Origin: Bacteroidales bacterium
Lineage (GTDB): Bacteria > Bacteroidota > Bacteroidia > Bacteroidales > VadinHA17
NCBI GenBank assembly: GCA_021157415.1
Contig: JAGGWN010000046.1
Span: 1 to 64,000 of the forward strand
Reading direction: 5' to 3'
Length of the DNA: 64,000 nucleotides
In this document: piece by piece, positions 1 to 64,000 of the stretch
Layout: every line of letters begins with the position of its first letter
How positions within the stretch are numbered: the stretch's first letter is position 1
Position numbers and translations under genes: made by a program
Notes under the pieces: model-generated
Databases searched by the model: none
Told to the model about the DNA's origin: nothing
The model's input: only the letters and a program-made list of their open reading frames with translations

Positions 1-470
1 TCAAAATGATAAGTGTTTATAACCGATAGTTTCAGACTGTCCCATATAGCACGGAACACCGTGTTGCGGGCACTCCAGAAAAGGGTGGATTTTCCCCGGA
101 TATTGACCCAGAGAATCCCCGAATAGGTGTTCGCTGTGTGCGGTATATTATCACGTACGGAATAACTGAAAAGGATAGAGTCTTTTCCGGCATCCAGGAC
201 CAGTACACTGTAACGCTCTTCGACGGCAACATATTTCTTGTCCGGTGAAAAGACGATATCCAACGCATGATTTTCCAGAGTAGAATCCCCGAAAATGATC
301 ATCTTCCCGGCCGGTTTTAAGACTTTGTTGTAGGGCATATTGATGCCGGAGGTATCCGGTTTGTTTTTTTTGCCGGAACCACAGCCGTAAAAAATAATCA
401 GAGAGATGGCAATGAGCAGGGAGGGGAAAAGATGGTATTTGTAGAATTTGTAAAAATTGAAAGATCTCAT
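1..470 (-). CDS. Lipoprotein with beta-propeller-like start, possibly YncE/alkaline-phosphatase-type bifunctional protein (truncated by window edge)
   Basis: Own reverse-strand translation from ATG at 470: MRSFNFYKFYKYHLFPSLLIAISLIIFYGCGSGKKNK (lipobox-like) ... LDIVFSPDKKYVAVEERYSVLVLDAGKDS. Open at left edge, so absent from the ORF track. Confidence 0.6.
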   Translation of the reverse strand, partial: MRSFNFYKFYKYHLFPSLLIAISLIIFYGCGSGKKNKPDTSGINMPYNKVLKPAGKMIIFGDSTLENHALDIVFSPDKKYVAVEERYSVLVLDAGKDSILFSYSVRDNIPHTANTYSGILWVNIRGKSTLFWSARNTVFRAIWDSLKLSVINTYHF

Positions 471-585
471 GTTTTTGAAAGTTATGTTTTCAAAGATCAA
501 AAAAACGAAATATTTTGTACAAATGTTCAACCCAAGGGATAATTCTTTATATTTATTGATTATTTTTTCTGCAAAAAATATTTTG

Positions 586-2310
586 ATGAAGAAAAGATAT
601 CGTGAGTTGATCTATCTTGTCAGAACTTCGGATACGGCGTTTCTTTTGTTTTTTGCTGTATTGGCCGGTATTGGTTCCGGTTATGGGGCTGTTGTTTTCC
701 GGTGGCTCATTCATGAATTTACGGTCATGTTTTTTTCCGGTGGCAAGAGCCTCCTGTCCTCCCTAAGTTCGTATTACATTGTTCTTATCCCGGCGGCAGG
801 AGGATTGATTGTTGGTTTTCTGGTTTATTACCTGGCGCCTGAAACCAAGGGACATGGTGTCCCTGAAGTGATGTATGCTGTGGATCGGGAGGGGGGACGG
901 ATCCGTGTCCGGGTAGCTGTGATCAAGGCGCTGGCATCGTCGGTATGTATCGGTTCGGGGGGCTCTGTCGGCCGGGAAGGACCTATTGTTCAGATAGGCA
1001 GTTCACTGGGGTCTTCTTTGGGACAAATGTTTCATCTTTCCAGAGAAAAAGTTAGAATACTGGTTGCCTGCGGTGCCGGCGGGGGTATTGCCGCTACCTT
1101 TAATGCACCCCTGGCCGGAATTTTCTTTGCCCTGGAGATCATATTACGTAGCTATGCACCCCGCCATCTTTCTTCGGTGGTACTGGCTTCTGTATTGGCC
1201 ACCGTTGTTTCAAGAAAGTACCTGGGGAATAACCCTGCCTTTGTAGTCCCCGCCTATCAGATGAACAGCCCATGGGAGATCCTGTTTTATCTGGTCTTTG
1301 GCCTTCTGGCGGCGGTTATGGCTTATCTATTTATTGTTACGCTATATAAATCGGAAGATATTTTTGACCGCCTACCGGTGCCGGGATTCGTAAAACCGGC
1401 CATCGGGGGATTGATTATCGGCGTGATCGGTTTGTATTATCCCCAGATTTTCGGGGTAGGATATAAGTCTATCGAGCTGGCGCTCTATGGCAAGGTTACC
1501 GCCTTGCTGGCGTTGATTCTGGTCTTTGCCAAATTGCTGGCGACTTCCGTAGCCCTGGGGTCGGGCGGTTCGGGGGGAATCTTTGCTCCTTCATTATTTA
1601 TAGGCTCTATGCTGGGGGTGGTATTCAGTAAGGTTACTATGATCCTGTTCCCCGCAATAGCCATTAATCCCGGTGCGAGTGCTATGATCGGTATGGCGGC
1701 AGTCTTTGCCGGAGCTGCTCAGGCCCCCATTTCTGCTATTCTGATCCTGTTTGAAATGACCGGTGATTATAAAATCATACTGCCCCTGATGACTGCGGTG
1801 GTGATCTCCACCCTTGTGTTGCGCAAATGGTCACGTGAATCGATCTACACGAAGAAACTGGCTCGCCGTGGTATCGACACCGCTCAGGGACCGCAACCCG
1901 ACCTGCTGGAGATTATCCAGGTGTCTGAAGCCATGTCCCGCGATGTGATCACATTGCATGACGACCAGAGCATACGAGAGGCCGGCCTGACCATCAAGAA
2001 AACACGTCACCGCGGTTTCCCCGTCCTCGACAGGGAGGGTAATCTCACAGGCATAGTCACCCACAAAGATATCAACAAAGCCCTCGCCGCCGGCAAAGCG
2101 GACCACCCCGTGCGCGAGATCATGACCACCGACCTGGTGGTCTCTTACCCCGACGAGTGCCTCAGAAAAGCCCTGGAAAAACTGGGTTCCAGAAATATCG
2201 GCCGAGCCCCTGTTGTTGATCCCAAAAACCCGGGAAGAATCGTTGGACTGGTTACCCGCAAGAATATCCTGAAAGCTATACACAACTACCTGAAGCATAG
2301 TAATCCTTGA
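586..2310 (+). CDS. ClC-family chloride channel/transporter with C-terminal CBS domain pair
   Basis: GSGGSVGREGPIVQIGSS and GSGGSGGIFAPSLFIG ClC selectivity-filter motifs; CBS repeats at C-terminus. Track start 457; internal ATG at 586 (MKKRYRELIYL) looks more natural. Confidence 0.93.
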   Translation: MKKRYRELIYLVRTSDTAFLLFFAVLAGIGSGYGAVVFRWLIHEFTVMFFSGGKSLLSSLSSYYIVLIPAAGGLIVGFLVYYLAPETKGHGVPEVMYAVDREGGRIRVRVAVIKALASSVCIGSGGSVGREGPIVQIGSSLGSSLGQMFHLSREKVRILVACGAGGGIAATFNAPLAGIFFALEIILRSYAPRHLSSVVLASVLATVVSRKYLGNNPAFVVPAYQMNSPWEILFYLVFGLLAAVMAYLFIVTLYKSEDIFDRLPVPGFVKPAIGGLIIGVIGLYYPQIFGVGYKSIELALYGKVTALLALILVFAKLLATSVALGSGGSGGIFAPSLFIGSMLGVVFSKVTMILFPAIAINPGASAMIGMAAVFAGAAQAPISAILILFEMTGDYKIILPLMTAVVISTLVLRKWSRESIYTKKLARRGIDTAQGPQPDLLEIIQVSEAMSRDVITLHDDQSIREAGLTIKKTRHRGFPVLDREGNLTGIVTHKDINKALAAGKADHPVREIMTTDLVVSYPDECLRKALEKLGSRNIGRAPVVDPKNPGRIVGLVTRKNILKAIHNYLKHSNP

Positions 2311-2420
2311 GAAGAGAAGAGAATGGAGAAGGGTTAGGTGAGAGAAGGAGGAATTCCGCAAAACAGCAAATCCGGATTGGCGGATTCAAGGCAGGAAGCG
2401 TGAGACAGGAAGAACAGGGA

Positions 2421-4652
2421 CTATTTAAAGAGTTCCTGCAATCTCTTTAGGGAAGCCTGATTGCCGGATGTGAAGATAGAAGCCTTGATAAGCTCTTTTT
2501 CACGGGCCGTAAGATGCCAGCTTAAAGATATGCGGTTACTACGCTCGTCCAGGTTCAGGTTCACGAAATCAAAATCCACATCAAACATTGAACGTATAGG
2601 GTGGATCATTACCTGGCCGTTAAGTTGCTGAATGTTGAAGAAATCTTCATAAAGGTTTTCGAAGGGGGCCAGCAAATCATTGGGGCTGGTGCTTATGGGT
2701 TTGTTTTTTTTATCGATTCCTATACTGATAAAAACAACTCCGCTGGTATTTTGGTTGATCCAGTTTCGGAAGACATACAGGAAACGGAGGCTGGCCAGAT
2801 AGCCGAAGTTGTCGCGGAGACCTGCATCCGTAACGTTAAGAGGAGGTTTCCCGGGCAGTGTAGCCACCGGGGTGATAAAAGGATAACTGGCATTCAGGCG
2901 GAGGGCCGAGGTGAAACGTAGTTGATCTGCTTCTGCATATTGATAGGCACGGAGAAACTCAATCATGGAAGGAGTTTCTTTCAGCACCGGCCGGTCGCAC
3001 ATATAGGATGTATGAATCGGGGAAATGAGTAGTTGTCTTCCGTCATTGATCGTTGTGGGCGTGAGAAACATCAGCGGGATCAGTGCTTCTTCCTCCGGCT
3101 TGCGGTAGGCGGAGAGTGGTTTATTAAGGATGTAACCGGTGTTCTTATTGAATTTATGTTCCAGGGCCCAGCCCCGGTCACGGCGATAAATCTGATGATT
3201 GTATTCAAAGGTCTGGAATGTTATAAACCAGTCCTTCAGAGCCAGATGCAACACCATGGGGTTCAGCATGTCACGCGACAGATCCTGAAAGCGTGCAGTG
3301 AGCGAATCAGCTCCTGTATATCCCTGTTGTTTTCGCAGATAAAGCTCTCTGAGATAAGCGGCGCCGAACATCCCTCCTGAAGCGCCGGTAAGCAGTTCTA
3401 CATGCGGCAGTAGATGGTGATGCATTAAACTATCGGCAAAGGCAACGGAATAATAGCTCCACAAAGCGGCCTTCAGACCCCCGCCGCAATGATTGATGAT
3501 AACCAGGCGAGGTTGTCTCTCCCCGCTTTTTCTTACCTTCTCTTTCCACCGGTCAAGGATCGCCAGCGTATTGCGATAGTCTTGCTGTGCCAGACCGGGG
3601 TCGGGGGACAAGGATAAATGCTTATCTGATGATGAGGTGTTGTAAACCAGACCGTATGCCTGACCTTCCCGGTGTACGATAATGCCACTGTTGATAATGT
3701 AAAACAGAAGAATCAACAAAGCCAAAAAGATCCATAAAGCATATTCTTTGAAAAAAACATAAAACAAGTCATACAGCAACAAAGCCATACCGGACATCAG
3801 CATAAGACTGGCAGCGGCAGGAATGGCAAATAAGGGCTTGTTGATATATAAACCGATAATGGCCAGAGAAAACAATAAAAGAAAAGCAAATACCACCGCA
3901 AAGGAACGATTGCGGTTCAATATCTGTTGGGCGCGGGCCGGTTGCAGGGTTATTCGCATAGGAGCACGCCGGATATGAAAAGGCGTAAATAAATACAGCC
4001 CGATCCTGGTATTTCCAATGTTATGAACAGGCGCTTTGGCCGCTTTCCAAAGCAGGTCTTTTTGCAGAATACGCTGCAGGGGCCTAGTGAGTTTCCATTG
4101 CCCCAGTTTGCCTTTACTTAAGGAAATCAAATTCTCCATGCTGCGGTTCATAATACGGAAATAGGCAAAGGTGAGCATGTAGAAAATGACGATCCCGGTT
4201 AAAAAAGACACAATGTTGATCAGAATGTTAGAAAATGATAAGAGCAGGTAATCGTGTTGATAACGTACACTGAAAATCAAATAAGTGATGATAAAACCGA
4301 CAGGGATGATGAAATTATTGAGGGAAAAACGAAGGAAAGGTCTGCTAAAGGTTGCAATGACCGGAAACTGGTATGCATTGGTAATATAGGATGATATATG
4401 ATAGGTCATGATAAAAATACCGGTGGTGAAGCCCAGGATCAGAAAAGAAAGAAAATTTACATGTTCCAGATACTCAGGTTCCAGGAATAAAGTATATACC
4501 CCGTAACGGTATCCGGCTCCTTTGGTGATGAACAAAAAAAGTAAAAGCCAAAACAGTACCAGCATGTGATTCCTCCGGAAAGTCTCAAAAAATAACTGTG
4601 CCGGAAAAAAGAAGTAGATGTCTTTGAATATTTTCTTTACAGACTTCATCAT
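2421..4652 (-). CDS. Membrane-anchored patatin-like phospholipase family protein
   Basis: Oxyanion-type NHCGGGLKAA, nucleophile GASGG, dyad Asp in DAGLRDNFG; multiple TM helices in N-terminal half. Confidence 0.8.
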   Translation of the reverse strand: MMKSVKKIFKDIYFFFPAQLFFETFRRNHMLVLFWLLLFLFITKGAGYRYGVYTLFLEPEYLEHVNFLSFLILGFTTGIFIMTYHISSYITNAYQFPVIATFSRPFLRFSLNNFIIPVGFIITYLIFSVRYQHDYLLLSFSNILINIVSFLTGIVIFYMLTFAYFRIMNRSMENLISLSKGKLGQWKLTRPLQRILQKDLLWKAAKAPVHNIGNTRIGLYLFTPFHIRRAPMRITLQPARAQQILNRNRSFAVVFAFLLLFSLAIIGLYINKPLFAIPAAASLMLMSGMALLLYDLFYVFFKEYALWIFLALLILLFYIINSGIIVHREGQAYGLVYNTSSSDKHLSLSPDPGLAQQDYRNTLAILDRWKEKVRKSGERQPRLVIINHCGGGLKAALWSYYSVAFADSLMHHHLLPHVELLTGASGGMFGAAYLRELYLRKQQGYTGADSLTARFQDLSRDMLNPMVLHLALKDWFITFQTFEYNHQIYRRDRGWALEHKFNKNTGYILNKPLSAYRKPEEEALIPLMFLTPTTINDGRQLLISPIHTSYMCDRPVLKETPSMIEFLRAYQYAEADQLRFTSALRLNASYPFITPVATLPGKPPLNVTDAGLRDNFGYLASLRFLYVFRNWINQNTSGVVFISIGIDKKNKPISTSPNDLLAPFENLYEDFFNIQQLNGQVMIHPIRSMFDVDFDFVNLNLDERSNRISLSWHLTAREKELIKASIFTSGNQASLKRLQELFK

Positions 4653-5062
4653 GAATCTTTACAGGACCAAAGATATATGAAATATATAAAAATTTAGGTT
4701 CCAAAGAATGAAATGGCAATAGTTGATACATTTATGTTTTGTACTCAATGCGTCAGGGGACGGACAATTCGCCGGTAGGCGGACAAGGGAGAGGGGAACT
4801 CCCCGCCGCTGGCGGCGAACATATTACTGAACTACCCCGGGGCAGCCCCAGGTATCACTAGGAATTTTTTTTCATACCCGGTGGGCCGGGGAGATTCATT
4901 ATCATTATCATTTTAAAAAAGATATCGATTATATGAAGAATATAATAAAAATAAGATATAATAAAATGGATTATCCATGTTTTTGCTTAAAGAGATTAAA
5001 TATTTCAGCTACCTGAAATCCGGATTATTTGAAAAAAAAATAACATCTGAATCGAATTTTGT

Positions 5063-5070
5063 TAAATTTG
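5063..5070 (+). promoter_or_regulatory. Candidate Bacteroidota -7 element TAAATTTG upstream of enolase
   Basis: Exact match to TAnnTTTG 64 bp before the enolase ATG; no well-spaced -33 TTTG, so partial support only. Confidence 0.35.
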
Positions 5071-5133
5071 TGGCTCGTATTTAACGGCAATGACAATAAT
5101 TAAAATAAAATTCAAAAAACAGGAGGAAAATAA

Positions 5134-6414
<1,281 letters not shown>

Positions 6415-6434
6415 CCTTCAATATATGAAATGGA

Positions 6435-6461
6435 AAAGCATCCTGCGGGATGCTTTTTTTT
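6435..6461 (+). terminator. Rho-independent terminator after eno
   Basis: AAAGCATCC-TGC-GGATGCTTTTTTTT hairpin followed by T tract. Confidence 0.8.
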
Positions 6462-6556
6462 GGCTACCCATGATATCTGTCCTTTGAATTTCCAGATAGA
6501 AATATTATTTTTATTTTTTTGAAATTATTTGCTATTACAGTCAAATATTCAAAACT

Positions 6557-7666
6557 ATGACACCGGAAAAATTTATACGGTCACTTTTAAAAGATGCTGA
6601 AATTACTGTCGCTGGAGATAAACCCTGGGACATTCAGGTTCATGATCAGCGCATGTATAAACGTGTTCTCAATGGAGGTATGCTGGCAGTGGGTGAATCA
6701 TATATGGATGGCTGGTGGGACACACCGTCCCTGGATGAATTCATCAACAGGGTGCTCCGGGCGAAATTGGACCGTAAAATCAAAGGGGATTGGAAAACCA
6801 TACTGTTCCTGCTGAGAAGTAAAATGTTTAATATGCAAACCAGAGGCCGGTCCCGGAAAGTGGGAGAGGAGCATTATGACCTGGGAAATGATTTGTACCG
6901 GAGAATGCTGGATAAAAGGATGAACTATACCTGTGCCTACTGGAAAAATGCAAAGACCCTGGATGAGGCCCAGGAAGCCAAGCTCGATCTGGTGTGCAGG
7001 AAGACTGAATTGAAGCCTGGCATGAAAGTGCTGGAACTGGGCTGTGGCTGGGGAAGCTTTGCCAAATATGCTGCCGAAAAGTACGGGGTGCATGTTACGG
7101 CTTATAACATCAGTGAAGAACAGGTAAAACTGGCCCGCGAACTGACCCGGGGACTGGAGGTCGAAATCCTGCAGAAAGATTACCGGGAGGCGGAGGGAAA
7201 GTATGATGCCGTTATTTCCATAGGCATCATGGAGCATGTGGGTTATAAAAATTATCATACCTATATGGAAATAACCGACCGTTGCCTGAAAGAAGACGGG
7301 GTGGCCCTGATACATACCATCGGCGGGAATATAAGTACAACCCACACCAATCCGTGGACCGACAAATATATTTTCCCCAATGGGATGTTGCCCTCGGTGG
7401 CTCAACTGTCGGAAGCCATGGAAGGACTGTTTGTTATTGAAGATCTGCATAATTTCGGTCCCGATTATGACAAAACCCTGATGGCTTGGTTCGGGAATTT
7501 CGACAAATCCTGGCCCGAGCTGAAGGATAAATACGGGGAACGCTTTTACCGAATGTGGAAATTCTATCTGCTGAGTGCTGCCGGAGGGTTTCGTTCCCGT
7601 TCCAACCAGTTGTGGCAAATCGTGATGACCAGGCCCGGACGACAACAACCTCCGAGAATATGCTGA
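6557..7666 (+). CDS. cfa: Cyclopropane-fatty-acyl-phospholipid synthase family methyltransferase
   Basis: GEEHYDLGNDLYRRMLD, VLELGCGWGSFAKYAAEKYGVHVTAYNISEEQ, ISIGIMEHVGYKNY. Confidence 0.93.
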   Translation: MTPEKFIRSLLKDAEITVAGDKPWDIQVHDQRMYKRVLNGGMLAVGESYMDGWWDTPSLDEFINRVLRAKLDRKIKGDWKTILFLLRSKMFNMQTRGRSRKVGEEHYDLGNDLYRRMLDKRMNYTCAYWKNAKTLDEAQEAKLDLVCRKTELKPGMKVLELGCGWGSFAKYAAEKYGVHVTAYNISEEQVKLARELTRGLEVEILQKDYREAEGKYDAVISIGIMEHVGYKNYHTYMEITDRCLKEDGVALIHTIGGNISTTHTNPWTDKYIFPNGMLPSVAQLSEAMEGLFVIEDLHNFGPDYDKTLMAWFGNFDKSWPELKDKYGERFYRMWKFYLLSAAGGFRSRSNQLWQIVMTRPGRQQPPRIC

Positions 7667-7682
7667 TCCTGACACGGAAATC

Positions 7683-8654
7683 ATGACGGAAACAGAAACC
7701 CTGATCATCGGTGCCGGACCTGCCGGAGCAGCCTGTGCCGGAGAACTGAAAAAACAACAACGGGATTTTATCCTGCTGGATAAGCAGTCCTTTCCTAGGA
7801 ATAAGGTCTGTGCCGGCTGGGTCACTCCCGCCGTTTTCAAGGCTCTGTCGCTCGATCCCAAAGACTATCCGTATGGCCTCAGGGAGTTTCATGAATTCAT
7901 CATTCATCTGAAAAAAAGGGATTATTCCCTGAAAGTGAAGCAGTATGCTATCCGGAGGATTGAGTTTGACCGGTTTCTGCTGGAATATTTCGGATTAGAA
8001 CCGGTATTGCATGAAGTGAAGAAGATCGAATACAGCGGGGAATCTTTTATTGTTGACGGAACCTTTCGTGCCCGATATCTGGTCGGAGCCGGGGGATCTT
8101 ATTGCCCGGTGGCAAAATATTTTATTCGTGAAGATACAGGGACAGATAGGCACAGGACGGTGGTGGCTGTGGAGGATGAATTCTCTTATCCTATAGAGGA
8201 GGATCACTGCCATCTGTGGTTTCAGCAGGAAGGTTTACCCGGATATGCCTGGTATGTCCCCAAAGCCGGAAATATTGTAAATGCAGGTATCGGGGGATAT
8301 GCCGAAACCATGAAAAAAACCGGAGAAAATATTAATGATAAATGGAAGTGGTTGACGGCAAAACTGGAAAGACAGGGAATGGTGAAAGGGCATGTATGGC
8401 ATGAAATGGGATACACGTACCGGGTGCGGGCCAAGCATCCGGTGTTGCAAAAGGGAAATGTGATATTTATCGGGGATGCTGCCGGCCTGGCGACCCGTGA
8501 TATGGGTGAAGGAATCGGCCCGGCTATAGAAAGCGGTATGGCCGCTGCACAGGCTATTGCCACAGGAAAACGCTTGTCGGCACATTCTGTGAGGAAAAAC
8601 AGCTTTTCTCACCTGAAAGTGCTGCAACAACTCTTGTGGCAACGAATCCTGTAA
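7683..8654 (+). CDS. Geranylgeranyl reductase-family FAD-dependent oxidoreductase
   Basis: N-terminal FAD Rossmann motif IIGAGPAGAACAGEL; VCAGWVTP; FIGDAAGLATRDMGEGIGPAIESG. Confidence 0.88.
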   Translation: MTETETLIIGAGPAGAACAGELKKQQRDFILLDKQSFPRNKVCAGWVTPAVFKALSLDPKDYPYGLREFHEFIIHLKKRDYSLKVKQYAIRRIEFDRFLLEYFGLEPVLHEVKKIEYSGESFIVDGTFRARYLVGAGGSYCPVAKYFIREDTGTDRHRTVVAVEDEFSYPIEEDHCHLWFQQEGLPGYAWYVPKAGNIVNAGIGGYAETMKKTGENINDKWKWLTAKLERQGMVKGHVWHEMGYTYRVRAKHPVLQKGNVIFIGDAAGLATRDMGEGIGPAIESGMAAAQAIATGKRLSAHSVRKNSFSHLKVLQQLLWQRIL

Positions 8655-8676
8655 CACGGATCAACTACTGAAGTGT

Positions 8677-8713
8677 AAAACCCAAATTCCGTAAAGAAAA
8701 GCTTTTGGGTTTT
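8677..8713. terminator. Probable bidirectional terminator hairpin between convergent genes
   Basis: AAAACCCAAA (8677-8686) pairs perfectly with TTTGGGTTTT (8704-8713), A/T flanked. Confidence 0.55.
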
Positions 8714-8784
8714 CTATTGCGGACATTGGGATAATCTGTTGGAATCTTGTCTCCTATAGAGGATTCCGGAGATTTTAAGAAACG

Positions 8785-10584
8785 TCATTTAAGCAAAGGC
8801 ACCAGTTGTTTACCCAACCGTTCATACCCTTCGGCATTGGGATGCAGTCCGTCTTTTATAAAAGCTGCCGGATTGATGCTTCCGTTATCATCCAACAAAA
8901 CTGAACCAATATCCGCATAGTGTACATTAAAATCCCCGGCTAACCGGGCTATTTGTAAATTTAATAAACTGATACGCTTTTCCATATTTCTACGGGGCAG
9001 GATACCCAGTACCAGTACATCTGCTTTGGGTTGATGAAGCCGTATGTCGCGTATCAGCAAGGAAAGACCGGCAAGTACTTCTTTATCATTGTTTAGATGC
9101 AGGTTGTTGGTGCCTATGAGCAAAATCACTTGTCTGGCATCGTAACCGTCCAGTTCATCATGGTTAACACGCCACAATACATTTTCGATACGGTCCCAGC
9201 CAAATCCCATGTTTTTCACTCTTTTGGAGGAGAGGTACTTATCCCATGATTCAGAACCACGCTGGAAATGGCAGCCCTGCACTCCTCCCCAATAGTGGAT
9301 AATGGAATTTCCCAGAAAAACAATACGGGGCGGGTTGTCCCGGTTCTCCTTCAGAATCTTCTGATGACGTTTCTCCCAGTCATAGTTTTCCGGCTCGCGG
9401 TATTGTGTTACCGGCATGGTTGTGCCCAGTATTCCTTTGGGTTCCTGCAGAATGGTACGTATGGTCTTTTCGTAAGCATTGGCATAGTGTAGCATACCGG
9501 CATCCGAACCATGTGTGCCGTCAACCATGGTGTTAATATTTTGTGCTATCTCTTCTCTGGTAAGAAGAAACAGGTTTTGCTTTCCCATGGTTTTCAATTT
9601 AGCAAAGGTTTTTTCCATTACCTTATTAATATCGGCATAACTCTTTTCTCTTTCCGGCTGTATTATTCCGTCGGAATAACCATCGTGTTCAACCAAAAGG
9701 ATAGGGGTTTGGGGATGTTCGGACTGTAAGGCTGCCACCGAAGCAATGATCCTTTCCCTGACCTGCTCGTTTGAAAAGCGGGGAGCTATCATATTGGGCA
9801 GGCAGTCGAGCACGTAAAGCTTCGCATCTATCTCCGTGAGAAGGTCGAGAAGTTCTTTTTCCAGCATTCCGTTGCCGGAAAAGCTCAGGTTAATGACCGG
9901 CCTGTCGAGGGTTCTTTCCAGCAGATTGCTCCAGGCCATTCCGGGTCGCGAGGCGCAAGCACCCTGAGCGATGGAAGTGCCATAGACTACGATGGGTTTT
10001 TCGGGACGTACCGGCAAAGGCTCAAACAGGGTTGTGTCCGGCACACCGATCTCCAGCCATTTCACATGGTTGTACAGAGGCAGGTACAGGCGATATTCGC
10101 GCCCCATTGTATGATACAGGTCATTGGGTCTGATGCCGGAAAAGGTATATACGATAGTGTCCCGGTTCCGGAAATCCCAGCGTCCTTTGACCCACATCCA
10201 GCGACCCTGGCTGTCTTTGGCATACATATCCACCCCGCTGACTCCGGTGGCAGACATGTGGGGCAGGGCCAGGTTGCCGCTGACCCCGTAACGCACAACA
10301 ATCCGGGAAGCATTGCTGTGGAAACGAAGTGCCAGGCCTGCTGCATCCTTTGAGAGACCCCATACGGGTTTCCGTACTTTTTCCTTTGCACGTAATGGCA
10401 GACGGTCATAGAACCTTTCCGTTTCCCCGGGCCATGCCTGACCCTCAAGAACGGAAAAATCAGCTTTCTCCGGATTCCACCAGACCAGTTGCGACTGGGC
10501 CGGGAGAGAAAACAGAAGCGAAAAAAGAAACAAAAGGATTTTCATGTTATCTTTAGGTTTTTGAATATGATAAAGCGATGACAA
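8785..10584 (-). CDS. Secreted protein with two SGNH/GDSL hydrolase domains
   Basis: Signal peptide; GxDLY-type segment (RPNDLYHTMGREYRLYLPLYNHVKWLEIG); SGNH block I twice: VVYGTSIAQGA and VFLGNSIIHYW; terminal DGLHPNAEGYERLG. Confidence 0.87.
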   Translation of the reverse strand: MSSLYHIQKPKDNMKILLFLFSLLFSLPAQSQLVWWNPEKADFSVLEGQAWPGETERFYDRLPLRAKEKVRKPVWGLSKDAAGLALRFHSNASRIVVRYGVSGNLALPHMSATGVSGVDMYAKDSQGRWMWVKGRWDFRNRDTIVYTFSGIRPNDLYHTMGREYRLYLPLYNHVKWLEIGVPDTTLFEPLPVRPEKPIVVYGTSIAQGACASRPGMAWSNLLERTLDRPVINLSFSGNGMLEKELLDLLTEIDAKLYVLDCLPNMIAPRFSNEQVRERIIASVAALQSEHPQTPILLVEHDGYSDGIIQPEREKSYADINKVMEKTFAKLKTMGKQNLFLLTREEIAQNINTMVDGTHGSDAGMLHYANAYEKTIRTILQEPKGILGTTMPVTQYREPENYDWEKRHQKILKENRDNPPRIVFLGNSIIHYWGGVQGCHFQRGSESWDKYLSSKRVKNMGFGWDRIENVLWRVNHDELDGYDARQVILLIGTNNLHLNNDKEVLAGLSLLIRDIRLHQPKADVLVLGILPRRNMEKRISLLNLQIARLAGDFNVHYADIGSVLLDDNGSINPAAFIKDGLHPNAEGYERLGKQLVPLLK

Positions 10585-10635
10585 GATAATGCAGATTGAT
10601 CACATCAAGGCTTTATCGTATTATTTTATCATTAT

Positions 10636-11052
10636 TTATTCTCCAATTATTTTCACCAGTACCCTTTTTCTCCGCATGCCGTCAAATTCTCCGTAAAACA
10701 CTTGTTCCCAGGGGCCGAAGTCCATCTTCCCGTCAGTGATGGCAATGACCACTTCGCGTCCCATGAGGGTTCGTTTGATGTGGGCGTCGGCATTGTCTTC
10801 GAAGCCGTTATGCCTGTATTGCGAATACGGTTTTTCGGGAGCCAGTTTTTCCAGCCACACTTCAAAGTCGTGATGTAGTCCCGGCTCATCATCGTTGATA
10901 AAAACGCTGGCGGTGATGTGCATGGCATTGCAGAGCAACAATCCCTCCTTGACCCCGCTTTCACGCAAGCATTCATTCAGTTGCGGGGTGATATTGATGA
11001 ATTCCCGCCGTTTGCTGGTCTGAAACCAAAGTTCTTTTTTGTAACTTTTCAT
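10636..11052 (-). CDS. yjbQ: YjbQ/UPF0047 family (secondary thiamine-phosphate synthase-like) protein
   Basis: [37 protein letters not shown] and [28 protein letters not shown]. Confidence 0.9.
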
Positions 11053-11072
11053 CAGTATAAACTTTTTATTTT

Positions 11073-12821
11073 TTATTTAACCAATCCTAAATCCTTTTTG
11101 ATTGCTTCGATTTTTTCCTTCAGTTCTTTATCTGTTTTGTTAAAATCCTCCGGTGTTTCCAGTTTCCGTTTTACGCTGAAATAAAATTTTATTTTGGGTT
11201 CGGTGCCTGAGGGTCGCATGGAGACCTTACTTCCGTCATGGGTGATAAACTGCAGCACATTGGACTTAGGAAGTGTAATATGATACCGCAGGTCTGAGAT
11301 GAGGTCTATGGTCTGTTGTTTCAGATAATCATGGATCAGCATCACATTGGCACCGTTGATTGTTTCCGGAAAGTTGTGTCTGAACCGGTCCATCATCGCC
11401 TGAATTTCTTCGGCACCTTTCTTTCCTTTCCTGACAATGTTAAGCAGGTCCTCTTTGTAGAAGCTGAACTGCATGTAGATATCCTTCAGCAGGTCGAGGA
11501 GGCTCTTGCCCTGTTCGCGGGCCCAGGCGGCTGTCTCGGCCATCATCACGGCCGTACTGACAGCATCCTTGTCGCGAACGAAGTCGCCGATCATAAAACC
11601 GTAGCTCTCCTCTCCTCCGCCGATGAAGGTCATCTTCTTCTCGTTACGACGGATGATGTCGGCAATCCATTTGAAGCCGGTGAGCACATCGTAGTATTTC
11701 ACCCCGAAATATTTGGCAATGTCACCGATCAGATCGGTGGTGACGATGGTCTTGACAATATACTCTTTTCCTGTGAGTTTTTTCTTCTCTTTCCAGCGGG
11801 TGAGGAGGTAGTAGGTAAGCAGTGTGGCGGTCTGGTTCCCGTTGAGGAGGCGCATCTCTCCTTTGTCGTCACGTACGGCGATGCCGAGGCGGTCGCCATC
11901 GGGGTCGGAAGCCATCACCAGCTCGGCGCCGGTCTCGTCAGCCCTTTTCAGGGCCATCTCCAGGGCGGCATGTTCTTCGGGGTTGGGCGACACCACTGTG
12001 GGAAAGTTTCCGTCCACCACATCCTGCTCCGGCACATGGATGATGTTCGTGAAGCCATAGCGTTCCAGAGCCGTGGGCACCATCTTCACGCCGGTACCGT
12101 GGATAGGGGTATAAACGATCTTCAGGTCGTGGTGACGCTTCACCGCCTCCGGCGTGAGGGAAAGGGCGGTGACCGCCTGCAGGTAAGCCTCGTCGACCTC
12201 TTTACCAATGATCTTTATTTTCTCTTCCGGTCCGTCGAACTTCACCTGGGAGGGGTCTTTGATCCGGGCCACCTCCCCGATGATCGCTTTGTCGTGGGGC
12301 GGGATCACCTGGGCCCCGTCCTCCCAATAAGCTTTGTAACCGTTATAATCTTTGGGGTTGTGCGAGGCGGTAATCATCACCCCGCTCTGACAGTGCAGAT
12401 ACCGGATGGCAAATGAGAGCTCCGGGGTGGGCCGCAGGTCTTCAAAAAGATATACCTCGAATCCGTTGCCGGCGAAGATGCCGGCGACGGTCTCGGCAAA
12501 CAAACGGCTGTTGTTCCGGCAGTCGTGTGAGATAACCACACTGATCCTGTCCCTGGCGGCAAACTGCTTTTTCAGATAGTTGGCCAGCCCCTGCGTGGCC
12601 ATGCCTACCGTGTAGATGTTCATCCGGTTGGTGCCGGCACCCATGATGCCACGCAACCCTCCCGTGCCGAACTCGAGATTTTTGTAAAAAGCATCTATCA
12701 GTCCCTCAGGGTCTTCTCTCATCATCTTACGGATCTCTTCCTTGGTGTGTTCGTTATAATTACCGTCAAGCCACTCCTGAGCCCTGACTTTTACCTGTGC
12801 CAGTAAATTATTGTCTTCCAT
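11073..12821 (-). CDS. Phospho-sugar mutase (phosphoglucomutase/phosphomannomutase)
   Basis: Active-site loop [15 protein letters not shown]; metal loop [40 protein letters not shown]. Confidence 0.95.
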
Positions 12822-13719
12822 TATGATTAGATTTTAAATGATTCAAACATTTGTATAAACTATCTCTCCAGTACGGGATTAGGATCCCGTAACTCCTTTT
12901 GATCTTTTCTTTGGCCAACACACTGTAAAACGGACGGGGAGCAGGACGTACAAATTGCCCGGAAGTGACAGGACGGATGGTGGTTGTCAGCCCTTGAGAA
13001 AGGATGATATCCCGGGCAAAATCATACCAGCTGCATATTCCTTCGTTGGAAAAATGATAAATCCCGGCCTGGAAATCCCGCGCATGCTCTTCTATATTTT
13101 GAATGATCTGCAGAATGGCCGTCGCAAGATCGCCGGCGTAAGTGGGTGTGCCAATCTGATCATAGACCACATCCAGGGTGTCTCTTTCCGTTGCCAGCCT
13201 CAGAATAGTTTTGACAAAATTACTGCCCGTTTCCGAATAAAGCCAGGAGGTACGGATGATCATAGACTGGGGATAACCCAATACGATCTGTTCTCCTTCA
13301 TATTTGCTTTTGCCATACACCGACCGCGGATCGGGAGCGTCTTCTTCGCGGTAAGGACGGTATGCCCTGCCGCTAAAAACATAATCAGTGGAGATGTGTA
13401 TCAAACGGAAAGGATGTTCGGAGGCCGCATCCAGAATGTTTTTCAGAACATCGGCATTGATCCGGTAGGCCCCTTCCGGATCTTCTTCTGCCTGGTCTAC
13501 CCGGGTGTAAGCAGCACAATTGATCACCCAGTCCGGTGTATGTGTATTGATAAAAGTAGTGAGCGACATCTTATCGGTAAGATCCAGTGGCATTATTTCA
13601 TCGTCAGATTGTACATCCGTAAAGAGAAAATCCAACCCTTTAAACTCTTTCGAATATTCCCGGAGAGCTGTTCCCAGTTGTCCGTATGCTCCTGTTATCA
13701 AAATCTTTTTCATATTCAT
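12808..13719 (-). CDS. rfbD: dTDP-4-dehydrorhamnose reductase
   Basis: ITGAYGQLGTALREYS; RVDQAEEDPEGAYRIN; STDYVFSG; YGKSKYEGE. Confidence 0.95.
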   Translation of the reverse strand: MNMKKILITGAYGQLGTALREYSKEFKGLDFLFTDVQSDDEIMPLDLTDKMSLTTFINTHTPDWVINCAAYTRVDQAEEDPEGAYRINADVLKNILDAASEHPFRLIHISTDYVFSGRAYRPYREEDAPDPRSVYGKSKYEGEQIVLGYPQSMIIRTSWLYSETGSNFVKTILRLATERDTLDVVYDQIGTPTYAGDLATAILQIIQNIEEHARDFQAGIYHFSNEGICSWYDFARDIILSQGLTTTIRPVTSGQFVRPAPRPFYSVLAKEKIKRSYGILIPYWRDSLYKCLNHLKSNHNGRQ

Positions 13720-13928
13720 TGCTTAGGTACACAAATGTAATGAAAGTTAAGTGAAATGGAAAGAATATAATATAGAATAGGGACTGAAATCAGATTCTTC
13801 TCAGTAAAAAAAACAAAATTCTCATTACCATTTCCAGGTTGTCAATCATGAAGTTCAGGGCTGATATGTGCAGGCTCTCTTGCGATTGTCTCCTGGTAAA
13901 CCGTTCGTCAATCATCATACACCGATAG

Positions 13929-14483
13929 TCACATCTGAAAGTTTATTTCAGCTTGGTTGAACACAGGATGTTCTTTATCTTTTTCCGATACGATAACTTT
14001 CTCCGGCGGGATCTGCCAGTCTATTTCCAGGTATGTATCATCGTATCGGATGCCTCTCTCGGTTTCGGGATGATAGTACTCGTCACATTTATAAAAAACG
14101 ATGGCTTCCTTGCTCAAGACCGAGAAACCATGGGCGAATCCTTTGGGTATAAGTAGTTGAAGAAAATTATCATCAGACAAGATAAGGCTTTTCCATTTAC
14201 CGAAGGTAGGACTGTTTTTTCGAAGATCGACCGCGATATCCAGGATTCTTCCCGAGACGACACGGACCAGTTTGGTTTGGGCAAAAGGCTCCAGTTGATA
14301 ATGAAGACCCCGCACCACGCCATAGGAGGATTTGGATTGGTTATCCTGCACCCAGGTATAATGAAGTCCTTGTTGCCGTAATTCCCGGTCGTTATAGCTT
14401 TCGAAAAAATAACCCCGGTCATCGGCATATACCCGGGGTTTGAGTATATATAATCCTTCCAGTTCGGTGCGTTCGATGTCCAT
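13929..14483 (-). CDS. rfbC: dTDP-4-dehydrorhamnose 3,5-epimerase
   Basis: PRVYADDRGYFFESYNDREL, QDNQSKSSYGVVRGLHYQ, GFAHGFSVLS. Track ORF begins 14579; ATG at 14483 (MDIERTELEG) fits family N-terminus. Confidence 0.95.
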   Translation of the reverse strand: MDIERTELEGLYILKPRVYADDRGYFFESYNDRELRQQGLHYTWVQDNQSKSSYGVVRGLHYQLEPFAQTKLVRVVSGRILDIAVDLRKNSPTFGKWKSLILSDDNFLQLLIPKGFAHGFSVLSKEAIVFYKCDEYYHPETERGIRYDDTYLEIDWQIPPEKVIVSEKDKEHPVFNQAEINFQM

Positions 14484-14487
14484 ATTC

Positions 14488-15378
14488 TTAAAAGTCGAAA
14501 GTTTTGAGTTTGTTTTCCAGAATATTGAAAAGATATTGTCCGTAGTGTGAATTGCGAATGGGTTGGGCAATTTTTTCAAGTTGTTCCCGGGAGATATATC
14601 CCCGTTTGTAAGCGATCTCTTCGATACAGGATGCTTTCAGTCCCTGCCGGTGTTCGAGAGTAGCGATGAAGTTGGCTGCCTGTAGCAGACTGTCCGGTGT
14701 GCCTGTGTCGAGCCAGGCCATGCCACGGCCTAAAATACGCACGTTCAGCGTCCCTTCTTCCAGATAGGTCTGCATCAGATCGGTGATTTCCAACTCCCCG
14801 CGAGGGGAAGGTTTCAGTGTCTCAGCCCTGGCGGCTACTGTGTGGTCGAAGAAATAAAGGCCGGTCAGGGCGTAGTTGGAGCGGGGATGTTCAGGCTTTT
14901 CCTCTATGTGCAGTGCTTGTCCCTTTTCGTCAAATTCCACCACACCGTACCGTTGCGGGTCGTTAACATAATAGGCAAAAACCACAGCCCCTTCTTTCAG
15001 GGAGGAGCCTGTTTCCAGCAGCAGACTCCCGAAGCCGTGTCCGTAAAAGATATTGTCTCCTAAAACCATAGCCACCGGATCATCCCCGGCAAAGTCTTTT
15101 CCGATGATAAAGGCCTGGGCCAGCCCTTCGGGTTTGGGCTGTTCGGCATAGTTGATCCGCAGACCTATGCGGCTGCCGTCTTCCAGAAGATTTCTATATA
15201 AAGGGAGATCGCGTGGTGTGGAGATGATCAGAAGATCGCGTATGCCTGCCAGCATTAGCACCGAAAGAGGATAATAGATCATGGGTTTGTCATAAACCGG
15301 GATGATCTGTTTGGAGATGCTTTGGGTGACCGGATAAAGACGGGTTCCCGAACCACCGGCGAGAATAATGCCTTTCAT
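14488..15378 (-). CDS. rfbA: Glucose-1-phosphate thymidylyltransferase
   Basis: [56 protein letters not shown]. Confidence 0.97.
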
Positions 15379-16316
15379 GGTTTTATGATTTTTCTGAAAT
15401 AATCAATGGTATGTCTCAATCCTTCATCCAGCGGAATAACAGGGCTCCATTTCAGCTCCTTCTGTGCCAGGGTGATATCCGGCTGGCGCTGCATAGGATC
15501 ATCTTCCGGCAGAGACTTGTAGATGACCTCGGAACGGGATTCCGGAATGAGCATCAGCACTTTTTCTGCCAGCTCACGGATGGTGAACTCTCCGGGGTTG
15601 CCGATATTAACAGGTCCCGTAAAATTATCCCCGGTATTCATCAACCGGATCAGGCCTTCCACCAGGTCGGAAATGTATTGAAAGCTACGGGTCTGTGATC
15701 CGTCTCCGTAAATGGTTATGGGCTCGTTCTTCAGCGCCTGGACAATGAAGTTGGAAATGACCCGTCCGTCGTTGGGCATCATGCGTGGTCCGTACGTGTT
15801 AAAGATACGGGCGATCTTGATTTTTACATGATTCTGACGGTGATAGTTGACGAACAAAGTTTCGGCAGCTCTTTTCCCCTCATCATAACAGGCTCTTAAT
15901 CCGATCGGGTTAACATTTCCCCAGTAATCTTCGGTTTGCGGGTGCACCTTGGGATCACCGTACACCTCACTGGTGGAAGCCTGCAGGATCCTGGCCTTGA
16001 CGCGTTTGGCCAACCCCAGCATGTTGATGGCTCCCATCACGGAGGTCTTGACGGTTTTGATGGGATTGTACTGGTAATGGATCGGAGAGGCCGGACAGGC
16101 CAGATTATATATCTCGTCCACTTCCGCAAAAAAAGGCATGGTTACATCATGCCGTACTGCCTCAAAGTATGGATTGGAAAGCATATGGGCAATATTCTTC
16201 TTACTGCCCGTGAAATAATTGTCCAGACAAAGGACATCATTGCCTTCGGATAATAAACGTTCCCCTAAAAAAGATCCTATAAAACCCGCTCCACCCGTAA
16301 TTAGTATGCGTTTCAT
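15375..16316 (-). CDS. UDP-glucuronate decarboxylase (UDP-xylose synthase) family SDR
   Basis: [75 protein letters not shown]. Confidence 0.92.
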
Positions 16317-16325
16317 GTTATATTG

Positions 16326-17657
16326 TCATTGATGATTCAGTTTGCCGGTGCCTATACCGTAATAGGTAAAACCGTGTTCTTTTAGTTCGGCAGGATCATA
16401 AATATTACGGCCGTCAAAAATAACTTTCTGATTCAACAACTTTGATATGACCCGGAAATTGGGAAGCCTGAATTCGGACCATTCGGTGACCAGTACCAGT
16501 GCATCGGCATCTATCAGGGCATCATAAGGATCCTGACTGTACATGATCTTGTCTCCGAGAACCCTTTTGGTTTGCTCCATGGCTGCAGGGTCATATGCTT
16601 TTATATTGGCTCCGGCATCCAACAGCTTATTGATCAGAACCAGTGCCGGAGCTTCCCTGATATCATCGGTGAGCGGCTTGAAAGAAAGCCCCCAGATGCA
16701 AAATATTTTTTCCTTCAGATCACCTTGAAAATGTCCGGATATCTTGGAGAAAAGAACAGACTTCTGATGCTCGTTGACGTCTTCCACCGCTTCCAGGATC
16801 TTCAGTTGATAATGATTGTCCCGGGCTGTTTTGATCAGGGCTTTGACATCTTTTGGAAAACAGGATCCACCGTATCCTGTTCCGGGATATATGAATTTAT
16901 TACCTATCCGTGGATCACTGCCAATGCCTTTGCGTACCATTTCCACATTGGCACCAACCCGTTCGCACAGGTTCGCAATCTCATTCATGAAACTGATCTT
17001 GGTGGCCAGCATGGCATTGGCCGTGTATTTGGTCATCTCGGCCGAGGAAATATCCATGAGCAGGATGGGATGGTTATTCAGGAGGAATGGTTTGTATAAC
17101 CGGCGCATGACTGTTTCCGCTTTTTCAGAATCCACCCCGATCACAATGCGGTCGGGTTTCAGAAAATCCTGGACTGCATTGCCTTCTTTCAGAAATTCAG
17201 GATTGGACACCACGTCAAAAGGAATATCCTGCCCCCTGCTTTCCAATGCATCCTGGATCGTCTTTTTTACCAGTCTGGCTGTGCCAACCGGTACCGTACT
17301 TTTAGTAACCACGACCATATAATCTGTCATATATTCTCCGATCTGGGATGCCACCCTGAGCACATGCTGGAGATCGGCACTTCCGTCTTCGTCGGGTGGG
17401 GTACCGACAGCAATAAAAGTTACCTCTGATTCCTCCAGGGCGGGTTTTAGATCCGTGCTGAAAAACAAACGGCCTTTTTCCAGGTTACGCTGGAGCATGG
17501 GCTCCAGACCCGGTTCGTAAATGGGTGATTTGCCTTCGTTCAATTGTTTGACTTTTCTTTCATCAATATCAATACAATGAACCTGAACCCCCGTCTCAGC
17601 AAAACAGGTCCCGGTGACCAATCCGACGTATCCTGTTCCCACTACAGTGATTTTCAT
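16326..17657 (-). CDS. ugd: UDP-glucose 6-dehydrogenase
   Basis: KITVVGTGYVGLVTGTCFAETG; GYGGSCFPKDVKAL; FDGRNIYDP. Confidence 0.96.
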   Translation of the reverse strand: MKITVVGTGYVGLVTGTCFAETGVQVHCIDIDERKVKQLNEGKSPIYEPGLEPMLQRNLEKGRLFFSTDLKPALEESEVTFIAVGTPPDEDGSADLQHVLRVASQIGEYMTDYMVVVTKSTVPVGTARLVKKTIQDALESRGQDIPFDVVSNPEFLKEGNAVQDFLKPDRIVIGVDSEKAETVMRRLYKPFLLNNHPILLMDISSAEMTKYTANAMLATKISFMNEIANLCERVGANVEMVRKGIGSDPRIGNKFIYPGTGYGGSCFPKDVKALIKTARDNHYQLKILEAVEDVNEHQKSVLFSKISGHFQGDLKEKIFCIWGLSFKPLTDDIREAPALVLINKLLDAGANIKAYDPAAMEQTKRVLGDKIMYSQDPYDALIDADALVLVTEWSEFRLPNFRVISKLLNQKVIFDGRNIYDPAELKEHGFTYYGIGTGKLNHQ

Positions 17658-17841
17658 GTTGTTGTAAGTTTGTCTGTTTGTTATGCGTTGCTCAAAGGTA
17701 AAGAACTTCTGTGGTTTCCAAAAATAAAGGTAAAAAGGTAAATAACAAATGAAGCTGATCCCTAAAGAAGAAATTCGGGTGTAATAACGAATAAAACCTG
17801 TTAAATGTTATGAAAATCTTTCAATTATTAAATAATAATTT

Positions 17842-17849
17842 TAATTTTG
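17842..17849 (+). promoter_or_regulatory. Candidate -7 element TAATTTTG upstream of rpsA, TTTC about 20 bp upstream
   Basis: Matches TAnnTTTG consensus; near-consensus -33 (TTTC). Confidence 0.45.
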
Positions 17850-17907
17850 CACCTCAATTTTTATATAAAATAATGTCTAACTTATTAATTATTAGAGGAT
17901 TTTAGTA

Positions 17908-20160
17908 ATGAATGAACAAGAAAAACAACCAGAAGAAAAAGAAAGCCAGTCTTTTACGGAAAAAGACCAGGAAGAAAATGTGAAAGATCAGATAACGCCG
18001 GAGAAAAAAGCTGAAGAGAAAAAAGATGCAGCCAAAACGGAAGAAAGTGTTGATGATCCCGAAACAACAGCAAAAAAGGAACAAACCAGTGAAGCCGAAA
18101 AGACGGAAGAAAGTGTAGAAGGAAAAGCAAAAGAAGCTGAAGCTGCAAAAGATGAACCGGCGGAAGAAAAAGCCGCAGAGGAAACGAAGACAGAAATAAA
18201 ACCAAAGCCTGAACCTGAACCGGAGAAAGCAGAAGTCCCGGTGGCTGAAGAAGCAAAAAAAGCAGAAGAAAAACCTGAACCTGAGAAAACCGAGGTGAAA
18301 AAGGAAACCGGAGTGAAGGCTGAGGAAGCTGAGGAAAAGGAAAAAGAAATTAAGTTGTTCGATGACAAAGAGGTTACCCCTGATCCTGATTTTGACTGGG
18401 ATGCATATACCCAGGGGGTGGATGAATACACCGTTGATAAAAGGTCGGAATACGAAAAAATATATGACGAGACCCTTAGTACCGTCGCACCCAATGAAGT
18501 AGTGGAGGGCACGGTTCTCTCCATGACCAACCGGGAAGTGGTTGTTAATATCGGGTATAAATCTGAGGGGGTGATCAGCCTGAATGAGTTTCGCTACAAC
18601 CCGGACCTGAAAGTGGGAGATAAGGTGGAAGTATATGTGGAAAGCCAGGAAGATCCCAAAGGTCAGCTTATTCTCTCCCATAAAAAGGCCAGAGCCTTGC
18701 GTTCATGGGAGCGTGTCAATGAGTCTTATGCCAAGAATGAGATCATCAAAGGATATATTAAATGCCGTACCAAAGGCGGTATGATTGTGGATGTATTTGG
18801 CATTGAAGCCTTCCTGCCCGGATCGCAGATCGATGTTAAGCCTATCCGTGATTATGATGTCTTTGTGGGCAAGACCATGGAATTCAAAGTGGTAAAAATC
18901 AACCAGGAATTCAAGAACGTTGTTGTTTCCCACAAGGCGCTTATCGAAGCCGAACTGGAACAGCAGAAAAAAGAGATCATTGCCAAACTGGAAAAAGGTC
19001 AGGTGCTCGAAGGTACGGTCAAAAACATTACTTCATACGGGGCCTTTATTGATCTGGGTGGGGTGGATGGATTGATCCACATTACCGACCTTTCCTGGGG
19101 ACGTGTCAATCACCCGGAAGAAGTGGTGCAGCTTGATCAGAAACTGAACGTGGTAATCCTGGATTTTGACAATGAGAAAAAACGAATCGCCCTGGGACTG
19201 AAACAACTGACGCCCCATCCGTGGGATTCCCTTGATCCTAACCTGAAAGTAGGGGACAAAGTAAAAGGAAAAGTGGTTGTATTGGCTGATTACGGCGCTT
19301 TCGTAGAAATTGCCCCGGGCGTGGAAGGATTGATCCATGTCTCCGAGATGTCCTGGTCACAACACCTGCGCAGTGCACAGGAATTTCTGAAAGTAGGGGA
19401 TGAAGTGGAAGCCGTGGTCCTGACACTCGACCGTGAAGAACGAAAGATGTCTATGGGTATGAAACAACTTAAACCGGATCCGTGGGAAGATATCGAGACA
19501 AAATATCCCATTGGTTCAAAACATACCGCCAAAGTCAGAAACTTTACCAACTACGGGATCTTTGTTGAAATAGAAGAAGGAGTGGACGGACTGATTCATA
19601 TCTCCGATCTCTCCTGGACAAAGAAAATCAAACATCCGGCTGAGTTTATTTCTGTGGGCGATAATATCGAGGTAGTCGTCCTGGAAATCGACAAAAACAA
19701 TCGTCGTTTAAGTCTGGGTCATAAACAACTCGAAGAAAACCCGTGGGATGTTTTCGAAAGTATTTTTACCGTAGGTTCGGTGCATGAAGGCACTATTATG
19801 GATGTTTTTGACAAAGGAGCAGTGGTTGCCCTGCCCTATGGTGTGGAAGGTTTTGCTAATCCGAGGCATCTTATTAAGGAAGACGGCTCCAAGGCTAAAC
19901 TTGATGAAAAACTTCCTTTTAAGGTACTGGAGTTTAATAAAAACGGAAAGAAAATTGTAGTATCTCACACCCGTGTTTTCGAAGATGAGAAGAGAGGGGT
20001 GAAAAGAGCTGAAAAAGCTGATACAGAAAAAAGTACACGTCGTATCAAGAGTCAGCTTGAGAAAACCACACTGGGTGATATCGCCGACCTCGCTTCTCTG
20101 AAAGAAGAGATGGTGGCGAAAGAAAAGAAAGATAAAATATCAGGAGATAAGAAAAAATAA
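17908..20160 (+). CDS. rpsA: 30S ribosomal protein S1 with long acidic/low-complexity N-terminal extension
   Basis: Multiple S1/OB repeats (VEGTVKNITSYGAFIDLGGVDGLIHITDLSW etc.), preceded by ~145 aa of Glu/Lys/Ala-rich sequence. Confidence 0.95.
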   Translation: MNEQEKQPEEKESQSFTEKDQEENVKDQITPEKKAEEKKDAAKTEESVDDPETTAKKEQTSEAEKTEESVEGKAKEAEAAKDEPAEEKAAEETKTEIKPKPEPEPEKAEVPVAEEAKKAEEKPEPEKTEVKKETGVKAEEAEEKEKEIKLFDDKEVTPDPDFDWDAYTQGVDEYTVDKRSEYEKIYDETLSTVAPNEVVEGTVLSMTNREVVVNIGYKSEGVISLNEFRYNPDLKVGDKVEVYVESQEDPKGQLILSHKKARALRSWERVNESYAKNEIIKGYIKCRTKGGMIVDVFGIEAFLPGSQIDVKPIRDYDVFVGKTMEFKVVKINQEFKNVVVSHKALIEAELEQQKKEIIAKLEKGQVLEGTVKNITSYGAFIDLGGVDGLIHITDLSWGRVNHPEEVVQLDQKLNVVILDFDNEKKRIALGLKQLTPHPWDSLDPNLKVGDKVKGKVVVLADYGAFVEIAPGVEGLIHVSEMSWSQHLRSAQEFLKVGDEVEAVVLTLDREERKMSMGMKQLKPDPWEDIETKYPIGSKHTAKVRNFTNYGIFVEIEEGVDGLIHISDLSWTKKIKHPAEFISVGDNIEVVVLEIDKNNRRLSLGHKQLEENPWDVFESIFTVGSVHEGTIMDVFDKGAVVALPYGVEGFANPRHLIKEDGSKAKLDEKLPFKVLEFNKNGKKIVVSHTRVFEDEKRGVKRAEKADTEKSTRRIKSQLEKTTLGDIADLASLKEEMVAKEKKDKISGDKKK

Positions 20161-20188
20161 TTATCTTTAATGGCAAAATTATTAAGCC

Positions 20189-20536
20189 ATGGAGTTTCAA
20201 ATTGAAAAGAAAGATGACCATACCCTGATACGGGTACTGGAAGAAAAACTTGATACCCACATTGCTCCAAACCTGAAATCGGAATTGGTACTGCTCTCAG
20301 GAAACGGGGAAAAGAACATCGTTCTTGACCTGGATAATGTCAGGTATTGTGATTCCAGTGGTTTAAGCGCCATCCTGGTAGCCAATCGATTGTGTAAAAA
20401 TGCCAACGGTACGTTTGTCCTTTGTGGATTAAACGAAGCGGTGGAACGGTTAATTACCATTTCACAGTTGGATACGGTTTTGAATATTACCGAAACTTAC
20501 GAGGATGCAGTAGCGCTGATCAGGGCCGAAGAATAA
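20189..20536 (+). CDS. STAS-domain protein (anti-sigma factor antagonist type)
   Basis: NIVLDLDNVRYCDSSGLSAILVANRLCK, conserved DSSGL phosphoacceptor loop. Confidence 0.92.
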   Translation: MEFQIEKKDDHTLIRVLEEKLDTHIAPNLKSELVLLSGNGEKNIVLDLDNVRYCDSSGLSAILVANRLCKNANGTFVLCGLNEAVERLITISQLDTVLNITETYEDAVALIRAEE

Positions 20537-20549
20537 TTATTTTTTCGTT

Positions 20550-21503
20550 TTGACTTTTTCACTGTTTATCCTGGGAAGCAGTTCGGCTTTACCAACATCG
20601 AAAAGATTTCCGACCGCTCATGTATTGAATATACAGGAGCGGTTTTTTTTGATAGATTGCGGAGAAGGGACCCAGATGCAATTGCGACGGATGCACTTTA
20701 AATTAGGGCGCCTCAATCATATCTTTATCAGCCATCTTCATGGCGATCATGTGTTTGGCTTGTTCGGGCTCCTGTCCAGCCTGGGGTTGATGGGTCGGGA
20801 ACAAGACCTTCAGCTTTACGGCCCTCCCCAACTCGAGCGTGTGATCCTGCAACATATCAAAATGTTTGATATACACCTGCCCTACAAGGTGATCTTCTAT
20901 CCACTGAAATGTGAGAGGTCAGAGGTGGCCTATGAAGATAAAGTGTTGACGGTACGGCATTTTCCCTTGTCACACAGAATCCCTGCCTGCGGTTATCTTT
21001 TTACCGAAAAAGAACGAATCCGTAATTTCAGACCGGGCGTGATCGAGAAATACCGTATTCCTATAACAAAAAGAAAGGGAATCCAACAGGGAAATGATTT
21101 TGTAACGGAAGAGGGTAAGATTGTTTCCAATGAACAGTTAACCTTGCCTGGCCCTTTGCCCCGATCTTACGCTTTCTGCAGTGACACGCAATACGACAGG
21201 TCGATCATCCAATTTGTTAAAGGAGTGGACCTGTTATATCATGAGGCCACTTTTTCCAACGCAGATGTCGACCGTGCCCATGAAACAAAACATTCTACAG
21301 CCCGTCAGGCTGCTCTTATCGCTCGGGAAGCCGGCGTAAAAAAACTGGTGATCGGACACTTCTCAGCCCGGTATAAAGACCTGAATCTGCTTCTTGAAGA
21401 GGCCCGGGAAATATTCCCCGCTACATTCCTTGCCGAAGACGGAGAACGGTTTGATGTTCCATGGGTAAGAGCAGGAGAAATTCCGAGAAACAACAAATCT
21501 TGA
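20550..21503 (+). CDS. rnz: Ribonuclease Z
   Basis: FILGSSSALPTSKRFPTA, IFISHLHGDHVFGLFGLL, CSDTQYDRSI, HSTARQAALIAREAGVKKLVIGHFSARY; apparent TTG start. Confidence 0.95.
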   Translation: MTFSLFILGSSSALPTSKRFPTAHVLNIQERFFLIDCGEGTQMQLRRMHFKLGRLNHIFISHLHGDHVFGLFGLLSSLGLMGREQDLQLYGPPQLERVILQHIKMFDIHLPYKVIFYPLKCERSEVAYEDKVLTVRHFPLSHRIPACGYLFTEKERIRNFRPGVIEKYRIPITKRKGIQQGNDFVTEEGKIVSNEQLTLPGPLPRSYAFCSDTQYDRSIIQFVKGVDLLYHEATFSNADVDRAHETKHSTARQAALIAREAGVKKLVIGHFSARYKDLNLLLEEAREIFPATFLAEDGERFDVPWVRAGEIPRNNKS

Positions 21504-21590
21504 TTTGCATTGTTGTGCGTGGATGTGCGTGAATCTATGTAAATCAAAGATTCGAAGTTTCACGGTACGGAAAGTCGGAGATCGTGAAAT

Positions 21591-21610
21591 ATATGTATTT
21601 AAATACATAT
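21591..21610. repeat. 20-bp perfect palindrome ATATGTATTTAAATACATAT
   Basis: Sequence equals its reverse complement; followed by further TTTAAAT-containing palindromic AT repeats to about 21632. Confidence 0.85.
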
Positions 21611-21764
21611 TTAAATGTATATTTAAATATTTAGATTATAGTAACGGAATTCTGTAAATTGTTAGTTTCCGTAAAAGATCAGTGTTCAAAATTTCCAGAT
21701 CCCGGTGTAATGAACAGGTTATTTCATTACTTTTATAGCCGTTAAACCAAAACATATAGAAGAG

Positions 21765-23003
21765 ATGAAAAATATTTTTGTATCAGTGCTGGCATTATTG
21801 CTGGCTGCGCCTTTTGTTATGGGTCAGCCCAGGGACAAGGCAACCTTTAAAGAGTACAAACCTGGGTATTATCAGAATTTTATTCTGAAGGATATCAGCC
21901 AGGTAAAGAAAAAGCAGCATCCCAAAAAAATGGTAAAAATGTTCCTTATGGATCAGTTGGGGTTGAACCTGCCCAATGATCCTGCTTTGTATAAAACGCA
22001 ATGGCATTTTTCACCTGTTTCGCAGGGAAATACGGGAACCTGCTGGTGCTTTTCCACCACTTCCATGTATGAATCCGAGGTCTATCGGCTGACGAGCCAG
22101 AAGATCAAAATTTCTGAAATGTTCACCGTTTACTGGGAATATGTCGAGAAAGCCAGAAGATATGTCAGGGAACGTGGAAACTCCCTGTTTTCCGAAGGCT
22201 CGGAAGGGAATGCCGTTGCCCGTATTTTCAAAATGTACGGAGCGGTGCCCGAAGAAGCTTATACCGGTCTGATCGGAGGCAGGAAGTTTTATGATCACAG
22301 CGATATGTATAAGGAAATGAATACTTATCTGAAATCCGTAAAGGAGACCAATGCCTGGAATGAAGAGGAGGTTTTAGCTACCATAAGAAATATTATGAAT
22401 CATTATATGGGCACTCCCCCCGAATTAGTTACCTGGAAGGGAAAGAACTATACTCCCAAACAGTTTCTGAAAGAGGTGTTGAAAATCAATCCGGAGGATT
22501 ATGTGGAGATCCTTTCCTATGAACAGGAGCCTTTCTGGGAGCAGGTGGAATACAAGGTGCCTGATAACTGGTGGCACAGTAAGGAATATTACAATATGCC
22601 GCTGGATGATTTTATGAAAGCCCTGCATAATGCCATACGCAAAGGCTATACCGTGAGTATCGGCGGGGATGTTTCAGAGGCCGGTTTCAGCCGTGAGACC
22701 AATGTGGCCTTGATCCCTGATTTTGATATTCCTTCCGCTTATATCAATGATGATGCACGGCAGTTTCGTTTCTCCAACCATACTACTACCGACGACCATG
22801 GCATGCACCTGGTCGGTTATCTGCAGAAAGACGGAAACTACTGGTATCTGATCAAAGATTCCAGTTCCGGATCCCGAAATGTAGGTGAAGGAGATAAGAA
22901 ATTCGGCTATTATTTTTTCAGTGAAGATTATGTAAAACTGAAAATGATGGGCTTTACCGTGCATAAGGATGCTGTGAAGGATCTTTTGAAAAAATTCAAA
23001 TGA
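21765..23003 (+). CDS. C1B family cysteine peptidase (bleomycin hydrolase / aminopeptidase C-like), secreted
   Basis: Signal peptide; SQGNTGTCWCFSTTSMYESE; DDHGMHLVGYL; WYLIKDSSSGSRN. Confidence 0.9.
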   Translation: MKNIFVSVLALLLAAPFVMGQPRDKATFKEYKPGYYQNFILKDISQVKKKQHPKKMVKMFLMDQLGLNLPNDPALYKTQWHFSPVSQGNTGTCWCFSTTSMYESEVYRLTSQKIKISEMFTVYWEYVEKARRYVRERGNSLFSEGSEGNAVARIFKMYGAVPEEAYTGLIGGRKFYDHSDMYKEMNTYLKSVKETNAWNEEEVLATIRNIMNHYMGTPPELVTWKGKNYTPKQFLKEVLKINPEDYVEILSYEQEPFWEQVEYKVPDNWWHSKEYYNMPLDDFMKALHNAIRKGYTVSIGGDVSEAGFSRETNVALIPDFDIPSAYINDDARQFRFSNHTTTDDHGMHLVGYLQKDGNYWYLIKDSSSGSRNVGEGDKKFGYYFFSEDYVKLKMMGFTVHKDAVKDLLKKFK

Positions 23004-23081
23004 TCCTTCACCGGTCCGCAATGGAAACACGGTTGTTTTTCTATTGCGGATGCCGGGATCATGAAACGGGAAAACGACAGG

Positions 23082-23109
23082 AAAAAGCTGCATTGATGCA
23101 GCTTTTTTT
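23082..23109 (+). terminator. Rho-independent terminator
   Basis: AAAAAGCTGCA-TTGA-TGCAGCTTTTTTT. Confidence 0.85.
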
Positions 23110-23220
23110 ATTCCAGTTTGCGTCATAGAGATTTCGAAATAATCTTCTTTTGCGGAATCTGGATTTATTGTCGATTCTGAGGAGAAAATCTTATCTTTAT
23201 CCCGCTGGAACGTTAGTGAG

Positions 23221-24750
23221 ATGACAGACAAAATTCTGATACTTGATTTCGGGTCGCAATATACGCAATTGATTGCCAGGAAGATAAGAGAGTTGAATGC
23301 ATACTGTGAGATTCATCCATACAATCATTTTCCGAAACCTGATGCTTCGGTGAAAGGGGTAATCCTCTCGGGCAGTCCCTATTCTGTCAGGGACACGGAA
23401 GCCCCCATCCCTGATCTTTCCGGGATAAAAGAAAGGCTGCCATTGCTGGGCATCTGTTACGGGGCCCAATATCTCGCTCATTATTACGGAGGGGAAGTAC
23501 TTCCTTCGGACAGTCGTGAATATGGCCGTGCAAAATTGAAATATGTTGATGAAAACAGTCCTCTTTTTCAGGGTATTGAACCGGAGACACAGGTATGGAT
23601 GTCTCATGGTGACACCATTGCCGGCATACCGGAGCATTATCGTATTATCGGGAGTACGGAGGATGTGAAAGTAGGTGCCTATCATATTGAAGGGGAAGAC
23701 ACCTACGGCATACAGTTTCATCCTGAGGTGTATCATACCGTCCAGGGACAGAAAATACTGGAAAACTTTGTGGTAAATGTGTGCGGTGTCTCGTGCAACT
23801 GGACACCGGATTCCTTCATCGAAACAACGATCCGGGAGCTGAAAGAAAAGATTGGAAACGACAAGGTAGTGCTTGGTTTATCGGGAGGCGTCGATTCCAG
23901 TGTGGCAGCGGTACTTTTGCACAGAGCCATTGGCACTGATCTGACTTGTATCTTTGTCAATAACGGTCTGTTGCGTAAAAACGAGTTTACCCAGGTACTG
24001 GATTCATACCGTCACATGGGACTGAATGTCAAAGGGGTGGATGCTTCGGACCGTTTCCTGGATGCCCTGGCTGGCATAAGCGACCCTGAGAAAAAAAGAA
24101 AGATTATCGGCCGTGCTTTTATTGAGGTGTTTGATGAAGAAGCCCGGAAAATAAGAGAGGTGAAATGGCTGGCACAAGGCACGATTTATCCGGATGTGAT
24201 AGAATCGGTGTCAGTGAAAGGTCCTTCGGCTACCATAAAATCCCATCACAATGTGGGAGGCCTTCCGGAAAGAATGCATCTGAGGGTGATAGAACCGTTG
24301 CGCTTGTTATTCAAAGATGAGGTCAGGAGAGTAGGTCGTGCGTTGGAAATGCCGGAACATCTGATTCGCCGGCATCCTTTCCCGGGACCGGGACTGGCCA
24401 TCCGTATCCTGGGAGATATTTCACGAGACAAGATACGCATCCTGCAGGAAGCGGATGATATCTTTATCCGCAGCCTGAAGCGCGAAGATCTGTATGATAA
24501 GGTTTGGCAAGCCGCAGTTATATTGTTGCCTGTCCAATCGGTCGGCGTAATGGGAGATGAACGTACCTATGAACATGTTGTGGTGCTGAGGGCTGTTCAT
24601 TCAACCGACGGCATGACTGCCGACTGGTCGCATCTGCCGTATGACTTTCTGGCCCGCGTATCATCGGATATTATCAATAAGGTGAAAGGAATAAACAGGG
24701 TAGTGTACGATATTAGTTCAAAACCTCCCGCTACCATTGAATGGGAATAA
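23221..24750 (+). CDS. guaA: GMP synthase (glutamine-hydrolysing)
   Basis: [74 protein letters not shown] terminus. Confidence 0.98.
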
Positions 24751-24770
24751 TCTTTTTTATCTTCAGTGCT

Positions 24771-26378
24771 ATGAGAAAAATATTTTATATACTCTTCTTC
24801 TCTATAACGGTTCAGTCGGCTTTTTTACCTGCTCTGTACAGTCAGGCGCAAGTGTTTAACGAGCAGGCTTTTAAGCTCAGTAAATTGTTGAATCTGATCT
24901 CCGGATATTATGTGGATACGGTGAATGAAGACAAGCTGGTGGAGGATGCTATCCGGCAGTTGCTGCGGGAACTGGATCCGCACTCGGTATATATCTCCAA
25001 GGATGAAGTGAAAGAAATGAATGAGCCTCTGATGGGCGATTTTGAGGGTGTCGGTATCTATTTTAACGTCTTGGATGATACGATCATTGTGATTTCACCG
25101 ATCAGCGGAGGGCCTTCGGAAAAAGTGGGCATCAGGGCCGGTGACAGGATTGTGGGTATCGATGGAGAAAAAGTGGCGGGCATCGGCATAACAACCAACA
25201 TGGTGCGGAAGAAACTGCTGGGGCCCAAAGGTACCAGGGTGGAGGTGGATGTCGTAAGACACCATATTGCCGGACCGTTACATTTTACGATTACCCGGGA
25301 TAAAATCCCCATATATAGTCTGGATGCATCTTATATGGTCAATGACCAGACCGGATATATTAAAATAAGCCGTTTTTCAGTAAAGACCCTGGACGAATTT
25401 CATAAAGCCCTGGATGAACTGCCTCTGGACAGGATGAAAGGTCTTATCCTGGATCTGCGTGACAATGGGGGAGGGATTATGACGGCAGCTACCGATCTGG
25501 TGGATGAGTTCATGCCGGAAGGCCGCATGATCGTTTATATGCAGGGAGAACATCTGAAACGCCAGGAGTTCTATACCACGGGCCGGGGAAGACTTAAGGA
25601 TGTGCGACTGGTGGTTCTGGTGAATGAAGGTTCCGCTTCGGCCAGTGAGATCTTCTCGGGTGCTATACAGGATTGGGACAGGGGCCTGATCGTTGGCCGT
25701 AGGACTTTTGGAAAAGGCTTGGTACAGAAACCGTTTTATCTGCCCGACTACAGTGTGGTCAGGTTGACCATAGCCAGGTATTATACACCTTCAGGCAGAC
25801 TGATTCAGAAATCCTATAAAAATGGCTATGAAAGTTATATGAAAGAACTTAATAACCGATACAGACATGGGGAGCTGCTGTCTGCCGATAGTATTCATTT
25901 TCCTGATTCATTGCGCTATTATACCCTGAAAGATCATCGTCTGGTCTATGGGGGTGGCGGTATTATGCCTGACTTCTTTGTGCCGGCAGACACCTCCGCC
26001 AATACTCCGTATTTGCGTCAAATGGTTGGCCAGGGTATCGTGACCAATGTTGTACTGGCCTGGGAGGATGCCCACAGAAAACAGATGCTGGGTGAATACC
26101 CTGCCGTAAGCGATTATATAAAAAAATTCAGATTGCCGGAGGCGATTATTCAAGATTTGAGAAAAGCCGGGGAAGAGAAAAATATCAAAACAGATGAAGC
26201 GTCTTTCAAAAAATCCGAACCAAAACTGCGTCTTCTTGTACGTGCTTTGATAGCCAGGGATTTATGGAATTCCACTGCTTATTTCAGGATTGTCAATCAA
26301 GAATCACCGGATTTCCTGAAAGCCGTTGATTTGATCCATGATGACCCAGTCTTTCAACGATTATTGGAGGAGAAATAG
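24771..26378 (+). CDS. S41 family C-terminal processing peptidase with PDZ domain
   Basis: LDPHSVYISKDEV, PSEKVGIRAGDRIVGIDGEKV, NEGSASASEIFSGAIQDWDRGLIVGRRTFGKGLVQ. Start moved from 24741 to the signal-peptide Met at 24771. Confidence 0.94.
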   Translation: MRKIFYILFFSITVQSAFLPALYSQAQVFNEQAFKLSKLLNLISGYYVDTVNEDKLVEDAIRQLLRELDPHSVYISKDEVKEMNEPLMGDFEGVGIYFNVLDDTIIVISPISGGPSEKVGIRAGDRIVGIDGEKVAGIGITTNMVRKKLLGPKGTRVEVDVVRHHIAGPLHFTITRDKIPIYSLDASYMVNDQTGYIKISRFSVKTLDEFHKALDELPLDRMKGLILDLRDNGGGIMTAATDLVDEFMPEGRMIVYMQGEHLKRQEFYTTGRGRLKDVRLVVLVNEGSASASEIFSGAIQDWDRGLIVGRRTFGKGLVQKPFYLPDYSVVRLTIARYYTPSGRLIQKSYKNGYESYMKELNNRYRHGELLSADSIHFPDSLRYYTLKDHRLVYGGGGIMPDFFVPADTSANTPYLRQMVGQGIVTNVVLAWEDAHRKQMLGEYPAVSDYIKKFRLPEAIIQDLRKAGEEKNIKTDEASFKKSEPKLRLLVRALIARDLWNSTAYFRIVNQESPDFLKAVDLIHDDPVFQRLLEEK

Positions 26379-26442
26379 TTAAAACAAATCCTGACGGAAG
26401 AAAGCCCGATCTCTGTGAAACCTATTCCGGAAGTGTATAAAT

Positions 26443-27093
26443 ATGCTTGAAATCCTTTTTAATTGGTTTATCCTGCACAGTGCCCTAATCATTGAGTTGT
26501 TGGGTGTGTTGTTTGCTCTGGTGTATCTCTGGTTTAGTATCCGGCAAAAGATCTGGCTGTGGCCTTTCGGAATTCTCACCTCCGCTTTTTATATATATGT
26601 ATTTTACCATTCCAGGCTTTATGCCGATATGGGGTTGCAGGTATATTACCTGGTGGTGAGCATCTATGGATGGTATAACTGGCTGTATGGCGGGAAAAAA
26701 GGGAAAAAGGATACGCTTCCCGTGAGGGCTGTGAATAGGAGGATAACCGGGATTTTGCTCTCGGTGACATTTGTTGTTTACTGGGTCCTGGTGTGGATGC
26801 TTACGTTTATTCCTCATTGGCTCGCTATCCCCTCTTCACAGTTGATTTACTGGGATGCTTTTACTACGGCAGCAAGTATCGTGGCTACCTGGATGTTGAC
26901 TCAGAAAATACTGGAGCAATGGCTGGTGTGGATCGCGGTGGATGCCGTATCCATGGGTCTGTATATTTATAAGGGATTGTATCTTACGGCAGGTTTGTTC
27001 CTGGTTTACGCCACCATGGCGGTAATAGGATATCTGCAATGGAGACAGGGAATGAATGCCGAAAGCATCCCCTCGGAAGAAACCAAAATATAG
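26443..27093 (+). CDS. pnuC: Nicotinamide mononucleotide/riboside transporter PnuC
   Basis: Multi-TM; QKIWLWPFGILTSAFYIYVFYHSRLYADMGLQVYYLVVSIYGWYNWLYG. Confidence 0.92.
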   Translation: MLEILFNWFILHSALIIELLGVLFALVYLWFSIRQKIWLWPFGILTSAFYIYVFYHSRLYADMGLQVYYLVVSIYGWYNWLYGGKKGKKDTLPVRAVNRRITGILLSVTFVVYWVLVWMLTFIPHWLAIPSSQLIYWDAFTTAASIVATWMLTQKILEQWLVWIAVDAVSMGLYIYKGLYLTAGLFLVYATMAVIGYLQWRQGMNAESIPSEETKI

Positions 27094-27094
27094 A

Positions 27095-27634
27095 ATGAAG
27101 AGGGAAAGACCGTATATCATTGTATTGACCGGTCCTGAGTCCACCGGGAAGACTACGCTGGCCGGGCAGCTGGCCAGGCATTTCGGAGGAAGTTGGATTC
27201 CGGAGTATGCCCGTAATTACGTTGAGCATTTGGACAGGCCGTATGTTTTTGAAGATGTGATCCGTATTGCACGTTATCAGATAAAACAAACAGACCGGTT
27301 GATGAAAGAAGATCTACCGGCAGTGTTTTTAGATACGGACCTGATCATTCTGAAAATTTGGTTGCAGGTAATGTATGAAAATGTTCCCGGTTGGTTGCAG
27401 GAAGCCATTGAAAAAAGAAAAATAGATTTATATTTGCTCTGTCGCCCTGATATTCCCTGGAAATATGATCCTGTCCGGGAAAATCCGGGTGGGAAAAGAG
27501 AGGAGTTGTTTTTAATATACGAAAAGGAGTTGTACCAGCATGGGTTTCCGTATCGTGTTGTAGAAGGAGAAGGAGAAGAGCGGTTTCGCAAGGCGAAGGT
27601 ATTTGTAGAAGAGGTAATAAACAAAGATCAATGA
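27095..27634 (+). CDS. NadR-like ribosylnicotinamide kinase domain protein (P-loop NTPase)
   Basis: VLTGPESTGKTTLAGQLARHFGGSWIPEYARNYVE; directly follows pnuC (1-nt gap). Start moved from 27056 to ATG 27095. Confidence 0.88.
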   Translation: MKRERPYIIVLTGPESTGKTTLAGQLARHFGGSWIPEYARNYVEHLDRPYVFEDVIRIARYQIKQTDRLMKEDLPAVFLDTDLIILKIWLQVMYENVPGWLQEAIEKRKIDLYLLCRPDIPWKYDPVRENPGGKREELFLIYEKELYQHGFPYRVVEGEGEERFRKAKVFVEEVINKDQ

Positions 27635-27774
27635 GTCGGATCCGGAAAGGTGGATTTTCGTTAGAATTGAGGCAGAGAGAATGGCAACCGCAGTTAACTT
27701 GCAATGCATGACACTTGCAAAATTTTTAACAACGAAGCGTTTGGCAACAATGGCCCTTTTTAGACCGGACTCAT
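27631..27774. mobile_element. Candidate MITE or IS-end remnant (~144 bp) with imperfect terminal inverted repeats
   Basis: Left end ATGAGTCGGATCCGGAAAGG; reverse complement of right end ATGAGTCCGGTCTAAAAAGGG; no ORF of its own. Confidence 0.4.
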
Positions 27775-27788
27775 AAATAAAAAGGAAT

Positions 27789-28982
27789 ATGACGGTATAT
27801 GCTTTGGAAGAAAAGCAGTTCCCGATGGTAGCCACCACCTTTCAGGGGTTGGAGGGGGTTCTGGCGGAAGAGGTGATGAGACTGAACGGGATAGAGATAA
27901 GAGAAAAAAGCCGGGCGGTAACTTTCCGGGGAAACAAGAAACTGTTGTATGCCGCCAACTATCATCTGCGTACGGCGTTACGCATATTGCGTGTGATAGC
28001 GGAGTTTCAGGCTACCGATGATAAAACATTGTACAATACCCTGTATGATCTGCCCTGGGAAACTGTTTTTAGCAACCATCAGAAGTTCGTCGTGGATGCG
28101 GTGATCCATTCCCCTTATTTTAAGCATTCTCATTTTATTGAACAACGGGTTAAGGATGCCGTGGTGGATCATTTCCGGGATAAAACAGGTAGTCGTCCCG
28201 GGGTGGACAAGGAGTCTCCTGACATACGCCTGAACATTCAGATTTCCGGGAAGAAATGTGTTTTATCCATGGATAGTTCCGGGGACTCGCTGCATAAAAG
28301 AGGATACCGGGTCCGGCACGGACTGGCCAGCCTCAATGAAGTGCTGGCTGCGGGGATGATCCTGTTGAGCGGCTGGCAGGGAAACGTGCCTTTTATTGAT
28401 CCTATGTGTGGTTCCGGAACATTGCCTATCGAGGCAGCTATGTTTGCAATGGATGTTCCTCCCGGATTTATGCGTAATAAATATGCTTTTATCAAATGGA
28501 AAGATTATGATGCTACACTCTATCAGGTGATAAAAAATATGTATACCGGTGGACGGCAGCGTCCCCGTCCCCTGATACTGGGCTGTGACCGTTCGGCGGT
28601 AGCCATTCGTCTGGCACGACTGAATGTGACAAATGCTGGATTGGAAGATATGGTGAAACTTAGAATAATGCCTATCCGGGAACTGACCAGGCCTGCAGGG
28701 AAACCGGGAATTATTATTACAAATCCGCCGTTTGGAAAACGCATGAGACCCCGCGATCTGGGAAATATTTATCGCTCAATCGGGAAGGTGCTTAAAAACA
28801 CCTTCCCTGGTTATGACGCATGGATCCTCAGTAGCAACAACCAGGCCTTTAAATGGATCGGGCTGAAGCCATCTAACCGGTATGAGTTAAACCACGGAGG
28901 ACTTAAAGTCTTTCTTAAAAAATTTCCGGTGAGAGAAAATCACAGTCCGAACGTTATACCTGGTAATTGGAAAAAACAATAA
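27789..28982 (+). CDS. THUMP-domain class I SAM-dependent RNA methyltransferase (RlmL-N/YpsC-like)
   Basis: LEGVLAEEVMRLNGIEIREKSRAVTFRG; HKRGYRVRHGLASLNEVLAAGMILLSGW; DPMCGSGTLPIEAAMFA; ITNPPFGKRM. Confidence 0.93.
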   Translation: MTVYALEEKQFPMVATTFQGLEGVLAEEVMRLNGIEIREKSRAVTFRGNKKLLYAANYHLRTALRILRVIAEFQATDDKTLYNTLYDLPWETVFSNHQKFVVDAVIHSPYFKHSHFIEQRVKDAVVDHFRDKTGSRPGVDKESPDIRLNIQISGKKCVLSMDSSGDSLHKRGYRVRHGLASLNEVLAAGMILLSGWQGNVPFIDPMCGSGTLPIEAAMFAMDVPPGFMRNKYAFIKWKDYDATLYQVIKNMYTGGRQRPRPLILGCDRSAVAIRLARLNVTNAGLEDMVKLRIMPIRELTRPAGKPGIIITNPPFGKRMRPRDLGNIYRSIGKVLKNTFPGYDAWILSSNNQAFKWIGLKPSNRYELNHGGLKVFLKKFPVRENHSPNVIPGNWKKQ

Positions 28983-29066
28983 ACAGCGCAGCTTATTTTA
29001 AGAATATAATATACAGGAATTGTTTAGTTTTTACAGGAAGAAAAGGTTTGTTTTAATAGATTTTTT

Positions 29067-29074
29067 TATATTTG
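29067..29074 (+). promoter_or_regulatory. Candidate -7 element TATATTTG upstream of siaBC-like pair
   Basis: Exact TAnnTTTG; TTTG at 29047-29050 in a -33-like position, spacing slightly short (16 bp). Confidence 0.4.
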
Positions 29075-29119
29075 TTACATTAATTATTTGGCTAAAGGAT
29101 TAATTAATTCACATTTCGA

Positions 29120-29692
29120 ATGAATTTTAGCATTGAAGATTATTATGCTGACCTGATTGACGGAAATGTCCTTTTGGCCTATAAGGGAAGTATCAATACC
29201 GAACTTATAAACAATGTTCTCGATACGATAGAGTCTAAGTTACAGGATTTTAATGAGCCTTCCAAAGTCCGTAAGAAAGTTTATAATGTATTGGTTGAGA
29301 GCTTACAGAATTTATTTCACCATATTGATGATCTGCCGGATGAGTACAAGGATGATTTTGAATCCAGGTTTGGCATTCTGGTAGTTTCTAAGGAAGGGAA
29401 CAAATACAGGATCTCAACGGGAAACTTTATCAGAAATGATAAGATTGCCTATTTGAAAGAGAAAATTGACCAGATAAACTCCAGCAACAGGGAAGAGTTG
29501 AAAGAGATGTATAAGTTTATTCTTAATCATCAGAAATTATCCGAAAAAGGAGGAGGAGGACTCGGACTGGTTGATATTGCGCGCAAAACAGGCAATAAAC
29601 TGAAATATACGTTTGTGCCGTTTGACGACGAATATTCTTTCTACAACCTGGATGTATTTGTTGATGAAGTCATTGAAAAAAAAAACAGTTAA
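29120..29692 (+). CDS. SiaB-family protein kinase-like protein (DUF6272)
   Basis: HATPase-like NVLVESLQNLFHHI and GGGGLGLVDIARKTGNKL; partner gene follows. Confidence 0.85.
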   Translation: MNFSIEDYYADLIDGNVLLAYKGSINTELINNVLDTIESKLQDFNEPSKVRKKVYNVLVESLQNLFHHIDDLPDEYKDDFESRFGILVVSKEGNKYRISTGNFIRNDKIAYLKEKIDQINSSNREELKEMYKFILNHQKLSEKGGGGLGLVDIARKTGNKLKYTFVPFDDEYSFYNLDVFVDEVIEKKNS

Positions 29693-29703
29693 ATATTCAG
29701 CTT

Positions 29704-30084
29704 ATGGAACCATTGATCATTGAAGGGACACCGAAAACTCCGACAGTTCGTTTTGATGCTGAAAAAGGAGTTATTGAGATAAAAGGAAGGTCAATTCCTG
29801 AAAACTCGGTAGAATTTTACAAGCCTCTTGTTGACTGGCTTGAAGAATATAAAAAGAATCCGAAACCCAAAACCACGGTGAATATTCAACTGGAGTATTT
29901 TAATACCAGCTCATCCAAGTGTATTCTGGATGTTTTCAAGAAACTTGAGGCGATTCATAAAGCTAAAAATGAGGTGGAAATAAACTGGTATTATGAGGAG
30001 GATGATGAGGATATGCTCGAAGCGGGAGAAGATTATGAATCCATTATCAGAATCCCTTTCAAGATGATTGAGATTGTTGAGTAG
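29704..30084 (+). CDS. SiaC-family regulatory phosphoprotein (DUF1987)
   Basis: IEGTPKTPTVRFDAEKGVIEIKGRSIPENSVEFYKPLVDWLEEY; LEYFNTSSSKCILDVFKKLE phosphoacceptor region. Confidence 0.9.
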   Translation: MEPLIIEGTPKTPTVRFDAEKGVIEIKGRSIPENSVEFYKPLVDWLEEYKKNPKPKTTVNIQLEYFNTSSSKCILDVFKKLEAIHKAKNEVEINWYYEEDDEDMLEAGEDYESIIRIPFKMIEIVE

Positions 30085-30106
30085 TGTATTGTCTTGTTTC
30101 CACTAT

Positions 30107-30140
30107 AAAAAAGGTTGCCTTTTCGTTGCAACCTTTTTTT
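30107..30140. terminator. Bidirectional terminator between siaC-like gene and convergent ABC transporter
   Basis: AAAAAGGTTGC-CTTTTC-GTTGCAACCTTTTTTTTT. Confidence 0.8.
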
Positions 30141-30162
30141 TTGGGGGGATGAATCCGTAATC

Positions 30163-33100
30163 TTATTCTTCTTCCGGGAAAAGTCTGGAGGACCAGTGTT
30201 CCATCTGATCCAGGAATCGTTTGAACAGTCTGTATTGAAGGATCAGATAGAACATGAAGGCCATTCCCCAGATTACAATAATATTTACCCAGAAAGTAGG
30301 GACAAAAGACCCGAAAAACTTTTTGCGGGGGGCATAAAACTGTGCTTTGACAAATTTGTAAGGGGGATCCAGGTAAATAGGATCCATTTTTTGTATGATC
30401 TGTCCTTTGTAAATCACAATTCTGTTTTTTCCGTTTTTATTGGTTACAAATTCTTTCAAACGGTCATTCAAATATTGTTCTTTCAATTTGATAAATCCCT
30501 CTTTGTCTTTGTTCACCATATCAGAGATGATCTGATCCTTTTTGTTGCTGGCAAGGTTGTAATATTTTTTGTAATAATTTTTGACGGTTTCAAGATAAAG
30601 CCGGATTTTACGGAGCAGTTCGGGAGTGATATCCTTATGCACCAACCGCTGATATTCCCCAAACGGGATCCGTGGATTTTTTTGCAGTTCTTTCCCGATT
30701 TCGTTGGTAAGGATCGTCAGATCTGACAGCACCTGGTTTTTCTTTTCAGGTTTGTTGTAATTTCTTTCAACCTGATCAAGTCTGGATTTAAGTTCGTTAT
30801 ACCAGTATATCTTTTTGAAGTCAGCAATACTCATCATTTTATCCAGGGGATAAAAATGTTTTTCGTATTTATTCTCCATATATTGATATACTGCCAGGGC
30901 TTCGTAAGCCCAGCGAGCAGAGAAAGCTTCGCCATAAAAGGGTATCTTGGCAGGGGAAGAAATGGCAGGGTTCAGTTTTTCATATTTTACCAGAACCCCG
31001 CTAAGCACGATCTGAGGTATTACAAGGAAGGGTATTAATATGTAGATGGTAACGACCGTTTTGAAACTGTCCGAAATGACCAGGCCCATAAGGTTCGAGG
31101 AAGCCCATGTTGCAAACAAAACCAGCCAGTATTGCCAGAACATCCCATGGATTTCCATGATAGCATTTCCCACCAGGACAAAGGTGAAAGCCTGGACTGC
31201 AGAGATACCGAACTGGACAGCTACCTTGGACAACAGGTAACTGGACCAGCTCAGGTTTAAAAATGCTTCTCTCTTCAGTATTTTACGGTCTTTGATGATC
31301 TCTTCTGCGCTTACGGTTAGTCCCATGAAAATGGCAATGATAACCGCCATGAAAAGATAGACCGGAAGGTTGTCATTATTGATCAGGGTATAACCTGTAG
31401 TGCCGGTTTCATCGTAATACTTAATAAGAAAAGCCAAAAAGAAAGCAAGTACCGGGGCTTCCAGAAAATTGATCACCAGATACTGGGTGTTGGACAATTT
31501 GGAGAGGATGTCCCTTTTGGTAAAAACCATCCACTGGATTACTTTCCGGGGTATCTTGAAATTAATGGGGGGAATATTTCCTGTTTTAATCTCTTTAGGT
31601 TCGGTATCCGGAAAATTCTCCTTGAAGATTTTGTTCCATTCACTGGGGGAGAGCTTGCGTGTCCCCGTTACTTTGCCATATTCATCCAGCACCTGCGTCT
31701 CAATGATGTTGAAAACCTGCTCAACATTTACATTCCCGCAAACATGACACTCACTTTCATTCCAGTTGGCATAATGCATCTCTTTCTTAAAATGAGTGAG
31801 CGAGTCAACCGGATTGCCGTTAAAAATAAGATAACCTCCATTATCCAGAATGAGTAGGTTATCGAACATTTTAAAGATATCTGAAGAAGGCTGGTGGATT
31901 ACTACGAAGACCAGTTTTCCTTTGAGGGCAAGTTCTTTTAACAGGTCCATGATGTTTTCCGAATCCCTGGAAGAGAGGCCGGAAGTCGGTTCATCCAGGA
32001 ACAGGATGGGCGGCTCGCGAATCAGTTCGAGAGCGATATTTAATCTTTTGCGCTGTCCGCCACTGATCTTTTTGTTGAGAGGGGATCCTACCAACAGGTC
32101 TTTGATCTCCAGTAACCCCAGACTGTTCAATACATTGTTTACCGCTTCATTGAGTTGTTCTTCCGTATAGTTTCCAAAACAAAGTTTGGCATTAAAGTAA
32201 AGATTCTGATATACGGTAAGCTCCTCAATGAGTAAATCATCCTGCGAAACAAATCCGATCAGACCCTCAATTTTTTCTTTTTCGGCGTGAATGTTTACCC
32301 CGTTGATAAGGACTTCCCCTTTGGTAGGAGAATTTGTTCCGTTCAGCACATTCAACAGGGTGGATTTGCCGGCTCCACTGGCTCCCATGATCCCGAATAG
32401 TTTGCCCGATTCGGCCTCAAAGCTCATTTCGTGGATGCCGATTTTGCCTCCTTTAAAGCGATACTCTATATTCCTGACCTGATAATAGAGTTTCTCTTTG
32501 ATACGGTCTTCCTGGAAACGACTTAATACGTCACTGTAATAAACGGGTTTCCCTTTTCTGTCACGAAGGGATGAACCGGTATTAAAGACATATATCCTGT
32601 CCTGATGAAGAAGCTGGCTGTTCATGTAAAGTTCACTTTCCCCAAGATACTTGATCAGAAAAACATTTCCGGTATTGATGTGATAAATAGAGATCTCCCC
32701 GTTTGTCCCGGGACGATGAATATATTTTATCTCCTGGCCGGGTCGGTGAACTTTGCCTGAAACAATAAGGATATTGGGAGAGTCGGGTAACGTTTCTATG
32801 GGGTTCAAAATGAATTCGGCCATTTCGTCAAATTCACTTTCCGGGAAATTAAAAGTGTCGGCCACCGTATTGATAAAGGCCATTTCCTGTTCGGTTACGG
32901 TCTCTCCGTCGGAACGTGCAAATTCCAGCAACTGAAACAGTACGATGATTTTTTGCTGTTGAGTCAGCTCTTCATTGATCTCGGTGCATATCTTCAACAC
33001 CCGGACGGAAGAGGAAGAAATACGGTGTACCCGTTTTTCTTTGACCTTCTGTTTTTCCTGATGAAGCTTATAATAATGATCAAATATTCTCAGGTATTCA

Positions 33101-33231
33101 TCTACCAGCTCCTGATTGAGCTCACGTTTCAGAAAGGATTCAACGACACTTCTGCGATCCGACCTGTTACTTTCCGGTCTGGCAATAATCGCAAAAAGCT
33201 GCATTAAAGCTTTTAGAATTTTTTCACTCAT
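30163..33231 (-). CDS. ABCG-type fused ABC transporter (TerB-like N-terminus, ATPase, ABC-2 permease)
   Basis: Walker A GASGAGKSTLL, signature ISGGQRKRLNIALEL, Walker B PPILFLDEPTSGLSSRDS, H-loop VVIHQPSSDIF; C-terminal TM helices; acidic N-terminal region resembling TerB. Confidence 0.9.
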   Translation of the reverse strand: MSEKILKALMQLFAIIARPESNRSDRRSVVESFLKRELNQELVDEYLRIFDHYYKLHQEKQKVKEKRVHRISSSSVRVLKICTEINEELTQQQKIIVLFQLLEFARSDGETVTEQEMAFINTVADTFNFPESEFDEMAEFILNPIETLPDSPNILIVSGKVHRPGQEIKYIHRPGTNGEISIYHINTGNVFLIKYLGESELYMNSQLLHQDRIYVFNTGSSLRDRKGKPVYYSDVLSRFQEDRIKEKLYYQVRNIEYRFKGGKIGIHEMSFEAESGKLFGIMGASGAGKSTLLNVLNGTNSPTKGEVLINGVNIHAEKEKIEGLIGFVSQDDLLIEELTVYQNLYFNAKLCFGNYTEEQLNEAVNNVLNSLGLLEIKDLLVGSPLNKKISGGQRKRLNIALELIREPPILFLDEPTSGLSSRDSENIMDLLKELALKGKLVFVVIHQPSSDIFKMFDNLLILDNGGYLIFNGNPVDSLTHFKKEMHYANWNESECHVCGNVNVEQVFNIIETQVLDEYGKVTGTRKLSPSEWNKIFKENFPDTEPKEIKTGNIPPINFKIPRKVIQWMVFTKRDILSKLSNTQYLVINFLEAPVLAFFLAFLIKYYDETGTTGYTLINNDNLPVYLFMAVIIAIFMGLTVSAEEIIKDRKILKREAFLNLSWSSYLLSKVAVQFGISAVQAFTFVLVGNAIMEIHGMFWQYWLVLFATWASSNLMGLVISDSFKTVVTIYILIPFLVIPQIVLSGVLVKYEKLNPAISSPAKIPFYGEAFSARWAYEALAVYQYMENKYEKHFYPLDKMMSIADFKKIYWYNELKSRLDQVERNYNKPEKKNQVLSDLTILTNEIGKELQKNPRIPFGEYQRLVHKDITPELLRKIRLYLETVKNYYKKYYNLASNKKDQIISDMVNKDKEGFIKLKEQYLNDRLKEFVTNKNGKNRIVIYKGQIIQKMDPIYLDPPYKFVKAQFYAPRKKFFGSFVPTFWVNIIVIWGMAFMFYLILQYRLFKRFLDQMEHWSSRLFPEEE

Positions 33232-33390
33232 CCCTTATGTAAATGTTCTTCCCTTAAAAGCATGTCAAAATACAAAAACTTTCAGTAATTAACCAAATTC
33301 TTCTATAAACAATTTTTTCTACACGCCTGATTCCCGGATATGAAAAGCCCCTTCTGTTTTTTTATATACTTTTGGGCAATTATTTAAAAT

Positions 33391-35127
33391 TTGAATACAC
33401 AACGTATAAATAACAAATGGTTGAAAGCTGCCGTGATAGGCAGTTACTGGGGTACGCTGGAGATTGTGATGGGCAGTTTTTTTCACAATATGCGTTTTCC
33501 CATGTCCGGGACAATCTTATCATTTTTCTCAGTGATTCTTTTGGTTTCTTTTTCGAGGATATGGAGAGAAAACGGATTGTTCTGGCGGGCAAGCCTGATC
33601 GCGGCCCTGATGAAATCCATCTCTCCCAGTGCAGTGATTCTGGGCCCTATGACCGGGATCATGCTGGAGGGGTTTCTTATGGAATCTTTTGTTTTTCTGT
33701 TGGGGAAAAATATTGCCGGATACATTGCAGGTGGAGCTATGGCTGTATTCAGTGCTTTACTGCATAAGCTGATCACCTTATTGGTGCTGTATGGGTACAA
33801 CCTGGTCCGTTTACTGGTCTATCTGTATCAATATGCGCTGAAGAAAATGAATATACATACATCCGGACAGGATGCCTGGCTTATTGTGGCTTTGTTTGTT
33901 TCCATTTATCTGGCAGTAGGATCACTGGCTGCATTTATCGGGTACTTTATAGGGAACAGGGTGTGCAAATTGAACAAAAACAATGCTCTTTCCTTATCCG
34001 GTCCATTGCCCTCCGGTTTCTCTTTTTCTTCCGGCTATTCCATTGCCTGGCTCCTGCTTCACCTTGTGTTGTTAAGTGCGTTTTTATGGGTTACCGGGCA
34101 CCTCCCTCTGGGATATGCTTCTCTGTTGGTATTTGCATACGTTGCCGTATCTATCCTTCGCTACAAACAAGCGGTCAGGCATTTGAAAAAACCTTTTTTC
34201 TGGATACAGCTTGTCATCATAACCCTTGTGGCTTCGCTGGTATGGAATGGTATTGAGTCGGGTAATCTTTTTAACAGGGAGGGGCTGATGACGGGATTAC
34301 AGATGAATCTGCGTGCCATCCTGGTGATGGTGTCCTTTTCGGCCATCAGTGTAGAGTTAAGGAATCCATTGGTGAGGGTCGTCTTGTTTAAAAGGGGTTT
34401 TGCCCAGTTGTATCTTTCCCTGAATCTGGCCTTTTCGTCCTTGCCATTACTCATGGAAGCTTTTGCCAGACCTCGTGAGATCATAAAAAAGCCGGTATCT
34501 GTCATCACTAAGACCCTTTCGCTGGCAGAAAGTCTGTTGAAGAGTTTTTCGAAATACCTGGACCGGCAGCCCTTGATCTATCTTGTTACCGGTGCTGTAG
34601 GGGCCGGAAAGACTCTCTGGCTGAAAGAATTAATAGCGGAACTGAAAAAAACGGGCCTGAAACCGGCAGGTTTGTTGGCTGAAGGAATCATGGAAAACAG
34701 TCAAAAGAAAGGGTACCGACTGGTGTCGGTGACTGACGGAGAATCGAAACCTTTTGGTTTTGCGAGTGAAAAAAAAGGGAGAATATCTACGGGTAAATTT
34801 ACTTTTTATCCTGATGCCATCCATTGGGGAGAGGATGTATTGTGGAAAAGTCTTTCCGACAATACGGATGTATTGATTATTGATGAGGTGGGATCTCTTG
34901 AACTAAAAGGACAGGGATGGGCAAAAGTGATTGCCGGTCTTTTGAAGGAAAGCCCTGTCCCACAGGTGTGGGCGGTGCGGTCGCGTCTGGTCGATGCGGT
35001 ACAGGCTGCCTGGAATTTCCATGCAGCAGGGATTCTGGAAGTAGGGAAAGACACTCCCCGGGATCTGGTGGAGAAACTAAAAAACCACCACTCAGATTCC
35101 CATCAACAAAACCCCACCCTCCAATAA
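33391..35127 (+). CDS. Multi-domain membrane protein: ECF-transporter-like membrane regions fused to a C-terminal THEP1/NTPase_1-like nucleoside triphosphatase
   Basis: About 10 hydrophobic segments; C-terminus LIYLVTGAVGAGKTLWLKELIAELKKTGLKPAGLLAEGI and DVLIIDEVGSLELKGQGW; apparent TTG start. Confidence 0.75.
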   Translation: MNTQRINNKWLKAAVIGSYWGTLEIVMGSFFHNMRFPMSGTILSFFSVILLVSFSRIWRENGLFWRASLIAALMKSISPSAVILGPMTGIMLEGFLMESFVFLLGKNIAGYIAGGAMAVFSALLHKLITLLVLYGYNLVRLLVYLYQYALKKMNIHTSGQDAWLIVALFVSIYLAVGSLAAFIGYFIGNRVCKLNKNNALSLSGPLPSGFSFSSGYSIAWLLLHLVLLSAFLWVTGHLPLGYASLLVFAYVAVSILRYKQAVRHLKKPFFWIQLVIITLVASLVWNGIESGNLFNREGLMTGLQMNLRAILVMVSFSAISVELRNPLVRVVLFKRGFAQLYLSLNLAFSSLPLLMEAFARPREIIKKPVSVITKTLSLAESLLKSFSKYLDRQPLIYLVTGAVGAGKTLWLKELIAELKKTGLKPAGLLAEGIMENSQKKGYRLVSVTDGESKPFGFASEKKGRISTGKFTFYPDAIHWGEDVLWKSLSDNTDVLIIDEVGSLELKGQGWAKVIAGLLKESPVPQVWAVRSRLVDAVQAAWNFHAAGILEVGKDTPRDLVEKLKNHHSDSHQQNPTLQ

Positions 35128-35151
35128 ATTTGCAACCTCCGGTAGGCTATA

Positions 35152-36696
35152 TTACCTCTCCTGTCTGTCAACAACTCCCAGCCTGAATGCTTTTGAAGGA
35201 ACATGAGCTTCTTTCATAATCTTTTTTATTTTATCAACAACCTGGGGCTTTTCCGAAGATATGTCATGACTTTCCTGAATATCCGTATTCAGGTCATACA
35301 GTTTTATTCTCATATTTCCTTTAAAAATACTGTCTCTGATTGCTTTCCAGTGGCCCATGCGTACAGCTTGCTGACCGGTATAAGCCGGGAACTCCCAGTA
35401 CAGGTACTCATGTCTTTTCTGTTTTCCCTCTTGCAACAAGGCTGGCAGGAAACTGATCCCGTCGGTACTGTCGGGAGCCTGCACGCCGGCCAGGTCGCAC
35501 AATGTAGGTAACACATCCCAAAAAGCCCCGACAAAGTTGCTTTGAGATCCCGGTTTGATATGACCCGGCCAGTAAGCGATCAAAGGTTCCCGAATCCCTC
35601 CTTCGCGGGTAAATCCCTTTCCCCAACCGTAATCTGCTTTAAAGGGTTTGGCACTGTCAAAGAATCTGGTGTCTACTCCTCCTACGTAGGTGGGCCCATT
35701 GTCGCTGGTAAAAAAGATAATGGTGTTGTTCAATAATCTCAGTTCTTTCAGTTTATCCACAATCTGTCCCACCTGATTATCCAGATAACTGATCATGGCA
35801 GCATAGGTAGCCCGGGGATACCGGCAGGGAAGATAGCCATGGTTGCCGGTATAAGGCTCTTCCTCCCCGAATATTTTGTGGTATTTCTCTATCCATTTGT
35901 CAGGTGCCTGCAGTGCCACATGAGGTATGGTAGTAGGATAATACAGGAAAAAAGGATGCTCCTTGTTTTCTTCTATAAAATGGAGTGCTTCTTTGATCAT
36001 CAGATCGGGGGCATATGCTTTACCCTTATATTGCTCATAGCTTTCAGGGTCGTATGGATCGGCATCCACGGGTAGTTTTTGGTGCGGTGAAAAAAGTTTG
36101 TTGTCCAACGGCACTTTCGTGTCGTTTCTCCATAGATGTCCCGGATAATAATTATGAGCCTGACGCTGACAGTTGTATCCGAAGAACAGGTCAAACCCCT
36201 GTTGTGTAGGGCGTCCGTCGGTGAGAGGTCCGCCGAGACCCCATTTGCCGATGGCCGCTGTTTTATAACCTGCAGCCTGCAGCAGGGTTCCAAGAGTTTG
36301 TGTTCCTTTTCGCAAAGGATATTGCCCTTCCAGGTTCGGATCATGAGAGGCTTTGATGTAATCCCATACGTCTCCTCTTTTGGCCATTTCATTGTTGCCC
36401 CTGATCTGGGCATGCCCCGGATGACGTCCTGTCAACAGCATACAGCGTGCAGGGGCACAAACAGGGGCCCCTGAATAAAAATCGGTGAATTTCATGCCGT
36501 TCTCAGCCAGTTTGTCAATGTTGGGAGTCCGGATTTTCCCCTGTCCGTAACAACCCAACTCGCCATAGCCCAGGTCATCGGCCATGATGAAAACTATGTT
36601 CGGTTTTTCTTTTTTTTTGGTTATTTTGGCCGTACAGGAAGGTAAAAGGAATATGACTGTAAGAAACAGTGCGCCCGGTAGAATTAATCGTTTCAT
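35152..36696 (-). CDS. Secreted (lipoprotein) S1-family arylsulfatase
   Basis: PNIVFIMADDLGYGELGCYGQ; formylglycine motif VCAPARCMLLTGRHPGHAQIRGN; lipobox LPSC. Confidence 0.93.
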   Translation of the reverse strand: MKRLILPGALFLTVIFLLPSCTAKITKKKEKPNIVFIMADDLGYGELGCYGQGKIRTPNIDKLAENGMKFTDFYSGAPVCAPARCMLLTGRHPGHAQIRGNNEMAKRGDVWDYIKASHDPNLEGQYPLRKGTQTLGTLLQAAGYKTAAIGKWGLGGPLTDGRPTQQGFDLFFGYNCQRQAHNYYPGHLWRNDTKVPLDNKLFSPHQKLPVDADPYDPESYEQYKGKAYAPDLMIKEALHFIEENKEHPFFLYYPTTIPHVALQAPDKWIEKYHKIFGEEEPYTGNHGYLPCRYPRATYAAMISYLDNQVGQIVDKLKELRLLNNTIIFFTSDNGPTYVGGVDTRFFDSAKPFKADYGWGKGFTREGGIREPLIAYWPGHIKPGSQSNFVGAFWDVLPTLCDLAGVQAPDSTDGISFLPALLQEGKQKRHEYLYWEFPAYTGQQAVRMGHWKAIRDSIFKGNMRIKLYDLNTDIQESHDISSEKPQVVDKIKKIMKEAHVPSKAFRLGVVDRQER

Positions 36697-36719
36697 GATT
36701 TTTTATTTTAAATTATCTG

Positions 36720-38288
36720 TCAATTATTTTGTTTTACTTTCTTCACGGCATCAATGACGGTTCCGTCCACCCATTTGATCACAGCGATAGCCTGATTGTC
36801 AAACTCCGGTTTATCGGGTTTTCCACAGATTTTTTCAGCTTCTTCTTTTAATTCTTCAATGGTTTTAACCGGGAGATCCGAACCTTTGACTTTTTCCAGT
36901 AAGTCAGTGCGTTGGGGGTTGATAGCAATCCCTCTTTCGGTAACAATAACATCTACCAGTTCGCCGGGTCCGCAAAGTGTGGTGACTTCATCCACCACCA
37001 CCGGGATGCGGTCACGGAACAGGGGCACAGGCAGGATAACGGTTTTGGAGAAAAGGCAGTTTTGCCATCCTCCGATGCCGTGCAACAGGTACCCGTCGGA
37101 ATGGGTTACTACATTGGCGTTGAAATGAACATCCACTTCGGTAGCCCCCAGAATAACCACATCCACCATGCCTGCGAAGTTACCTTTGCTATGGTAATTG
37201 TAAGAGGTAAAAGGACTGGTCCATACGTGGTTTGGGTTTTCTGCCATGGAGCGTACACCTTCCAGGTCAAATGTCTGACCGTCCAGGATATATTCCACCA
37301 GTCCTTCCTGTAGCATGGATACCAGATACTTGTTACTCCCTCCCCGGGCAAAACGGGCTTTTATACCTTTTTGCTGCATGATCTCTCTGAAGTATTCTCC
37401 CACGGCCAGAGAGGTTCCTCCCGCCCCTGTCTGGAATGAAAAGCCGTCGTGGATAATGCCTGTAACTTCACAAAAACGGGCAGTCAGTTCGGCCAGATAA
37501 AGCCGGTCGGGACTTTTGGTAATCCGGGTGGTCCCCGAGATGATTTTTTCGGGATCTCCCAGTTTGTCTATTTCCACGGTATAATCAACGTAATTTCCCT
37601 GGATTTGCCAGGGTACACAGGGAAAAGGGACCATATTATCCGTTACGACAATTACTTTATCAGCATATTGCGAGTCGGCCAGGGCAAAGCCCAACAGTCC
37701 TGTGGCGGAGGGGCCGTATAGCCCGTTGGCATTGCCAAAAGGGTCGGCACAGGCAGCACCGATAACGGCTATGTCGATTTTTACTTCTCCATCCTGGATT
37801 GCCTGATATCGTCCCCCGTGAGAGCGTAGCACACCTACCCCTTTCATCTTTCCTTCCGAAGCAAATCTCCCCAACGGTCCGTTCATACTCCCTTCAATAT
37901 GATGTATGGTTCCATCCTCCAGGTAAGGAATCAGGTGCTCATGGCAGGGAAAGGAGGCCGAAGGGAACCATCTCAGGTTCTTGATACCCAGGTCATGAGC
38001 AATGTCAAAGATCATGTTTGCCAGATAATCCCCGTTGCGGAAATGATGATGGGTGGAGATAGTCATGTCGTCTTGCAGACCGGCTTTGATCAATGCTTCT
38101 TTCAGTGAGGGTATCTGCTTGTTCCCATCGGAGGGGTAATCCATGTTACTGGGGATCTTGGGTGCATGTTTCCGGCCGGCAGGTTTATATTTCCCTACTC
38201 CGTAAAATGGAATGACAGGTGTCCCGTTTACTTCGGCAGGGACCATGCGGCCTGCTGCATTCCTGATCCATTGCGTCTGTTTTCCCAT
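36720..38288 (-). CDS. citF: Citrate lyase alpha subunit (citrate CoA-transferase)
   Basis: Full-length; SFQTGAGGTSLAVGEYFREIMQQKGIKARFARGGSN, VVTHSDGYLLHGIGGWQNCLFSKTVILPVPLFRDRIPVVVDEVTTLCGPGELVDVIVTERGIAINP. Confidence 0.92.
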   Translation of the reverse strand: MGKQTQWIRNAAGRMVPAEVNGTPVIPFYGVGKYKPAGRKHAPKIPSNMDYPSDGNKQIPSLKEALIKAGLQDDMTISTHHHFRNGDYLANMIFDIAHDLGIKNLRWFPSASFPCHEHLIPYLEDGTIHHIEGSMNGPLGRFASEGKMKGVGVLRSHGGRYQAIQDGEVKIDIAVIGAACADPFGNANGLYGPSATGLLGFALADSQYADKVIVVTDNMVPFPCVPWQIQGNYVDYTVEIDKLGDPEKIISGTTRITKSPDRLYLAELTARFCEVTGIIHDGFSFQTGAGGTSLAVGEYFREIMQQKGIKARFARGGSNKYLVSMLQEGLVEYILDGQTFDLEGVRSMAENPNHVWTSPFTSYNYHSKGNFAGMVDVVILGATEVDVHFNANVVTHSDGYLLHGIGGWQNCLFSKTVILPVPLFRDRIPVVVDEVTTLCGPGELVDVIVTERGIAINPQRTDLLEKVKGSDLPVKTIEELKEEAEKICGKPDKPEFDNQAIAVIKWVDGTVIDAVKKVKQNN

Positions 38289-38328
38289 ATTCTTGCCTCC
38301 TTATATAATAAGGTATATGAAATTTATT

Positions 38329-39528
38329 TCACAATAATCCCAGTTGTTTTGCCAGGCTGACAATACGCTGGGCTCTTTTAACTACCGGGGGGTCGATCAT
38401 TTTGGTTCCCAGGGATACGACACCTAGTCCTTTCTCACGGGCTTTGGCAAAAGCATCCACAATCTTTAGGGCTTTCCCGATCTCTTCGGGGGTGGGCTCG
38501 AAAGCCTTATGGATAACCTTGATCTGCCGCGGATGGATGCATCCCATCCCTTCAAATCCCAGATTCCGTGAAGCCTTAACATTTCTTGTCAACCCCTCCA
38601 TGTCGGAGATATCCGAGAAAACAGAATCAATGGGTTGTATCCCGGCAGCCTTACAGGCATTAACGAGGCGTGTACGTGCATAGAAAGATTCCGATCCTTC
38701 TGGAGTGCGGGAGACCCCAATATCAGCAGTATAGTCTTCCAGTCCGATAGCCATCGCAACGACAGAGGGTGTACTGGTAGCCAGCATGTAAGCATTTTCC
38801 ACACCCAACGCGGTCTCGATGAGGGGCATCAGATAGACCTCCCGGTCGTTTCCGTTATCTTGCAGAATATTGCGGATGGTTTTATCAATCATTACCAGAT
38901 CTTCCGGATGCTCCGCCTTGGGAACCAGGACAACATGGACGTTATGGGGGATCACTGCTTTCAGATCTTCCAGTCCTGCAGGGAGCGGATTAATCCTGAC
39001 CATACGTTCAGCACCATAAAAATCAACCTGCCGGAGAGCATTACGCACCAAAAGACGAGCTTCCTCTTTTTTATCCGGTGCCACGGAATCTTCGAGATCC
39101 AGAATCACACCGTTGGGCTTATGTATGCCTGCGTTCAACATCAGAGCCGGGGTATTGCCCGGCAAATACAAACGGGAAAAACGAAAGGCATCCCGTTGGG
39201 AAGGATAGTCATTCTGTGAAATAAAATCCGGAAGAAATGATTTATCCGAAGCGGTAATGCTCTTTATGGCAGCCTCCAGCCGCGCCATGATCACGAAATC
39301 CAACGCACCGCTATCTATGAGTCTGACTTTAGCATGGGTTATATCGAAAAAAGCCAGGATCCGTTCTGTGAGATTATGCATATGCCGTCCGTACATAGAC
39401 TTAACTTTGGATTGTATATCTATGACAATTCCACCTGTATTTTTTATTTGCACGGAGACATAACAATCGGAGCGGACTTTATCGCCGGTATTTCCGGCAG
39501 TGGCGGAAATAAAATTCCTTTTATCCAT
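38329..39528 (-). CDS. Fused citrate lyase gamma (acyl-carrier, CitD-like) and beta (CitE-like) subunits
   Basis: N-terminal ~100 aa CitD-like (SVQIKNTGGIVIDIQSKVKSMYGRHMHNLTERILAFFDITHAKVRLIDSGALDFVIMARLEAAI); rest CitE-like (RLYLPGNTPALMLNAGIHKPNGVILDLEDSVAPDKKEEAR). Confidence 0.87.
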   Translation of the reverse strand: MDKRNFISATAGNTGDKVRSDCYVSVQIKNTGGIVIDIQSKVKSMYGRHMHNLTERILAFFDITHAKVRLIDSGALDFVIMARLEAAIKSITASDKSFLPDFISQNDYPSQRDAFRFSRLYLPGNTPALMLNAGIHKPNGVILDLEDSVAPDKKEEARLLVRNALRQVDFYGAERMVRINPLPAGLEDLKAVIPHNVHVVLVPKAEHPEDLVMIDKTIRNILQDNGNDREVYLMPLIETALGVENAYMLATSTPSVVAMAIGLEDYTADIGVSRTPEGSESFYARTRLVNACKAAGIQPIDSVFSDISDMEGLTRNVKASRNLGFEGMGCIHPRQIKVIHKAFEPTPEEIGKALKIVDAFAKAREKGLGVVSLGTKMIDPPVVKRAQRIVSLAKQLGLL

Positions 39529-39593
39529 AGCACCCGGTTTCAGTTAATGAGGTAAAGGTAACAAAGTATATCCGAAAAAAATCATGTTGCAGA

Positions 39594-40004
39594 TCACTCC
39601 CGGTTTGTTTCACATAATTCTACCAAAACACCATGGGTTGAAGCTGGGTGAAGAAAAGCAATTTGTAATCCCTCTGCACCCGCACGGGGATGCCGGTCAA
39701 TCAATCTGACCTGTTGGCGATCCAAATTATCCAGAATTTGAGGAAGATCTTCCGTCTCAAAAGCAATATGATGAATTCCTTCTCCTCTTTTTTCAATAAA
39801 CTTTGCTACAGGACTGTCGTGTGAAGTTGGTTCCAGCAGTTCGATCTTTACCTTTCCGATCAGATAAAAAGCGGTTTTAACATGCTGGTCAGAAACGGTT
39901 TCCTCCCGGTAACACTCCAGTCCCAATATCTGCTCATAGAATTTCCGGGCCTCTTGTAAATCCCTGACAGCAATGCCGATATGTTCAATTTTCGAAGTGA
40001 TCAT
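39594..40004 (-). CDS. mce: Methylmalonyl-CoA epimerase
   Basis: KIEHIGIAVRDLQEARKFYEQILGLE, KRGEGIHHIAFETEDL, HPASTHGVLVELCE. Confidence 0.92.
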   Translation of the reverse strand: MITSKIEHIGIAVRDLQEARKFYEQILGLECYREETVSDQHVKTAFYLIGKVKIELLEPTSHDSPVAKFIEKRGEGIHHIAFETEDLPQILDNLDRQQVRLIDRHPRAGAEGLQIAFLHPASTHGVLVELCETNRE

Positions 40005-40439
40005 GGATGATGAATTTTGTATTTATATTTCTGTAAATGTATGCCTGTGAATATATTAATTTTATGATATTCGTCAATAACCGACCGAGAGGATAACCGG
40101 AAAACCGGTGATGTATCTCATCTTTTTGTGGTTAGGTAAATCATCCGTATTTTTGGAACTTTCATTTTTTTTTTCATATTTTTAAGGTAAATATAAAATA
40201 TATTGTTGTCTGATTGTTAGAAGGGGAGAATAGTCGTTGTTTTAAGTGAAGCGTTAAATTCACTTTTTGAAGGGAAGTATAATAGTGTTCCGAAGGTGAA
40301 TAAGCGATTGTAGGCATTGATAAATTTAAGTTTCAGAAAAAATAAAAAGAAGGCATTAATTTTATGAATCAAGAAGAAAGGGGGTGTACTAACTAAAAAG
40401 ACATAAATACATAAGTTATGTTTTCATTCACGGATTGTT

Positions 40440-40447
40440 TATGTTTG
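40440..40447 (+). promoter_or_regulatory. Candidate -7 element TATGTTTG in the 1-kb intergenic region
   Basis: Exact TAnnTTTG match, about 17 nt before the first stem of the candidate structured RNA. Confidence 0.4.
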
Positions 40448-40463
40448 GAATGATTATATTATT

Positions 40464-40545
40464 CCGGGGTAAGAGAATACCATCTGACTAATCGTGGTAT
40501 TTGTCACGGGGAGACAACATCGTAAAGGATATTGCATTACCCCGG
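40464..40545 (+). ncRNA. Candidate structured RNA (multi-stem fold)
   Basis: P1 CCGGGGTAA (40464-40472) with TTACCCCGG (40537-40545); inner hairpins AATACCA/TGGTATT (40476-40482/40495-40501) and TTGTC/GACAA (40501-40505/40513-40517). Confidence 0.35.
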
Positions 40546-40930
40546 CTATAAAATAATGATTAAGAAAATGATGAGGTTGTGTTATGCCTGATTGAGGGGA
40601 AATAACATATAGCGAACATGTGTAAGCTTATGCTTGTTTCATACGCAGGTGTTTCCTGTCCGGTTGGGTGAGAATGAAAATCTTGATTTTATGGACATGT
40701 TATTCATGGTTATTTCCTGCTGGGGATAAACAGGTAATACTTCAAGAGGGTTAATTACAGGAAAATGGGAAGGAAAAATAATTTTGTACACCATAATGTT
40801 TGAATTTATGAATTGAAAAACTTGTTTTTATATATACCTAATATATACCGCTTATGTAAAGAGTCATACCATCTTGTAATAAATAATATATGGCAGGCAG
40901 GAAATGCAAGCAGCCGCCAAACAAAACTTA

Positions 40931-40968
40931 AACTAACTAACTAAACGAAACTAACTAACTAAACGAAA
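40931..40968 (+). repeat. 18-bp-period tandem repeat AACTAACTAACTAAACGA (about 2 copies) plus nearby degenerate ACTAA units
   Basis: Direct reading; copies start at 40931 and 40949, further AACTAACTAATTAACTAAAAC at about 40980-41001. Confidence 0.9.
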
Positions 40969-41008
40969 AAAAGACTATAAACTAACTAATTAACTAAAAC
41001 TTAACACC

Positions 41009-41965
41009 ATGAAAACAAAATCTGCTTCTGCTTTAACTGTTCTTGAGGAACAGGATGTAAATTATGTTAAATCGCTGGTTGCCAAAGGTGGTCCTGACCG
41101 GTATGATTACAGGCCGTTTTTTTCTGTTCTGGAACAGTTGGATGAACAAGGATTCAGCGAGATCAGAGACCTTCTAAAGCCTATTATGAATGAAAGAACC
41201 ATGGTTGGTTTTGCATATACCAAACCTTTTGGATATGCCGGCGATTTTCAGATCATTGATTACATGTATCAGCAAAAGGTGAGTGATCATCCGATGTATG
41301 GTAAATGGGATAGATGGTATCATGAGCAACATGCTGCAAAAGCGGTTAGAAACAGAAAGGAATTTTTTAAGAATGTTCTGGAAGAGTTGAATGCTACGGC
41401 CGACAAACCTAAAGAAGTGTTGGTGTTGGGAAGCGGGCCGGCTACGGATGTTTATGAGTTTCTGAATGCTCATCCCGATTCAAAGTTGCATTTTGATCTG
41501 ATTGACCTGGATCAGCGTGCTATTGATTACGCCAGGGAGAAAAACGCCAGATTCCTCGACCGTCTCAATTTCATCAGAATGAATGTGCTTCGTTATCAAA
41601 CACATAAATTCTATGATCTTATTTGGAGTGCAGGGTTGTTTGATTATTTTAAGGAAAAACATTTTATATACCTTCTCAGGAAATACCAGGCTTATGTAAA
41701 AGATGGCGGGGAGATGATCATTGGTAACTTTTCGGATCAGAATCCATCTACCAAAGGAATGCATGCCTTGCTGGAATGGCATTTGAACCAACGGTCGCCT
41801 CAGGATCTGGTACGTTATGCCGTGGAAGCAGGAGCCAGAGAGGATAATATATCTGTTGACAAGGAGCCCTTGGAAGTAAACTTGTTTCTAAGAGTGAAAA
41901 AACCATCAAATCCTTTTAGAAATGCTGAAACTTTTATATCTTGGCTCGAAATAAACAACAACTAA
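41009..41965 (+). CDS. PhcB-like class I SAM-dependent methyltransferase
   Basis: KPFGYAGDFQIIDYMY, EVLVLGSGPATDVYEFL, FDLIDLDQRAIDYA, YDLIWSAGLFDYFKEKHFIYLLRKYQAYVKDGGEMIIGNFSDQNPSTKGMHALLEWHLNQRS. Confidence 0.75.
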   Translation: MKTKSASALTVLEEQDVNYVKSLVAKGGPDRYDYRPFFSVLEQLDEQGFSEIRDLLKPIMNERTMVGFAYTKPFGYAGDFQIIDYMYQQKVSDHPMYGKWDRWYHEQHAAKAVRNRKEFFKNVLEELNATADKPKEVLVLGSGPATDVYEFLNAHPDSKLHFDLIDLDQRAIDYAREKNARFLDRLNFIRMNVLRYQTHKFYDLIWSAGLFDYFKEKHFIYLLRKYQAYVKDGGEMIIGNFSDQNPSTKGMHALLEWHLNQRSPQDLVRYAVEAGAREDNISVDKEPLEVNLFLRVKKPSNPFRNAETFISWLEINNN

Positions 41966-41970
41966 AATGA

Positions 41971-43941
41971 ATGTTATTTCAGCGTAAGGAGAAAGTGAAA
42001 TTTGCAAAGGATGGAGCTTCTGACATTGGGATGAAGCTTCATCCTTTTACTTTGCATTTTGTTGATGACCAGGCTTATCTGGAGGAAGAATATAGAAACT
42101 TTTATTTTTCCGAATCCATAGGTTCTATTCGGATTACGCTGGTTCTTGCCATTTTCTTTTATGCTGTTTTTGCCGGGCTGGACGTCGCCGTTGCAAAACA
42201 ATTTCAGACACCATTGTGGCTGATTCGTTTTGCATTTGTCATTCCTGTGCTGGTTCTGTTACTGATTTCCTCTTATCGTCCCTGGTTCAGAAAATATGTT
42301 CAGCTACTCGTGGGTATAGGGATGTACCTGACGGGATTCGGTATTATTTTAATGATATTTTATGTATCAAAGATAGGGCTATATACCTATTATGCCGGTC
42401 TGATGTTAATATTTATGATCGGTTATACATTTATCCGGCTGAGAATTGTTTCAGCTACCATAGCAGGGTGGTCTATCGTGCTGACCTATGAAATTGTAGC
42501 CGTAGGCTTTGCGCATACTCCTACGGTAGCGTTGATCAATAATAACTTCTTTTTTGTTTCAGCCAACGTAATCGGTATGTTGATATGTTACTTTCTGGAC
42601 CGTACCAACCGCCGTGACTTTTATATGAGAAAACTGCTGGAAATTGAAAGGAATAAAGTGAAGGCAGCCAATGATATTCTTGAACAGAAGGTACAGGAAA
42701 GGACACAACAACTCCTTGAGACCAATGTTGAGCTGAAAAAAGAGATAGAGCTTAGAAAACAATATGAAAAAGAAAGGACCAAGCTGGAAGCCCAGTTGAT
42801 GCAATTACAGAAAATGGAAACCATTGGCACCCTGGCCGGAGGAATCGCGCATGATTTCAACAATATCCTTACCCCTATTTTAGGGTATACGGAGATGGCT
42901 CTGGAAGAAATTGAAGAAGACAACACCTTACGCTTTGATATAGAACAGATCAATCATGCTGCGATTCGTGCCAAAGACCTGGTACAGCAGATCCTTACCT
43001 TCAGCCGTCAGATGGATGTGGAGAAAAAACCGTCCGATCTGAAAGCGATTATCGAAGAGGTGCTGAACCTGGTGCGGGCCTCGTTGCCCAGGAATATCAT
43101 GATCAAAACAAATCTGAAAAAAGGATGCGGCAGCGTGATGGTGGATGCTACCCAGATACATCAGGTGCTTATGAATCTATGTACCAATGCTGCTTATGCC
43201 ATGACCCCCGACGGAGGAGATCTTTTTATTGGTCTGAAAGAAATAGAGCTGGATGCCAGACAGGTGAAAAAACTGAATAGTATCAGTCCCGGCGTCTATG
43301 CCAATATTACAGTTACAGATACGGGTGTTGGGATGGACAAACAAACGATGCAAAGAATTTTCGAGCCTTTTTTTACAAAAAAAGAAGTGGGCGTTGGTTC
43401 TGGACTGGGTCTGGCTGTGGTGCATGGGATTATTAACAGTTACAGAGGAGCTATTACCGTGGAGAGTGCGCCGGGTAAAGGGACTACTTTTGATATTTTC
43501 CTGCCCAGTTTCAGTGATGCCAAAGAGACAGAGATATCCGAAGAATTCCTCAAAACAGGGATGGAGCATATCATGTTTGTTGATGATGAGGAAGAGGTTA
43601 CTTTTATCGGAAAAAAGATGCTCGAGAGCCTGGGTTATTCGGTTACGATCAGAACAGACGGAAACAGAGCCTTCCAGGAATTTAAGGCACATCCGGATGA
43701 GTACGACCTGCTGGTTACCGACCAGGTGATGCCGGGATTACTGGGGACCAACCTGGCTGCCAAATTCAGACAATTAAACCCTAAACTGAAAGTGATTATC
43801 ATTACCGGCGCAAAAGAATCAATCAATGAAAAGATCATCGAAGATTACAAAATTGACGAACTATTACTGAAGCCGTTGAAAATTAGCGAGTTCAGTAAGG
43901 TTATACGAAAAGTACTGGATGAAAAGAATAAAAATAATTAA
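41971..43941 (+). CDS. Hybrid sensor histidine kinase with six-TM N-terminal sensor and C-terminal receiver
   Basis: Six hydrophobic helices (residues ~45-215), H-box GGIAHDFNNILTPILGYTEM, ATP-binding VTDTGVGMDK / GVGSGLGLAVVHGII, receiver HIMFVDDEEEV...DLLVTDQVMP. Confidence 0.93.
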   Translation: MLFQRKEKVKFAKDGASDIGMKLHPFTLHFVDDQAYLEEEYRNFYFSESIGSIRITLVLAIFFYAVFAGLDVAVAKQFQTPLWLIRFAFVIPVLVLLLISSYRPWFRKYVQLLVGIGMYLTGFGIILMIFYVSKIGLYTYYAGLMLIFMIGYTFIRLRIVSATIAGWSIVLTYEIVAVGFAHTPTVALINNNFFFVSANVIGMLICYFLDRTNRRDFYMRKLLEIERNKVKAANDILEQKVQERTQQLLETNVELKKEIELRKQYEKERTKLEAQLMQLQKMETIGTLAGGIAHDFNNILTPILGYTEMALEEIEEDNTLRFDIEQINHAAIRAKDLVQQILTFSRQMDVEKKPSDLKAIIEEVLNLVRASLPRNIMIKTNLKKGCGSVMVDATQIHQVLMNLCTNAAYAMTPDGGDLFIGLKEIELDARQVKKLNSISPGVYANITVTDTGVGMDKQTMQRIFEPFFTKKEVGVGSGLGLAVVHGIINSYRGAITVESAPGKGTTFDIFLPSFSDAKETEISEEFLKTGMEHIMFVDDEEEVTFIGKKMLESLGYSVTIRTDGNRAFQEFKAHPDEYDLLVTDQVMPGLLGTNLAAKFRQLNPKLKVIIITGAKESINEKIIEDYKIDELLLKPLKISEFSKVIRKVLDEKNKNN

Positions 43942-43944
43942 ACC

Positions 43945-44316
43945 ATGCAAAGAATAATTGTTATTGATGATGAGCCTTATATTCTGCTAATGTTAAAAAA
44001 GATGCTGGAAAAAGAAGGCTATGAGGTGGATATGGCAACCAACGGCGTGGAAGGTATTGAGCTGTATCATAAAAACGGAGCCAACCTGATTATTACGGAT
44101 ATTGTAATGCCTGAAAAAGAAGGGCTGGAGACGATCATGAACCTGAAAGGAGAGAACCCCGATCTGAAAGTAATTGCTATTTCAGGAGGAGGACGAGTTG
44201 ATTCCCGGGAATATTTGCATTCGGCTCAACTGCTGGGTGCGGAAAAAATATTTCCAAAACCTTTTAAGAAAGATGAGATCGTTCGGGCGGTTAAAGAATT
44301 GCTGGAAGAAGAATAA
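43945..44316 (+). CDS. Single-domain response regulator (receiver only)
   Basis: RIIVIDDEPYILLMLKKML, NLIITDIVMPEKEGLE, KIFPKPFKKDEI; no output domain. Confidence 0.95.
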   Translation: MQRIIVIDDEPYILLMLKKMLEKEGYEVDMATNGVEGIELYHKNGANLIITDIVMPEKEGLETIMNLKGENPDLKVIAISGGGRVDSREYLHSAQLLGAEKIFPKPFKKDEIVRAVKELLEEE

Positions 44317-44467
44317 AGGAAATATTTTCGGTTCGTAAAATGTTTCGAAAGAAAACAATCCGGGAAAAAAATTTACGGAGTGTTTTTTAGCATGTTAAGG
44401 ATGTACAAACTTTGTATATTTTTGCATGTAATGTAGTACTATCATGTTTTACTAAATTCATAAAGAT

Positions 44468-47400
44468 ATGTTTAAAAAAATCTTTTGGTTTGTTTTTGCC
44501 GGCCTGTTGTGTCTGCAGCTTCAGGTTCGTGCCGATGAAGCCCGGTTACTGCGCTTTCCTGATATTCACGGTAATCAGGTTGTATTTGTTTATGCCGGCG
44601 ATCTGTATCTGGTCAGTGCCGAAGGAGGCGTGGCCAGACAGATAACTACCAACAAGGGATATGAGTCTTTTCCGCATTTTTCCCCGGATGGAAAATATAT
44701 TGCTTTTACCGGTCAGTATGACGGCAATACGGAAGTTTTTTTAATCCCTTCCACCGGCGGAGTTCCCAAGCGTCTGACCTTTACGGCCACCTTGGGACGT
44801 GATGATATAGGCGACCGTATGGGACCCAACAATATCGTGATGGGATGGACCCCCGACAGTAAATATATTGTTTACCGTTCCCGGAGATATTCTTTCAACT
44901 CTTTTGTGGGACAGTTGTTTATTGTGCCTGTAGAAGGAGGTCTTTCAAAAGAAGTACCCATATCAAAAGGAGGTTTCTGCTCATACTCACCTGACGGGAA
45001 AAAACTTGCCTTTAACTGGGTATTCAGGGAGTTTCGTACCTGGAAATATTACAAAGGGGGAATGGCTGATGATATCCGGATCGTGGATTTAGAAACAAAA
45101 AAGGTGGAGAAGATCACAAATAATATAAACCAGGATATTATCCCTATGTGGATGGGAGATAAGATTTATTTTCTCTCAGACCGGGACCGGACCATGAACC
45201 TCTTTTCCTATGATCTTACAACCAGACAGGAGAAAAAGCTGACCCATTTTACGGATTATGATATCAAATTTCCCGGATACGGAAAAGATTATATCGTTTT
45301 TGAGCGGGGCGGTTACCTGTATAAGTTTAATATACATACAAATAATACTACCCAGATCCATGTGCAAATAGCCAATGATGAGAAATGGAGCCGGACACAA
45401 TGGGAAGATGCATCAAAGAAGATTTCCTCCATGGATCTTTCTCCGGATGGAAAACGCATCCTTTTCGGGGCTCGTGGAGATGTTTTTTCCGTGCCGGCGG
45501 AACATGGCATTACCGTGAATTATACAGAATCGTCTCATGCCAATGACCGGGATGCCTACTGGTCCCCCGACGGAAAATACATTGCTTATATCTCGGATCG
45601 CAGCGGAGAGTTTCAGATCTACCTCCAAAAGCAGAATGGTTCCGGAGGCCCTGTACAGATCACTTCCGGATTGAAAACCTACATCTTCGACCTGGCCTGG
45701 TCGCCTGACAGCAAGAAAATCCTGTTTAATGACAAAAGGCAGACCCTGAATTATGTAGATATTGACACAAAGAAGATGGTGCAGGTGGACCAATCGGATG
45801 AGGCTCCCTGGTTCAGCTATGACTGGTCGCCCGACAGTAAATGGATCACTTACACCAAAGCGGAAAAAGGAATGACGAAGATCCGGCTTTACAGCCTGGA
45901 ATCACAGAAATCCTACGAGTTGACGGATGCCTGGTATGAATCTGATAATCCCTCTTTCAGCAGTGACGGAAAGTATATCGTATTTACCTCTGCCAGGGAT
46001 TTTCATCCTATGTATAGCCAGGTGGAATGGGATTATGCCTATGAGGATATGAACCGGATCTATCTGATCGCTCTGTCCAAGGAAACCCCCTCACCTTTTG
46101 CTCCTGAAAATGATGTGGTGAAAGTTACAGAAGAAAAGACAACCTCTGCATCTGACAAAAAAGGAAAAGAAAAGAAGGGAAAGAAAGATGTTAGCACAAA
46201 AGAAAAAGAGAATGCAAAACAAGTAGTGATAGACCTGGAAGGGATTCAGAACAGGGTCATTGGGATCCCTGTGAAGCCATCCAATTATTTTAACGTGACT
46301 TGTGTGGACAACAAGGTTTACTATGTACGCTCTTCATCCAAGGGCGGAGGCCCATCCTTTGGGATGTATGACCTGAAAAAGAAAAAGGAGACGGAGTTAT
46401 TCTCAGGCATATTTAGTTATGTTATCTCATCCAATCATAAGAAGATGTTGGTGCGTCAGGGAAGCAAGTATCAGGTTATTCCCCTGCCTTCTTCAAAAAT
46501 ACAACTGAATAAGCCGGCGGATCTTTCCAATATGAAAGTGCTGGTAGATCACCATCAGGAATGGAAGCAGATGTTTGAGGAGAGCTGGAGGCAGATGCGT
46601 GACTTTTTCTATGCTCCCAATATGCACGGTCTGAACTGGAAAGCGATCCATGATAAATATGCAGTGCTGGTGCCTTATGTGAACCACCGTTCCGATCTGA
46701 CCTATATCATCGGAGAAATGGTTGGAGAATTGAGTATTGGCCATTCATATGTCATCAACGGAGAACGTCCTATGCCGCAACGGATCCGGATGGGTTTACT
46801 GGGAGCTAGATTCTCACGTACGGGAAACGGATACTTCCGGGTGGATCATATCCTGAAGGGGGCCAACTGGAACAAGTCCCTGCGTTCCCCCCTGACCGAA
46901 CTGGGAGTGAACGTAAAAGAGGGAGATTATATCCTGGCCGTGGACGGACATCCGTGCAATAAAGTGAATAATATCTTTGATCTGTTGGTCGGAAAAGCCG
47001 GTAAAACCGTCGAATTGACAGTGAACAGTAAACCGGACATGGCAGGAAGCCGGAAAGTGTTGGTCGTGCCTGTAGCCGATGAATCGGCTTTGTACTATTA
47101 CGAATGGGTGGAAAACAATATCAGAAAGGTCAGCGAAGCTACCAACGGCCAGGTGGGATATATCCATATCCCGGATATGGGGCCGGAAGGTCTGAATGAA
47201 TTTGTGAAGCATTATTATCCTCAATTGCTGAAGAAAGGCCTGATTATTGATGTTCGCGGTAATGGAGGAGGGAATGTATCACCTATGATCATGGAACGAT
47301 TGCTACGTACTATTACCTATGTGACCATGCATGCAGGCGAGAAAAAAGGGGATGTGAATCCTGTCGGGACCTTTATCGGTCCGAAAGTGGCTTTGCTGGA

Positions 47401-47761
47401 TAAGTATTCCGCTTCGGACGGGGACCTCTTTCCTTATCGTTTTAAGTATCATAAACTCGGGAAACTGATAGGCACCCGTTCCTGGGGAGGCGTTGTCGGC
47501 TATAGCGGTTCTATTCCCCTGATTGACGGTGGGTCGCTGATTACACCCTCTTATGCTCCTTTTGCGGCCAATGGCAGTGGCTGGATCATCGAAGGTCATG
47601 GGGTCGAACCGGATATTTATGTCGAAAACGACCCGGTCAGGGAGTATGAAGGGATCGACGACCAGATGAACAAAGCCATCGAGGTGATCAGGGAAGAAGT
47701 GAAGAATTTCAAATATAAAATTCCGCCCATACCACCGTTTCCGGATAAGAGCGGAAAGTAA
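44468..47761 (+). CDS. Tricorn protease homologue (beta-propellers, PDZ, S41 peptidase), secreted
   Basis: Signal peptide; repeated FSPDGKYIAF/WSPDSKYIVY blades; PDZ KEGDYILAVDGHP; IDVRGNGGGNVSPMIMERL; DKYSASDGDLFPYRF. Confidence 0.93.
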   Translation: MFKKIFWFVFAGLLCLQLQVRADEARLLRFPDIHGNQVVFVYAGDLYLVSAEGGVARQITTNKGYESFPHFSPDGKYIAFTGQYDGNTEVFLIPSTGGVPKRLTFTATLGRDDIGDRMGPNNIVMGWTPDSKYIVYRSRRYSFNSFVGQLFIVPVEGGLSKEVPISKGGFCSYSPDGKKLAFNWVFREFRTWKYYKGGMADDIRIVDLETKKVEKITNNINQDIIPMWMGDKIYFLSDRDRTMNLFSYDLTTRQEKKLTHFTDYDIKFPGYGKDYIVFERGGYLYKFNIHTNNTTQIHVQIANDEKWSRTQWEDASKKISSMDLSPDGKRILFGARGDVFSVPAEHGITVNYTESSHANDRDAYWSPDGKYIAYISDRSGEFQIYLQKQNGSGGPVQITSGLKTYIFDLAWSPDSKKILFNDKRQTLNYVDIDTKKMVQVDQSDEAPWFSYDWSPDSKWITYTKAEKGMTKIRLYSLESQKSYELTDAWYESDNPSFSSDGKYIVFTSARDFHPMYSQVEWDYAYEDMNRIYLIALSKETPSPFAPENDVVKVTEEKTTSASDKKGKEKKGKKDVSTKEKENAKQVVIDLEGIQNRVIGIPVKPSNYFNVTCVDNKVYYVRSSSKGGGPSFGMYDLKKKKETELFSGIFSYVISSNHKKMLVRQGSKYQVIPLPSSKIQLNKPADLSNMKVLVDHHQEWKQMFEESWRQMRDFFYAPNMHGLNWKAIHDKYAVLVPYVNHRSDLTYIIGEMVGELSIGHSYVINGERPMPQRIRMGLLGARFSRTGNGYFRVDHILKGANWNKSLRSPLTELGVNVKEGDYILAVDGHPCNKVNNIFDLLVGKAGKTVELTVNSKPDMAGSRKVLVVPVADESALYYYEWVENNIRKVSEATNGQVGYIHIPDMGPEGLNEFVKHYYPQLLKKGLIIDVRGNGGGNVSPMIMERLLRTITYVTMHAGEKKGDVNPVGTFIGPKVALLDKYSASDGDLFPYRFKYHKLGKLIGTRSWGGVVGYSGSIPLIDGGSLITPSYAPFAANGSGWIIEGHGVEPDIYVENDPVREYEGIDDQMNKAIEVIREEVKNFKYKIPPIPPFPDKSGK

Positions 47762-47848
47762 TAGAACAAAGAAGAAGCTCTCCTCCGTAGTCAATATCCT
47801 CGCAAAGGTTGCGGTGATAAAAGACTACACCGGCAGGCAGGTACAAAG

Positions 47849-47874
47849 CAGGGACGCAAGATTTTGCGTCCCTG
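47849..47874. repeat. Perfect palindromic hairpin CAGGGACGCAA-GATT-TTGCGTCCCTG in convergent intergenic region
   Basis: 11-bp perfect stem, 4-nt loop. Confidence 0.85.
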
Positions 47875-47931
47875 CCCTATAGAGTGGGGAACTGTATCTA
47901 CGTAGATGATTCATGATGGCCTGTGTTGTTT

Positions 47932-48966
47932 TTATTTTTTTATTGAACTTTTTTCGCTGGCTGTAACAACTTCTACCAGTCTGTGGGTTATTTTCTTTGC
48001 CTGGATACTGTCAATTTTCAGAACTTGACATTTGGCATCTTTTTCAGGCACAAAAAAAGTTGCACAGGCTGTGTCCGTTTTAACGTATCCCGGGTCTGAC
48101 AGGGTGAAATATCCGGAATCTTTTTCCATGACATACAAGACGGAGGTAGGGTCCCAGCAAGGCCTGTCGTAAGGCATCTTCATAAAGGATTTATAGGCTT
48201 CTGCCAAGGGATGGTGCTTTTCTTTTCCGAAATCATGCTCAATGGAAGAGGCGGGATATTTCACTTGTATCCCTACTTCAAACGGACTGATGATGATTTT
48301 GGTGGGCCAGTGGTCAAAAACATCCCTGGCAGCATCACAATCATTGACAACATTGAATTCCCTGTTTTGAATGATGCCGTCGAAGTTGGCGGCCATCATA
48401 CTGAGGTACTTTACCTTTTGTCTGATCAGATCTGTTCCGTTCCGGCTGGAAAATGCATCGGGCCCCGAATTTAACAGATCGGAAAGATTAGTGGAAAAGC
48501 CCACACAGATAATAATGAGGGATGTATCGGGTGACCTTGCGAGCAGCTTTCTGTAAAGACTTACGGCACCCGGAATTTCCCGGTATCCGGGAAGGGTTCC
48601 CTGAAAAACTTTTTTCCCGTTTTCTTTTAGTTCCGCCACGGCTTTGGCATAGGTGGGATCTTGCGGTCCCCTGTTTTTAAGGGTCATGCCCAGAGGAATG
48701 CCGGGATGTCCGTACCAGGTATTCAGAATGTCAACATATTCGACGGAATAAGGATTCTTTTTGCTCAGGATTACTCCCATCAGATGGAGTTTTCCTTCCG
48801 ACATATAGTTATTCAACATGGTAAGTGCCAGGGCATCGTCAATATCGTTACCCATATCGGTATCAAAGATGATACGTGGGGCAGATTGTTCTTTTGTGCC
48901 TGATGTATGGCAGGATGGCAGCAGAATAAGCAACAACCATACCAGTATAACATATTTATTTTTCAT
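47932..48966 (-). CDS. Nucleoside hydrolase (inosine/uridine-preferring type), lipoprotein
   Basis: LPSCHTSG lipobox; IIFDTDMGNDIDDALALTML; EFNVVNDCDAARDVFDHWP. Confidence 0.88.
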   Translation of the reverse strand: MKNKYVILVWLLLILLPSCHTSGTKEQSAPRIIFDTDMGNDIDDALALTMLNNYMSEGKLHLMGVILSKKNPYSVEYVDILNTWYGHPGIPLGMTLKNRGPQDPTYAKAVAELKENGKKVFQGTLPGYREIPGAVSLYRKLLARSPDTSLIIICVGFSTNLSDLLNSGPDAFSSRNGTDLIRQKVKYLSMMAANFDGIIQNREFNVVNDCDAARDVFDHWPTKIIISPFEVGIQVKYPASSIEHDFGKEKHHPLAEAYKSFMKMPYDRPCWDPTSVLYVMEKDSGYFTLSDPGYVKTDTACATFFVPEKDAKCQVLKIDSIQAKKITHRLVEVVTASEKSSIKK

Positions 48967-49891
48967 GCGTGGGGATATTATGATTCATTAAAAAACGTTC
49001 AATTTCATGCAGGGAAGGCACGGAAGGTTGTGCTCCGAGTCTGGTTACGGAAATCGCTGCTGCGGCATTGGCAAACCTGGCAGCACCAGTCAGATCGTTA
49101 TTCTCCAGTATGCTGGTGGCAAATGCACCGCAAAAAGTGTCGCCGGCGGCAGTGGTATCCACGGGGGTGACCGGAAAACTTTTTACAAACGTCCGAATCG
49201 TTTTGTTGAAGATATAAGCTCCTTTTTTCCCTAAGGTGAGAATAATATTTTCCGGACCTTTCTCTATCAGTTTGTGTCCGATAACATGCAGGGATTCTTC
49301 GGAGACTTTCCGGCCGGTAATCATTTCCGCTTCCGTTTCATTTAAAATAAGATATGTGACGGTTTTAAGCACCTCCTCATCCAGCTTTCGTGCCGGGGCA
49401 GGATTCAGAAGTATCTGTTTCCCATGGAAGGATGCCAGTTTTGTAATATGTTTTACGGTTTCATAAGGGATCTCCAACTGCATAACGATAAGGTCGGCCT
49501 CTTTAATTACGTCATGGTAAGGATCCATTTTTTCTTTGCTTAAATGTTGATTGGCTTCCGGAGCGACCGCAATAAAATTTTCACCTTTCCTGTCCACAAA
49601 GATCAGGGCTGTACCGGTATAACGATCCTGTATCGTATATACGTATTGGGTGTCGATATGATTTTCCTGTAAGTTTTGAAGCGCTCTCTGGCCTTTGTCA
49701 TCGTCACCCAGGCAGGTAATAAAAGTGACATTTCCGCCGGCACGGGCTGCCGCAATAGCCTGGTTGGCCCCTTTTCCGCCAAAAGCTTCCGACAGGACAG
49801 CGTCCCCGACGGTTTCCCCCGGGACCGGTAAATGATCTACCTGTGCAATGATATCAATATTTGTACTGCCTACAACAAGAATTTTTTTCAT
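48956..49891 (-). CDS. rbsK: Ribokinase
   Basis: KILVVGSTNIDIIAQVDHLPVPGETV, FGGKGANQAIAAARAGG, VDTTAAGDTFCGAFATSI. Confidence 0.92.
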   Translation of the reverse strand: MKKILVVGSTNIDIIAQVDHLPVPGETVGDAVLSEAFGGKGANQAIAAARAGGNVTFITCLGDDDKGQRALQNLQENHIDTQYVYTIQDRYTGTALIFVDRKGENFIAVAPEANQHLSKEKMDPYHDVIKEADLIVMQLEIPYETVKHITKLASFHGKQILLNPAPARKLDEEVLKTVTYLILNETEAEMITGRKVSEESLHVIGHKLIEKGPENIILTLGKKGAYIFNKTIRTFVKSFPVTPVDTTAAGDTFCGAFATSILENNDLTGAARFANAAAAISVTRLGAQPSVPSLHEIERFLMNHNIPTHEK

Positions 49892-49894
49892 ACA

Positions 49895-50905
49895 CTATAA
49901 TTTAGCCACAATGATCAGGGTAAGTCCCAGGATAAATGATAAAAACATGAAGGAGAGTAACAACTTGATTTTAGAGGGATTCCGGGCGCTCTTAAATTCT
50001 TTCCAGATAAAGACACCCCAGATAGCCGAGACCAGGGTAGCTCCCTGACCCAGACCATAGGAGATGGCATAGCTGGCTTTGTCAGCGGCTATGATGCTGA
50101 AAAGCATGCCCAGTCCCCAGATGCTTCCTCCAAGAATGCCAATCAAATGCAGTCTTGGAGTGCCTTTATTGAAATACGCTCTGTACGGGGCTTTATTTCC
50201 TGACAAGGGTTTGTACATGACAATGGTATTCCAAAGAAAACTGGAAAGAAATACTCCGACGGAGAAAAGGAACATGGCCGTATAAGGGGTCAGTTTCCCA
50301 GGCTGAGGATTTACAAAATTCATAGACATGGAAGCAGCTACAAAGCGGTAAAAGAATCCCATGGCAATACCTGCCAGAACGGAAATGACAAGGCCTTTCC
50401 AGAAAGTCTTATTGTCGTCTTTTGTCTGTACCTGCCTGTAAGCAAGGGAATCCAGCAGAATTGCAACTGCCACCAACAAGACGCCAGTGAAAAGATACCA
50501 TGGATTGCCTGCCGGGGCAGCCAGATAGTTTACGACAACCCCCAGAACCAGTGCAAGACCTATGCCTACAGGAAAAGCTACAGCCATGCCGGCAATGTCA
50601 ATGGCAATGACCAGGAGGATGTTGGCAAAGTTGAAAATAATCCCTCCGGTGAGTGCCGAAATAACTGAGTTTCCTTCCGCCTGACGGAGATCTGTCAGAA
50701 AACTCCTTCCGTGTTCACCAATGCTGCCCAGCGTAAAGGCCATAATTACAGAGAAAAGCAGAATTCCAAAAACATAATCCCAGTAAAAATGCTGAAATGG
50801 CCATTCCCGGGATGCCAGTTTCTGGGTGTTGGCCCAGGATCCCCAGCAGAGCATGGTAATGATTAAAAGTATAACTGCCTGTGTGTAGTTGTGAATGATA
50901 AACAT
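49895..50905 (-). CDS. GRP/DMT-type sugar transporter (probable ribose or related uptake)
   Basis: About 10 TM; MLCWGSWANTQKLA; gene context with ribokinase and nucleoside hydrolase. Confidence 0.8.
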   Translation of the reverse strand: MFIIHNYTQAVILLIITMLCWGSWANTQKLASREWPFQHFYWDYVFGILLFSVIMAFTLGSIGEHGRSFLTDLRQAEGNSVISALTGGIIFNFANILLVIAIDIAGMAVAFPVGIGLALVLGVVVNYLAAPAGNPWYLFTGVLLVAVAILLDSLAYRQVQTKDDNKTFWKGLVISVLAGIAMGFFYRFVAASMSMNFVNPQPGKLTPYTAMFLFSVGVFLSSFLWNTIVMYKPLSGNKAPYRAYFNKGTPRLHLIGILGGSIWGLGMLFSIIAADKASYAISYGLGQGATLVSAIWGVFIWKEFKSARNPSKIKLLLSFMFLSFILGLTLIIVAKL

Positions 50906-50976
50906 GGGTGTTAATTGTTTTATTTCAAACCTACATATTTTTTTTATTTTTATGAAAATTTTTAATCTACTTTACT

Positions 50977-53865
50977 ATGAAATCCTTAAAATTATTTTTA
51001 TTCCCGGTACTTCTGAGTTTATTGGTTCTCGATCTTTTCGGACAAAGTTCCGGTAAGAAACCTCTGTCTCATGACGTTTATGATTCGTGGAAGAGCATCA
51101 AAGGGATTACGCTTTCGCGTGACGGCCGGTGGGCGAGCTATGAAATCAATCCGCAACAGGGAGACGGTTGGCTCTACCTGTATGATGTAAAAAAACACAG
51201 CCTTGATTCTTTTCCGAGAGGTTCAGGGGCCCGATTCTCTCCGGCTTCGGATTATCTGGTATTTAAGATCAAACCCCAATACAAAGTTGTAAGGAAAGCC
51301 AAAAGGGATAAAAAGAAAAAGGAGGATATGCCGAAGGATTCTCTGGGGATCGTCTTGCTGAAGGATAAATCATTGATCAGGGTTGCAAAGGTCCGCTCTT
51401 TTGGTATACCCGATGAAGACGGCGAATGGTTCTGGTACCGAAGAGAAAAGGTGTATCCTGAGAAACCGGATACCGCTGACAGAAACTCATCCGAAGAAGC
51501 AAACAAATCTTATCAGAAGAAAAAAAAGGAGTATGATAAACAGGTAAAGAAGATAAAGAAGGCCAAAGGGACGGATCTGGTGGTGACGGATCCTTTGAAG
51601 GATAAGTTTCTGATATATCATGATGTGACCGGCCAGACAATCTCCAAAAGCGGAAAGAGGATTGCCTTTATCATGGAAAAGAAAGACTCGCTGGAGCAGT
51701 CGGTCGTGTATGTATTTAATACGGAAACAGGGCAGGAGCGTCCGGTATTGAAAAGGGAGGGGCCAGGCGTCCACTCGGATAAGATAGCCCTTGATAAACA
51801 GGGAGATCAACTGGTGTTTCTCCATTCGGCCGATACGGGAGCTGCGAAGATATATGATCTTTATTACTGGCATGCGGGACAGGATTCGGCCCTGGTGGCA
51901 GCAGATACCTTAACGAAGGGCATGCCTGACGGCTGGAGTGTAAGCATTAACAGACAACCTTGGTTTTCGGAAGATGGTTCGCGCCTCTTTTTGGGGACGG
52001 CCCCCATACCGAAACCGGAGCCTAAGGATACATTGCTGGAAGAGGAAAAATATCATGTGGATATCTGGAACTGGAAGGATCCTTATCTGCAGCCTATGCA
52101 GAAACTGCAGGCAGAGCGGGAGAAGAAAAGGACCTGGCTGGCTTTGTGGTACCCGGGGGATAACCAATTTGTGCAACTGGGGGATAAAAAGGTTCCTGAG
52201 GTCTCGGTGGCATTGAAGGGCAATGCACCCTGGGGGCTGGGACGTTCCAATCTGCCGTATCGCAAGCTGATCTCGTGGGAGGCAAACAGATATCAGGATA
52301 TTTATCGGATTAACTTGAAAACGGGCGCAAAAGAGAAGTTGCTGGCCAAAGCGCCTTCCTCGGTGTCCTTGTCCCCGGAAGGGAACTACCTGGTGTGGTA
52401 TCAGACGGCCGACAGTTGCTGGTATGTCAGGAATATCAATAGCGGGAAAGAGGTTAATGTGACCGGTAGTCTTTCGGTGGCTTTTTATAATGAGCGCCAT
52501 GATACGCCCAGTGATCCTTATCCCTATGGGCTGGGAGCGTGGTATGACCATGACGACTATTTTATCCTCTACGATAGGTTTGATCTATGGAAAGTGGATC
52601 CTTCCGGCAGGGAGAAACCGGTATGTCTCACACATGGCTACGGACGGAAAAAACAGATACGTTTTCGCAGGCAAAATCTCAACCGGAAAAAGGAAACCAT
52701 CGGACCGGATGAGAGACTGTATCTACAGGCATTTCATATATATAACAAAAAGTCCGGATACTATACCCTTTCGGCCGGCAAAGCGGCCGATCCGAAAAAA
52801 CTGGTGCTGGATGATTGCCAGTATTTATCTCTGATGAAACCGGAAAAAGCCGATGAACTGTTTTGGAGGAAAGAAACATTTCAGGAATATCCGGAGCTGT
52901 GGACCGGAAATATGAAGATGCAGAAAGCCCGGAAGATTTCCCTGACCAACCCTCAGCAGAAAGATTATCTGTGGGGTTCTGTAGAGTTGGTGGAATGGAG
53001 GGCCTTTAACGGAGAAAAATTGCAGGGTCTTTTATACAAGCCGGAGAACTTTAATCCGAAGGGAAAATACCCTATGATCGTTTATTTCTATGAACGTAGT
53101 TCGGACGGGATGCACCGCCATTGGGTGCCTGCCCCCAGCCGCTCGATCATCAACCGTACCATGTATACCAGCAATGGCTACCTGGTCTTTGTGCCTGACA
53201 TTACTTATGAGACCGGATACCCCGGTCAGAGTGCTTATAAAGCGGTGGTCAGCGGGACGCAGGCGATGGTGGAAAGGTATCCTTTTATCGACAGGGACCG
53301 TATGGCCATGAATGGACAGAGCTGGGGAGGCTATCAGATTGCTTATCTGGTGACACAGACAGACATGTTCAGGTGTGCTTTTTCGGGAGCTCCGGTGTCT
53401 AACATGACTTCTGCTTACGGAGGGATCCGGTGGGGCTCGGGTATGAGCCGCATGTTTCAGTATGAACAGACACAGAGCCGTATTGGCGGAACTTTGTGGG
53501 AAAAACCTTTACTTTACATTGAGAATTCCCCTGTTTTCTTTGTGCCGAAGATCCATACGCCGTTGTTGATCATGCATAACGACAAGGACGGTGCTGTACC
53601 CTGGTATCAGGGTATCGAATTTTTCGTGGCTTTGCGACGACTCAACAAACCGGCCTGGCTGCTGGAATACAATAATGAAGACCACAACCTGACGCGTCGT
53701 GCCGACGAAAAAGATCTCTCCGTCCGTGTGATGCAGTTCTACGACCATTATCTGAAAGATAAACCGGCCCCCGTATGGATGATTTATGGTATCCCTGCTG
53801 TGAAAAAAGGAAAGACGGACGGATATGAGCCGGTGCCGGAAATAAAAGACAGAATCAAAAAGTAA
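50977..53865 (+). CDS. S9 prolyl-oligopeptidase family serine peptidase, secreted
   Basis: Nucleophile elbow MNGQSWGGYQIAYLV; HNDKDGAVPWYQG; HNLTRRAD; N-terminal propeller. Confidence 0.92.
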   Translation: MKSLKLFLFPVLLSLLVLDLFGQSSGKKPLSHDVYDSWKSIKGITLSRDGRWASYEINPQQGDGWLYLYDVKKHSLDSFPRGSGARFSPASDYLVFKIKPQYKVVRKAKRDKKKKEDMPKDSLGIVLLKDKSLIRVAKVRSFGIPDEDGEWFWYRREKVYPEKPDTADRNSSEEANKSYQKKKKEYDKQVKKIKKAKGTDLVVTDPLKDKFLIYHDVTGQTISKSGKRIAFIMEKKDSLEQSVVYVFNTETGQERPVLKREGPGVHSDKIALDKQGDQLVFLHSADTGAAKIYDLYYWHAGQDSALVAADTLTKGMPDGWSVSINRQPWFSEDGSRLFLGTAPIPKPEPKDTLLEEEKYHVDIWNWKDPYLQPMQKLQAEREKKRTWLALWYPGDNQFVQLGDKKVPEVSVALKGNAPWGLGRSNLPYRKLISWEANRYQDIYRINLKTGAKEKLLAKAPSSVSLSPEGNYLVWYQTADSCWYVRNINSGKEVNVTGSLSVAFYNERHDTPSDPYPYGLGAWYDHDDYFILYDRFDLWKVDPSGREKPVCLTHGYGRKKQIRFRRQNLNRKKETIGPDERLYLQAFHIYNKKSGYYTLSAGKAADPKKLVLDDCQYLSLMKPEKADELFWRKETFQEYPELWTGNMKMQKARKISLTNPQQKDYLWGSVELVEWRAFNGEKLQGLLYKPENFNPKGKYPMIVYFYERSSDGMHRHWVPAPSRSIINRTMYTSNGYLVFVPDITYETGYPGQSAYKAVVSGTQAMVERYPFIDRDRMAMNGQSWGGYQIAYLVTQTDMFRCAFSGAPVSNMTSAYGGIRWGSGMSRMFQYEQTQSRIGGTLWEKPLLYIENSPVFFVPKIHTPLLIMHNDKDGAVPWYQGIEFFVALRRLNKPAWLLEYNNEDHNLTRRADEKDLSVRVMQFYDHYLKDKPAPVWMIYGIPAVKKGKTDGYEPVPEIKDRIKK

Positions 53866-54004
53866 AAAGGAAACCATTTACACCAAGAATACGGTGGCCC
53901 AAGAGAAGAGAAACATTTGAACAGGCTTTAGGCTGACATCCGGACAAAAGTTCATAGTCAGCCCGGGGAGACTATTTCATGATTAAATGCCGGCGATCTG
54001 ACTT

Positions 54005-54223
54005 CTACAGCGTCAGGATGTTGGTCCATTTCAATAAAAACAACACCAGGAAGGTTAGAGCCAGGCTTCCCAGTACAACAACTTGCCAGTACCGGGTTCT
54101 GATGCCAAATTGTTTCCACATTTTATCACCGTTTTCCTTTTTGTAATGTTTTAATGAAAGTTTGGTGATTAAGAACGTGAAAATCATAAATAATGCGATA
54201 CCGGTAATCCAAAATTCTCTCAT
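54005..54223 (-). CDS. Small two-TM membrane protein of unknown function
   Basis: 72 aa with two hydrophobic helices; no overlapping competing ORF. Confidence 0.55.
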   Translation of the reverse strand: MREFWITGIALFMIFTFLITKLSLKHYKKENGDKMWKQFGIRTRYWQVVVLGSLALTFLVLFLLKWTNILTL

Positions 54224-54326
54224 ATTGTATTTTTTATCCTGTTCAGGGGATATTACATACGTCGAACGTACCCAAAATTTCCATTAGGTCCGGAGGATAC
54301 ACCGTTGTATGAGCAATGATACAATG

Positions 54327-55433
54327 CTAATTTTCCCGATCAAGTTTTGCAATTTCATGTAAGAGGGCTTTGAAGGTTTTTACCCAGTTTCCTCTTCCCG
54401 CTCCTTTGATTTCTTTCCGGCCGTAAAACTGATCAATGGCATTTTCAGCACTGGTCCAAACGGTTTCCATGATTCCCTGGTACCTGTCTTTCGTAGCATC
54501 CGTAGCGTTTTCTTTAAAGTCAATCATCATTTGAAGTTGTTTTAAGGCTACCTCAGGGAGCCGGTATGGACAGGTGATCACATGAAAGCCCTTGAGGGCA
54601 AAATAAGCGGCAGTAGGGTCGGGGCGTTCATAGTGCCAGTCATTGATCACCACATCTTTCGGGATCATGTCGATGGCCCGGTAGGTATTGTTATAACTTC
54701 CTTCCCACATGCCGATGCCTGTTGTTTTTCCGTCGATAAGCCGGTCTCCCCAGATCCAGAGTTTTTTATTTCTGAGTGCCAGGTGATTTCTGATGGCTGT
54801 GACTTCTCCTGCAAATAATTCGGCATGATCCCTGCCGATGCATCTCTTATCCATTCCTATATAAAATACTTCATCCATACCTGCATGGAAAGCCTCGGCT
54901 TCGAAAGCGTCCACAATTTCGTCGATAACATCAAAGGTCACAGCATGTAATCCGGGATGCAGCGGACAATAGCTCAGGCAATACAACCCCCACTTGTTGG
55001 GCCATTTATTAATGCCTTTATCCAGGGGAACATCCGGGGTTTCGTTGAATTGGGGATAAGCCTCCAGCAATTTCCCGACGTTTGAGAACCAGGATTGATG
55101 CCCCAGCATATTTACCTGCGGAATGATTTTTATGCCTCCTTCCCTGCAGGCTTTTACAATCTTCTTTACCTCTTTTCGGGACAGGGCATTTGAGTCAATC
55201 AACTCGGGATGTGACTTATACCGGTACCGGTAGTCAATCCGTATGACAAGTGTGTTTATTTTCCCCGGCACAAGCTCGTTATTGATGAAATCAATGAATT
55301 GATTTACCCCTGCCGGCGTTGGAGCTGCTATGCATAAACCCCGTACAGGCAGGATTGAATCGAGTTTTGTCTGTGTGTGTCCGGAAAAAATCAGAAGGCC
55401 GGTGATCAGAAAAAGGAAAAATAACTTTTTCAT
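54327..55433 (-). CDS. Secreted GH20-like glycosyl hydrolase family protein
   Basis: Signal peptide; KIIPQVNMLGHQSWFS; AEAFHAGMDEVFYIG (family-20-like D-E pair). Confidence 0.7.
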   Translation of the reverse strand: MKKLFFLFLITGLLIFSGHTQTKLDSILPVRGLCIAAPTPAGVNQFIDFINNELVPGKINTLVIRIDYRYRYKSHPELIDSNALSRKEVKKIVKACREGGIKIIPQVNMLGHQSWFSNVGKLLEAYPQFNETPDVPLDKGINKWPNKWGLYCLSYCPLHPGLHAVTFDVIDEIVDAFEAEAFHAGMDEVFYIGMDKRCIGRDHAELFAGEVTAIRNHLALRNKKLWIWGDRLIDGKTTGIGMWEGSYNNTYRAIDMIPKDVVINDWHYERPDPTAAYFALKGFHVITCPYRLPEVALKQLQMMIDFKENATDATKDRYQGIMETVWTSAENAIDQFYGRKEIKGAGRGNWVKTFKALLHEIAKLDREN

Positions 55434-55487
55434 AATAATATTTTTGATAGTGAAAGTGTTGTTAAAAACGTCATGAGTTTAACCTGT

Positions 55488-55925
55488 TTAATAGTGAATG
55501 AGATGAATACAAAGATGCAGATTTTTATTTAATAAAATTTTGCAGGATTCAAAAGAAGGAGGATGAAAACCGGGTTTGACATTGTTGGAAAAACCAAAAC
55601 CCTCTGTTGGAACGCCCCAGAAATTTTTATCAAATATTTTATTATTGTTGGCATCGTGAAAGAGAGCTATGGCATAATACCCTTCCGGAACATAAAAACC
55701 ACACTCGACCCGATTGCTTTTTACCGGAACTGTTTTGGAAAGATATTCCATGTTATCCTTCGGAAAATTCTCTTTTTTATTATATAATGCCACTTCGATA
55801 TTTCCGGTTACTTCATGAATTTCACATACGACAATGGTTAATGTATATTTATCAGGCATGAAGCCGGTTGCGGCAGGACAGAATGGGATAAGAAAAAGTG
55901 CTAACAGTAGTGCCATCATTTTCAT
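55488..55925 (-). CDS. DUF2141-like secreted protein
   Basis: VTGNIEVALYNKKENFPKDNMEYL; GYYAIALFHDANNNKIFDKNFWGVPTEGFGFSNN. Confidence 0.88.
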   Translation of the reverse strand: MKMMALLLALFLIPFCPAATGFMPDKYTLTIVVCEIHEVTGNIEVALYNKKENFPKDNMEYLSKTVPVKSNRVECGFYVPEGYYAIALFHDANNNKIFDKNFWGVPTEGFGFSNNVKPGFHPPSFESCKILLNKNLHLCIHLIHY

Positions 55926-56515
55926 TTCACAGGTTTTTTCATTCGTAAAAACATCAGATTCGTATCGCCAAACTTTATGTTGTATTCGTCGGTTTGTTTA
56001 TACCCGAGATTTTCATACAAATGAATGGCTCCCTTATTATGTTTTTCAACATCCAGTACCATGCCGGACATTTTTTCTTTGCGGCAATATTCTTCACATT
56101 TCATCAACAATGTTTTGGCCATCCCTTGCTTCCTGAAACTTTCATATGTTGCTACATTGCTGATATAGTAATCCCCCTTTTTAATAGTGCCTATGGTTTT
56201 GTGGAAGCGCATCAAAACCGGGATATTTCTAATCAAATTAAATTTCAGTTGTTTGATTAAAAGCCAGCCCGTTTTAAAATTTTCTTTTCTCTTGGTGTGA
56301 TAGCTGTAACTCAATATCAAACTTGCAATTGCCTTGTCTTTTAAGGCAAAGAGAGTATGCTTATAACTGAAAAGGTTATGTTTTTTGATGTATAAATTTT
56401 CTAAAACTGCGTTAATATTATTCCCAAACAATCGGATAAAATAGGGGGCGGAAATCAGAATCATTTTGCCAAAATCTCTTTTATAACAAATTTCTCCTTT
56501 GATGATATGCGTCAT
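55922..56515 (-). CDS. GNAT family N-acetyltransferase
   Basis: YYISNVATYESFRKQGMAKTLLMKCEEYCRKE; LDVEKHNKGAIHLYENLGY. Confidence 0.9.
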   Translation of the reverse strand: MTHIIKGEICYKRDFGKMILISAPYFIRLFGNNINAVLENLYIKKHNLFSYKHTLFALKDKAIASLILSYSYHTKRKENFKTGWLLIKQLKFNLIRNIPVLMRFHKTIGTIKKGDYYISNVATYESFRKQGMAKTLLMKCEEYCRKEKMSGMVLDVEKHNKGAIHLYENLGYKQTDEYNIKFGDTNLMFLRMKKPVK

Positions 56516-56550
56516 TTCAAGTGTAATTTACTGTCTGCAAATCGCGAGTT

Positions 56551-57282
56551 TTATTGCATCTTCCTAATTCTGACTTCAATGTCTTTTTCATTTTGCAGCA
56601 GCTTGACCAGTTCCTGCGGGTTAGTGTGGCCATAGTGATAGGGATAGAGCACAGTGGGCCGGAAAGTTCGGGCGGCTTCGGCTACCATCTCGGGTGTCAT
56701 GGTATAGGGAAGATTCATAGGAAGGAATGCAATGTCTATTCCACGGAGTTTTCTCATTTCCGGGATATTTTCCGTGTCTCCTGCAATATAGACGGTTTTG
56801 TTACCGAAACGGACGACATAACCGTTTCCATTCCCTTTGGGATGGAAAGGTTCCCCGCCGGGCCTGTGGTGGATGATATTATAGGCAGGTACCGCCCGGA
56901 TAGGAATCCCGAGCAGATGAATCTCCTCTCCATTGTGCAGGATGTGTCCATGAGGATAAGTCTTATAACATAGCTGTGTAAGGACAATCTCTGTTTCGGG
57001 GGTCACAATTTTTGAAAGAGCTGCCGGATCGAGATGATCTCCGTGCTCATGTGTGATCAGTACCAGGTTTGCTTTCGGGAGCTTTGAATAATCTCCTTCG
57101 CGGCTGACCGGATCCACATGGATCACCAGACCGTTCCAGGTAAACATCAATGTGCCGTGCCCGATAAAGGTGATCTTCAAAGGACCTTGTGAGGTTGGGA
57201 ACATATCCTCTTCGTAAGTTTGCGGAGAGGCAGTATGCATAAAGATGCCGGCAAATAACATGACGATAATTTTATGAATCAT
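56551..57282 (-). CDS. MBL-fold metallo-hydrolase, secreted
   Basis: ITHEHGDHLDPAAL; VYIAGDTENIPEM; LYPYHYGHT. Confidence 0.92.
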   Translation of the reverse strand: MIHKIIVMLFAGIFMHTASPQTYEEDMFPTSQGPLKITFIGHGTLMFTWNGLVIHVDPVSREGDYSKLPKANLVLITHEHGDHLDPAALSKIVTPETEIVLTQLCYKTYPHGHILHNGEEIHLLGIPIRAVPAYNIIHHRPGGEPFHPKGNGNGYVVRFGNKTVYIAGDTENIPEMRKLRGIDIAFLPMNLPYTMTPEMVAEAARTFRPTVLYPYHYGHTNPQELVKLLQNEKDIEVRIRKMQ

Positions 57283-57324
57283 AATTTATAAGTTAATAGT
57301 TTAATTAAACGGGAAAGAAGTATC

Positions 57325-57588
57325 TTAAGTGGGTTTCTTATCCAGCTTTTTTACTTTCTGGTATTTTGTGCTGGCATCTATCATACGGGCCCAGTTTATC
57401 CTTGTCCCGTTTTCCAGCGATTCGTAAACATAGCCTTTATCGGTAAGAAGTATTCTGCAGTATCCCAGTGCATAACGGAAGGACTCGACATAATCTCCTA
57501 CGTGAAGTTCCTTGCCATCCATATCTGCAAAAGGGAGATCTTCAGGCCCGCGGTGCCCCGGTTTTCTTATTCTTTTTTTTCCAAACAT
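57325..57588 (-). CDS. Conserved hypothetical small protein
   Basis: 87 aa, coherent composition, in line with neighbouring minus-strand genes. Confidence 0.6.
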   Translation of the reverse strand: MFGKKRIRKPGHRGPEDLPFADMDGKELHVGDYVESFRYALGYCRILLTDKGYVYESLENGTRINWARMIDASTKYQKVKKLDKKPT

Positions 57589-57634
57589 TTTTTATTTAAA
57601 ATTACGAAAAAAAAAGGAAACGGTATTTTTCTTT

Positions 57635-58186
57635 TTAATAAAAAAGGGGAATCAGTCGGTTCGTCTTTTTTTTATAATCCAGATATTCTTTACCGAACTG
57701 TTTTGTAAGCAGTTGTTCCTCAATGCGAATCCTGTACAGCATGGTAAAAATGACAAGGATAGCGACCACTCCCAGACTGATCCAGTTGTTCAGGGATATG
57801 CCGAAACCGATGAAGGAAAGGATGGAACCGGTATAAGAGGGATGCCTGACCCGTTTATAGATACCGTCTGTTTTTAATTTATGGTTATTACGGATGGTAA
57901 CATCCACGGTAAAGTATCTTCCCAAAGACCATACGGAAGCGAATCTGATTATCATCCCGCAGACAATGATCGCCAAACCGTTTAACGGTAGCGTAAGGCT
58001 ATGGCTCATCGGAAACGGGAAATAGACAGCAAAGAGCACGCCGAGGGTATTGGCCGCGGCGATGGTAATCCATATGATGCGCAAAGAACCTTTATCCTGA
58101 TTCTCCCGGCCTTGTTTCCCGGAACGTAACAAACGGTTCAGGAAAATTTCCGAAAGAAACCACAGAGACCAGATTACTATAAACAT
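57635..58186 (-). CDS. Isoprenylcysteine carboxyl methyltransferase (ICMT)-family protein
   Basis: GRYFTVDVTIRNNHKLKTDGIYKRVRHPSYTGSILSFIGFGISL; EEQLLTKQFGKEYLDYKKKTNRLIP. Confidence 0.92.
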   Translation of the reverse strand: MFIVIWSLWFLSEIFLNRLLRSGKQGRENQDKGSLRIIWITIAAANTLGVLFAVYFPFPMSHSLTLPLNGLAIIVCGMIIRFASVWSLGRYFTVDVTIRNNHKLKTDGIYKRVRHPSYTGSILSFIGFGISLNNWISLGVVAILVIFTMLYRIRIEEQLLTKQFGKEYLDYKKKTNRLIPLFY

Positions 58187-58282
58187 GAGTTCGATATAAG
58201 AAAAGTAAAAATATTAATATAAAACAAGAATCGTTATTGTCTATATCTAACTGGTATATAAATAAGTAAAGCAAAAACCCTT

Positions 58283-58402
58283 ATGAACAGCAATGTGAAT
58301 TTAGTGGAAATATTTTATTTCACAGACAAATTCCGCAAAGAAATTCAGAAAATGGTCAGGGGATATCCATTAGTACACGATATCTGGAAAAGTCTCAGAT
58401 AG
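58283..58402 (+). pseudogene. Possible transposase N-terminal remnant (39 codons)
   Basis: Own translation MNSNVNLVEIFYFTDKFRKEIQKMVRGYPLVHDIWKSLR*, reminiscent of IS982-type transposase starts (xxITEIFxxxDxFCKE); weak. Confidence 0.25.
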
Positions 58403-58509
58403 ATAATGCCTTTTATTTCAAATCCGATACCCGGATTGTTGGCATACTCATTCTTGCCTAAAAAACCGGGGGAGATGAAGTCCGCGTGCTCTATTCGTCC
58501 GGATATTTC

Positions 58510-59196
58510 TTATTTTTGGCTTCCGTTTTTGGTTTTTACAATGACTACGCCATTCGATCCCCTAACGCCATAAATGGCTGCACCTCCATCTTTTAAAATA
58601 TTGATGCTTGCAATATCCGCAGGCTCAATGGAAGCAAATGAGCCCTGGTCAACAACAGAACCGTCAACCACCAGTAAAGCGGCATTGCTGCTCATTACCG
58701 ACTGGGAGCCACGGATAATAATCTCCCCATTCTCAATATGCACTCCCGGAAACCGGGATTTGATCACATCATAGATGTTATTATAATGAGAAAAATCCAG
58801 TTCATTGCCACTTAGCCGGGAGGCGGCATAGAGCTTCTCCTTGTCCCTGACAATTCCGTATCCGATTGCAATATCCGCACTTCCGGGAGAAGGTTTCAGT
58901 TTGAGATTTACAAAAACATACCTGACCTTTGGTTTGATTTTAATATTCCGTTTTATGAATCCATTGGCAGTTACCTGTAATTTATCCTGGGGCAGACAGG
59001 TTGTCGTGAAATGTCCGAGGCTATCGGAATATACGGTCTTTTTCGAGCTTTTTACCCGGATGCTCACACCGGTCAACGGGATACTGTCAAATGTGGTGAC
59101 CATACCATGAATCGTTTTGGTCTGGCCGGGCGAAGGAATTACGGAACCTATCGCGATGAGCGACCCTAATATGATCTTACTGAAAAGTAAACGCAT
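58510..59196 (-). CDS. Stand-alone carboxypeptidase-regulatory-like plus TonB receptor plug domain protein (no barrel)
   Basis: Signal peptide; TIHGMVTTFDSIPLTGVSIRVKSSKKTVYSDSLGHFTT; plug-like GVHIENGEIIIRGSQSVMSSNAALLVVDGSVVDQGSFASIEPADIASINILKDGGAAIYGVRGSNGVVIVKTK; then stop. Confidence 0.87.
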   Translation of the reverse strand: MRLLFSKIILGSLIAIGSVIPSPGQTKTIHGMVTTFDSIPLTGVSIRVKSSKKTVYSDSLGHFTTTCLPQDKLQVTANGFIKRNIKIKPKVRYVFVNLKLKPSPGSADIAIGYGIVRDKEKLYAASRLSGNELDFSHYNNIYDVIKSRFPGVHIENGEIIIRGSQSVMSSNAALLVVDGSVVDQGSFASIEPADIASINILKDGGAAIYGVRGSNGVVIVKTKNGSQK

Positions 59197-59241
59197 GATG
59201 AATGTTTTATGATGTATAGCGTATTCACAAAGATAAACAAA

Positions 59242-59403
59242 CTATTCTGTTAGTACCGGTCCGATGTATCTGAATTTTAATTGCTTTAAATGCCTGAGAT
59301 TTACCTGCTGGGCATGAGTATAGATCATTGAACCTGTAAAAAATAAAAAAATGGATAAAATAAAGGACCTTATCCGCTTTGAAGGATGAATGTTTGGCTG
59401 CAT
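59242..59403 (-). pseudogene. 53-codon secreted microprotein or truncated N-terminus of a sortilin/BNR-repeat type protein
   Basis: Own translation MQPNIHPSKRIRSFILSIFLFFTGSMIYTHAQQVNLRHLKQLKFRYIGPVLTE*: signal peptide plus LKFRYIGP, resembling starts of secreted BNR-repeat proteins. Not in supplied track. Confidence 0.4.
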
Positions 59404-59658
59404 TGTGGTAAAATAAATAAGAATTATCAGTTATCGATTGTGATAGATTAATGAGCAGGATCAAGCATAAAGAAAGTTTCTAATTCCAAAGATAAACATT
59501 TTTGTTTTTCATGATAGATTTTGGGATTATTTTTCCTACTAGTAAGCTGAGTTTGATAATCAACAGATAAATACCGTTCGGAAAGTTTTCCATTGGTCAT
59601 ATCCCCCCCAATGCACGGTACCGGATTGTGTGTTAACGAAAAGATTTTCTTGTCAGGG

Positions 59659-59731
59659 TTAACCCAATGCAGCCTTCGGATTATGCGCAATAGAGACATT
59701 TACAATAACTCTATTGCGCAATTGGGTTTAA
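59659..59731. repeat. Two-tier inverted repeat upstream of Nramp-like gene
   Basis: Inner 12-bp perfect stem TGCGCAATAGAG (59684-59695)/CTCTATTGCGCA (59709-59720); outer TTAACCCAAT (59659-59668)/ATTGGGTTTAA (59721-59731). Confidence 0.8.
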
Positions 59732-59860
59732 CACTCTTCCTGTCATGGCAGCTGAGGAGCTAAGGAGCGAGCGCGGATAGCCCCCTTAACTTTTCAACCT
59801 CTCAACCCCAATATTTCAAATCCGAAATTATTTTAACATCTTTGATCATATTTTTCATTT

Positions 59861-61159
59861 ATGCGCAAGCGCTTTCTGAATATCCTTTTCTGGTCGGTGA
59901 TCTCGGCAGCTTTCATTGGTCCGGGAACGGTTACCACGGCAGCCAAAGCCGGCACTGTCTTTCAGTACCAACTATTGTGGGCACTGCTTTTCTCCACCAT
60001 TGCCTGTATTGTGTTGCAGGAAGCGGCAGCACGGCTTACGTTGGCTTCCGGACTGAATCTGGGGGAAGCGATCAGACGGCGATATAAAGATACTTCCCTG
60101 TTTGTATGGGTGGTAGTGTTGGTAGTTGGGGCGATTATTCTCGGATCGGCAGCTTACGAAACGGGAAATATCCTGGGGGCTCTGGCCGGTATTCGTTTCA
60201 TTGCCACCGGACCTTCCTGGTTGTGGGTGCTGCTGATCGCCGGTTTTGCTGCCGTGATGCTCAGCCGCCGTTCGGTACGGGGCGTGGCCAACGTGCTGGG
60301 TACCTTGGTGGCCGTCATGGGGATGGCTTTTTTTATTACGGCTGTTGCCGTAAAACCTCAGCCTGTACTGTTGTTGAAAGGAATGATTCTTCCGAAGATT
60401 CCTTCCGGCAGCGGGGCCGGTTTGCTGGTACTCGGATTGATTGGCACCACGGTGGTCCCTTACAATCTCTTCCTGGGGTCAGGTATGGCCGGAGAGAAAC
60501 AGTCCCTGAAAGAGATGCGTTTCGGATTGTCGGTAGCGGTGATCCTGGGTGGTCTGATCTCTATGGCTGTCCTGGTGGTAGGTACCGCGGTGCAGGGAAC
60601 ATTTTCATACGAGGGCCTTGTTGCGGTGCTCAGGGCCGGTACCGGCAGGTGGGCAGTGATCATATTCGGCATCGGCATGCTGGCTGCCGGCTTTACCTCG
60701 GCGGTGACCGCTCCGCTCGCGTCGGCTATCACTGCAAAGTCATTGCTCTATGAAAAAGACCGGCTTCGCCGGGGAGAGGGGAAACACGGGTTTGTCCTCA
60801 CCTGGCTCGCGGTGCTCCTGACAGGAGTGGCTTTTGGCCTGGCTGATGTGAAACCGGTGCCGGTAATCATTCTGGCACAGGCTCTCAACGGACTGGTACT
60901 GCCTCTGATCACCCTGTTCCTGTTCAAGGTGATCAATGACTCTTCTTTGATGGGAGAACATAAAAACAGCCGGGGAGCAAATCTTCTGATGTTCCTGGTC
61001 AACTGGGTGACCCTGACCCTGGGATTGTGGCAACTGACCCAAGTAACCCTGTCTGTAACAGGAATAGAAATACAACAACAGAAAATACTAATGTCTGTGA
61101 TTATAGGAGTAGCTTTTGTATTGGATGCCGTCGTGGGCAGAAAGTATTTAAAAAATTGA
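59861..61159 (+). CDS. Divergent Nramp-family (LeuT-fold) transporter
   Basis: About 11 TM; FIGPGTVTTAAKAGTVFQYQLLWALLFS aligns with Nramp TM1 (DPGN...), LGLIGTTVVPYNLFLGSGM with TM6 (GATVMPHNLYLHS). Confidence 0.88.
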   Translation: MRKRFLNILFWSVISAAFIGPGTVTTAAKAGTVFQYQLLWALLFSTIACIVLQEAAARLTLASGLNLGEAIRRRYKDTSLFVWVVVLVVGAIILGSAAYETGNILGALAGIRFIATGPSWLWVLLIAGFAAVMLSRRSVRGVANVLGTLVAVMGMAFFITAVAVKPQPVLLLKGMILPKIPSGSGAGLLVLGLIGTTVVPYNLFLGSGMAGEKQSLKEMRFGLSVAVILGGLISMAVLVVGTAVQGTFSYEGLVAVLRAGTGRWAVIIFGIGMLAAGFTSAVTAPLASAITAKSLLYEKDRLRRGEGKHGFVLTWLAVLLTGVAFGLADVKPVPVIILAQALNGLVLPLITLFLFKVINDSSLMGEHKNSRGANLLMFLVNWVTLTLGLWQLTQVTLSVTGIEIQQQKILMSVIIGVAFVLDAVVGRKYLKN

Positions 61160-61222
61160 ATAATGAACCCCTCCCTTATACCCTCTCTCCATGGGAGAAG
61201 ATAGGAGTCATGCGGAATCGTA

Positions 61223-64000
61223 ATGGAAAGGCAAAACAACATCAAATTATTTGTCGATACCGGCGGAACCTTTACCGACTGCATTGCCTGTTTTCCGGAT
61301 GGAAAAATCGTACGGAGAAAAGTGCTGAGCCATGGTGCTATCCGCAGTATGATTCTTGAAAAGACCGGTGAGGTTTCTTTCCGTATCAACGATGACTGGG
61401 CATTGACAAAAGATATTTTAACGGGTTACCATCTGAAGGTACCGGAAAAATACGAGGTATGTGCCATGATCGGGGCCTTTGATCCGGGAAAAAGGATTCT
61501 TTCTCTGGGTAAAGTCCCTGCCCATATGCTGCCCGAACCCGGAGATATGATTGAAATTTCGGCCGGGGAGGAGGCTCCTGTGCTGGGAGCCCGGTTGATT
61601 ACCTCAACAGGGTTACGGGAATCTTTACCTCCTATGGAGGTGCGGATGGGATCTACACGCGGTACCAATACCCTGCTGGAGAAGAAGGGGATCCGTACCC
61701 TGCTGCTGATCACGAAAGGTTTTCGGGACCTGTTAAAGATAGGCACGCAGCAACGGCCGGATATCTTTGCAAGGCACGTGGTTAAAGGGTCAGTCTTGTA
61801 CGAAGAAGTGACAGAGGTGGAGGAACGCATGGATGCAGAAGGCCAAGTGCTGAAAAAACCGGATCCGGAGAGATACCGTACGGCATTAATGCGATTCAAA
61901 AAAGAAGGGTTTGAAGGGTTGGCTATTGCTTTTATGAATGCTTACCGCAACCCCGCCCATGAACAGATGTTTGTTTGTCTGGCAGAGGATGTCGGGTTTC
62001 GTTATATAAGTGCTTCGACCTCTTTGTCGGGGATGATGCGTTTCCTTCCACGGGCAGAGACTACGGTGGTGAACGTCTATCTTTCGGGAGCTATCAGGGA
62101 TTATCTGGAGAAAATAAGCAAGACCTTACCGGAAGCTTCCACCTTGCATGTGATGACCAGTTCAGGCGGACTGGTGGGTGCAGACAGTTTTCAGCCGAAA
62201 GACAGCCTCCTGAGCGGTCCTGCAGGGGGCGTCGTGGGGGCTTCTGTGAAAGGGAAACAGTCCGGTTATGACCAAATGATTGCTTTTGATATGGGAGGTA
62301 CCAGCACAGATGTGTCCCGTGTTCACGGAAAATATGACTATCGTTACGAGCTTGAGATAGGGGGCGTGCATGTCATGGCCCCCGCGTTGGCCATCGAGAC
62401 GGTAGCAGCCGGCGGGGGTTCTGTATGTTCTTTTGACGGGTACCGTCTGCAGGTGGGACCGGAAAGTGCAGGTGCTCTTCCGGGCCCGGCTTGTTATGGA
62501 GCCGGTGGGCCCCTGACAATTACCGATGTGAACTTTCTGCTTGGAAGGCTGGATGTTTCGGAGTTTGGAATACCCGTGTTTCCGGAAGAGGCCCGGAAAA
62601 GACTCATGATCCTGCTGGACGGAATACGGGAGAGGACAGGGAAAAGACCTCCTGAAGAAGAAGTGCTGAACGGCTTTCTGGATATCGCCAACGAGATCAT
62701 GGCCGGGGCTATACGGAAGATATCTGTAGCCCGGGGGTATGCACCGTCGGACTATGTGCTGGTGGCCTTCGGAGGTGCCGGAGGCCTGCATGCCACCAGC
62801 GTGGCCCGCCATCTGGATATGAAAAAGGTTCTGATCCCGGAAGATGCCGGTCTGCTCAGCGCTTATGGGATTGGTCATGCCCCGATGGAACGGTTTGCTG
62901 AAAAACAGGTTCTCTTATCCGTAGAGGAGTGTGAAAAAGACCTCGACGGATTATTCCGTGAAACAGAACGGGAGGCTACCATGAAACTCAAGGGAGAAAA
63001 AGTGGATGAGAAAGAAATAATGATCCGGGATCGTCTGGTCTTTATGCGGTTTTCCGAACAGGAGTCTTCCCTGGAAATTCCATGGCGGGAAGAGAGTGAC
63101 CTGCGTGAAACTTTTCGGAAAGAATACAGGCGGATTTTTGGTCATTGGAATGACCAAGGTGAGATAGAAATTGAGTCGATTCGGGTGATTGCCTCCACAC
63201 GACCCGGGGAAACACAACGGGGAGACGGGTACGAAATGAAAAAATATGTACCGCACCACCACCATACCATACGTGCCCTGGTGGGAGAGAAATGGAAGGA
63301 GGTGCCGGTTTTTTTAAGAAAAGAGCTGAAACCTGGCGCCGTTGTGGAAGGTTTTGCCCTCTTGCTGGATGCCCACAGTACGACGGTGGTCGATAAAGGA
63401 TGGACCTTGATCATGGATGGGAACAGGACAGCCGTCCTGACCTGGGCAGAGGAGGAGTATGACAGAAATAACAGGACGGTTCGCCATGCGGAGGTAACTG
63501 AGCTGGAATTGTTTATCAACCGGTTTACCTTTATAGCCCGCAACATGGGTTCTCTTCTGCAGCGGACAGCCATGTCGGTAAATATCAAGGAAAGGATGGA
63601 TTTTTCCTGTGCCTTGCTGAGTTCGAAAGGAGAACTGGTGGTCAACGCCCCGCATATCCCGGTACATCTGGGTAGTCTGGGTGTGTGTGCCCGGAAGGTG
63701 CGGAAATATATAAAAATGGAACCGGGGGATACGGTAGTAACCAACCATCCGGCATACGGGGGATCCCACCTGCCTGATGTTACACTGATCACGCCGGTAT
63801 TTACGGACGATGAACAGCTTGTCGGCTATGTGGTTAACCGGGCTCATCATGCCGAGATCGGTGGCATACGGCCGGGTTCAATGCCGGCAGATGCTGTGAG
63901 TCTGGCAGAGGAAGGCGTAATCATTCCTCCCACCTATCTTGTAAAAAAGGGGAAAAGCCGGTGGGAGGATATACGTAAGATGTTGACACGATCGGTTTAT
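61223..64000 (+). CDS. Hydantoinase/5-oxoprolinase family protein with fused HyuA-like and HyuB-like regions (runs off right edge)
   Basis: Own in-frame translation: MERQNNIKLFVDTGGTFTDCIACFPDGKIVRRKVLSHG...DMGGTSTDVSRV...APALAIETVAAGGGSVCSFDG...then NMGSLLQRTAMSVNIKERMDFSCALLSSKGELVVNAPHIPVHLGSLG. Absent from the ORF track because it is open-ended. Confidence 0.9.
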   Translation, partial: MERQNNIKLFVDTGGTFTDCIACFPDGKIVRRKVLSHGAIRSMILEKTGEVSFRINDDWALTKDILTGYHLKVPEKYEVCAMIGAFDPGKRILSLGKVPAHMLPEPGDMIEISAGEEAPVLGARLITSTGLRESLPPMEVRMGSTRGTNTLLEKKGIRTLLLITKGFRDLLKIGTQQRPDIFARHVVKGSVLYEEVTEVEERMDAEGQVLKKPDPERYRTALMRFKKEGFEGLAIAFMNAYRNPAHEQMFVCLAEDVGFRYISASTSLSGMMRFLPRAETTVVNVYLSGAIRDYLEKISKTLPEASTLHVMTSSGGLVGADSFQPKDSLLSGPAGGVVGASVKGKQSGYDQMIAFDMGGTSTDVSRVHGKYDYRYELEIGGVHVMAPALAIETVAAGGGSVCSFDGYRLQVGPESAGALPGPACYGAGGPLTITDVNFLLGRLDVSEFGIPVFPEEARKRLMILLDGIRERTGKRPPEEEVLNGFLDIANEIMAGAIRKISVARGYAPSDYVLVAFGGAGGLHATSVARHLDMKKVLIPEDAGLLSAYGIGHAPMERFAEKQVLLSVEECEKDLDGLFRETEREATMKLKGEKVDEKEIMIRDRLVFMRFSEQESSLEIPWREESDLRETFRKEYRRIFGHWNDQGEIEIESIRVIASTRPGETQRGDGYEMKKYVPHHHHTIRALVGEKWKEVPVFLRKELKPGAVVEGFALLLDAHSTTVVDKGWTLIMDGNRTAVLTWAEEEYDRNNRTVRHAEVTELELFINRFTFIARNMGSLLQRTAMSVNIKERMDFSCALLSSKGELVVNAPHIPVHLGSLGVCARKVRKYIKMEPGDTVVTNHPAYGGSHLPDVTLITPVFTDDEQLVGYVVNRAHHAEIGGIRPGSMPADAVSLAEEGVIIPPTYLVKKGKSRWEDIRKMLTRSVY

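Follow-up and report, generated by a model that had tools for sequence, protein, structure and literature searches.

A candidate Phc-like lipid-signal module of methyltransferase, six-TM hybrid kinase and receiver in a Bacteroidales bacterium

The genome of a Bacteroidales bacterium carries a trio of genes, encoding a methyltransferase (MT), a hybrid histidine kinase (HK) and a receiver protein, in which we see a strong candidate for a lipid-signal module akin to Phc. In our reading, the three proteins probably constitute a signal synthase, receptor and receiver module that is built from Phc-type parts and employs a methylated lipid-like signal, and the likely function of the trio, as far as can be told from sequence, is the synthesis and intramembrane sensing of this signal. 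Since the trio is related to the fatty-acid-methyl-ester system of Ralstonia, these bacteria may talk by means of a lipid signal. A preliminary description of this DNA had proposed lipid-signal quorum sensing. This proposal gains from the presence of a PhcB homologue, from a PhcS-related sensor and from the co-occurrence of MT and kinase, and it loses with respect to PhcR, PhcQ, PhcA and a PhcS-like kinase core, none of which has its counterpart here.

Layout and conservation of the trio

The window, i.e., the whole stretch of 64,000 nucleotides that was analysed, contains the trio at positions 41009-44316. All three genes lie on the plus strand, and the gaps between them are 5 and 3 nt according to the ORF calls, which bears out the tight packing described earlier. 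The features are the following:

41009..41965, plus strand: class I SAM methyltransferase of the PhcB superfamily, proposed signal synthase, 318 aa (Pfam Methyltransf_25; hhalign against PhcB; AlphaFold2)
41222..41245, plus strand: KPFGYAGD motif, MT residues 72-79, with K72, P73, G75, Y76, G78 and D79 invariant in 42/42 aligned family members including PhcB
41348..41356, plus strand: RNR motif, MT residues 114-116, R116 invariant (family alignment)
41429..41449, plus strand: GSGPATD, SAM-binding motif I, MT residues 141-147 (Pfam and family alignment)
41630..41650, plus strand: AGLFDYF motif, MT residues 208-214, common to PhcB (comparison with PhcB and family alignment)
41774..41794, plus strand: EWHLNQR motif, MT residues 256-262, W257 and R262 invariant (family alignment)
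41971..43941, plus strand: six-TM hybrid sensor histidine kinase, proposed receptor, 656 aa (Pfam HisKA, HATPase_c and Response_reg; CckA/VirA-like core)
42079..42606, plus strand: six-TM sensor domain, kinase residues ~37-212, related to the PhcS sensor (AlphaFold2 helices; hhalign with controls)
42829..43008, plus strand: HisKA with H-box GGIAHDFNN, phospho-acceptor His294 (Pfam and residue check)
43144..43506, plus strand: HATPase_c domain (Pfam)
43570..43905, plus strand: C-terminal receiver domain of the kinase, acceptor Asp584 (Pfam and residue check)
43945..44316, plus strand: stand-alone receiver without output domain, 123 aa, acceptor Asp52 (Pfam Response_reg alone)

The motifs quoted earlier for the methyltransferase (KPFGYAGDF, GSGPATD, AGLFDYF and EWHLNQR) can all be located in the first gene product and coincide with the columns that are conserved in the family, and the third gene had rightly been called receiver-only, Response_reg being the sole Pfam domain in its 123 residues.

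An Rfam search in and around the operon gave no match above the gathering threshold. Directly before the MT start codon lies an ACTAAC-rich repetitive leader (~40925-41005), and the 1-kb intergenic region contains a conserved block on the side of the divergent genes (40104-40190); both are common to the genus. The divergent conserved neighbours (36720-40004, minus strand) encode, by eye, citrate lyase alpha-like, CoA-ester lyase-like and VOC/methylmalonyl-CoA epimerase-like proteins. They adjoin the trio within the family, but not in more distant loci.

The MT was found in 22 of 59 relatives, and all 22 also have the kinase sensor, as compared to a sensor match in 4 of the 37 relatives lacking the MT, two of the four being weak (Fisher p 1.7e-12, a value that ignores shared ancestry, as counts among related genomes are not independent events). 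The two genes hence co-occur in related genomes, as the preliminary description had anticipated. Order and orientation of MT, kinase and receiver are identical in 15/15 completely readable loci, which by their assigned labels span three families of the order, with MT-to-HK gaps ranging from 4 nt to ~340 nt. The same gene order in every relative with complete context argues that the arrangement is not due to chance. Across Bacteroidota, the suggested conservation of the trio was found only in part, in that the order holds in all complete loci, but the occurrence outside the group is sporadic: an MT match at E 1e-6 or better was obtained in 13 of 395 other Bacteroidota genomes, most of them from one family (f43). 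Some relatives have kept kinase and receiver and lack the MT. At one such locus (L194, 4210-8010), the gene upstream of the pair instead encodes a putative esterase (PF00756).

The methyltransferase and its relation to PhcB

A plasmid of Paraburkholderia graminis encodes an MT (468 aa), an HK (445 aa) and two response regulators (134 and 344 aa), and a scan of named genomes with this MT as the query returned loci from Ralstonia and Cupriavidus, which encode, in a row, an MT of 463-470, an HK of ~442, a REC-HK of 368-380 and a REC protein of ~335 aa. Since these sizes and domains match the published ones (PhcB 464-468, PhcR 368-374 and PhcQ 336-337 aa, with their domain make-up; PMC8578825), these reference loci are true phcBSRQ operons.

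Judged by profile comparison, the homology between the window MT and PhcB is remote, yet unambiguous. Its profile aligns with that of PhcB at an hhalign E-value of 8e-33 over 236 columns, and the pairwise match has E 1e-25; all hhalign E-values given here are those of single comparisons. This upholds the earlier PhcB-type assignment as one of remote homology. The invariant positions that are common to the MT and PhcB comprise K72, P73, G75, Y76, G78, D79, R116, G143, G209, D212, Y213, N240, W257 and R262. In the tree, the window-type and green sulfur-like MTs on the one hand and the PhcB group on the other form separate, well-supported clades with long branches, which makes the MT a homologue and not an orthologue of PhcB. 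Furthermore, the earlier likeness does not extend to the full architecture, because PhcB (464-468 aa) carries ~200 additional N-terminal residues that have no equivalent in the 318-aa MT. With an identity to PhcB of ~25% and a clade of its own, the MT may also differ from PhcB in its substrate.

The MT is present in one copy in the genome, and its AlphaFold2 model has a pLDDT of 90.8. A Foldseek comparison of this model with the PDB returned generic small-molecule methyltransferases, with 3ocj (function unknown) as the top match, and did not separate substrates. A PDB search by sequence gave weak matches to the core only and no solved structure close to the family. The structural check against PhcB is thus weak, given the lack of a close solved relative and the generic nature of the best folds. 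NCBIfam was uninformative in this respect, in that genuine Ralstonia PhcB itself matches no model, and a match of the MT to FlxJ lay far below the cut-off of that model.

In this context, a product other than a fatty acid ester, for instance a polyketide, a quinone or an O-methylated alcohol, has to be considered. The kinase would then sense this methylated small molecule, such that the genes would still form a synthase/receptor pair. We deem this rather unlikely. It would fit with the low identity to PhcB, with the closest folds being assorted O- and C-methyltransferases of secondary metabolism, and with the fusion of one family member to a polyketide synthase, but the conserved motifs are common to PhcB across the family, and the sensor of the partner kinase is related to PhcS, which is a methyl-ester receptor.

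Several family members occur in other surroundings. At a pair of loci (L163 5541-6998 and L055 634-3771), one member is fused to a cyclic-nucleotide-binding domain and another makes up the C-terminal part of a type I PKS that is encoded on a plasmid of Enterobacter ludwigii. Distant relatives in Rhizobium and Roseateles adjoin GGDEF/EAL genes (L054 3623-6837 and L053 3448-7859), which suggests that they are coupled to cyclic-di-GMP signalling. In one single-contig genome (G009 contig 1; L023 and L025), the MT is in two pieces ~178 kb apart, with kinase and receiver following the second, reflecting either a rearrangement or an assembly error.

The six-TM sensor and its partners

The N-terminal ~260 residues of the kinase contain no accepted Pfam domain. 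The AlphaFold2 model (pLDDT 79.7) predicts six membrane helices at residues ~37-212, connected by short loops and without a periplasmic domain, and hydropathy agrees with this, so that the six-helix topology proposed earlier for the hybrid kinase can be retained. On the strength of profile comparisons, this six-TM sensor is specifically related to the sensor of PhcS, and the similarity extends over its entire length. Sensor plus part of the linker matched the PhcS profile at E 5e-9, the membrane columns alone did so at E 8e-5 with 170 columns in register, and a sensor profile expanded with cyanobacterial homologues reached E 1.2e-7. All controls, namely RegB six-TM kinases, reversed PhcS, 20 column shuffles and the green sulfur-like LuxN/CqsS-type sensors, gave E 0.03 or worse. 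Rotated PhcS profiles were excluded as controls, because they retained alignable segments and still scored. RegB/PrrB had also been considered as a possible relative of the sensor, but the profile comparison revealed no similarity. The earlier notion of a Phc-type sensor is thus substantiated, for the membrane columns alone and with null controls, but it does not apply to the kinase core, for which the closest models are VirA-like and CckA and which is not PhcS-like.

In its fold, the sensor model comes closest to the six-TM anchors of two cyclases, ImcA and adenylyl cyclase 9 (TM 0.5-0.69, with modest E-values). For anchors of this design, an exchange against CqsS, a quorum-sensing receptor with a lipophilic ligand, has been shown to be possible (PMC4821796).

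The six-TM sensor was detected in 13 of 395 other Bacteroidota genomes, most of which lack the MT, and without the MT the module is also found on other kinases and (by eye, from C-terminal motifs) on phosphatases. Because it occurs without the MT, it may sense something more general. In two other Bacteroidota loci (L228 1435-2847 and L229 1441-2877), the same sensor is fused to what by eye is a SpoIIE/PP2C-type phosphatase. Cyanobacterial plasmids encode the window-type six-TM protein in stand-alone form (L218 7825-8718; L219 4772-5560 and 5908-6780), beside or one gene away from HTH or PadR regulators and, in one instance, in the vicinity of conjugation genes; such a protein is possibly a membrane receptor by which plasmid functions are controlled.

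A kinase that monitors membrane state or lipid stress, with an MT under its control that modifies membrane lipids or detoxifies fatty acids and no signal passing between cells, would agree with this wider distribution on other effectors and with those relatives that have kinase and receiver without the MT. We nevertheless regard such a role as improbable, since the genes of MT and kinase lie close together with that of the synthase in front, since their co-occurrence within the order is almost strict, and since the same pairing is found with a LuxN-like kinase in green sulfur-like bacteria.

Members of the MT family are found together with a sensor kinase in three phyla, namely in Bacteroidota, in Betaproteobacteria and in Cyanobacteriota (Pseudanabaena). 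On the Pseudanabaena plasmid, a PhcB-like MT adjoins a kinase and a receiver, and the six-TM part of this kinase matches the window type at E 3e-16. In the green sulfur-like genomes (family f43; L152-L157 and L161), an MT orthologue of ~40% identity adjoins a hybrid kinase with six TM helices and a core for which LuxN is the best match (E 1e-91 to 3e-99). That this family represents green sulfur bacteria we infer from its gene content and its LuxN/CqsS-like kinases, and the MT and the LuxN-like kinase possibly constitute an unrecognised quorum-sensing pair. The MT thus stays next to kinases with a membrane sensor although this sensor is not always of the same kind, as would be expected of a signal synthase. 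On a Paraburkholderia caribensis plasmid (L221 3831-7472), a kinase with the green-sulfur-type six-TM sensor directly follows a ketoacyl-ACP synthase III-like gene, possibly another synthase/receptor pair.

Methylation of the kinase or the receiver protein by the MT, akin to CheR in chemotaxis adaptation, might be imagined from the adjacent two-component system and a weak match to CheR, but is very improbable, because this match (16.5 bits, E 0.0058) is below the Pfam cut-off of 27, the family is PhcB-like, and the partner sensors vary between groups while the MT stays the same.

Proposed mechanism and comparison with known systems

In the favoured reading of a lipid-signal module, the MT, a member of the PhcB superfamily with an intact SAM site, would methylate an acyl or similar lipophilic substrate, in the simplest case a hydroxy fatty acid at its carboxyl group, and the product would be an ester able to pass through membranes. 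With rising cell density, this ester would accumulate and, inside the bilayer, bind to the six-TM domain of the kinase dimer, thereby altering phosphorylation at His294. From there, phosphate might be passed on to the receiver domain of the kinase (Asp584) and to the stand-alone receiver (Asp52), the acceptor residues being present in both. As DNA-binding domain, PhcQ and PhcA are all absent, the output would presumably consist of protein contact or onward phosphorelay. Counted against this reading are the MT relatives in non-kinase settings (GGDEF-EAL neighbours, PKS fusion, cNMP-binding fusion) and the fact that no output regulator was identified for the trio.

More tentatively, PhcB-type MTs could be widespread lipid-signal synthases whose intramembrane receptors are interchangeable, with six-TM kinases of the PhcS type serving as such in Betaproteobacteria, Bacteroidota and a cyanobacterium, and kinases similar to LuxN/CqsS doing so in green sulfur bacteria. 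The window could then hold the first methyl-ester-type quorum sensing of Bacteroidota. In a genome survey confined to Pseudomonadota, the phc cluster turned up in Betaproteobacteria only (PMC10653808), and among the papers searched, none describes a Phc-like system in Bacteroidota. If true, the presence in Bacteroidota of a synthase and a receptor of the Phc type, which have relatives in a cyanobacterium and in green sulfur-like bacteria, would bring lipid-ester signalling to groups for which few cell-cell signals are known. One could then test, as a general question, whether several kinds of six-TM receptors within the membrane obtain their ligands from a single methyltransferase family.

With respect to known systems, the likeness to CckA/VirA-like hybrid kinases covers the kinase core and the receiver only and excludes the six-TM sensor, and we know of no methyltransferase partner of such kinases. 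CqsS and LuxN of Vibrio are hybrid kinases that likewise have several TM helices and lack a periplasmic domain. A difference is that CqsA does not belong to the methyltransferases. In the green sulfur-like genomes, the neighbour of the window MT orthologue is a LuxN-like kinase whose N-terminal part has six TM helices, and CqsS-type receptors have been reported in green sulfur bacteria (PMC10158934). By profile, the window sensor has no detectable relation to the green sulfur-like LuxN/CqsS-type set, and judged by this comparison and by its core, which best matches VirA-like/CckA models, the kinase is not of the CqsS/LuxN type. LqsA is a different kind of enzyme from the MT. Compared by description, the Legionella LqsA/LqsS/LqsR system resembles the trio in its clustering of a synthase, a six-TM kinase and a receiver-type regulator (PMC10653808, PMC4821796).

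The closest comparison is with PhcBSRQ of Ralstonia and Cupriavidus, which uses 3-OH PAME or 3-OH MAME. In terms of its sequence, the trio is not an orthologous Phc system. The window MT lacks the N-terminal ~200 residues of PhcB and falls into a separate clade, and the kinase is a hybrid with a CckA/VirA-like core. PhcR, to which the third gene had been likened, is not receiver-only in Ralstonia but has the architecture REC-HisKA-HATPase (PMC8578825), whereas the third gene of the window encodes a lone receiver of 123 aa. PhcQ and PhcA are absent as well, since matches to PhcQ in the genome cover its receiver part and not its C-terminal part, and the assembly contains no LysR substrate-binding domain, hence no LysR regulator and no PhcA. 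With the N-terminal region of PhcB, PhcR, PhcQ and PhcA missing and a different kinase core, the output must differ from that of Phc. What the trio has in common with PhcBSRQ is a homologous MT domain, a homologous six-TM sensor, the order of MT, HK and receiver protein, and a receiver without a DNA-binding domain.
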